From an uncultured Bacteroidia bacterium (GTDB taxonomy: Bacteria; Bacteroidota; Bacteroidia; JANWVE01), in contig CALIZB010000088.1 of assembly GCA_938028625.1 (NCBI GenBank), positions 1 through 33,685 on the forward strand: a stretch of DNA of 33,685 nt, read 5' to 3'. A model generated the notes under the pieces. That model did not search any database. It saw only the letters and a program-made list of their open reading frames with translations, and was not told the origin of the DNA. This document shows positions 1-33,685 of this stretch, piece by piece. The translations under genes and the position numbers were made by a program. Every line of letters starts with the position of its first letter. Positions within the stretch are counted from its first letter, which is position 1.

Positions 1-1
1 T

Positions 2-1093
2 TATATCACTAACAAAATTTTTGTACAGTACGGAATTAATATCAAACAGGATAAAGACAAACACTCTGTCATAAGATGGGGTTCGCGTCATAAACCCGCA
101 CTCGGAGGAATTTCTTTTTTTATTGTTTTTTTACTCATAACCACAATATCTCTTGTATTAAGCTATAAATACAGTTTTTCTTTCAGTAAACAGTGGACAG
201 GTATAACAGTGGCTACAATATTGGGTTTTAGCATAGGATTATATGATGATGCCTATCACCTGCGTCCTTTGCCTAAATTATTGGGTCAGTTGACCTGCGC
301 TGCCATTATGATAAGTACAGGTTCTATAGTACAGGTAACAGGCATAGCTTTCATAGATATATTCATTACAGGTTTTTGGGTAGTAGGCATGATGAATTCT
401 ATCAATATGTTAGACAACATGGACGGCATTACGGGAAGTATCTCCCTAATTGCTATCTTGGCTATATTTATACCTGTATTTGAAACACAAGGGATTAATA
501 TACAGACCTTAACTCTTATGGCTTTAATGGGTGCTTTGCTTGGTTTTCTGTATCTCAACTGGTATCCCTCCAAACTGTATATGGGCGATAGCGGCAGTCA
601 GTTTCTAGGTGCATTTTTATCAGGTATAGCGATTATGTACCTATGGCAACAAAATCATTTTCAAGGTTCTCACGGATATATGGCAAACCTTATCTTGCCT
701 GCCATTGTGTTTATTATTCCTATCATTGACACAACCATAGTAACCTTCAAAAGAATAGGTAGGGGTAATTCTCCGTTTGTGGGTGGCAAAGACCATATCA
801 CGCATCATTTTGTTTTTTATGCTCTTACAGACAGAAGCACCGTTATTTTGTTATCCAGTATTGCGGTTGTTTCTGCGGTGCTGTACAATGTATTGTTTTT
901 TAACATCATTTACTGGAAATGGTATTTGTCAGTGTCTTTATTATGCTACATAACTATTCTGCTCGGAGTTATTTTTTACTTTTATCAGCAGGGAGAACGC
1001 AAAAAAAGAATTATTGAGCATAACCAGAGTATCAACAAAAGTTCAAGTCTTTTGAATAAGAAAAAAACGGTTAATACAATGAAAAAACAATAA
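2..1093 (+). CDS. WecA/MraY-family undecaprenyl-phosphate sugar-1-phosphate transferase (5' truncated)
   Basis: The reading frame is already open at the left edge, so the N-terminus lies outside the window; a GTG at 209 is internal. The first visible residues include RWGSRHKPALGGISFF, the cytoplasmic loop typical of the family. Further family motifs follow: GLYDDAYHLRPLPK (metal-binding Asp pair), NMLDNMDGITGS (about 404-439), YMGDSGSQFLG and HITHH. Hydrophobic segments alternate throughout, as expected of a polytopic inner-membrane enzyme. Known members transfer a HexNAc-1-phosphate from a UDP-sugar to undecaprenyl phosphate, starting O-antigen, enterobacterial common antigen or wall polymer synthesis. 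The long cytoplasmic loop with HITHH fits the WecA branch better than peptidoglycan MraY, but the exact sugar cannot be read. The charged C-terminal tail ends 31 bp before the next gene. Confidence 0.88.
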   Translation, partial: YITNKIFVQYGINIKQDKDKHSVIRWGSRHKPALGGISFFIVFLLITTISLVLSYKYSFSFSKQWTGITVATILGFSIGLYDDAYHLRPLPKLLGQLTCAAIMISTGSIVQVTGIAFIDIFITGFWVVGMMNSINMLDNMDGITGSISLIAILAIFIPVFETQGINIQTLTLMALMGALLGFLYLNWYPSKLYMGDSGSQFLGAFLSGIAIMYLWQQNHFQGSHGYMANLILPAIVFIIPIIDTTIVTFKRIGRGNSPFVGGKDHITHHFVFYALTDRSTVILLSSIAVVSAVLYNVLFFNIIYWKWYLSVSLLCYITILLGVIFYFYQQGERKKRIIEHNQSINKSSSLLNKKKTVNTMKKQ

Positions 1094-1109
1094 GGACAAA
1101 AGTTTTATT

Positions 1110-1117
1110 TACTTTTG
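1110..1117 (+). promoter_or_regulatory. -7 box (TACTTTTG) for the AI-2E-family gene
   Basis: Perfect match to the Bacteroidota -7 consensus TAnnTTTG. It ends 7 nt before the ATG at 1125, so transcription would begin at or very near the start codon. No Shine-Dalgarno sequence is visible in between. Confidence 0.6.
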
Positions 1118-1124
1118 TAAAATC

Positions 1125-2240
1125 ATGGAAGCCATAAAAAATGCCCTGCGATATTTTTACATCACTCTCATTGCTCTTATAGCAATTTCGGTTATTGCCT
1201 ACTTTCATGTTATTTTTCAGTATCTGCTGGTGGCTTTTTTGCTTACCTATATTCTGCACCCGTTAGTAGATTATATCAGCGAAATTCATATTTATAGCAA
1301 AAAAATAGGACGTTCTGTGGCTATCTTTATCTCATTTAGCCTGATACTGTGTTTTCTCGCATCACTGTTTTTATTACTTATCCCAATTGTAACGCACCAG
1401 TTAGAGAATTTTAGTAAAGTAAACAGCAAGGAATTGGTCAAGTTAGTACAAGAACCTTTGGTAGAGATAGAAAACTTTGCTATACGCAATAAAATAACTC
1501 GTCAGAAAGGTTTTTTGATAGAGTTTGTAGAAAAAAAAGTAAACCAGTTTGTTACTTCTGACCAAATCCAAAAAGTTGCTACTCAATTAGCCACTACTAC
1601 ATTAGACGTGTTATTGTATCTTTTTATTGTACCTATTATTTCCTTTTTTATGCTTCATGATAGCCGAAAAATCAAAAGAGGTCTGTTAGATTTTATACCT
1701 AACCGTTATTTTGAAATTTTTATCAATGCGATTAACAAATCAGAACTTTTGCTTAGACGGTATTTGTATGGGCTATTTTTGCAGTCGCTTTCTGTAACTT
1801 TTATGAGCCTTATTGTATGCACAATTTTTGGACTAAAAGATGCGCTTATTATTGCTATTTTCTTCGGAGTAGTAAATGTAATACCTTACTTGGGAATGAT
1901 AATGACAGGGATTTTTGCATTATTGCTTAATGTAGGCACTCAAATTAATGAAATTGTAGTTAATCATGATACCCATCTCTTGAATATTATTTTACTCAAA
2001 GTGGTGCTTTCTGTGGGCATTGTTCATTTTATAGACGCTAATATTACTCAACCTTTGATATTTTCTAAATCCGTCAATGCGCATCCGTTAGAGATATTTA
2101 TTGTGATACTCGCAGGGGCTTTTGTAGCAGGCATTATGGGTATGGCAGTATGCGTGCCTTCTTATATGATAGGTAAAATCCTAGTCAAAGAATTCTTTTG
2201 GGCGTATAAAAATTATGCGGTATTCAGAACAGGAAAGTAA
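1125..2240 (+). CDS. AI-2E family transporter / UPF0118 membrane protein
   Basis: This 371-residue polytopic membrane protein has the layout of the AI-2E transporter (PerM/YdiK, UPF0118) family. An N-terminal pair of hydrophobic segments contains YLLVAFLLTYILHPLVDYI. A soluble, charged stretch of about residues 100-165 follows, and then a C-terminal block of several membrane segments with VVNVIPYLGMIMTG and, near the end, FVAGIMGMAVCVPSYM. Length is normal for the family. The named substrate (autoinducer-2) is established for only a few members; others are linked to ion transport, so no substrate is assigned. It starts 31 bp after the WecA-like gene but has its own consensus -7 box. The flavin reductase follows on the same strand. 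Confidence 0.85.
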   Translation: MEAIKNALRYFYITLIALIAISVIAYFHVIFQYLLVAFLLTYILHPLVDYISEIHIYSKKIGRSVAIFISFSLILCFLASLFLLLIPIVTHQLENFSKVNSKELVKLVQEPLVEIENFAIRNKITRQKGFLIEFVEKKVNQFVTSDQIQKVATQLATTTLDVLLYLFIVPIISFFMLHDSRKIKRGLLDFIPNRYFEIFINAINKSELLLRRYLYGLFLQSLSVTFMSLIVCTIFGLKDALIIAIFFGVVNVIPYLGMIMTGIFALLLNVGTQINEIVVNHDTHLLNIILLKVVLSVGIVHFIDANITQPLIFSKSVNAHPLEIFIVILAGAFVAGIMGMAVCVPSYMIGKILVKEFFWAYKNYAVFRTGK

Positions 2241-2270
2241 GTTTTTTGTTTATAGAATATAAATTTTCTT

Positions 2271-2278
2271 TATCTTTG
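2271..2278 (+). promoter_or_regulatory. -7 box (TATCTTTG) for the flavin reductase gene
   Basis: Consensus TAnnTTTG ending only 3 nt before the ATG at 2282. A TTTG at 2245-2248 is a possible -33 partner, about 22 nt upstream. The box lies inside the longer open frame starting at 2246, which argues for the ATG at 2282 as the true start. Confidence 0.6.
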
Positions 2279-2281
2279 AGT

Positions 2282-2764
2282 ATGAATAATGAAACCCCAA
2301 ATTTTGCCGCACCTTTGGGTAAAATCGTAAGCGGCTGTTATATCATAACCTTGAAAAATGAAAATCAGGAAAATGCTTTTTTAGCATCTTTTGTCATTCA
2401 AGTAGGTTTTAATCCACCTACAATAATGCTTGCTGTAGGCAAAGATAGGTATGCTTATTCTCTTATTAAGACTCTTAAACCATTTACTATTAACATTATA
2501 GGAAAAGAGCAGATGTTTTTTTTCAAACACTTTGGTAAAGGTTTTAATACTGATGAATACCCGTATCAAGGCATTAACCTGATAAAAGACAAAACTAATG
2601 CCCCTATTCTCGCAGACTGTATCGGATATCTTGAAGTACAGTACAAAGGAGAATATGAAACCGGCGACCATATCGTAGTATTTGCCGAAGTACTACAAGG
2701 AGATATGTTACAAAAAGACGGTTCTCCCTATGTACATATCCGTAAAAACGGATTGTATTACTAA
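2282..2764 (+). CDS. Flavin reductase-like FMN-binding split-barrel protein
   Basis: The protein has 160 residues from the ATG at 2282; the frame is open from 2246 but that stretch contains the promoter. It begins with NFAAPLGKIVSGCYIIT, which resembles the family's opening strand. The central part has SFVIQVGFNPPTIMLAVGKDRY, matching the flavin-reductase pattern in which substitutions before the 'PP' contact FMN. Later there is TGDHIVVFAEVL, the usual GDHxIxxGEV-like strand. The short C-terminus ends HIRKNGLYY, a common ending for this group. Members bind FMN and reduce it, or reduce other substrates, with NAD(P)H. Partner enzyme and substrate are not evident from the neighbourhood. The stop codon overlaps by 2 nt with the stop of the convergent DUF502 gene. 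Confidence 0.82.
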   Translation: MNNETPNFAAPLGKIVSGCYIITLKNENQENAFLASFVIQVGFNPPTIMLAVGKDRYAYSLIKTLKPFTINIIGKEQMFFFKHFGKGFNTDEYPYQGINLIKDKTNAPILADCIGYLEVQYKGEYETGDHIVVFAEVLQGDMLQKDGSPYVHIRKNGLYY

Positions 2765-3339
2765 CGTTGTTCTTTTTTTAATTCCTCTTCCTTTTTGAGT
2801 GTAACCCCGCCAGATACTAAAAATACCATTATCTCAGAGGATTTTGCAGGAATAGGAATTATATTTTTAGTAGGTACAATCACTACCCAACCTGAAAATG
2901 CGTAAGAATGCGGCAGGTATACGGCTACTTTATCTGTTATACCGAGCATAGAAAGGTCTTTATTAGTAACAAAACCAATACGTTCTATGTTCTCTTGTTC
3001 ATTAACCTTAACTAACACAGGTTGGTTAAATTTTCTTTTATCTCCTACAAAAGCTGACATAAGGTCTTTGGTAGAGCTGTAAATTGTACCGAATAAAGGC
3101 ACTTTACTGATTATCCTTTCTAAATAGGCAATGATAGGTTTAGTTAGTAAATTAGAAGTTAGAAAGCCTGTAATTAGAATAAAAAGGGTTATTCCTGCTA
3201 TAATCCACAGAATATGAGGGGTAGAAGAGAATAAAGAAGCAATTTTTTGTTCTATCCAATAAATCAGATAAATAACTATTCCAAGAGGAATAACAAAGAA
3301 TAAACCCTGTAGAAAATATGAAATCAGACGTTTTAACAT
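2761..3339 (-). CDS. DUF502 family inner-membrane protein
   Basis: This 192-residue protein has two N-terminal hydrophobic segments (about residues 8-27 and 43-63). A soluble domain follows with family signatures: YLERIISKVPLFGTIYSSTKDLM, then IGFVTNKD, and VYLPHSYAFSGWVVIVP, where DUF502 proteins typically have a 'P-T-P-N-P-T-S-G' type loop. It ends VSGGVTL plus a Lys/Glu-rich tail. Function is unknown for the family; a membrane-anchored role is all that can be said. It starts 22 bp after the stop of the DUF3127 gene and has no clear promoter of its own, so the two are probably co-transcribed. The end is convergent with the flavin reductase, the two stop codons sharing the sequence CTAA. Confidence 0.85.
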   Translation of the reverse strand: MLKRLISYFLQGLFFVIPLGIVIYLIYWIEQKIASLFSSTPHILWIIAGITLFILITGFLTSNLLTKPIIAYLERIISKVPLFGTIYSSTKDLMSAFVGDKRKFNQPVLVKVNEQENIERIGFVTNKDLSMLGITDKVAVYLPHSYAFSGWVVIVPTKNIIPIPAKSSEIMVFLVSGGVTLKKEEELKKEQR

Positions 3340-3361
3340 AGCACACTGTTAGATACTTCTC

Positions 3362-3724
3362 TTAAAAAGGCAAATCATCATCTTCACTGGAAGATGGCAG
3401 GCTATCTGGAACAATTTCTTTTTCTGTATTTTGATGTTGTGTATTTGTGGTACTCTCACCTGTTTTTTCTAATTTCCATGCATTGAGATTAACATAATAC
3501 TTACCTTGCCACTCACTACCCCGTATATTAAAATGCACCTTTAAAGTATCTCCTTCATTAAATTTATCTAATTCTGCACATTTTTCTTGCACTAATTCAA
3601 ACTTTATTTTCTGCGGATATTGTGGATTTTCTGCATATTCTAGAACAAATTCTCTTTTACGAAAGCCTTTTGTGCCCACAGTTTGTTCTTCATACTTGAT
3701 GAGTAATTTACCTTCTATTTCCAT
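3362..3724 (-). CDS. DUF3127 protein, SSB-like OB-fold with acidic C-terminal tip
   Basis: The 120-residue protein opens with MEIEGKLLIKYEEQTVGTKGFRKREFVLE, followed by the YPQKIKFELVQEKC and FNIRGSEWQGKYYVNLNAWK strands of DUF3127, a Bacteroidota family. After a low-complexity linker (about residues 85-105) it ends SSSEDDDLPF. That tail closely resembles the acidic tip of single-stranded-DNA-binding protein (DDDIPF), which recruits replication and repair partners. The strand pattern with an EWQGKYY segment also resembles an OB fold. An SSB-like nucleic-acid role is therefore an inference from the tail and fold pattern, not a demonstrated function. The gene has a consensus -7 box 19 nt upstream and appears to lead an operon with the DUF502 gene. 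Confidence 0.85.
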   Translation of the reverse strand: MEIEGKLLIKYEEQTVGTKGFRKREFVLEYAENPQYPQKIKFELVQEKCAELDKFNEGDTLKVHFNIRGSEWQGKYYVNLNAWKLEKTGESTTNTQHQNTEKEIVPDSLPSSSEDDDLPF

Positions 3725-3743
3725 AAGATTATTTAGTTGCGTG

Positions 3744-3751
3744 CAAAAATA
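3744..3751 (-). promoter_or_regulatory. -7 box (TATTTTTG) for the DUF3127-DUF502 operon
   Basis: Perfect TAnnTTTG on the minus strand, 19 nt upstream of the ATG at 3724. It lies immediately downstream of the hairpin that ends the preceding gene. Confidence 0.55.
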
Positions 3752-3767
3752 ACAGTAATTTACAAGG

Positions 3768-3809
3768 TAAAAAAATAAAACTTCCTCGCGGTATGCAAAG
3801 AAGTTTTAT
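3768..3809 (-). terminator. Rho-independent terminator after the beta-barrel gene
   Basis: On the minus strand a 10-bp perfect stem ATAAAACTTC/GAAGTTTTAT (3800-3809 with 3775-3784) encloses a 15-nt loop and is followed by a run of T (3774 down to about 3768). It lies 20 bp past the stop of the outer-membrane barrel gene. The stem is AT-rich, so strength is uncertain. Confidence 0.6.
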
Positions 3810-3828
3810 GTAAGAGGTTTTATGCGGT

Positions 3829-4683
3829 TTAGTTTTGTGTAATAATGTAAGCGATACCTACTTGTGAGCTAATCGTCAAATGATGATATTTTCTAGTATC
3901 TGGTGTGGCTGATGAACCTGCTTGCATAGCATTTTGTGTGGCATTATCTCTGTTATCTCTGTACCATACAAAAGGACCTGTTTTATCTTGGCTTTTGTAA
4001 GCATCTGTAATAGAATAGTTGATGCGCAGGATACTTAAATTGAGATAAAGGTTTTCTGCAAGTTTTACATCTACCCCTACCCCTATACCAATTGCAAAAT
4101 CAAAAGAATTAGTATATTTTTTTATTTTTGTATTTACACTATCTGGGTTTTTTTGCCATGAACCACCGCCTGCTTTATATCTTGTAGTTGTACCTACAAG
4201 AAAAGAAGGTGTAAGTACCAAATCAAAGTGGGAAATTACATTGGAAAGCGGATTAGAGTTTACACGAAGCATCAAAGGTGTAGAGATATACTTACTGATG
4301 ATATCACTTTTAATTACTTTTTCGTCATTTAGACCTATTTGTTGTGTGCTATATGCTAAACTATTGGGAAAATTTCCAGGAATCGTGACATTAGAAGAAG
4401 TTAAACCCACTTCTTTGTCTTCATTCCGAACGCCCATTTGATTATAGGTTACATTAGCACGAATACCAATATGGTCTTTAATGTTATAGCCCAAATCTAA
4501 CCCAAAGTTAGTACGGTAGATAGGAATAGGAGCATAATTATTATCCGCGTCTAACCAGTTCTGATTATACACCCAGCATCCTTGAGGCTGTGCAAATGCG
4601 CCTACACGTATACCTACCTGTGCATACATATCAGTGAAGGCAAGAATAAAGCAAGCAAGTAAAACTAACAAGTATTTTTTCAT
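3829..4683 (-). CDS. Outer-membrane beta-barrel protein (PorT/OMP_b-brl-like)
   Basis: The 284-residue protein has a clear signal peptide (MKKYLLVLLACFILAF, probable cleavage after MYA before QVGIRVG). Alternating amphipathic strands follow, typical of small Bacteroidota barrels: FGLDLGYNIKDHIGIRANVTY, SHFDLVLTPSFLVGT, FDFAIGIGVGVDVKLAENLYLNLSI and a final HHLTISSQVGIAYIIT. This pattern fits the PF13568-type barrel family, in which an extracellular or transport function is rarely known. I cannot tell whether it belongs to the secretion machinery (PorT-like) or is one of the many paralogues. It has a -7 box 21 nt upstream and a terminator downstream, so it is probably monocistronic, divergent from the histidine kinase gene. 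Confidence 0.75.
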   Translation of the reverse strand: MKKYLLVLLACFILAFTDMYAQVGIRVGAFAQPQGCWVYNQNWLDADNNYAPIPIYRTNFGLDLGYNIKDHIGIRANVTYNQMGVRNEDKEVGLTSSNVTIPGNFPNSLAYSTQQIGLNDEKVIKSDIISKYISTPLMLRVNSNPLSNVISHFDLVLTPSFLVGTTTRYKAGGGSWQKNPDSVNTKIKKYTNSFDFAIGIGVGVDVKLAENLYLNLSILRINYSITDAYKSQDKTGPFVWYRDNRDNATQNAMQAGSSATPDTRKYHHLTISSQVGIAYIITQN

Positions 4684-4704
4684 AGTTTATGATTGTATGT
4701 ACTG

Positions 4705-4712
4705 CAAAAATA
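4705..4712 (-). promoter_or_regulatory. -7 box (TATTTTTG) for the beta-barrel gene
   Basis: Perfect TAnnTTTG on the minus strand, ending 21 nt upstream of the ATG at 4683. Confidence 0.55.
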
Positions 4713-4778
4713 TAATAGTTCCTTAAAAAGTCAAAAAATATATGCGATTTTTTATTTTTCGTTCCCTATACAAAATAT

Positions 4779-6695
4779 ATGAAAAACATGTATATTAGCG
4801 TTTCAGTGAAGCGGTGTATTATACTTATACTATTGGCTGTTTTTGAAGTCACAATAGCCCAAGAAAATTTAGATTATCACAAGGAAATACAAATACAGGA
4901 CAGTCTTGTTAAACAATTTATGGAGGTGTCTCCTAAACAAGCATTGTTATATGCTCACATAGGGTATAAAAAAAGTAAAGCGAAATTAGATAGTACGAAT
5001 ATAGCGTATTTTTACATGATGATTGGCGTTTTACATAAAAGATTATCTAGTTATGACAGTGCTTTATATTATTATCAAAAGGCTTTGGAAATTCAACAAA
5101 AAATACATCATACCGCAGGTGTTGCAGGTTCATATAATAATATCGCTTTTGTGTACAAATTATTAGGTAAATATGAACTCTCCATAGAGTATTATCTCAA
5201 AGCGCTTGCTGAAAATGAAAAAGCAAACAATATAAAAAGTCAGATTACTATACTTAATAATATAGGAAATGTTTTTGCTGACCAAAATCAATTTAATGAA
5301 GCTCTACGATACTATGGAATGTCTGCTCAATTAGCAAAAAAACATAATCTTGAACAAAATTACGCGCAAGCATGTAATAATGAAGGCGAAATTTACTTTA
5401 AGCAGAATAAATTAGAACTAGCAGAGCAAAAGTTTAAAGAAGCCTATACTATCAAAAAAAAGCATAATGCTTCTCCGCGTATGATGGCTTCCGCTTATGG
5501 AAATATCAGCAAAGTATTTTATGCTAAACAACAATATGACTCTTCTTTAACCTACGCAAAAAAATGTTTAGAGGCTTATGATTTAGCTAAAGACGCAAAT
5601 GGTATAAACTCGGCTAAAATGCACATAACTCTTTGTCTATCTCAACTTAATACAAAAAAACAAGATATACAACAAAGATACTGGGAACTCATAAAAAATG
5701 CTCACCAAAATCAAGATAAAAACAATCTTATTACAGCCTACAAAGATTTATCTAATTTTTATGCAAAAGAAAAAAATATGGATTCTGCTTATTTTTATCT
5801 TCTAAGTTATCTCATTTACAAAGACTCTCTACACAATATTCGTGTTACTGAAAAAATTAACGAACTATTAACAAAATACGAAACGGCACAAAAACAACAT
5901 AAAATAGACTCCCTTACCTATCAGAACCATGTAAAGGAAACTCAAAAAAAACAAACTCAGCTCAAAGCAAATATTGCCGTGATAGGTTTTGTTTCATTTA
6001 TGGCACTTACGCTGTTATTTATGTATTTATATCATGTAAAACGAAAACATAATCAAGAAATAACGGATAAAAATGCTATTATTGAACAGTCTTTACATCA
6101 TAGGGAACTTTTGATTAAAGAAATACATCATAGAGTAAAAAATAACCTTCAAATTATTTCTAGCCTGCTCAATTTACAGATACATTTAGCCAAAGATAAC
6201 GTAGAAGAACTTGTCAGAAACAGTCAAGACCGCATTTATGCCATGTCTATTATTCATGAAAAATTATATCAATCCGAAAACTTAGAAGCTATTGACTTTA
6301 AAGAATACATAGAGAAACTCATGGTCTACTTTCAGCAAAGTTATGAATTAAATAAAAGACAAATTGAGATACAAACTAATATCAATCCTATTTTTTTAGA
6401 TATTGATACCCTTATTCCCTGTAGTTTAATTATCAACGAGTTGATTACAAATAGCATTAAATATGCTTTTGAATCACAACAGAAAGGAATTATTCAAATA
6501 TGGACAGAGATTAAAGATAAACAATGTTTTTTACATATCAAGGATAATGGAAAAGGATTACCTGAAAACTTTAACCCTAATCAAACACAATCGTTAGGGA
6601 ACAAATTAGTAAAAGGTTTTGCACAGCAGCTAAAAGCAAAATTAGAGTATTACTCGGAACAAGGTACTAAAGTGAGTTTAATTTTTAAGATATAA
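4779..6695 (+). CDS. Sensor histidine kinase with periplasmic TPR repeats (HisKA_2 type)
   Basis: The 638-residue protein has a signal peptide (about 1-27, ending TIAQ). Tandem TPR-like helical repeats run from about 75 to 345 (for example YDSALYYYQKALEIQ and YELSIEYYLKALAENEKA). A short coiled linker leads to one transmembrane segment at about 397-419. The cytoplasmic kinase contains the HisKA_2 H-box KEIHHRVKNNLQ (phospho-acceptor His at about 450/451). The ATPase N-box is INELITNS (about 552-559) and the G-box is DNGKGLP (589-595). The enzyme should autophosphorylate in response to a signal read by the periplasmic TPRs and pass phosphate to a response regulator. No regulator is adjacent; the nearest is the LytTR protein at 26440, about 20 kb away, and pairing is not implied. 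The end is convergent with the PorU-type gene. An in-frame ATG at 4788 is an alternative start. Confidence 0.88.
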   Translation: MKNMYISVSVKRCIILILLAVFEVTIAQENLDYHKEIQIQDSLVKQFMEVSPKQALLYAHIGYKKSKAKLDSTNIAYFYMMIGVLHKRLSSYDSALYYYQKALEIQQKIHHTAGVAGSYNNIAFVYKLLGKYELSIEYYLKALAENEKANNIKSQITILNNIGNVFADQNQFNEALRYYGMSAQLAKKHNLEQNYAQACNNEGEIYFKQNKLELAEQKFKEAYTIKKKHNASPRMMASAYGNISKVFYAKQQYDSSLTYAKKCLEAYDLAKDANGINSAKMHITLCLSQLNTKKQDIQQRYWELIKNAHQNQDKNNLITAYKDLSNFYAKEKNMDSAYFYLLSYLIYKDSLHNIRVTEKINELLTKYETAQKQHKIDSLTYQNHVKETQKKQTQLKANIAVIGFVSFMALTLLFMYLYHVKRKHNQEITDKNAIIEQSLHHRELLIKEIHHRVKNNLQIISSLLNLQIHLAKDNVEELVRNSQDRIYAMSIIHEKLYQSENLEAIDFKEYIEKLMVYFQQSYELNKRQIEIQTNINPIFLDIDTLIPCSLIINELITNSIKYAFESQQKGIIQIWTEIKDKQCFLHIKDNGKGLPENFNPNQTQSLGNKLVKGFAQQLKAKLEYYSEQGTKVSLIFKI

Positions 6696-6735
6696 GTACG
6701 TGTTAAACTCCGATTTAATTTGTGAATCTTTAATT

Positions 6736-9700
6736 CTATCGCATAATATACATTTTTCCTATACCATTTTTGAAGTATTGCTCGGTTTTATCGGTACGAA
6801 CTTCAATAGGCTTACCGTTTATTTTGGCATTTACTTTATAGAAATATACTCCGTTAGCAAGTTTATCGCCAAAGTCATCAGTACCGTCCCATGCGTACTG
6901 GGTAATATTTTTGCCGATCTTTACCTCACCCATACCTTTCAAATCTATTTCTTTGACTAATTTACCTGTAACTGTATAAATCTGTATTTTGAACACATCA
7001 GGAATTTGGTCACCTGTAAGGTTAAACACAAACCTTGTACTTGTAGAAAACGGATTAGGATAATTCAGTACATTAGTAAGCGTAGATTTACTGACCACTT
7101 CAAAGTCTATGTTATACCAACCATTTTTATCCGTATTGGTTGCATCAGCTACACCAGATATATTTTGTTTTCTGTCTTGGGCAAATATGCTTAATCTATA
7201 TCTACCATCTTGTAATCTGTTAGGAAGACATATTATAGTGGCACGGTTAGGTTTAGCGTTCTGAGCAGGATAAAATGTTATTTCACTCGGTCTACGATTA
7301 GCAACGGCATTGTAATACACTATAATAGTAGTATCAAACACATTCTTGTAATACGCTAATTGTACAATAAATAAAGAGTCATTTTGCATGAGGAAGTACT
7401 TATTTTCATCAGTAAGAGTAATTTTTATTTCTGGTGTTGGGGAAACAATATCGTTGTTCGTAATGTGATGTCCGTCAAAAGTTACATCTATAATAGGGTT
7501 TTTTGTATCAGGTTTAGCATAAAACGGGATAGCCAATACATTATTGAAGTGGTATAATTCTAATTGGTCATCATCAGGGTTTACATCAATGTAAAGCACA
7601 TTGTTACCAGGATAGTTTCCTGTGTTAAGTGTATAACGGAAAGTAGCAGTATCTGTGGGTGTAGTTTCTTTGGTAAGTGCAGGTAAAAATAAGCTATCTA
7701 TCAATTTAAGGGTGTTGTTTGAAGTCAAAATTTTGATATGTACTTTAATTGGTTTGGTAAAATTATAATTGCTGATATTTCTGAAACCAATTCTTACACT
7801 TAATTCATCTCCTTCTTCTAATTGTGCATTTTTGGGGATAAGTGAATAGTAAGTAGGGTCTAATGTACCTTCGGGAACAGGTGCGGCAGATACAATCCAT
7901 TTGTCTAGCTGTGGTGCGGTGCGATTAAGAGAATCAGACATTTCTGCCATTAAACGTATGCGCGGATAGATATTCGCATCAATTATACTACTCAGATTAG
8001 TATTTGCTTTACTGTAAGATTTATCTATGAGTTTAACTTCTGTACCGTCTTTTTTAATTCCCCAAACAGAAACAGGACATCTATCTCCGCCATCTAAATC
8101 ATGGTGTTGCCAATGTAAATCTTGCCATGCGCTGGACGGTCCGAAGGTTTCTGATGTATGCGTACCTTCGTACCAATAGCTCTTAATCGGTAAAGTAACA
8201 TATAATCTTTGCCTTGTGTAATGTGTAGTGTCACTGGCGTTGTAAGTGTACTCTTCTGCCGCACCTATGGCAATACCTTTTCTTCCAGATACTACCCATG
8301 GCGCCCCTGCTTCCATATTGGCAATATTTGCACTTCCTATACTCTCAAATGCGGTAATCAAGTTAGAAGTCCATGTTTTCGGGTTAGTATAAATATTGTT
8401 GAAGGCAACTACAAAATACCCATTCGGAATACTATTTTGAATATAATCCGCTAATTGGTTTTGACCATACGCACTAGATACATCAAAAACAAGCATAGGG
8501 TCATTAAAGTATAGACAGCCATATATTAAATTTTTTCTTGCTTTGAGCGTAATCGGGTCAATTACAATGAGATTTACAGTATTATCACAAAAGTTTCCTG
8601 CCAGTTCTGTAATGCCGTTCATATCATAACTACCAAACACGCCTGCACTTGCCCCGCCTGTAGTAATTTTGAGTAAAGCATAATTTGGTACAAATGACCA
8701 TATATCGGTAGTTTCGTCAATATCTACCCTATATCCTGTACCTTTATAGAACTGTGCAGGTTTTGCCTGTGCCCAGCCACCAGGGCTATTTTTAATGTAT
8801 ATGAAAGAAGCCTCTACCCAATCAGAATTAGGTAAATCCAATTTTGCTCGCCAAAAAAAGACTACGCTATCTCTATTTCCAATAATAGGCATCAAGTCTA
8901 TATTCCATACGCCACGATAACGATTACCTTCAATAGGGGGAGATACTAAATAACTTCCTCCACTGTGAATAATACTTGGCTTGAAAGGTACAGTATCTAT
9001 TTCAAAAAGGTATTTTAGCCCTCTGCCTTCGTAATCTAATGCACCTGCGACTAAACTATCTGGTCGCATAGTTTGGTTAACAATAGAAAATCTCGGTGGA
9101 AACAAGATAAAAACGTTGTTATTGGGAATAAATTTGTCTAAACAACTACGATTATTGAGTTCGTTACTTTCTACAATGATATTATTCGGGTCAGCAATAG
9201 CACAAAAACGGTTTTCTCCTGCTTTTTCAGCATCTTTGGTAACAATTTCAATGTTCAGCGTATCCATAAATGGAATGGGCTTGCTTTTTACTCGTTTTAT
9301 GAGTGCAGTAGTACCGTTTGGTGCAGTACGTTCTATGTCTACAAAAAAGCTATCTCGGGTAGCTAAGCCATTATTTCTAATTACTACGTTAATAATAACA
9401 CTATTATCTAATGCACCAAAGTTGGGGGGAGTAAAATAAATACCATTACTTAACACTTCATAATCGGGTTTATTAGGTAAATGTCTTTTTACAGCAGGGT
9501 CGCCTTGATAATTGATTTGTCTGATGTGGTTGATACGTGAAGGAGAAATAGCGCCATATCTGTGATTAGTTTCTCTTAATATATCAGCGTAGCTTGCATT
9601 CTTAAATGCAGTATCTACATACATTACATCATAATAGGTATTGGTAAAAATAGCCAATTCTCCTAAATACCCTTCTGACGAAGATGCCATAAATCCGATA

Positions 9701-11772
9701 GCACCTTTATTTGCAATTTTAGTAAACTGTTCTCCCGTAGAGATGGTCCAAGAATTAAATTTACCTGAATAACAGCCATTAGCTATCATTAAAAAGTATT
9801 TACCTGAATTGGTGTAGGTATCAGGGTCATCTAAAGCAATATCATATTTGGTACTGGACGAGTGTCCGAAAAATGTAAGCATAGATGCACCGTTTTCTAT
9901 GCGCTGTTTTACACTCAAAGCTAAATTAGTTTGAATAGGTAAAGCTGATGTTTTGAATAAAGAATTAACATGCCCACCAAAATAAATTCCTTCCACTTTC
10001 AAACGGTTATTTTCTAAACAATTTTTAATGGCTACTTGCTCACCTAAATTTCCTCCTCCTCCAAGATGTAATACTTCTTTCATCCATAATTGAAAAGTTA
10101 AACTCTCATGGGTCATTACTTTTTGGAGGTAGTTGTTTCCCTCTGCATCAGTTAAGGCACACACTCTCCCCACAGAAATAACATAATTAAAGTTACCTGA
10201 TTGCATACTATAATCAAAATTAGATACAATATCTATATCACTGCCAGGATAACCGTACGTGGGAACACGGTCATATTTAATATCTCTTGCGTTAGTAACA
10301 GGTTTTCCCCATAACAATAGGTATTTAGGTGGATTTGTCCATATTTTAGTCATGGCTTTACCTGCACGTTTTAGAGCAAGTGGCGTGTAATGCCCATAAG
10401 CAAATTCATTGTAGAGTTCATCAACGTAATAAATTTTGACTTTGTAACTGCCCCCCATCATACTTTGGCGGTAGTTTTTATAGGCTTCTGCAGAAGCCGT
10501 TAATTCTCTGTGTGTAAAAATAACATAATCATAGTTTTGTGTTTCATCATATAAATAAGCAAAGGTACATTCGCTGATACGTGCAGGCGATTTTACTTCA
10601 TTTATCCATATTCCTGCAGTGCTATCTGTGGGAGTAGCAGGAAAAACAGCCGTAAATTGATTACCTGATACTGTACCTAATATGCGTTTTTTATGCAAAG
10701 TATCCCAGTAGCAAGATTGAGAAGCATTAACGGGGTAGTTTGTTGTAAAAGTGATAGTTCTATTTCCTGCACTTGTGCCTTGAATATTCGCGTACCATAC
10801 GGTATTTCCATCAATTTCAAAGGTGCGTTTGTAACGTAGGCTTGCCCAGCAAAGTGCGTTATTATCAGTATCTACCTTGGGTGGTAATAAATCACTGCGC
10901 TGGCGTGCAGTAATGATGGTAGTACCTGCGGTAAGGTCAGAGTGAGATAAAGTATTGTTGTTAAAATAACGATAGCTGTATCCGTTGCCTGTCTGTGGGG
11001 GACATATCACAGTAGAACCCATCACAATATCCGTAGCATGGTCAATAGGACTACCATCTTTGTAGTCTGAGGCATAATAAATTTTGACAGATAACTTTAC
11101 GGGATTGGGTTCAGAAGTTACTATATGCTCCGTAGGAATGTTAAAATCTGCACTGCCGTTATAGCCGTATTCCGTACCAAACCAGCCTTCACCAAGCGTG
11201 TAGTCCGAACTTAAATCATCATAGAAGGTACCGTCGGTTGAACCTGTATGATACACGCCATAGTTAATAGGTTCTACATAGCTTGTATGCCAGTAGTCAT
11301 TGAGTATGGGTGCAGGTGTAATGATGTTTACATCTGTATAGCGTTTTCCTGGGGTAGTAGAATAAGTTAAAATATAACTTGCACTATCAGTAAATAAAGA
11401 ATACTTGTAAGATTTTTGAAATTGTGGATGCAAAGTAGGATTATAGAGATAACGGTCATCTAATCCGTTATTATGATTGCCATAAAACTCAATGTAGTCT
11501 GTATTGTCAAAAACATTATTGTTATTAGCGTCTACGGTGCGGATATATTGTTCTTTACCTTGATAAAAAAGTTGTAAATAATCAATGTTTGGGTTTCCTA
11601 AAATGCTTACCTGGGCATAATTTACGCGGTATATTCCTTCTTCGGTTATCTGAATTTTAACATATTTTTTTGTTTTATTAGTATAATCTATCCATGAGTT
11701 AGCATAGTCCTGACTATTGCTAAGTTTGAACACAAAGCACAAAAGCAAGTATGCAAACACAATTTTTTTCAT
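6736..11772 (-). CDS. porU: C25-family cysteine peptidase, PorU-type T9SS sortase (long form)
   Basis: From the ATG at 11772 the protein has 1678 residues; a TTG four codons upstream overlaps a promoter-like box and is rejected. It has a signal peptide ending SNSQ. An N-terminal region follows with a Ca-loop-like DANNNNVFDNTD and YIEFYG. The C25 (gingipain-type) domain carries the His in FFGHSS (codon 9862-9864) and the Cys in IANGCYSG (codon 9772-9774), the expected catalytic dyad. A CARDB-like Ig domain comes next (NNGLATRDSFFVDIER ... VESNELNN). A long middle region and a C-terminal T9SS-type domain (NYPNPFSTSTRF ... LANGVYFYKV) complete it. PorU removes the sorting domain of T9SS cargo and attaches it to the cell surface. 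This protein is clearly longer than the roughly 1150-1300 residues usual for PorU, so it may be the long form or a related secreted C25 protease. It lies directly downstream of the PorV-like gene. Confidence 0.78.
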   Translation of the reverse strand: MKKIVFAYLLLCFVFKLSNSQDYANSWIDYTNKTKKYVKIQITEEGIYRVNYAQVSILGNPNIDYLQLFYQGKEQYIRTVDANNNNVFDNTDYIEFYGNHNNGLDDRYLYNPTLHPQFQKSYKYSLFTDSASYILTYSTTPGKRYTDVNIITPAPILNDYWHTSYVEPINYGVYHTGSTDGTFYDDLSSDYTLGEGWFGTEYGYNGSADFNIPTEHIVTSEPNPVKLSVKIYYASDYKDGSPIDHATDIVMGSTVICPPQTGNGYSYRYFNNNTLSHSDLTAGTTIITARQRSDLLPPKVDTDNNALCWASLRYKRTFEIDGNTVWYANIQGTSAGNRTITFTTNYPVNASQSCYWDTLHKKRILGTVSGNQFTAVFPATPTDSTAGIWINEVKSPARISECTFAYLYDETQNYDYVIFTHRELTASAEAYKNYRQSMMGGSYKVKIYYVDELYNEFAYGHYTPLALKRAGKAMTKIWTNPPKYLLLWGKPVTNARDIKYDRVPTYGYPGSDIDIVSNFDYSMQSGNFNYVISVGRVCALTDAEGNNYLQKVMTHESLTFQLWMKEVLHLGGGGNLGEQVAIKNCLENNRLKVEGIYFGGHVNSLFKTSALPIQTNLALSVKQRIENGASMLTFFGHSSSTKYDIALDDPDTYTNSGKYFLMIANGCYSGKFNSWTISTGEQFTKIANKGAIGFMASSSEGYLGELAIFTNTYYDVMYVDTAFKNASYADILRETNHRYGAISPSRINHIRQINYQGDPAVKRHLPNKPDYEVLSNGIYFTPPNFGALDNSVIINVVIRNNGLATRDSFFVDIERTAPNGTTALIKRVKSKPIPFMDTLNIEIVTKDAEKAGENRFCAIADPNNIIVESNELNNRSCLDKFIPNNNVFILFPPRFSIVNQTMRPDSLVAGALDYEGRGLKYLFEIDTVPFKPSIIHSGGSYLVSPPIEGNRYRGVWNIDLMPIIGNRDSVVFFWRAKLDLPNSDWVEASFIYIKNSPGGWAQAKPAQFYKGTGYRVDIDETTDIWSFVPNYALLKITTGGASAGVFGSYDMNGITELAGNFCDNTVNLIVIDPITLKARKNLIYGCLYFNDPMLVFDVSSAYGQNQLADYIQNSIPNGYFVVAFNNIYTNPKTWTSNLITAFESIGSANIANMEAGAPWVVSGRKGIAIGAAEEYTYNASDTTHYTRQRLYVTLPIKSYWYEGTHTSETFGPSSAWQDLHWQHHDLDGGDRCPVSVWGIKKDGTEVKLIDKSYSKANTNLSSIIDANIYPRIRLMAEMSDSLNRTAPQLDKWIVSAAPVPEGTLDPTYYSLIPKNAQLEEGDELSVRIGFRNISNYNFTKPIKVHIKILTSNNTLKLIDSLFLPALTKETTPTDTATFRYTLNTGNYPGNNVLYIDVNPDDDQLELYHFNNVLAIPFYAKPDTKNPIIDVTFDGHHITNNDIVSPTPEIKITLTDENKYFLMQNDSLFIVQLAYYKNVFDTTIIVYYNAVANRRPSEITFYPAQNAKPNRATIICLPNRLQDGRYRLSIFAQDRKQNISGVADATNTDKNGWYNIDFEVVSKSTLTNVLNYPNPFSTSTRFVFNLTGDQIPDVFKIQIYTVTGKLVKEIDLKGMGEVKIGKNITQYAWDGTDDFGDKLANGVYFYKVNAKINGKPIEVRTDKTEQYFKNGIGKMYIMR

Positions 11773-11781
11773 GTTTTTTAC

Positions 11782-11789
11782 CAAAGTAA
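11782..11789 (-). promoter_or_regulatory. Possible -7 box (TTACTTTG) for the PorU-type gene
   Basis: One mismatch to TAnnTTTG on the minus strand, ending 9 nt before the ATG at 11772. The spacing matches that of consensus boxes elsewhere in the window. It would allow expression separate from the upstream porV-like gene. Confidence 0.3.
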
Positions 11790-11818
11790 GATAAAAACTA
11801 TACGTAAAGATACGAAAT

Positions 11819-12907
11819 TTATTGTATTAACATCTGTTTATCCCAAATAAATTTCAAAGAAAACACATGTGTATATAGTGCGTTGCCTGCGCCCCCAAAG
11901 TTGAGTGGTGAAATAGCATAATCAATAGTAAAGTTAAGAAAAGAAATTCCTGCACCGAGATTAGGGCGTACAGTTAAGTAGCGTTTGTTATTATCACGTG
12001 TGTAGTATTGAAAATTATCTACGCCTGCGCGTAAAAAAAGTTTATTGATATACCCTATTTCAACACCAGCTTTTGGGTCAGATGAGATAAGATTTGTCTG
12101 GATAATGGTATTTCTTCTGCCATCTGTAGTAGTTTTAAGGCAAACTGCACCTAAAAGATTGAATTTTTCAGAAATTTTGAAGTTTTTAGCTATACTCAAG
12201 GTTAAACTTGGTAATGTAATTTCAATTGAATTTTGAGGAATTTCATTTCCTGTCTGAATAAATTGTTTTTCAAACGTTTCTGTATTAAAAGACCATGCGT
12301 TAAAGGTAGTGGTAATATCATTGAACATTGCTCCATAAACAAAGCCTTTTCTTTTGTAAATAGCTCCTGCATCTAATCCGAAGCCCCATGCGGTAGCAAA
12401 AGGACCCACATTTCTGTGTATAATTTTAGCATTAGCCCCTACGCTTAACCCAGGGATTTTGGCATTAAGATTTCTACTGTAAGAGATTAAAAACGCATAA
12501 TCTGAGGTAGAGAAGGATTTTATACGATTATAATCTATACTGCCGTCAGGGCCTACAAGGTCAAGTGTATTAGGAATATCATCTACCCCCAAACGTATAG
12601 CAGATACCCCAAAATGATTGATGCTGTCCATTGGAATAGCCACTCCTATGTAGTCAAAATTAGCGATATTACCAAAGTAAGCGGCATGCATAAGCGCAAA
12701 TTCAGGCTTGCGAGAAGCATAACTTAACCCCGCAGGATTCCAATATCCTGAATAGACATCGTTCGTAATAGCCGTATAAGCTCCTGCCATACCTAATGCT
12801 CGCCCCCCGATTCCAATGTTCATAAATTCATTGCTGTATTTAGGGGTTTGAGCAAATAAAGAACTTGTCAAAAGCATTAAAACAAAATAAAAAAGACGGC
12901 AAAACAT
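11819..12907 (-). CDS. porV: PorV/PorQ-family outer-membrane barrel protein of the type IX secretion system
   Basis: From the ATG at 12907 the protein has 362 residues; a TTG four codons earlier is the only upstream alternative. The signal peptide ends SSLFAQ. It is followed by the family hallmark IGIGGRALGMAGAYTAITND and GYWNPAGLSY, shared by PorV, PorQ and related FadL-fold barrels. Amphipathic strands continue to the end (YAFLISYSRNL, LGAGISFLNFTIDYAISPLNF, HVFSLKFIWDKQ). PorV is the outer-membrane shuttle that takes folded T9SS cargo from the SprA translocon to the PorU/PorZ attachment complex. The assignment rests on the family signature plus the PorU-type gene 46 bp downstream on the same strand. 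PorQ or another paralogue cannot be excluded from sequence alone. Confidence 0.78.
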   Translation of the reverse strand: MFCRLFYFVLMLLTSSLFAQTPKYSNEFMNIGIGGRALGMAGAYTAITNDVYSGYWNPAGLSYASRKPEFALMHAAYFGNIANFDYIGVAIPMDSINHFGVSAIRLGVDDIPNTLDLVGPDGSIDYNRIKSFSTSDYAFLISYSRNLNAKIPGLSVGANAKIIHRNVGPFATAWGFGLDAGAIYKRKGFVYGAMFNDITTTFNAWSFNTETFEKQFIQTGNEIPQNSIEITLPSLTLSIAKNFKISEKFNLLGAVCLKTTTDGRRNTIIQTNLISSDPKAGVEIGYINKLFLRAGVDNFQYYTRDNNKRYLTVRPNLGAGISFLNFTIDYAISPLNFGGAGNALYTHVFSLKFIWDKQMLIQ

Positions 12908-13163
12908 AACTGCGTTCAATTATTATGTAAAAATACGAATATTTTTCAAAAACAGGACGATAAGGTAAAAAAATATGCCTATCAGAATAATAAAAAGGCT
13001 TTTTATAGCATTTTATTTTCTGATTATATCAAAAATGATAATGAATAGAGGCTCTATAACTCGTAGCAATTTGAGTGCTTATACTGAATAAAAACTGAAT
13101 TTCAAAAACATAGTCTATGCATGTGCGAGGCTCATGTTTTCAAAGATAAGGTCTTTAAAAAAC
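12908..13163. other. Intergenic gap between porV-like gene and fabG
   Basis: About 250 bp of AT-rich DNA upstream of porV and downstream of fabG. A TATTTTTA, one mismatch from the -7 consensus, sits on the minus strand about 25 nt before the porV start. I see no open frame with recognisable content, no convincing terminator for fabG and no repeat worth naming. Confidence 0.4.
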
Positions 13164-13910
13164 TCAGCTCACCATACCGCCATCAACACAAATAACTTGT
13201 GCAGTAATATATTTTGCCATATCAGAAGCCAGAAATACGGCACAATCTGCAATCTCATCAGGTTCTGCCGCTCTGCCAAGAGGAATCATGTTAAGCATTT
13301 GGTCTATAACGTTTTGGGGCAGGTCATGAGTCATTTCTGTTTTTACCCAACCTGGTGCAATAACATTACAACGAATATTGCGTGAAGCTAATTCTTTTGC
13401 TACAGATTTAGAAAAACCAATAATTCCTGCTTTTGATGCGGCATAATTAGCTTGTCCTGCGTTCCCCATAATGCCAATAACAGAACTCATATTGATAATA
13501 ACACCATTTCTTTGCTTCATCATAGGTTTGATAGCCGATTTAGTGAGATTAAAAACAGATTTAAGATTAGTATTGATAACATCGTCCCAATCGCTTTCTT
13601 TCATGCGCATAAGGAGTGTATCTCGCGTAATACCTGCATTATTGATTAAAATGTCTAATTTTCCAAACTTTTGTAACACTTCATCTATAACTTTATCTGC
13701 CATAGTTGTATCTGCGGCATCTGCCTGAATGCCAAGTGCTTGAACTCCCATAGCCTGCACTTCTTGAATTAAATTCTCTGCGTGTGATGCAGAACTACGG
13801 TATGTAAAAACAACATTTGCCCCTTGCGCGGCAAATTTAAGCACTATAGCTCTACCAATACCTCTTGTGCCTCCTGTAATAAGGGCTACTTTATCCTGTA
13901 ATAATTTCAT
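13164..13910 (-). CDS. fabG: 3-oxoacyl-[acyl-carrier-protein] reductase
   Basis: The 248-residue short-chain dehydrogenase starts at the ATG at 13910 (MKLLQDKVALITGG). An ATG 15 nt upstream at 13925 lies inside the -7 box TATGTTTG and would add MFAVI, so it is not used. The NADPH-binding TGGTRGIG is at residues 12-19, NNAG at about 90, and the catalytic triad is Ser143, Tyr156 and Lys160 (NYAASKAG). The C-terminal VICVDGGM is the standard FabG ending. FabG reduces 3-oxoacyl-ACP in the fatty-acid elongation cycle in the cytoplasm. Length and motifs are those of a normal enzyme. No other fab gene is adjacent, so a dedicated paralogue is possible, but the close match to canonical FabG favours the housekeeping role. 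Confidence 0.9.
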   Translation of the reverse strand: MKLLQDKVALITGGTRGIGRAIVLKFAAQGANVVFTYRSSASHAENLIQEVQAMGVQALGIQADAADTTMADKVIDEVLQKFGKLDILINNAGITRDTLLMRMKESDWDDVINTNLKSVFNLTKSAIKPMMKQRNGVIINMSSVIGIMGNAGQANYAASKAGIIGFSKSVAKELASRNIRCNVIAPGWVKTEMTHDLPQNVIDQMLNMIPLGRAAEPDEIADCAVFLASDMAKYITAQVICVDGGMVS

Positions 13911-13918
13911 AATGACTG

Positions 13919-13926
13919 CAAACATA
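13919..13926 (-). promoter_or_regulatory. -7 box (TATGTTTG) for fabG
   Basis: Perfect TAnnTTTG on the minus strand, ending 8 nt before the ATG at 13910. It shares a 47-bp spacer with the divergent promoter of the glycosyltransferase. Confidence 0.6.
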
Positions 13927-13939
13927 AGAAAAACTTTAC

Positions 13940-13947
13940 TACTTTTG
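13940..13947 (+). promoter_or_regulatory. -7 box (TACTTTTG) for the GT2 gene
   Basis: Perfect TAnnTTTG ending 10 nt before the ATG at 13958. The upstream half of this promoter must overlap that of fabG. Confidence 0.6.
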
Positions 13948-13957
13948 GCTACTCATT

Positions 13958-14629
13958 ATGATACAAGGGCATACCATAGCCGTCATTATACCTTGCTACA
14001 ATGAAGAAGAAGGACTGGAAAAAGTGCTGACTGCGATACCCAAAACAATGGACAAAATCATTGTAGTGGATAATAATTCTACGGATACTACCGCAGGTAT
14101 TGCCCAGAAACTTGGCGCTTGTGTTTATAAGGAATTACAACAAGGTTACGGATATGCCTATAAAAAGGGATTTTCGGTAACAGATACAGATATTATTGTA
14201 ACTATGGACGGAGATGGCACTTATCCTGCACATGAAATAGAACGGTTAATAAGTATTCTGATACAAGAGGAATTAGAATTTATCTCTGCCTGCCGTTTTC
14301 CGCTTTCTAATCCCAAGAGTATGGACCCTGTAAGTAAATTTGGTAATTGGATTTTGACTACAGTTACAAAAATTCTTTTTGGTACAGGCATTAAAGACTC
14401 GCAGTCGGGAATGTGGGTATTTTATCGTAAGGTGTTAGAGAAAATCCGTGTGGAAAGCAATGGTATGGCACTCAGCGAAGAGATAAAAATTGAATGTCTG
14501 AAACGAGGTATAAGGTTCAGGGAAGTACATATCCCCTATTATGAACGCTATGGCAAAAAGAAAATCAAAAAATTTCAAGATGGGGTAAAAAATCTCATAT
14601 TTTTACTCAAACTCAAATTTCGTCAATAA
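13958..14629 (+). CDS. Family 2 glycosyltransferase, dolichol-phosphate-mannose-synthase-like
   Basis: This 223-residue GT-A protein has the nucleotide-sugar start VIIPCYNEEEGLEKVL, the VVDNNSTDTT strand, and the metal-binding DxD within TMDGDGTYP (Asp84, Asp86). Downstream it has GIKDSQSGMWVFYRKV and EEIKIECLKRGIRFREVHIPYYERYGKKK, typical of DPM1/polyprenyl-phosphate sugar synthases. No transmembrane segments follow, so this is the soluble single-domain form. Such enzymes transfer a hexose from a nucleotide sugar to a polyprenyl phosphate at the cytoplasmic face of the membrane. The donor sugar and lipid cannot be determined here. It starts from its own promoter, divergent from fabG, and no other glycan gene is next to it. 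Confidence 0.85.
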   Translation: MIQGHTIAVIIPCYNEEEGLEKVLTAIPKTMDKIIVVDNNSTDTTAGIAQKLGACVYKELQQGYGYAYKKGFSVTDTDIIVTMDGDGTYPAHEIERLISILIQEELEFISACRFPLSNPKSMDPVSKFGNWILTTVTKILFGTGIKDSQSGMWVFYRKVLEKIRVESNGMALSEEIKIECLKRGIRFREVHIPYYERYGKKKIKKFQDGVKNLIFLLKLKFRQ

Positions 14630-14670
14630 ACTCATATACAATTAGTTTTGTAAAATGTAAATAAAAACAG

Positions 14671-14679
14671 TGTGAATAA
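14671..14679 (-). other. DnaA-box-like 9-mer (TTATTCACA)
   Basis: Exact match to TTATnCACA on the minus strand, between the GT2 gene and the tRNA and about 430 bp from a palindromic pair of the same motif. On its own it has little weight, since the motif also occurs by chance in several genes of the window. Confidence 0.3.
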
Positions 14680-14707
14680 AAACTTTGGAAAAACAGAAAT
14701 ATATTTA

Positions 14708-14715
14708 TACCTTTG
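14708..14715 (+). promoter_or_regulatory. -7 box (TACCTTTG) for tRNA-Ser
   Basis: Perfect TAnnTTTG ending 12 nt before the first base of the tRNA. Confidence 0.6.
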
Positions 14716-14727
14716 CAGACCTTACTA

Positions 14728-14815
14728 GGAAAGATGTCCGAGTGGTTTAAGGAGCACGCCTGGAAAGCGTGTGTACGCCTAAAGCGTACCGCGGGTTCGA
14801 ATCCCGCTCTTTCCG
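14728..14815 (+). tRNA. tRNA-Ser (anticodon GGA)
   Basis: An 88-nt class II tRNA. The acceptor stem GGAAAGA pairs with TCTTTCC and the discriminator base is G. The anticodon stem CACGC/GCGTG closes the loop CTGGAAA, giving anticodon GGA, which reads the serine codons UCC and UCU. A long variable arm (TGTACGCCTAAAGCGTAC region) and the T-arm GCGGGTTCGAATCCCGC are present. CCA is not encoded. The serine identity follows from both the anticodon and the long variable arm. Confidence 0.97.
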
Positions 14816-14818
14816 CTT

Positions 14819-14850
14819 TAAGCCCTTCTTTATATGAAGAGAAGGGCTTA
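14819..14850 (+). terminator. Hairpin downstream of tRNA-Ser
   Basis: Perfect 11-bp inverted repeat TAAGCCCTTCT/AGAAGGGCTTA with a 10-nt loop, beginning 3 nt after the tRNA. It is followed by an AT-rich stretch rather than an unbroken T run, so it may act as a terminator or as a 3'-processing structure. Confidence 0.6.
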
Positions 14851-15108
14851 AATTTATTATATACCAATTTATAGATGCTCATAAAAAAGTTTTGTCTGTT
14901 GTGAAAGCAAAATGTTTATACAAATAAGTTTCTATGTCAGTACTAGCGGTAGGTATAAAAAAACAGTATGCATATTTATACAATCTATATGCGGTTTTTT
15001 AATTTGCCTAAAAACTCACATTTAGCATACAATATAATGAACTATTGTATATTTATTCAATTTTAACGCATTCAAAATCAAATATTTATAAGTTCATCTC
15101 AAAAAAAA

Positions 15109-15126
15109 TGTGAATAATTATACACA
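15109..15126. repeat. Abutting inverted pair of DnaA-box-like 9-mers
   Basis: TGTGAATAA (15109-15117) is directly joined to TTATACACA (15118-15126). Both halves match TTATnCACA, on opposite strands, forming an 18-bp imperfect palindrome with one mismatched pair. It could be a DnaA binding site or the operator of another dimeric regulator; it lies 28 bp upstream of the -7 box of the next gene. Confidence 0.5.
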
Positions 15127-15154
15127 ACTTGTTGACTTTTGCATAAAATGGTAT

Positions 15155-15162
15155 TAACTTTG
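15155..15162 (+). promoter_or_regulatory. -7 box (TAACTTTG) for the 157-residue secreted protein gene
   Basis: Perfect TAnnTTTG with a TTG at 15132-15134 about 20 nt upstream as a plausible -33 element. It ends 33 nt before the ATG at 15196, one of the longest leaders in this window. Confidence 0.65.
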
Positions 15163-15195
15163 CATAGTTATTCATAAGAAAAGAAAAATAGAACT

Positions 15196-15669
15196 ATGAA
15201 AAAGCACATCATCATTATTATCGGTATATTGGTTACTTTCGTGGGTGTACAAGCGCAAACTGTTGCTTTGAAAATGACAAAACATGGTTATGACGGAATT
15301 ACTCCCCAAAAAGTATGGAAAGTAAGTTTTCCTGCAGAGTATGACGCTGTCAAATACGGTTCAGAATTAGAAATGGCACGCCGTGACGGCAACTTGTATA
15401 TGGTAGAAAATGCCAACATGGGCATATCTATTGTATTTCTTGACAATAAAGCTGTGATATTGGACTATTCTACCACAGGTACAGAATACTACTTCCGTGG
15501 TATTGCTGAATATAAAAACAATGACATCAGTACAGAAAACGTAGACCTCTGCGATAATGGTAAAAATCCAGATTGTGAACAAAGAACAAAAGATATTCAA
15601 AACTATATCCAAAACGCTTATAAGTATTATACAAAAGAAATTGAAGCCCATAAATTAGCACAAAAATAA
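15196..15669 (+). CDS. Small secreted protein of unknown function
   Basis: I do not recognise a family. The 157-residue protein has a clear signal peptide (KKHIIIIIGILVTFVGVQAQ, cleavage probably before QTVAL), so the mature part of about 137 residues is periplasmic or exported. That part looks like a beta-rich domain (WKVSFPAEYDAVKYG, GISIVFLDNKAVILDY, TEYYFRGIAEYK) followed by a charged helical tail from about residue 125. Two cysteines (in VDLCDNG and NPDCEQR) could form a short disulfide loop. There is no lipobox and no T9SS sorting tail. A good promoter, a 33-nt leader and a strong terminator frame the gene, which suggests a monocistronic, well-expressed transcript. Confidence 0.75.
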   Translation: MKKHIIIIIGILVTFVGVQAQTVALKMTKHGYDGITPQKVWKVSFPAEYDAVKYGSELEMARRDGNLYMVENANMGISIVFLDNKAVILDYSTTGTEYYFRGIAEYKNNDISTENVDLCDNGKNPDCEQRTKDIQNYIQNAYKYYTKEIEAHKLAQK

Positions 15670-15707
15670 TTCCTAAATTCTGGTAAAAAATACATAAGTG
15701 GTTACTT

Positions 15708-15735
15708 ACCTGCTCATTTACTGAGCAGGTTTTTT
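15708..15735 (+). terminator. Strong rho-independent terminator
   Basis: Perfect 9-bp stem ACCTGCTCA/TGAGCAGGT with a 5-nt loop, running straight into a T run (15730-15735). It ends the transcript of the small secreted protein gene, 38 bp after its stop. Confidence 0.9.
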
Positions 15736-15788
15736 ATTTAATACCGTTTTTTCTTGTTTTTTTCACAAAAACATTATACTTTTACTGT

Positions 15789-18212
15789 ATGAAGCAGATT
15801 GTAAGTATTTTCTTACTTTTGATAAGTACCTATATTGTAATAGGACAGATTTCTCAGACAGATTGTCAGACAAAAAAACAAACCATATTAAAAGATGTAT
15901 TGCGCACCACTAGCAGTTCTTACAAACTTTCAGATACATTAGATGTACTCAAATACACCATTAGTCTAAACTTTGACAGTCTTTCGCTTCCAACCGTAGC
16001 CGCAAAAACTATTCGCGGTAACACAATTATCAAAGTTAAACCTAAAATCAACGGTATAAATAAAGTTACACTTATGTTACTTAAACTCACAGTTGACTCT
16101 GTCAAAGTAAATAACATTCTAGCAAGCTATGTATATAATGACACGCTTATACGTGTTAACACTACTACCTTAACTACTAATGATACGCTTGATATACAAG
16201 TTTTCTATAAAGGTAAACCCAAACAAGACCCTAAATTTGGTGGTTTTTATTATCAAAGTCCCTATATGTACAACATAGGGGTAGGCTTTAAGGCTAATCC
16301 CCATAGTTTTGGTAGAGTTTGGTTTCCTTGTGTAGATGAATTTACCGATAGAGCCTATTTTGAATTTTTTATTACCACTATTCCAACGCATAAAGCGTTT
16401 TGTAATGGACTTTTACAAAGTGTAAATACAAATTCAAACGGTACAAAAACATGGCATTGGAAACTTAACCAAACTATTCCTGCTTATCTTGCGGCTGTTG
16501 CCGTAGCGGATTATGCTACTTTAAATCGTGTTTCACAAGGTATTCCTGTACAGCTTGGTGCAAGACCTTCGGATACCACTGCTGTAAAAAATATGTTTAT
16601 TCGCTTGGATACTGCTGTAAAGTATGATATTCAACGGTGGGGACCTCATGTATGGGATAAAATAGGATTTATTTTTGTGCCATTTACAGGGGGAGCAATG
16701 GAACATGCTACGTCTATTCACATGAGCAGTCTGGCTATTGGCACAGCTTACGAATTTTTATATGCTCATGAACTTGCCCACCATTGGTTTGGAGATTATG
16801 TAACTTGTCAAACCGAAGGCGATATGTGGCTTAATGAAGGTTGGGCGGCATATAATGAAGCTATGTTTATGGAAGTAGCTTATGACACTATAAAATACAA
16901 AGATTATGTACGTACTAATCACAGAGAAGTACTTCAACTTACTCATACTCCGCTAAAAGACTCTGGATATTATGCACTTTCAGGCGTACCGCACAGTCTT
17001 ACTTATGGTTCTACCGTATATGACAAGGGGGCAGATGTTGTACATACTTTACGCTATTACATGGGAGATAATAAATTCTTTCCTGCTGTTCAGCACTATT
17101 TATCTACTTATGGATTTAATAATGCTAATTCTACACAGTTACGTGATGCACTTTCTTCACATAGTGGAATTGACCTCACAGATTTCTTTAATAATTGGGT
17201 ATTTAACCCTGGATTTCCTCATTTCTCCATAGACTCTACAAAAGTAATAGATAAAGGCGGTGGAATGTATGATGCTATTGTATATGTACGTCAGAGATTA
17301 AAAGGTGCGCCTAACTTATTTACTATGAAAGTTCCTATTTCTGCTTGTAATGGACCTCATCAGCATGTTACGCATACTTTTATTATCAATCAAGATAAAC
17401 AAGCAGTAACTATAACTAATATTCCCTTTAATCCTACTTGGTTTGCTATTGATAGATGGGAGAAAGTTTCTGATGCTATATCTGATTTTGAAGCTACTAT
17501 CAATACCACAGGCACTTTTGTTATGAAAGAAACTAATGTAACGCTTAATACGCTCAATATCGGAGATGGTACAGCACGCGTACGCATAACGCATGATTGG
17601 GTTGCACCCGAAGGAACTATTGCCCATAATAACATTCTACTCTCGGATTACCATTATTGGACGGTTTCAGGACACTTCCCTGCTAATTTTGTTACACAAG
17701 GTACTTTTCGTTATGATGGCAGTTTAAGTTCTACGGGATACATGGATAATACTTTTATTGATGGCACAGAAGACAGTTTAGTAGCTATGTATAGAAAAGA
17801 TGCCACTCAACCTTGGCGAATACTTACTAATGGAACTGTTCTGCCAGGTACTAACAAATTTGATAAACGCGGTAGTTTTAGAGTAGATACCCTCAAACCA
17901 GGAGAGTACGCATTGGGAAAAAAAACAGAACCTATATCCAGCAGTATAAACCTTACTTACGATAATATCACTGATTTATTAAAAATTTATCCTAATCCTG
18001 CAAATGAAGTGTGTAATATTGTGCTTAATAAGTCTCTTTCTCTACAAAATGCACAGTTGCAAATAATAGATGTTCAAGGTAAAGTATTTCTAAATACACT
18101 TATTGAGCAACATGAAACTCAAATCTCTACAAAAAATCTTCCGAAAGGTATGTATATCTGTAAAATTCAGGCAAATAACCAACTTTACATTGCTAAATTA
18201 TTGGTTCAGTAG
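15789..18212 (+). CDS. Secreted M1-family metallopeptidase with T9SS sorting domain
   Basis: The 807-residue protein has a signal peptide (about 1-19). An N-terminal beta-rich domain follows, and then an M1 catalytic domain. This has the zinc motif HELAHH (His327, Glu328, His331) and the third ligand Glu350 in WLNEGWAAYNE, giving the canonical HExxH-x18-E. The exopeptidase motif is GGAMEH (301-306), with His where most aminopeptidases have Asn (GAMEN). After a linker and a beta-sandwich region, the C-terminus has YPNPANEVCNIVL, QIIDVQGKV and LPKGMYICKIQ, a type A T9SS sorting domain. The enzyme should be exported and attached to, or released from, the surface by T9SS, where it would trim peptides. 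A promoter-like TATACTTTTA precedes the start. The SnoaL-like gene follows 37 bp downstream. Confidence 0.9.
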   Translation: MKQIVSIFLLLISTYIVIGQISQTDCQTKKQTILKDVLRTTSSSYKLSDTLDVLKYTISLNFDSLSLPTVAAKTIRGNTIIKVKPKINGINKVTLMLLKLTVDSVKVNNILASYVYNDTLIRVNTTTLTTNDTLDIQVFYKGKPKQDPKFGGFYYQSPYMYNIGVGFKANPHSFGRVWFPCVDEFTDRAYFEFFITTIPTHKAFCNGLLQSVNTNSNGTKTWHWKLNQTIPAYLAAVAVADYATLNRVSQGIPVQLGARPSDTTAVKNMFIRLDTAVKYDIQRWGPHVWDKIGFIFVPFTGGAMEHATSIHMSSLAIGTAYEFLYAHELAHHWFGDYVTCQTEGDMWLNEGWAAYNEAMFMEVAYDTIKYKDYVRTNHREVLQLTHTPLKDSGYYALSGVPHSLTYGSTVYDKGADVVHTLRYYMGDNKFFPAVQHYLSTYGFNNANSTQLRDALSSHSGIDLTDFFNNWVFNPGFPHFSIDSTKVIDKGGGMYDAIVYVRQRLKGAPNLFTMKVPISACNGPHQHVTHTFIINQDKQAVTITNIPFNPTWFAIDRWEKVSDAISDFEATINTTGTFVMKETNVTLNTLNIGDGTARVRITHDWVAPEGTIAHNNILLSDYHYWTVSGHFPANFVTQGTFRYDGSLSSTGYMDNTFIDGTEDSLVAMYRKDATQPWRILTNGTVLPGTNKFDKRGSFRVDTLKPGEYALGKKTEPISSSINLTYDNITDLLKIYPNPANEVCNIVLNKSLSLQNAQLQIIDVQGKVFLNTLIEQHETQISTKNLPKGMYICKIQANNQLYIAKLLVQ

Positions 18213-18249
18213 ACGTACATTCATATAAACAAAACTTTAATTTTTTATT

Positions 18250-18723
18250 ATGATATTTGAAAACACTTTACAATGGACATCTCGTTCATTATCTTTGTTT
18301 TGTATGTTATTTAGCTGGTTTGCAGGAATGTATTTAATACAAGCACAAGAATTAAAATCCAAAGACAAACAAGCCATTCTGGAAGTACTGGACAAGCAGG
18401 TAGAGTGCTGGAACAAGCAAGATATTGAGGGTTTCATGGAAGGTTACTGGAAGTCAGATTCGCTTAAATTTATTGGAAAAAGCGGTCTTACCAAAGGTTG
18501 GAAAGCAACTTTGGAAAGCTACAAAAAGAATTATCCTGACAAAAATGCTATGGGTATGCTCAAATTTGAAATTATCAATGTACAGGGTATATCTAATAAT
18601 GCGGCAGTAGTTACAGGAAAATGGATGCTCACTCGCAATATAGGTAACTTGCAAGGTGTTTTTACGCTCATTTTTGAACGTATTGACAAGCAATGGGTGA
18701 TTGTATATGACCATTCTAGTTAA
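18250..18723 (+). CDS. Secreted SnoaL-like/DUF4440 (NTF2-fold) protein
   Basis: The 157-residue protein has an N-terminal hydrophobic export signal (SLFCMLFSWFAGMYLIQAQ). The mature domain shows the DUF4440/NTF2-like pattern: AILEVLDKQVECWNKQDIEGFMEGYW, then a central KGWKATLESYKKNYPDK, and strands KFEIINVQGISNNAAVVTGKW and FTLIFERIDKQWVIVYDHSS. The D-x-x-x-F-x-x-x-Y/W arrangement after the first helix is typical. Bacteroidota encode many such secreted NTF2-fold proteins whose ligands are unknown. It lies 37 bp after the M1 peptidase and may be co-transcribed, since no consensus -7 box is seen between them. The end is convergent with the CDF transporter, 15 bp apart. Confidence 0.82.
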   Translation: MIFENTLQWTSRSLSLFCMLFSWFAGMYLIQAQELKSKDKQAILEVLDKQVECWNKQDIEGFMEGYWKSDSLKFIGKSGLTKGWKATLESYKKNYPDKNAMGMLKFEIINVQGISNNAAVVTGKWMLTRNIGNLQGVFTLIFERIDKQWVIVYDHSS

Positions 18724-18738
18724 GATGTGAAATGCTTT

Positions 18739-19719
18739 TCAAGAAATTACATTTACGTGATTTTCTTCTTTCGTTAGAGTTTCAGTATTCCATTCGTAAG
18801 CCTGCTTGAATGCTATGTTTCGTATTGGACAGTTTTCAACTGAACAAAAACTACAATGTGCGTCCGAACATGGGTCAACATGAATAAACACATCTGTACT
18901 AAAATCAGAATGTTTGTCTAAAAGTTTTTCAATGTAAGTTTGTTTTTCTTCACTTTGTTCTACCGTCCAATAGCGCGGAAAAGTAACATGACAATCAATA
19001 TGAATATGCGCCCCGTAATGAATAACTCGCAAATTATGGATATCTATCCAGTAAGGTTCTCTTTTTTCTTTAAGAGTTTTTATGATGTTCTCAATAATTT
19101 CTACATCAGCAGTATCTAATAAAGGCATTATTGCTTGTTTTACTACTTTATATCCTGACCAAAAAATATACAATGCCAGTAATATGGAAAGAATACTATC
19201 CAACAAATTAAAATGTGTAATTTCTACCACAATAAGTCCTAAAATAACTGCCATTGATGAATAAGTATCTGAAAGAACATGTTTGCCTTCTGCTATCAAT
19301 ACCAAACTTTGCTGTTTTTTACCTTGTTTAAGCAATATGTATCCTATACCTGCATTTACACATGTAGAAAGTAAAGTAAGTAGTATACCTGCGGTTATAT
19401 CATGCATTTCGCTTTGTCCCGTATAGAGCTTATAAATACTGCTGACAATAATTCCCAGTCCTGCCAACATAACTAATGCCCCCTCTAATCCTGCGGCAAA
19501 AAATTCTATTTTTCCATGTCCATAAGGGTGGTCATAGTCTTTGGGACGTGTTGCCCATTGTACACTGAACAAAGCAAATCCACTGGCTACAATGTTAATG
19601 ATACTCTCTAACGCATCAGAAAGTATCATTTGAGAATGCGTGTAAAAATAGGTGCTTATTTTGACAATAAACAGCAGAACAGCTAAACAAAAAGAAATAC
19701 GAAGCAATTTAACTTTCAT
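18739..19719 (-). CDS. Cation diffusion facilitator (CDF) family metal transporter
   Basis: The 326-residue protein has about six membrane segments in the first 210 residues and a cytoplasmic ferredoxin-like domain after that. Metal-site motifs are visible: SDALES (Asp35) in the second helix region, the HPYGHGK loop (64-70) and HVLSD (His147, Asp151) in the fifth. CDF proteins export Zn, Co, Fe, Mn or Cd by proton antiport across the inner membrane. The C-terminus carries a compact Cys cluster (Cys284, Cys289, Cys292, Cys297, in HVDPCSDAHC and FCSVENC), a likely extra metal site. The metal cannot be assigned from sequence. The start overlaps the 3' end of the RNA methyltransferase gene by 11 bp, so translation is probably coupled. 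Confidence 0.92.
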   Translation of the reverse strand: MKVKLLRISFCLAVLLFIVKISTYFYTHSQMILSDALESIINIVASGFALFSVQWATRPKDYDHPYGHGKIEFFAAGLEGALVMLAGLGIIVSSIYKLYTGQSEMHDITAGILLTLLSTCVNAGIGYILLKQGKKQQSLVLIAEGKHVLSDTYSSMAVILGLIVVEITHFNLLDSILSILLALYIFWSGYKVVKQAIMPLLDTADVEIIENIIKTLKEKREPYWIDIHNLRVIHYGAHIHIDCHVTFPRYWTVEQSEEKQTYIEKLLDKHSDFSTDVFIHVDPCSDAHCSFCSVENCPIRNIAFKQAYEWNTETLTKEENHVNVIS

Positions 19720-20182
19720 GTTTTAAGTCTTTAAGTTGTTTTTTGAGATAACGGTCATACAATACGATTGTCCCTGCCATAGCTACGTTATAGTTTCCTT
19801 TGGGTAATTGAATAATTTCGTGGCATTTTCCGAGAACCTGTTCAGGAAGTCCTGTATGTTCAGACCCCAACAGATATACACAATGAGCAAGATGTTCATA
19901 ATCTTCAATTTTTTGTGCTTTTTCGTGGATTTCAATACCTGTAAGTCGGCAGTTATACGGCAGATGTGTATAAAAGTCATCAAAATCTTTGTAGTAAAAG
20001 CAAGGAACAGATTTATAGCTTTCATATACGTCAGAAGTTTGTTTTACAAATTTTCTACCAATCATAAAAATAAAATCTACGCCGAATATCATGGCAGAGC
20101 GCCATAAAGTACCCATATTCTCATTATGTTGTGGATACAGTATGCCTATACCTGTTACTTCTTTTTTATCAAAATCTCTCAT
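19709..20182 (-). CDS. SpoU/TrmH-type (SPOUT) RNA methyltransferase
   Basis: The 157-residue protein contains only the SPOUT catalytic domain. Motif 1 is NENMGTLWRSAMIFGV, with the conserved Asn and Arg. Motif 2 is LLGSEHTGLPEQVL, where Glu108 follows the glycine-rich turn. Motif 3 is LPKGNYNVAMAGTIVLYDR, part of the trefoil knot that binds S-adenosylmethionine. Such enzymes 2'-O-methylate ribose in tRNA or rRNA. The absence of an N-terminal RNA-binding extension makes it like the short TrmL/TrmH-like proteins, but the target nucleotide cannot be deduced. A consensus -7 box lies 11 nt upstream. It leads a two-gene overlapping unit with the CDF transporter. Confidence 0.88.
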   Translation of the reverse strand: MRDFDKKEVTGIGILYPQHNENMGTLWRSAMIFGVDFIFMIGRKFVKQTSDVYESYKSVPCFYYKDFDDFYTHLPYNCRLTGIEIHEKAQKIEDYEHLAHCVYLLGSEHTGLPEQVLGKCHEIIQLPKGNYNVAMAGTIVLYDRYLKKQLKDLKHES

Positions 20183-20193
20183 CTATATTTCTG

Positions 20194-20201
20194 CAAATAT
20201 A
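20194..20201 (-). promoter_or_regulatory. -7 box (TATATTTG) for the RNA methyltransferase-CDF unit
   Basis: Perfect TAnnTTTG on the minus strand, ending 11 nt before the ATG at 20182. Confidence 0.6.
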
Positions 20202-20306
20202 GACAAAACTCAGTATTTTTGCACTACTGTTATCGCTAATCCTGTCTGTAATATTGTGTATAATACTCTGTATAAAGTTTTATTTAGAGATATTTTTACG
20301 AATTTT

Positions 20307-21743
20307 TTACTCTTTTCTCAATCCTGTTTTGGTAATGATGGTTTTTTCCTGATAGATATCGTAATCCGTGTTGATGTCCCATAGATTATGCTGTGCTATA
20401 CCGAGAACATTTTCGGCAACTTTAATACCCATTAAAATACTGTGGTCTTGGTTGTTGTATTTATATGCACCATATCTGCCAATGGCATACAGATTTTGAA
20501 TACTATTCACATATTCTTGAACAGGTTCTAAAATTTCCTTATAATTTCTGAAATAAACAGGATAAGAGCGATGTAGTTTAATAGTTTTACCTTGCTCAAT
20601 AGCTATGTTCTTTGGTACTAATCCTGTCTGATAGAGTTCATTACAAGCTAATTCTATAAGTTCTTTTTCAGATAACTGCCATAATTTATCTTCATCATAA
20701 CACCAATATTCCATACAAAGAACAGAGGTTTTTTCATTACCATACAGCGTAGGAAGCCAATTTCTAAAGTTCGTAATTCTACCTGTCTGTAATTGATTGT
20801 CGTGTATGTATATCCATTGGTCAGGAAAAAGATTATCCGAATTTACATTAAGATAAACTAGAATAGTATTTCTGTATTTCAGTTGTGCTACTTTTTTCCT
20901 GATAGGTTCAGGTAAATCAGGCAGATGAGCTACCATTAAAGACAAAGGCATGGAAGAAATAACCACATCAGCAGGGACAAAAACCTGGTCTGCGAGGCTT
21001 ATACCTTTTACCTTGTTTTCTTCGGTTTGTATCCTGTGTACGGGAGTTTTAAGATGAATTTTGGCACCCATTTTTTCGCATTTCAGGCGCATCTGTTCAT
21101 ACACGTATCCTGTACCATATTTGGGATAAGCAAATTCATCAGCGAGAGTTTTGTGTTTTTTGTTATCAATCAAACTGATAGCACTCAGAATAGCTTCTGA
21201 AAGAGAAAGTTTTTTGATGCGCTGCATAGCAAAATCAGCGTCTAATTTATCACAGGGAATACCCCATAATTTTTCAGTGTATGTTTTAAAGAATATATTA
21301 AACAGGCGTTTTCCGAATTTTTGCGTTACCCATCCTTCAAAAGTATCTTTGTCTTGTCTATTCAATCCTATTTTTTGCGGAATATAGCTTGCTACACAAC
21401 GAACTGCTTCCCATGCACCAAGATTTTTAAGTGCATTGACAGGTTTTAACGGATAATAAAAAAACTTTTTGTTGTAATAAATACGTGTAAGGCGCTTTAC
21501 CATGTCATATTCATTCTCTACTATTTCAAGCCATAGTTTATTTACTGTTTCATCATTGGAAAAAAAGCGATGTGGACCTAAATCTACTTTCTGATTCCAT
21601 AATTCCAAAGAAGTGCTCATTCCGCCCGCGTATCCGTTAGCTTCAAATACATCAATGCTTTCTATTTCTTTTCCGATATGTTTAGCTAATTGGTATGTTG
21701 CGGTCAATCCCGCAGGACCTGCCCCGATAACCACTATTTTCAT
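20307..21743 (-). CDS. FAD-dependent oxidoreductase, UDP-galactopyranose mutase/protoporphyrinogen oxidase-like
   Basis: The 478-residue flavoprotein starts with the Rossmann dinucleotide-binding motif VVIGAGPAGL (GxGxxG at 7-12) and an acidic strand end DVFEAN. AGGMSTSLE and DLGPHRFFS follow, the pattern of the amine-oxidase/UGM-like superfamily. Mid-protein it has YTEKLWGIPCDKLDADFAMQRI, characteristic of a subgroup often found in O-antigen and capsule loci. The C-terminal flavin-contact region is NLYAIGRYGAYKYNNQDHSILMGI. The reaction is not known. Haem synthesis is less likely than a sugar-related role, because the neighbours upstream on the same strand are a flippase and rmlC. A 155-bp gap separates it from the flippase. 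Confidence 0.82.
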   Translation of the reverse strand: MKIVVIGAGPAGLTATYQLAKHIGKEIESIDVFEANGYAGGMSTSLELWNQKVDLGPHRFFSNDETVNKLWLEIVENEYDMVKRLTRIYYNKKFFYYPLKPVNALKNLGAWEAVRCVASYIPQKIGLNRQDKDTFEGWVTQKFGKRLFNIFFKTYTEKLWGIPCDKLDADFAMQRIKKLSLSEAILSAISLIDNKKHKTLADEFAYPKYGTGYVYEQMRLKCEKMGAKIHLKTPVHRIQTEENKVKGISLADQVFVPADVVISSMPLSLMVAHLPDLPEPIRKKVAQLKYRNTILVYLNVNSDNLFPDQWIYIHDNQLQTGRITNFRNWLPTLYGNEKTSVLCMEYWCYDEDKLWQLSEKELIELACNELYQTGLVPKNIAIEQGKTIKLHRSYPVYFRNYKEILEPVQEYVNSIQNLYAIGRYGAYKYNNQDHSILMGIKVAENVLGIAQHNLWDINTDYDIYQEKTIITKTGLRKE

Positions 21744-21898
21744 ATAAAAAATCCTTTCTTCTTAAAATAGAGTATCTGTATATGGCAAATAGTGTAATAC
21801 AAAAAAAACAGCAACTTATAACCTTCATTTACCCCGATAAAAGTATTAACCAACATTGCAGACAAAATAAAAGAAAATAAATATATTACCGTGAATTT

Positions 21899-23332
21899 TT
21901 AGAGTTGTATTTTACTTCGCAAGAGTTTTACATTGGAATACAGCAGATATACACACACCAGCACAAAAAACAAAACTGAACCTAACCATATTGCCATATT
22001 CCAGTAAATCTGTGCATAACTTACTAATCCAAGTATAGCCATAAGGAGAGTAGGTGCAAGATACATATCTTTGACAGAATACGTGAAATGAGCATGTTTT
22101 TGAGCTATATAATAGATAACAGGGACTTGTATAGCTCTTGCCAGCACTCCCGCCCATATTGCCGCCCATAATCCTATATAAGGGATTAAAAACCAATGAA
22201 AAATAAAGCCTATGATAACAGAACCAAAAGTAAGATAAAAGAATATCTGTGTCTTACGCTGATAAAACAGCGGCATGGTATAAATTATCTGATATACCCT
22301 AAACAAAAAACCTATGCCTAACAAAGGCACATACAAAGCCGCCTTCTCGTATTCCGCCTTGGGTACAATAAGAAAAAGGTTCTGACCTACTAGTACCAAG
22401 CCCGCTATGGCTAAAACACTGATTTCCATTATCATTTTGTAATTAAAATTGAGTTCTTTAGTTTGCTGTTCATTTTTTCTTTGAGTAAACAGTTCAAATA
22501 TTTTGGGCTGTACTGCCTGACTAACAGAGACCACAAACAGTTCCACCGCAGCTGCTAAATTTACCGCAAAATTGTATATACCAAGCGCATCTTCATCAAG
22601 AAAACGCAGTATTATAGTATTGTCATTAAAAATATAAAACCAGCTTATCAAACTGTACGGCAACAAAGGCAAAGCAAAGTATAAAGAAGGTTTCAAGTAG
22701 CTTTTTTTGAGGGTTATACCATATCTTGTAATGACATAATACATCAGAAATAGGAATATTGCAATAATCACCCATAATTTGGCAAGCATTAAGTTAATAA
22801 CTGAACTATTCATGTACAACAATACTATCACTTGTCCAAATAAATTACCTAAAAATGACATTAAACTGATAAAAGTAAACGCTTTGAGATGTTGTATAAT
22901 GCGAAATACTACCAAAAAAGCAGGAATAGTAACATTGAGCAAACCTGTACTTACAGCCACAATTCCATAAGGAAAATAATCTAAGGTATCACTCTTATAG
23001 AAAAGGTCAAACAAAAAAGTACCTGTCAGCAAACCAATCAAAAACACAATCACACTTAGCAAAGTCAGAAACCAAAAAACAGAACTGAGATAGTTTTTGA
23101 TACGTACAGGGTCATGGCGGTAACTGAAATAATACCTTGCTACACTGGCATGCAGACTTAGCCCAAAAAGCGTACTGATAAGTACCTGCACTATGGTCAT
23201 ACCCTGAAATATACCAAACTGGGCTACACTTAACTTCTGCATATACAACGGTAACAGAATAAGTTGTGTAGTAGCAGGTAAAAACGATAAAAATGTATAG
23301 ACAATAGTATTTTTTAATTCTTGCTTACTCAT
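21899..23332 (-). CDS. Wzx-type polysaccharide flippase (oligosaccharide flippase family)
   Basis: The 477-residue protein consists almost entirely of hydrophobic helices, about 12-14 segments. It starts KNTIVYTFLSFLPATTQLILLPLYMQKLSVAQFGIFQG, the usual opening of the MATE/MVF-type polysaccharide exporters. The GIYNFAVNLAAAVELFVVSVSQAVQPKIFE stretch at mid-protein is also typical. It should move lipid-linked oligosaccharides across the inner membrane. Its ATG overlaps the rmlC stop by 4 bp (ATGA), so the two are translationally coupled and belong to one glycan operon. The 155 bp after its stop, before the flavoprotein gene, contain no recognisable gene. Confidence 0.85.
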   Translation of the reverse strand: MSKQELKNTIVYTFLSFLPATTQLILLPLYMQKLSVAQFGIFQGMTIVQVLISTLFGLSLHASVARYYFSYRHDPVRIKNYLSSVFWFLTLLSVIVFLIGLLTGTFLFDLFYKSDTLDYFPYGIVAVSTGLLNVTIPAFLVVFRIIQHLKAFTFISLMSFLGNLFGQVIVLLYMNSSVINLMLAKLWVIIAIFLFLMYYVITRYGITLKKSYLKPSLYFALPLLPYSLISWFYIFNDNTIILRFLDEDALGIYNFAVNLAAAVELFVVSVSQAVQPKIFELFTQRKNEQQTKELNFNYKMIMEISVLAIAGLVLVGQNLFLIVPKAEYEKAALYVPLLGIGFLFRVYQIIYTMPLFYQRKTQIFFYLTFGSVIIGFIFHWFLIPYIGLWAAIWAGVLARAIQVPVIYYIAQKHAHFTYSVKDMYLAPTLLMAILGLVSYAQIYWNMAIWLGSVLFFVLVCVYLLYSNVKLLRSKIQL

Positions 23333-23874
23333 TCAAAAGGACTGATAAAGGTATCAAAGGTAGGGAGTTTTTGGTCTTTCTCAGATACAATCGGCTGATT
23401 GACTTTCCAGTCTATATTTAAAGCAGGGTCATTCCATAAAATTCCCCCTTCAGATTCTTTGTGATATATCTGAGTACATTTGTATTGAAATATGGTATGG
23501 TCTTCTAAAACAGAAAAACCATGTGCAAATCCCTCAGGTATCCAAAGCATCAAATGATTTTGTTCAGAAAGTTCTATTCCAAAATGTTTTCCATAAGTAG
23601 GCGAACCTCTGCGTATATCTACACATACGTCATATACTCTGCCCCGCACTACCCGTACTAATTTACCCTGTGCATAAGGAGGTGACTGAAAATGTAATCC
23701 ACGTACGGTGCTTTTTTGGGACATGGATTCGTTATCCTGAATAAACTCTGCATCTATTCCTAATTTCTGAAACTTTTCTTTTTGGTAACTTTCAAAAAAA
23801 TATCCTCGTGTATCAGAAAAAATTTGAGGTTCTATTATCCATATGCCCGCAATAGGAGTAGCATGTGTTTTCAT
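23329..23874 (-). CDS. rmlC: dTDP-4-dehydrorhamnose 3,5-epimerase
   Basis: The 181-residue cupin starts at the ATG at 23874 (MKTHATPIAGIWIIEP). An in-frame ATG at 23928 would prepend a hydrophobic stretch but lies upstream of two promoter boxes, so it is rejected. Motifs: FSDTRGYFFESYQ, FIQDNESMSQKSTVRGLHFQ (catalytic His61), WIPEGFAHGF, then the QYKCT strand with the probable catalytic Tyr131. RmlC epimerises C3 and C5 of dTDP-4-keto-6-deoxyglucose in dTDP-L-rhamnose synthesis. rmlA, B and D are not in this window. The flippase follows with a 4-bp overlap. Length is normal for the family. Confidence 0.93.
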   Translation of the reverse strand: MKTHATPIAGIWIIEPQIFSDTRGYFFESYQKEKFQKLGIDAEFIQDNESMSQKSTVRGLHFQSPPYAQGKLVRVVRGRVYDVCVDIRRGSPTYGKHFGIELSEQNHLMLWIPEGFAHGFSVLEDHTIFQYKCTQIYHKESEGGILWNDPALNIDWKVNQPIVSEKDQKLPTFDTFISPFE

Positions 23875-23885
23875 AATTGAGACAA

Positions 23886-23893
23886 CAAAAGTA
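23886..23893 (-). promoter_or_regulatory. -7 box (TACTTTTG) for the rmlC operon
   Basis: Perfect TAnnTTTG on the minus strand, ending 11 nt before the ATG at 23874. A second match, TATGTTTG, lies just upstream. Confidence 0.6.
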
Positions 23894-24001
23894 CAAACAT
23901 AAATTAAAAAAATCAGAAAGTATTTCATTTTTCAATACAGCTCGCGTACTTTAAGGTTTCAGTTGTTTTTGTACATGTTTTTTTATACTTTGCAGGCAAA
24001 T

Positions 24002-24877
24002 ATGCGCATAGCTCTTGTAGGCATTAAAGCCAAACCCGAGTTTAAGGAATTTTACACAAAATTATACACAGTGTTTAATCAGAATGGCATTGAAACACTT
24101 ACCTATTATCTGCTCCGTCAGGAACTGCATAGAATGGGTGTACACCCCGAAAAAGACTATGCTTTTAGAAATGCCCAAGAATGGAATAAAGTAGATTTAG
24201 TTATCAGTCTGGGCGGTGATGGTACAGTGCTAGAAGCGGCACGCATTGCAGGTAGTCTGGAAATTCCTATTCTGGGTATAAATCTTGGTAGATTAGGGTT
24301 TCTAGCCACAACTACTATGGATAAATTAGATGAACTCGTTATACTGCTCAAACAACGTAAATACAGAATGAGTGCGAGAAGTCTTTTACAGTTGCGTTCC
24401 AACAAATCTATTTTTGTAGGATATGATTTTGCCTTAAATGATTTTTCGCTCCACAAAACAAACAATAGTTCCATGATAACCATTCATACGTGGCTAAACG
24501 GTACTCCGCTCAACAGTTATTGGGCAGACGGATTGATTATATCCACTCCCACAGGGGCTACGGGCTATTCGTTAAGCTGTGGAGGGCCTATTATCACTCC
24601 TGATTCCAACTGTTTTGTAATTACCCCTGTTGCACCGCATTCTCTTACAGCACGTCCCTTAGTGATTGCAGACCATCACGAAATAAAATGCACTTTTGAG
24701 TCCCGCAGTCAGACAGCCTTAGCTTCCTTAGACTCCCGCAGCGAACTTATCGGATTAGATTGTGAAGTGTATCTTAAAAAAGCCCCTTTCAAGGTTTTTT
24801 TAGTGTATTTTGAAGAAAATGATTTTTTTGGTGTATTAAGAAACAAACTGTTCTGGGGGATAGATAAAAGAAACTGA
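24002..24877 (+). CDS. nadK: NAD kinase
   Basis: From the ATG at 24002 the protein has 291 residues (MRIALVGIK). The frame is open from 23963, but the 13 extra residues contain a promoter-like TATACTTTG ending 9 nt before 24002. The ATP-binding motif is SLGGDGTVLEAA (GGDG at 71-74), followed by LGINLGRLGFLA, the NDFSLHK strand, and the NAD-binding block DGLIISTPTGATGYSLSCGGPI with VAPHSLTARPLV. All are standard for bacterial NadK, which phosphorylates NAD to NADP in the cytoplasm. It is divergent from rmlC and is followed, 81 bp later, by pdhB. Confidence 0.95.
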   Translation: MRIALVGIKAKPEFKEFYTKLYTVFNQNGIETLTYYLLRQELHRMGVHPEKDYAFRNAQEWNKVDLVISLGGDGTVLEAARIAGSLEIPILGINLGRLGFLATTTMDKLDELVILLKQRKYRMSARSLLQLRSNKSIFVGYDFALNDFSLHKTNNSSMITIHTWLNGTPLNSYWADGLIISTPTGATGYSLSCGGPIITPDSNCFVITPVAPHSLTARPLVIADHHEIKCTFESRSQTALASLDSRSELIGLDCEVYLKKAPFKVFLVYFEENDFFGVLRNKLFWGIDKRN

Positions 24878-24958
24878 AAAAAGATAAACAGATAAAAACA
24901 AGATAAAATTTGTATATCTGTAAAAAAATATACAGTTTTGCAATAAGACAAATATACT

Positions 24959-25948
24959 ATGCGAGAAATTACTTTCAGAGAAGCCTTACGGGAAGCGCTT
25001 CGTGAAGAAATGCAAAGAGACCCTCTTGTTTTTTTAATGGGTGAAGAGGTTGCAGAATACAATGGTGCTTATAAAGTAAGCGAAGGTCTGTTAAAAGAAT
25101 TTGGTGCAGACAGAGTAGTAGACACCCCTATTGCAGAATTAGGATTTGCAGGTATTGGAGTAGGTGCGGCTATGGCAGGACTTCGCCCCGTTATAGAATT
25201 TATGACCTTTAACTTTTCTTTAGTAGCCATAGACCAAGTGATTAACAGTGCGGCTAAAATAATGTCTATGAGCGGAGGACAGTTTAATATTCCTATTGTA
25301 TTCAGAGGACCCAGCGGTTCAGCAGGACAACTTGGCGCACAGCATTCTCAATGTTTTGAAAGTTGGTATGCCAACTGCCCTGGATTAAAAGTGGTCAGTC
25401 CTTCTACTCCTGCTGATGGCAAAGGTTTGCTTAAAGCGGCTATCCGCGACAATGACCCTGTTATTGTAATGGAAAGTGAATTAATGTACGGTAACAAAGG
25501 ACACGTCCCTGACCCTTCCGAAGGAGATTTTATTATCCCTATCGGAAAAGCAGATATTAAACGTTCAGGTAAAGATGTATCTCTCATTACTTTTGGCAAA
25601 ATGGTGCATGTATGCCTTGCCGCCGCCAAAAAATTAGAAGAAATGGGCATAGATGCCGAGGTATTAGATTTGCGTTCTCTGCGCCCATTAGATAATGAAG
25701 CTATTCTAGCCACAGCCAAAAAAACCAATCGTGTGGTTATTGTAGAAGAGAGTTGGCCTTTAGCTTCCATGTCTTCCGAAGTCGCATTCTTAATTCAAAA
25801 CCAAGCATTTGATTATTTAGATGCCCCTATTTTGCGCGTAATGGGAGGTGATGTACCTTTACCTTACGCACCTACTCTCATAGATGCTTATTTACCTAAT
25901 CCTTCACGTGTCATAGACGCTGTAAAAAAAGTAATGTATATCAAGTAG
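24959..25948 (+). CDS. pdhB: Pyruvate dehydrogenase E1 component, beta subunit
   Basis: This 329-residue protein is a canonical E1 beta. It has [15 protein letters not shown] at the start, [18 protein letters not shown], then [20 protein letters not shown] with the cofactor-contacting Glu60, and [17 protein letters not shown] with His129. The C-terminal transketolase domain has [14 protein letters not shown] and [16 protein letters not shown]. With the alpha subunit it decarboxylates pyruvate with thiamine diphosphate and passes acetyl groups to E2. The alpha subunit, E2 and E3 are not next to it here. The sugar isomerase gene begins 7 bp after its stop. A branched-chain or acetoin dehydrogenase beta subunit is the alternative, but the match to pyruvate dehydrogenase is good. 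Confidence 0.92.
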
Positions 25949-25955
25949 ATAAAAA

Positions 25956-26369
25956 ATGTCCTATAAAGAACCAACTTTATTAGATTTTGGCACTATTGGT
26001 GATAGTCAAATTGGATATATTAGTGTAGCAGAATTCCCCAAAAACCTTCCTTTTGAAATTAAACGGGTTTTTTGGACATATTTTACCCCAAACAATATCA
26101 TAAGAGGACGGCATGCTCATAAGGAATTAGAACAAATTCTTATTGCTGTAACAGGTACGATATGGGTTACCACAGAAAATATACACGGTCAAAAAAAAGA
26201 TTTTATTTTAGATGAACCGCGCAAAGGGCTTTATGTCCCCACATTTTATTGGAACGAACTTAAGTTTTCTCATAATGCAGTTTTATTGAGCTTGAACTCT
26301 CAACCCTATAATTCCGAAGAGTACATACGGGATTATCAGGAGTTCAGAAACTATGCAGACAAACTCTGA
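25956..26369 (+). CDS. WxcM/FdtA-like sugar 3,4-ketoisomerase (cupin)
   Basis: This 137-residue single-domain cupin shows the FdtA/QdtA/WxcM C-terminal signature: KRVFWTYFTPNNIIRGRHAHKELEQ with the active-site His pair (His53, His55), then VTGTIWVTTENIHG, RKGLYVPTFYWNELKFS and VLLSLNSQPYNSEEYIRDY. Characterised relatives convert dTDP-4-keto-6-deoxyglucose into the 3-keto isomer on the way to amino-sugars of O-antigens and S-layers. The partner aminotransferase and acyltransferase are not in this window, and some WxcM-like proteins act differently, so the exact reaction is not certain. It begins 7 bp after pdhB, probably in the same transcript, and is followed by a terminator. Confidence 0.85.
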   Translation: MSYKEPTLLDFGTIGDSQIGYISVAEFPKNLPFEIKRVFWTYFTPNNIIRGRHAHKELEQILIAVTGTIWVTTENIHGQKKDFILDEPRKGLYVPTFYWNELKFSHNAVLLSLNSQPYNSEEYIRDYQEFRNYADKL

Positions 26370-26408
26370 ACGCCACCAAAACCTCATTTTTTATATACCT
26401 CTAAATCC

Positions 26409-26441
26409 ATACTGCCCTCTTCACTGACAGGCAGTATTTTT
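26409..26441 (+). terminator. Rho-independent terminator between convergent genes
   Basis: Perfect 8-bp stem ATACTGCC/GGCAGTAT (26409-26416 with 26430-26437) with a 13-nt loop, running into TTTTT. It ends the nadK-pdhB-isomerase side; the T run overlaps the stop codon of the convergent response regulator. Confidence 0.8.
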
Positions 26442-27207
26442 ATATGTCCTTGTGGTTCAAGTTAAGAATTTTTTTGATTGCCTTAGATTTTTCACGACTG
26501 CATAATACTTCATTTTTATCGTTCATCACTATTTTATAGCGGTTGCTGAACCATATTACTAACTCCCTGATTTGCTTTAAATTGATAATCTCTGCCCTGT
26601 TTACTTTGAGAAAATCTTTTTCAGGCAGACGTTGTTCAAAATATTCCAGATTTTGATTGAGATAGTAAGAGATACCCTCTGAAGTAAATACATAACAGCC
26701 TCTGCCTTCTACCTTTACAACAGTAATATCCTCATAATCAATCAGTTTTATTTTATCTTTGTAGGTTACGGGAATTTTTTCACTGAACTTGACCTCTGTC
26801 TGCTGTTTGAGTTCTTGTTTTACTTTTTGTACAGCATTAACGTCATTTGCTTCTTTTATACCACTTTTCAGAATAGCTGTTTGTAGTCTTTCTGTATTAA
26901 ACGGTTTAAGCAGATAATCCACTGCATTGATTTCAAATGCTTTAATAGCATATTCCTGAAAAGCTGTAGTAAAAATAACTTTGGTAGGAATATCTTCGGG
27001 TATATGTTCAGCTACTTCAATGCCTGAAAGCCCTGGCATCTGAATATCTAAAAAAGCAATATGCGGTTTGTAATCCATAATGGCTTGCAAGGCTTCTACC
27101 CCATTTTTAGTTACCGCATCAATAACAATGTCCGGTATGTTTTTAAGCATGTTGGACATTTTTTCGCGAGCAGGAAGTTCATCATCAGCAATAATAACGT
27201 GAATCAT
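26440..27207 (-). CDS. LytTR-family DNA-binding response regulator
   Basis: The 255-residue protein has an N-terminal receiver domain with the acidic pair Asp8/Asp9 (IIADDE), the phospho-acceptor Asp54 in AFLDIQMPG, Thr in IFTTAFQ (about 80) and Lys101 in LLKPF. The C-terminal half is a LytTR domain, with DITVVKVEGRGCYVFTSEG, DFLKVNRAEIINLKQI and YKIVMNDKNEVLCSREKSKAIK. Such regulators bind direct repeats upstream of target genes when phosphorylated, usually by a LytS-type sensor. No kinase gene is adjacent here, so its partner is unknown. It has two tandem -7 boxes close to the start. Confidence 0.93.
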   Translation of the reverse strand: MIHVIIADDELPAREKMSNMLKNIPDIVIDAVTKNGVEALQAIMDYKPHIAFLDIQMPGLSGIEVAEHIPEDIPTKVIFTTAFQEYAIKAFEINAVDYLLKPFNTERLQTAILKSGIKEANDVNAVQKVKQELKQQTEVKFSEKIPVTYKDKIKLIDYEDITVVKVEGRGCYVFTSEGISYYLNQNLEYFEQRLPEKDFLKVNRAEIINLKQIRELVIWFSNRYKIVMNDKNEVLCSREKSKAIKKILNLNHKDI

Positions 27208-27215
27208 TTTGTGAG

Positions 27216-27231
27216 CAAAAATACAAAAATA
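27216..27231 (-). promoter_or_regulatory. Tandem -7 boxes (TATTTTTG twice) for the LytTR gene
   Basis: Two perfect TAnnTTTG matches back to back on the minus strand (27231-27224 and 27223-27216). The nearer one ends 8 nt before the ATG at 27207. Confidence 0.55.
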
Positions 27232-27269
27232 TCTTGGTTAATGGTAAAGGCTGTTGTTTTCATATGGTG

Positions 27270-29021
27270 TTACTGCTGAGGTATAAAAACCTGCTCTGAC
27301 TGAATAAATACAGGAAATCGCTGATAGTTTTCCACATTCAGCTTCCATATATTAGGCTTTTCTGTGGACTCAAAACCTAACTTCGGGTAATGTTCCTTTA
27401 CCATGCTATTTTTGGAAGTAGGAATATATTCTCCAATGATATGTTCAAATCCATTTTTTTGGGCATAGTCTACAAGCGTGTTAAGTACAAACTGTTCTAC
27501 ACCGCGTTTTAATACTCTACAACTCATCAGCCACGTATCTATAAATAAGGTTTTTTCATTTTGTTTTTGCAATATCACCACACTAATTAAACCATAACTG
27601 CCAAATTTATCTGTTAAACAAAAATAAAACGGAATATAATTTTTATCGGTTGCTATTCTTTGTATATCGGCTTCTGTGTAGCGCACTGTGCGTAAATTAA
27701 ATTGATTTGACCTTTGGGTAAGCTGTGCTATGCGCGGTACATAAAAAGAATTTGTAAAATCTCCGACTTCGGCTGTCATGTTCAAACTTTGTAGGTATTC
27801 ATCAATAGAAGAGTATTGCGCTTGTGATTTTCGGCGAGTATCTTCGGTTTGGTACATTTCTGTACGCGCGGTATCATCTTGGGTAAAAGATGCGGTTTCA
27901 AATAAATTAAGGGTTTCTAAATAAGAAACATATTCTGCGGGATCCTCGGGCAATTCAGGTACGCATACATCAGGTAATTGAGTACGTACTAAATTACGCT
28001 CAAAAGGATTGTCATCTAAAAATACTATGCTATCAAAACCAATTTCTAATATGCTCTGAATATAGCGTATGTTATCAGCTTTATTTTCCCAATTAGCAAC
28101 AAAAACAGCAATATCATTCAATTTAAGTACCATATCAGGATGTTTTTCAAAAGGTTCTTTGGCTACATGCTCATCATTTTTACTGCACACACAAAGTATA
28201 ATGCCGCGTTCTTTGAGCTTTTTGGCATAATACTGCAAGTCAGTAAAAGCCTTTCCTATACCTACATCGCCAATTTGAAGGTTATCTATACCGTCATCAC
28301 CAATAACGCCCCCCCATGTGGTATTGTCCAAATCTAAAATTAAACACTTCTTGAATTTACCTTGTATAGAAAGTATTATATCTACAACGCTTTTAGCAAT
28401 ATAGGGCAAAAAATCTATATCATACACTTGATTAGCTGTATAATACAAACTTGGCTTAAATGCTTTTTCTTTACCTACTAAATTATGCAATGCCGATATA
28501 TCCTGAATAAATACATTCTTGTACTGTTGTACAAGGTTCATAAGTTCAAAGTTAATTTTTCTTACTTGGTATAACCATGAACACTGCGTTTTATTAGCAT
28601 AATTACCAAATACTGCATCGTCAAGTTCTGCGAGATTACTAAAAATGATGTTTGTTTTAATATTTTGATTAACAGTATCCCACCATAATTTTACTTTATC
28701 AAGATACTGTGTAGCAAAATGGGCTTTATCGGCTAGATCAAGGGCATTAAATTTAAGTTGTTGTTTTTTAGAACTTGTAGAAATAAAAATATATTGTGGT
28801 TGAAAATGATACAATTCACTTTCAGGATTAAAAATTTCAGTGTCAATAGCATCAAAATCTGCTTCATAAAGAGAGAGTTTTACTTTATTTTCATGAGCAA
28901 CGGCTTTAAGCATATCACAGAGTTTTTGCGTAGCAAAGTCCCCCAAAACGGCTATCTTTAACTCATACAAAGGTAAAACGGGTTGTTTAAGAATTTTTTT
29001 ATATTCAGAATACGTTTTCAT
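27270..29021 (-). CDS. FkbH-like HAD-IIIC phosphatase/acyl-loading protein with GNAT-like C-terminus
   Basis: From the ATG at 29021 the protein has 583 residues; an in-frame ATG at 29081 is less likely because a near-consensus box (TATTATTG, 29026-29033) lies just before 29021. An N-terminal segment with AVLGDFATQKL and IFISTSS resembles the SGNH-like part of FkbH proteins. The HAD domain starts with CLILDLDNTTWGGVIGDDG (nucleophile Asp230, Asp232) and continues with LCVCSKND and FLDDNPFERNLVR. The C-terminal FYVPRIAQLTQRSNQFNLRT and DTWLMSCRVLKRGVEQ look like the GNAT-type domain of this family. Characterised FkbH proteins load glyceryl-phosphate onto acyl carrier proteins. No carrier protein or synthase is adjacent, so a role in surface-glycan or lipid modification is only inferred. 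Confidence 0.85.
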   Translation of the reverse strand: MKTYSEYKKILKQPVLPLYELKIAVLGDFATQKLCDMLKAVAHENKVKLSLYEADFDAIDTEIFNPESELYHFQPQYIFISTSSKKQQLKFNALDLADKAHFATQYLDKVKLWWDTVNQNIKTNIIFSNLAELDDAVFGNYANKTQCSWLYQVRKINFELMNLVQQYKNVFIQDISALHNLVGKEKAFKPSLYYTANQVYDIDFLPYIAKSVVDIILSIQGKFKKCLILDLDNTTWGGVIGDDGIDNLQIGDVGIGKAFTDLQYYAKKLKERGIILCVCSKNDEHVAKEPFEKHPDMVLKLNDIAVFVANWENKADNIRYIQSILEIGFDSIVFLDDNPFERNLVRTQLPDVCVPELPEDPAEYVSYLETLNLFETASFTQDDTARTEMYQTEDTRRKSQAQYSSIDEYLQSLNMTAEVGDFTNSFYVPRIAQLTQRSNQFNLRTVRYTEADIQRIATDKNYIPFYFCLTDKFGSYGLISVVILQKQNEKTLFIDTWLMSCRVLKRGVEQFVLNTLVDYAQKNGFEHIIGEYIPTSKNSMVKEHYPKLGFESTEKPNIWKLNVENYQRFPVFIQSEQVFIPQQ

Positions 29022-29110
29022 GCTACAATAATACGAAAATAAAAGGTTGAAAGCACTTTTGTATTCTGATATGCTTTTCAAAATGCCTTATATTTTTTAG
29101 AAAAATATCG

Positions 29111-29118
29111 GATATTTG
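29111..29118 (+). promoter_or_regulatory. Near-consensus -7 box (GATATTTG) before the large barrel gene
   Basis: One mismatch to TAnnTTTG, ending 7 nt before the GTG at 29126. An A/T palindrome (29090-29108) lies just upstream. Confidence 0.4.
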
Positions 29119-29125
29119 TATATTC

Positions 29126-32100
29126 GTGTGGTGTAAAACAAGGTTTTTATGGGTTTTTATTGTGTTTTCGTGTATACAGGTATATGCACAATATACCAAC
29201 CTGCAAAAACATACTTTTACGCGTATACAACCCCAAGATACGGTATATTTTCCTGTTCAAAATGTTAATACTAACACTATTGAACTACCTGACAGCATTA
29301 AAGCAGACTTTGAAATTATTCCGTTCAAAAATTTTATGGTGTATCATGGTAATAAAGTGCTTAAAAATATAACTATAACGTATCGTGTTTTGCCTGTAAA
29401 TGTACCTACGGTGTATTATAGAAGAAAAAAAGTACCAGGTAGCACCAAAGATACTATCAAAACTAATACAAGTATACTCTCCGTAACCGAAATACCGTAC
29501 GAATATGAAGATAAAGGTTTAGGTTTTGAATTTTCTAAACTCAATAAGCAAGGTAGTCTGACGCGGGGCATCACTTTTGGAAACAATCAAGATTTAGTAG
29601 TGAATTCAGGTTTGAGATTGCAGTTTAATGGTAATCTTAATAAAGACATCAGCATTGTGGCGGCTATTACTGATGAGAATATTCCTATACAGCCTGATGG
29701 CAATACTGCCCAAGTTACAGATTTTAACCGCATTTTTATTCAAGTTAAAGGTAAAAAAACTACGCTTACGTTAGGTGATTATGAGCTTCGTAAGTCTGAT
29801 GGCGAATTTTTACGCTATTACAAAAACGTTCAAGGTGCAAGAATAGTTGTAGAAGATAAAGCAGTATGGAAAAATATATGGAAAAGCAAAGAATTATATG
29901 GTGCAGTATCTGTTGCCAAAGGGAAATTCAAAAATGATACCTTTTCAGGTAAAGAAGGTGTACAAGGTCCGTATCGTTTAACAGGCAGAAATAATGAACT
30001 GTTTATTATTATTCTGGCAGGTTCAGAAAAAGTGTATATCAATGGAGAACTCAAACAACGCGGCGAACAGGCAGACTACGTAATTGATTACAATGCCGCA
30101 CAGATAACTTTTACTAATAATTGCATTATCAATGCATATTCTCGCATTGTGGTAGATTTTGAATATGCCGACAGAAATTACACTCGTACTAATTATGCGT
30201 TTGGTTTTCGGCAAGAAGTAGCAAAAAAACTTAACCTTGAACTACATCATTATACAGAGAGAGATAACCCTAATGCCCGTATTGAAGGTAACCTCAGTGA
30301 CGCAGAAAAATCCATCATTCAAAAAATAGGTGATACGCTTCAAAAAGCATTTATTCCCTCTATACGTATAGATACCGCTAATAAACAAATCCGCTATGCT
30401 AAAAGAGATACTACTATTGGTGCGAATACTTATACCTACTATTATTTTTCTACGCATAAAGACTCAGCTATTTATGCTATCAGTTTCTCACCTACACGCG
30501 GAGATTATCGCAAGAAACAAAGTTTAATCAATGGAACTATTTTTGAATGGGTAGCTCCTGTGGCAGGTATTCCACAAGGTGATTATGCTCCCGTACAATT
30601 GATTGTAGTACCTAATAGTTATAGCATGACAAGCGTATCCGCAAAGTATGATATAAAAAATTGGCAATTACATAGCGAAACAGCAATAAGTAATGTAGAT
30701 AAAAACCTTTATTCTTCTCTCAATGACAATGATAACATAGGATTAGCACAACATTTTAGCCTTTTGGGAAAAAGTACATTCAAAGATACTACTAAAAAAT
30801 TGCTTTATGAATTTGCGTTTAAAGAAATAAACCCTCGTTTTACTGCTATTGACCGCTTTGAAATTGCTGAATTTGCAAGAGAATGGAATATTCCAACAGA
30901 ATTGCTTAATATACAACAATCTACAAGGTATTCAGGAACAATTCAGTATAAAACTAAAACACAACAATACAAACTACTTATTGGCAGATTCGCCCGTACA
31001 GACAGTTTTTCTGCTAATAAAATACGTTTAGAAAATCAATGGAATGCAAAACATCTCATAGGAACAGCCTTTGCTGAATACTTTAATGATACATACAAAA
31101 ATACTTTTACTACCTGGTACAGAAGTATTGGCAATCTTACAAAACCATTCAAATTTACGCATATTGGCATAAATTATATCTATGAAAACAAAGTAAATCA
31201 GGATATTGAGATGGATACACTGCTTGCAGGTGGATATATTTTCAAAGAAATTGAACCTTTTATCAAAAATACTTCAAAGCAAAAATTAGAATATGTACTT
31301 AAATACAACTATCGTGAAGATTTCGCTACACCGCTAAATAAAAGTTTGTTTAAGAACATTGCTAATACATACACTGCAAAATTTGCCTATCAAGAATGGG
31401 ATAAAATAAAGTTCAGATGGAATAATACCTATCGTGAATTTAAGGTAATAGACAGCGTTTTTATCCGTCAGGGCTTAAAAAATCAACAAACTTTGGTGAG
31501 CAACCTACAAATTGACCAAGAATGGTTAAAAAGAGCATTTTTAAGCACTACATTTATTGAGTATATGTCTGAGCGCGAACAAAAACGGCAAGTAGCTTTT
31601 GTAGAGGTACAACCAGGTATGGGAACACATCTTTGGAACGACTATAATAACAATGGTATTCAGGAAATTAACGAATTTGAACCTTCACCATTTATAGATA
31701 GAGCAAGATATGTACGTATTTTTTTGCTTACTAATGAATTTGTACCTGCTCTAAGTCAAAAATTTGGACAAAATTTTAATATCAATCTTGCCAAAGTGAT
31801 TAAAGGGAATACAGTTTATCATACCATATTAAAGCGTTTATCCTTACAAAGTAATACGCGTATTGAACAAAAATACCTCTCTGACGGAAAAATTAACTTT
31901 TCTTTACCATGGCAAGTCAATTTGGATAATATCAATTTGTTGTCTGCCACACAGTTATTCAAAAATATTTTTTATTACAATCGTAGTGGGCTGGGCAAAG
32001 GGGGCTTTGGGTTTGATGTTGAATATACTCACAATAAAAATAAATTATTTCTTTCTAATGGTTTTGAAACACGTACTAATCCTTATTGGCAATATACACT

Positions 32101-32602
32101 TCGTACTGTACTTAAACAGAAATATGGTTTTTATCTTATTTACAAAACAGCACAAAAACAAGTATTCACTGATTTTGCAGATAATCGCAATTTTGATATT
32201 GAACAAAAACTGTATGAAATCCGCTTTAATACTCAAATCAATAGAAACTTACGTGTTTCGCTTAAACAATCTTTTGACCAAAAAAATAATCGTTGGAATA
32301 AAGACACTACGTATGCAAATATACTCAAAACAGGCATAGATATTAAGTATCTAGTAGGTACAAAAACGAATTTATCCATTCTTACAGATTATGCTCAGAT
32401 TAAATACAATGGTGCTACTAATGCTCCTATTGAATTTGAACTGTTAGAAGGGTTACGCAAAGGACAAAATATACTTTGGAATGTGCAATTAAATCAAAGT
32501 CTTACACAAAGTTTGCAATTAACTATTATGTATGACGGCAGAGCAAATAAAGGCAGTAAAACTGTTCATACAGGGCGTATGCAATTAAGATTGATATTTT
32601 AG
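29126..32602 (+). CDS. Large outer-membrane beta-barrel protein of unknown function
   Basis: The 1158-residue protein starts at GTG; there is no in-frame ATG near the signal peptide (LWVFIVFSCIQVYA, cleavage before QYTNL). An N-terminal domain (about 25-230) has QGSLTRGITFGNNQDLVVNS and ITDENIPIQPDGNTAQ, a block that recalls the start of large Bacteroidota barrels such as SprA. A domain with YVIDYNAAQITFTN follows. The rest is amphipathic strands rich in Tyr, Trp, Phe and Lys, ending RMQLRLIF with a C-terminal Phe, the usual barrel-assembly signal. An EF-hand-type loop DYNNNGIQEINE (839-850) sits in the barrel region. It is far shorter than SprA (about 2400 residues), so it is not that translocon. 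It is divergent from the FkbH-like gene and base composition is very AT-rich. Confidence 0.75.
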   Translation: MWCKTRFLWVFIVFSCIQVYAQYTNLQKHTFTRIQPQDTVYFPVQNVNTNTIELPDSIKADFEIIPFKNFMVYHGNKVLKNITITYRVLPVNVPTVYYRRKKVPGSTKDTIKTNTSILSVTEIPYEYEDKGLGFEFSKLNKQGSLTRGITFGNNQDLVVNSGLRLQFNGNLNKDISIVAAITDENIPIQPDGNTAQVTDFNRIFIQVKGKKTTLTLGDYELRKSDGEFLRYYKNVQGARIVVEDKAVWKNIWKSKELYGAVSVAKGKFKNDTFSGKEGVQGPYRLTGRNNELFIIILAGSEKVYINGELKQRGEQADYVIDYNAAQITFTNNCIINAYSRIVVDFEYADRNYTRTNYAFGFRQEVAKKLNLELHHYTERDNPNARIEGNLSDAEKSIIQKIGDTLQKAFIPSIRIDTANKQIRYAKRDTTIGANTYTYYYFSTHKDSAIYAISFSPTRGDYRKKQSLINGTIFEWVAPVAGIPQGDYAPVQLIVVPNSYSMTSVSAKYDIKNWQLHSETAISNVDKNLYSSLNDNDNIGLAQHFSLLGKSTFKDTTKKLLYEFAFKEINPRFTAIDRFEIAEFAREWNIPTELLNIQQSTRYSGTIQYKTKTQQYKLLIGRFARTDSFSANKIRLENQWNAKHLIGTAFAEYFNDTYKNTFTTWYRSIGNLTKPFKFTHIGINYIYENKVNQDIEMDTLLAGGYIFKEIEPFIKNTSKQKLEYVLKYNYREDFATPLNKSLFKNIANTYTAKFAYQEWDKIKFRWNNTYREFKVIDSVFIRQGLKNQQTLVSNLQIDQEWLKRAFLSTTFIEYMSEREQKRQVAFVEVQPGMGTHLWNDYNNNGIQEINEFEPSPFIDRARYVRIFLLTNEFVPALSQKFGQNFNINLAKVIKGNTVYHTILKRLSLQSNTRIEQKYLSDGKINFSLPWQVNLDNINLLSATQLFKNIFYYNRSGLGKGGFGFDVEYTHNKNKLFLSNGFETRTNPYWQYTLRTVLKQKYGFYLIYKTAQKQVFTDFADNRNFDIEQKLYEIRFNTQINRNLRVSLKQSFDQKNNRWNKDTTYANILKTGIDIKYLVGTKTNLSILTDYAQIKYNGATNAPIEFELLEGLRKGQNILWNVQLNQSLTQSLQLTIMYDGRANKGSKTVHTGRMQLRLIF

Positions 32603-32622
32603 AAACAATAAAGTAAAATCAG

Positions 32623-32630
32623 TAATTTTG
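32623..32630 (+). promoter_or_regulatory. -7 box (TAATTTTG) for the methyltransferase gene
   Basis: Perfect TAnnTTTG ending 23 nt before the ATG at 32654, within the 51-bp gap after the barrel gene. Confidence 0.5.
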
Positions 32631-32653
32631 TAAAGAAACAAAGTGTAAAGTTA

Positions 32654-33685
32654 ATGATTAGAGAAACAAACTTGCTCACTCTTAAAGAAGCCGCCGAGTT
32701 TGCAAGCCAATATATCAGCAAAAATGTAACTATTTCCAATATTTCCTACTTGGTGAACTATGGCAGAATACCCAAAGCAGGAAATGACGGAACAGTTTTG
32801 ATTGATAAACAAGAACTTATCAAGTATTACGAAGGTTATTACAGAAGTCGTGAGTTGGATTGGAAAGACAAATTAGGCAGTGATTTGAATTGGGCTTTAA
32901 GTTTTGAACACCTCAAAGAAGCCGAAACCACCAAACACGTACACCGTCTGCACCCCTACAAAGGCAAGTACATTCCGCAGTTAGTAGAATACTTTTTAGA
33001 TGACCACACAGACGAATTTAAAACACAAACTTTTTTCAAAAAAGGCGATATTGTGCTTGACCCTTTTTGCGGTAGTGGCACAACCTTAGTACAAGCCAAT
33101 GAGTTAGGCATACACGCCATTGGGATAGATGTTTCGGCCTTCAATGCCTTGATTGGTAACGTAAAAGTTTCAAAAGTAGATTTGACAGACCTTTACCGAG
33201 AAACAGAACGGATAAGTAAAGCCCTCAGAAAGTTTGTTGCCCATTCGCCACACCTTGCCTTTGAAAAAGAACTTGCCGATTTTTTAACAGAATACGATAA
33301 AAAATATTTCCCTTCACCCGAATTTAAAATCAAGGTAAGGAAAAAAGAAATTGATGAAAAAAACTATGCCGCAACACACGAAAAAATTGTTTTAGAGAAG
33401 TTTAACGAATTGGTAGCCAAGTACCAAATAAAGATTCAGCAAGACCAACAGCATACTTTTTTAGGCAAGTGGTATTTACAACCTGTTCGCAACGAGATTG
33501 ATTTTGTATTTGAGCAAATCAAGCAAGTGCAAAATCTACACACCAAAAAAGTGCTTACCGTGATTTTAAGCCGTACCATTCGCAGTTGCAGGGCAACTAC
33601 TCACGCAGATTTGGCGACTTTGGTAGAACCCGTAACGACTACTTATTACTGTGCCAAGCACGGAAAAATTTGCAAGCCTTTGTTT
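32654..33685 (+). CDS. DNA methyltransferase with DNA-binding-like N-terminus (3' truncated)
   Basis: The frame runs 344 codons from the ATG at 32654 to the window edge without a stop. Residues 1-60 (LLTLKEAAEFASQYI, YLVNYGRIPKAG, LIDKQELIKYYEGY) resemble an excisionase/MerR-type helix-turn-helix. HVHRLHPYKGKYIPQLVEYFL and the SAM-binding motif I, IVLDPFCGSGTTLVQANELG, with GIDVSAFNALI follow, all typical of the N6-adenine/N4-cytosine (PF01555) methylases. The catalytic (D/S)PPY motif is not yet seen and is expected beyond the edge. A charged, helical region (about 185-280) may be target recognition. It is probably the modification enzyme of a restriction-modification system or a solitary methylase. 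G+C is clearly higher here than in the adjacent barrel gene, but similar to pdhB. Confidence 0.88.
   Translation, partial: MIRETNLLTLKEAAEFASQYISKNVTISNISYLVNYGRIPKAGNDGTVLIDKQELIKYYEGYYRSRELDWKDKLGSDLNWALSFEHLKEAETTKHVHRLHPYKGKYIPQLVEYFLDDHTDEFKTQTFFKKGDIVLDPFCGSGTTLVQANELGIHAIGIDVSAFNALIGNVKVSKVDLTDLYRETERISKALRKFVAHSPHLAFEKELADFLTEYDKKYFPSPEFKIKVRKKEIDEKNYAATHEKIVLEKFNELVAKYQIKIQQDQQHTFLGKWYLQPVRNEIDFVFEQIKQVQNLHTKKVLTVILSRTIRSCRATTHADLATLVEPVTTTYYCAKHGKICKPLF

Follow-up and report, generated by a model that had tools for sequence, protein, structure and literature searches.

The window, that is, the whole stretch of 33,685 nucleotides analysed here, carries at 29126-32602 a reading frame whose product was related in the original prediction to SprA, the known protein pore of the type IX secretion system (T9SS), for which PMC7463736 claims the record size among outer-membrane barrels. 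The question that this locus raises is whether its product could be a second giant barrel of Bacteroidota with T9SS, and what such a barrel would do.

The gene and its family

The frame (29126..32602, forward strand, as are all the parts given below; coordinates exact) starts with GTG and encodes 1158 amino acids, about half the size of SprA, as had been proposed, since unbroken SprA open frames in the 60 related genomes searched run to ∼2370-2540 codons. It is a genuine gene, beyond chance, because it belongs to a family with wide presence and invariant columns. In this family 106 of 107 members measure 1130-1185 aa and one 1019 aa, and some 50-60 columns are invariant, among them that of F1158. 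This terminal Phe closes a predicted strand at the C-terminal end of the protein, and the barrel-type ending read from the sequence was thus borne out. Family alignments comprised A1 (79 of 81 rows; of L031-L110, L049 was dropped as truncated and L084 for its broken frame), A4 (77 rows, L037 and L045 being additionally omitted), A2 (46 of 108 sequences, hand-picked for spread) and A5 (37 of the 46 A2 rows), and SprA was represented by A3 (22 of 30 loci; L121 and L122 were dropped as the longest frame was wrong, and six more were omitted for size).

The family is conserved phylum-wide and yet nameless in Pfam and NCBIfam. With the window protein as query, hmmscan returned no Pfam family at E ≤ 10, including the SprA N-terminal domain PF14349 (PMC9581022) and the TonB-dependent receptor, plug and SusC-type domains, and nothing from NCBIfam at E ≤ 1, TIGR04189 included. 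No sequence relative was found in the PDB by phmmer at E ≤ 10, and the sole PDB profile match, UreE (E 0.19), was taken as chance. Our literature search recognised no paper on a SprA paralogue or a barrel of 38 or 40 strands, and in Table 1 of PMC5053529, where 29 T9SS candidates are compiled on the basis of P. gingivalis and no lengths are given, no entry could be matched to the barrel. PG2092, considered as a candidate, was discarded, being described as Plug, of 419 aa. The absence of the barrel from the lists of T9SS components consulted is perhaps due to their being anchored on P. gingivalis.

A predicted barrel of SprA scale

The protein begins with a putative signal peptide (residues 1-21, 29126..29188) ending in VYA before Q22, which is invariant in A2; the model has a helix at 2-24, and cleavage would occur at this point. 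It is followed by an N-terminal beta module (residues 26-92, 29201..29401), seen as strands in the model and, judging from the topology, probably periplasmic, and by a flexible linker (residues 94-132, 29405..29521) with pLDDT < 50. The first barrel strands (residues 139-274, 29540..29947) include RGITFGNNQ at residue 147, where RGITFGNNQDLVVNS starts, and ITDENIPIQPDGNT at residue 181. An inner beta module (residues 290-348, 29993..30169), with YVIDYNAAQITFT at residue 318, precedes a second inserted domain set among long strands (residues 386-497, 30281..30616), which is possibly a cap or lumen domain. The main barrel part (residues 498-1158, 30617..32599) is assigned from the model and the fold searches, and reaches the strand with the C-terminal Phe. 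Within it, a long loop predicted to be extracellular holds an EF-hand-like motif, D839-x-N-x-N-G..E850 (31640..31675), which we take to be a putative Ca2+-binding loop and which is conserved in all 79 rows of A1 and in 40 of the 46 A2 sequences.

AlphaFold models were obtained for the window protein (pLDDT 81.8, pTM 0.71) and for its Flavobacterium hydatis homologue, 27% identical to it (pLDDT 83.1, pTM 0.69). Both show 36 strands of at least 10 residues beyond residue 130, so that a barrel of SprA scale would be built by a protein half as long, and the length missing with respect to SprA must sit in inserts. The strands of at least 7 residues number 43 and 40, but some lie within inserts, and the strand number of the predicted giant outer-membrane beta-barrel, 36-40, is therefore an estimate. 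Structure prediction thus yielded a giant barrel instead of a small pore or a non-barrel fold, and "smaller", as the original prediction had it, applies to the chain and not to the predicted barrel, whose SprA-like count of long strands lends no support to a narrower one. The SprA barrel has 36 strands (PMC10994853).

With either model as query, SprA chains occupied ranks 1-3 of the Foldseek search of the PDB, the best E being 1.8e-9 for the window protein and 1.3e-9 for the F. hydatis homologue. VIA-align superposed 652 residues of the window protein (Z 16.2, rmsd 8.3) and 700 of the F. hydatis model (Z 16.0, rmsd 8.7) on SprA 6h3i_A, the longest coverage of any family among the matches listed; SlpA/SDBC gave 496-513 residues, and ushers ∼320-380 with a slightly higher Z (16.8-17.8). 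With low Foldseek TM-scores (0.22-0.24) and a VIA rmsd above 8 Å, a SprA-like global geometry is not established.

Sequence relation to SprA

The kinship to SprA that had been suspected is supported by these fold matches together with one shared module. When TIGR04189 was run over the 60 whole genomes at E ≤ 0.001, it matched, beyond SprA and SprA fragments, the barrel family alone, once in each of 10 among the 52 carrier genomes (E 2.2e-7 to 9e-4 on a one-genome scale). The reverse profile, A5, run over 21 genomes at E ≤ 0.01, found the barrel family at 18 places, SprA ORFs at 3 (E 2.1e-4, 0.005 and 0.007), and nothing else. By these profile comparisons the inner beta module is shared with SprA, and for the YVIDYN block, the sole short module to pass the shuffle control, the relation is genuine, being reciprocal and statistically supported. 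The window protein nevertheless scores no more than 19.4 bits with the SprA HMM, confined to model positions 604-670, against a curated cut-off of 200 bits; membership of the SprA family is ruled out. Whole-profile hhalign between both families was likewise weak (probability 9.9, 60 columns), and that of residues 26-92 with the SprA 'DYTIDY' block reached 94.7 for a sub-region picked after that weak match and without shuffle control. The opening block of the likeness initially noted fared worse: RGITFGNNQ/ITDENIPIQ scored 19.0 against SprA, which was equalled by 4 of 100 column shuffles, and so lies within shuffle noise. Homology of the EF-hand-like loops of both families was also rejected, as 88 of 100 shuffles score equally well.

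Distribution and neighbourhood

The barrel family was present in 52 of the 60 relatives (own genome counted), 321 of 395 genomes of the class and 147 of 247 of the phylum, many Flavobacterium genomes among its carriers, and it is a conserved, single-copy family. It occurs almost only alongside SprA: 147 of 190 SprA-bearing and 0 of 57 SprA-less genomes had it in the phylum sample, and 320 of 385 and 1 of 10, respectively, in the class sample. The co-occurrence with T9SS that had been proposed as a check was thus supported, the lone exception being a genome (G182) that is 56% complete. The samples contain few clearly independent losses of SprA, as many SprA-less genomes share ancestry: 17 of the 20 listed from the phylum come from a single family (f84), to which, judging from the genus tally, most of the remaining 37 probably belong as well. 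In another family (f16), one genome (G060) has neither gene and six other sampled genomes carry both. None of the three SprA-less genomes among the 60 relatives has type-B T9SS cargo tails, and they therefore appear to be T9SS-less.

The barrel is in turn accessory to T9SS, since it is missing from 65 of the 385 SprA-bearing genomes of the class, which argues against a general requirement for T9 secretion. Some SprA-positive families had no barrel at all (f39, 5 genomes sampled; f57, f62 and f68, 4 each). Five SprA-positive relatives without it retain 8-42 type-B cargo tails each, so it is unnecessary for the T9 export of those cargos, and its requirement for type-B cargo was rejected.

The PorV/PorU pair of the window, to which a functional tie had been proposed, is PorV2/PorU2, lies ∼16 kb from the barrel gene and does not strictly co-occur with it. 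In six of the 60 genomes the barrel is present but no PorU2 (NF052324) match exceeds the cut-off; G006, G021 and G023 are clear cases, and G038, G044 and G053 are incomplete or just under the cut-off. Another three (G016, G047 and G049) have PorU2 without the barrel. Inclusion of the barrel in a PorU2/PorV2 subsystem was rejected because of this discordance in both directions. The conserved neighbours that were inspected, eight of them by Pfam search, included no recognisable T9SS gene. An aspartate-kinase-type gene lies upstream in many Flavobacterium-type loci and other genes elsewhere, and an operon logic was also discarded. By eye, the distance between SprA and the barrel gene was ∼17 kb in G007 and ∼14 kb in G356, and that between PorU2 and the barrel gene ∼12 kb in G032; no weight was given to these distances. 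In G035, an open frame of 3457 codons with a type-B tail was found ∼0.95 kb from the barrel gene.

Discussion

Taken together, these data indicate that the family very probably consists of SprA-related giant barrels tied to T9SS genomes. As to function, we tentatively favour, at slightly under an even chance, a Sec-exported, SprA-related, translocon-sized pore that is accessory to T9SS, with gating inserts and an N-terminal docking module. The protein would be exported by Sec and inserted into the outer membrane as a single giant beta-barrel, giving a wide channel. The inserts at 290-348 and 386-497 and the EF-hand-like loop could close or gate its outer face, like the SprA cap, and the N-terminal module, tethered by the flexible linker, may dock periplasmic partners as the SprA N-terminal extension does. 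Protein cargo would then pass through the barrel, presumably at the expense of T9SS energy. A bolder version, in which this compact SprA paralogue of 36 to 40 strands, equal in size class to the largest known single-chain barrel of the outer membrane (36 strands) or beyond it, is a T9SS translocon of a second kind with a distinct set of cargo to export or assemble, is possible but rather doubtful.

The accessory status of the barrel within SprA-positive genomes and the large inserted domains of the model would also suit a sealed scaffold or docking barrel near T9SS, passing no protein, whose inserts bind surface or periplasmic T9SS proteins. PorV and PorQ, barrels that anchor surface proteins in T9SS (PMC7463736), are a precedent, and no energising or carrier gene was recognised adjacent to the barrel gene. 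However, 36-40 strands far exceed what an anchor needs and SprA is the best-covering fold match, and we consider such a scaffold somewhat unlikely. If the barrel were instead a wide channel through which polymers, lipids or large solutes pass, mechanistically unconnected with T9SS, its co-occurrence with SprA would reflect common descent among the lineages in which T9SS was lost. The few clearly independent SprA losses sampled, the neighbours among which no T9SS gene was recognised, and the porin and usher folds that reach a similar Z over shorter stretches would all fit such a channel; against this, the search of 21 whole genomes at E ≤ 0.01 with the beta module shared with SprA matched no other family, and the f16 genome lacking both genes stands beside six members of its family with both, so that we regard this channel as unlikely.

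A surface receptor or importer that relies on T9SS-secreted enzymes or adhesins, and is lost along with them, would likewise be nearly restricted to SprA-positive genomes, and the type-B-tailed frame near the barrel gene in G035 would fit it. Its probability seems low to us, as Pfam domains of TonB-dependent receptors, of plugs or of SusC-type proteins were not matched at E ≤ 10 and no partner gene is conserved over the lineages inspected.

The pore that we favour can be compared with several known systems. With SprA/Sov (TIGR04189; PDB 6h3i, 6h3j, 8gl6 and 8gl8) the predicted barrel shares a similar range of strand numbers, the DY beta module, a host among Bacteroidota with T9SS, and an N-terminal extension ahead of the barrel, since the structural alignments begin only at 133-134 in the models and at 132-134 in SprA. 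Both families also carry an EF-hand-like loop motif, but those regions fail to align, and unlike SprA (∼2400 aa) the 1158-aa barrel has no Pfam match and is not universal with T9SS. The chaperone-usher proteins FimD and PapC gave the highest VIA Z (17.8 and 16.8), yet only ∼320-380 residues align and the barrel protein has no Pfam usher match. Ushers are wide protein-conducting barrels of 24 strands with an inserted beta domain, the barrel serving as pore and the inserted domain as plug. LptD and SusC-type proteins, large outer-membrane barrels as well, ranked beneath SprA in Foldseek and had no sequence match to the barrel protein; LptD has 26 strands (PMC9581022) and a SusC 22 (PMC12611786), both fewer than our estimate.

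A second giant barrel, distantly related to SprA and present in ∼77-83% of the SprA-bearing genomes sampled, would mean that knowledge of the outer-membrane side of type IX secretion has a gap, and its role is directly testable by a one-gene deletion in a tractable Flavobacterium. PorF (PG0534) is likewise an outer-membrane barrel of T9SS genomes whose role is given as unknown in PMC7463736, and it is entered as a TonB-dependent receptor in Table 1 of PMC5053529. According to PMC7463736 it has no F. johnsoniae counterpart, whereas the barrel family is found in many Flavobacterium genomes.

Sequence, distribution and family limits of the barrel protein

The gene at 29126-32602 (+) is intact and encodes a protein of 1158 residues from a GTG start, with a signal peptide that ends in VYA just before Q22, a residue that is invariant in an alignment of 46 homologues picked for spread (A2). 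The motifs on which the original prediction was built are present, with residues 147, 181 and 318 as their first positions, and the protein ends in Phe as it had stated; F1158 is one of the ∼50-60 invariant columns of A2 or of a larger alignment of 79 homologues (A1). We found no family for this protein with hmmscan in Pfam (E ≤ 10) or NCBIfam (E ≤ 1) and no PDB chain matching it by sequence, and the sole PDB match of the family profile, UreE (E 0.19), was taken as chance. The family occurs in 52 of the 60 relatives (the window's own genome counted), 321 of 395 class genomes and 147 of the 247 genomes of the phylum sample (completeness of at least 90%). When all candidates were scored, it is single-copy among the 60 relatives, because, in the genomes with two or three matches, each match is a fragment covering a separate region of the query. 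Almost all extracted members are of similar length (1130-1185 aa in 106 of 107, and 1019 aa in the other one). Three of the loci lie on MAG contigs titled Bifidobacterium breve, Rhizobium sp. and Chitinophaga pinensis (L080, L103 and L110), and these titles look wrong because the barrel copies share 63-64% identity with the one from Flavobacterium hydatis.

Relation to SprA

The comparison of profiles with SprA, the translocon of the type IX secretion system (T9SS), gave a divided answer: over the whole length hhalign found almost no match (probability 9.9), but the YVIDYN block (residues 290-348) scored 43.1 against 24.0 for the best of 20 column shuffles. Compared as separate pieces, the YVIDYN block and residues 26-92 near the N-terminus both match a single block of SprA, with probabilities of 94.4 and 94.7, respectively, both sub-regions having been picked after the first SprA match and the shuffle control covering the YVIDYN block only. 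As they also match each other weakly (probability 61.9), the barrel protein seems to have two copies of a module common to SprA. The RGITFGNNQ/ITDENIPIQ block, which had been put forward as the SprA-like opening, shows no significant likeness to SprA.

At the level of profile searches of whole genomes, the match between SprA and the barrel family is reciprocal. The curated SprA model TIGR04189, run over the 60 genomes, matched only the barrel family besides SprA and its fragments, at 10 places, one apiece in 10 of the 52 barrel-bearing genomes (E-values, scaled to one genome, from 2.2e-7 to 9e-4), and the barrel module profile matched, in 21 genomes, only the barrel family (18 places) and SprA ORFs, the latter in 3 genomes (E 2.1e-4, 0.005 and 0.007). 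Membership of SprA itself was rejected, the barrel protein being below the curated cut-off. An EF-hand-like loop, D839..E850, is found in 79/79 rows of A1 and 40/46 of A2, and SprA also has such a motif (22/22 rows); homology of the two regions was discarded, their alignment being no better than shuffles.

Predicted structure

We folded the window protein with 79 sequences (pLDDT 81.8, pTM 0.71) and, from a second alignment headed by it, the F. hydatis homologue, which is 27% identical to the window protein (pLDDT 83.1, pTM 0.69); the two models are not fully independent, most rows being common to both alignments. The structure prediction proposed originally gave an estimate of strand number: in each model, 36 strands beyond residue 130 are at least 10 residues long, and the window protein and the homologue have 38 and 36 of at least 9, 41 and 39 of at least 8, and 43 and 40 of at least 7 residues, some of the short ones lying in inserts. 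Since the strand number of a closed barrel is normally even, we estimate 36-40 strands for the predicted barrel. The protein had been suggested to be a smaller, translocon-like pore. Its length is half that of SprA; given the strand counts, this seems to come from shorter inserts and not from a narrower barrel. Inserts 275-348, 386-497 and 820-871 would be on the outer side when turns are counted back from the C-terminus, a count that is uneven.

The three top Foldseek ranks are SprA chains for each model (best E 1.8e-9 for the window protein, 1.3e-9 for the homologue), with low TM-scores (0.22-0.24). By Z in VIA-align, ushers come out on top (17.8 over 370 residues and 16.8 over 371), whereas the alignment with SprA (6h3i_A) spans 652 residues of the window-protein model (Z 16.2, 8.3 Å) and 700 of the homologue model (Z 16.0, 8.7 Å), a coverage exceeding that of every other family among the matches listed, in which SlpA and the SDBC protein come next (496-513 residues, Z 13.8-15.4). 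The top rows differ by no more than ∼2 Z, and it is coverage that favours SprA for these models, and coverage itself rises with barrel size.

Co-occurrence with T9SS

SprA is present in 57/60 relatives, 385/395 class and 190/247 phylum genomes. The co-occurrence with T9SS expected by the original prediction was found, as all 147 barrel-bearing phylum genomes have SprA and the barrel is missing in 9 of the 10 SprA-less class genomes, the exception (G182) being 56% complete. Fisher tests ignoring ancestry gave p 1.6e-6 for the class sample and 7e-29 for that of the phylum. Only 20 of the 57 phylum genomes without SprA are listed, and 17 of these belong to one family, f84; a genus tally with SprA in 118/122 suggests that most of the remainder do so too. 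One genome (G060) is informative in that it is without both genes while six sampled family mates have both. The barrel is missing in 65 of the 385 SprA-bearing class genomes, including all sampled members of families f39 (5), f57 (4), f62 (4) and f68 (4). The three SprA-less relatives (G027, G034 and G041) have zero type-B cargo tails, and the five SprA-bearing relatives without the barrel retain 8-42.

We file the barrel family as a novel variant of the SprA-type giant barrel, outside SprA by the curated cut-off. Its most likely nature is a T9SS-associated giant pore with a capped outer face; the N-terminal module could be a docking part, and the barrel would serve a set of cargo or partners that is dispensable for some T9SS bacteria. 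In SprA, SprE and SkpA are docked by the N-terminal extension, and the proposed route for substrates is a lateral opening, from which they would leave in complex with PorV (PMC10994853); by analogy, docking or lateral exit of this style may occur in the barrel family. SprA has been termed the largest outer-membrane barrel identified (PMC7463736). In the literature covered, which included few subscription papers or preprints, we recognised no report of an SprA paralogue or of a 38-40-strand barrel, and the T9SS candidate list anchored on P. gingivalis (PMC5053529, Table 1) has no entry matchable to the family.

Several other T9SS-related genes were seen in these genomes. The PorU/PorV-like pair of the window (6736-12919, -) corresponds to NCBIfam PorU2 (NF052324, 585 bits) and PorV2 (NF052325, 468 bits), and this PorU2 itself has a C-terminal T9SS sorting tail of type A, with a score of 23.7 bits that is at the cut-off of 23. 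The window's genome carries, on a different contig, a second, C-terminal SprA piece with an open frame of 172 aa (G000:C101:6728-7237, -). In a one-contig genome (G058:C1), SprA (2603711-2610850), the barrel gene (296446-299542) and PorU2 are all in pieces, a pattern that suggests indels from sequencing rather than decay of all three.

Gene neighbourhood

The gene 5' of the barrel gene is divergent and of FkbH type (listed ORF 27270-29081, -); it probably starts at an ATG internal to that ORF, which would leave ∼100 bases between the two. An N6/N4-type DNA methylase (32654-33685, +), with a weak HTH match and cut by the window end, starts 51 bases past the barrel gene. Neither neighbour hints that the barrel gene shares an operon with T9SS genes. 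Among 80 loci with flanks, the neighbours vary by lineage. Two kinds are the most frequent. A gene that we presume, from its sequence and not from a model, to be of aspartate-kinase type is upstream on the same strand in 36 loci, mostly 1-2 genes off. In 24 Flavobacterium-type loci, an exported-looking Ala/Lys-rich protein of 122-251 aa is encoded directly downstream on the same strand (L048:11470-11949, +, and likewise in 23 others), a cluster that may owe its coherence to low complexity. In 8 loci (L036, L038, L039, L040, L041, L042, L044 and L061), the barrel gene is adjoined by a convergent gene (-) whose product, of ∼290-350 aa, has a single helix at its N-terminus and a long coiled coil; in five more (L091, L092, L106, L107 and L108), this gene is 2-4 genes off. 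We regard these three kinds of neighbour as leads only. In one relative, at G035:C77:115606-120258, an open frame of 3457 codons with a type-B T9SS tail lies convergent to the barrel gene, ∼0.95 kb from it.
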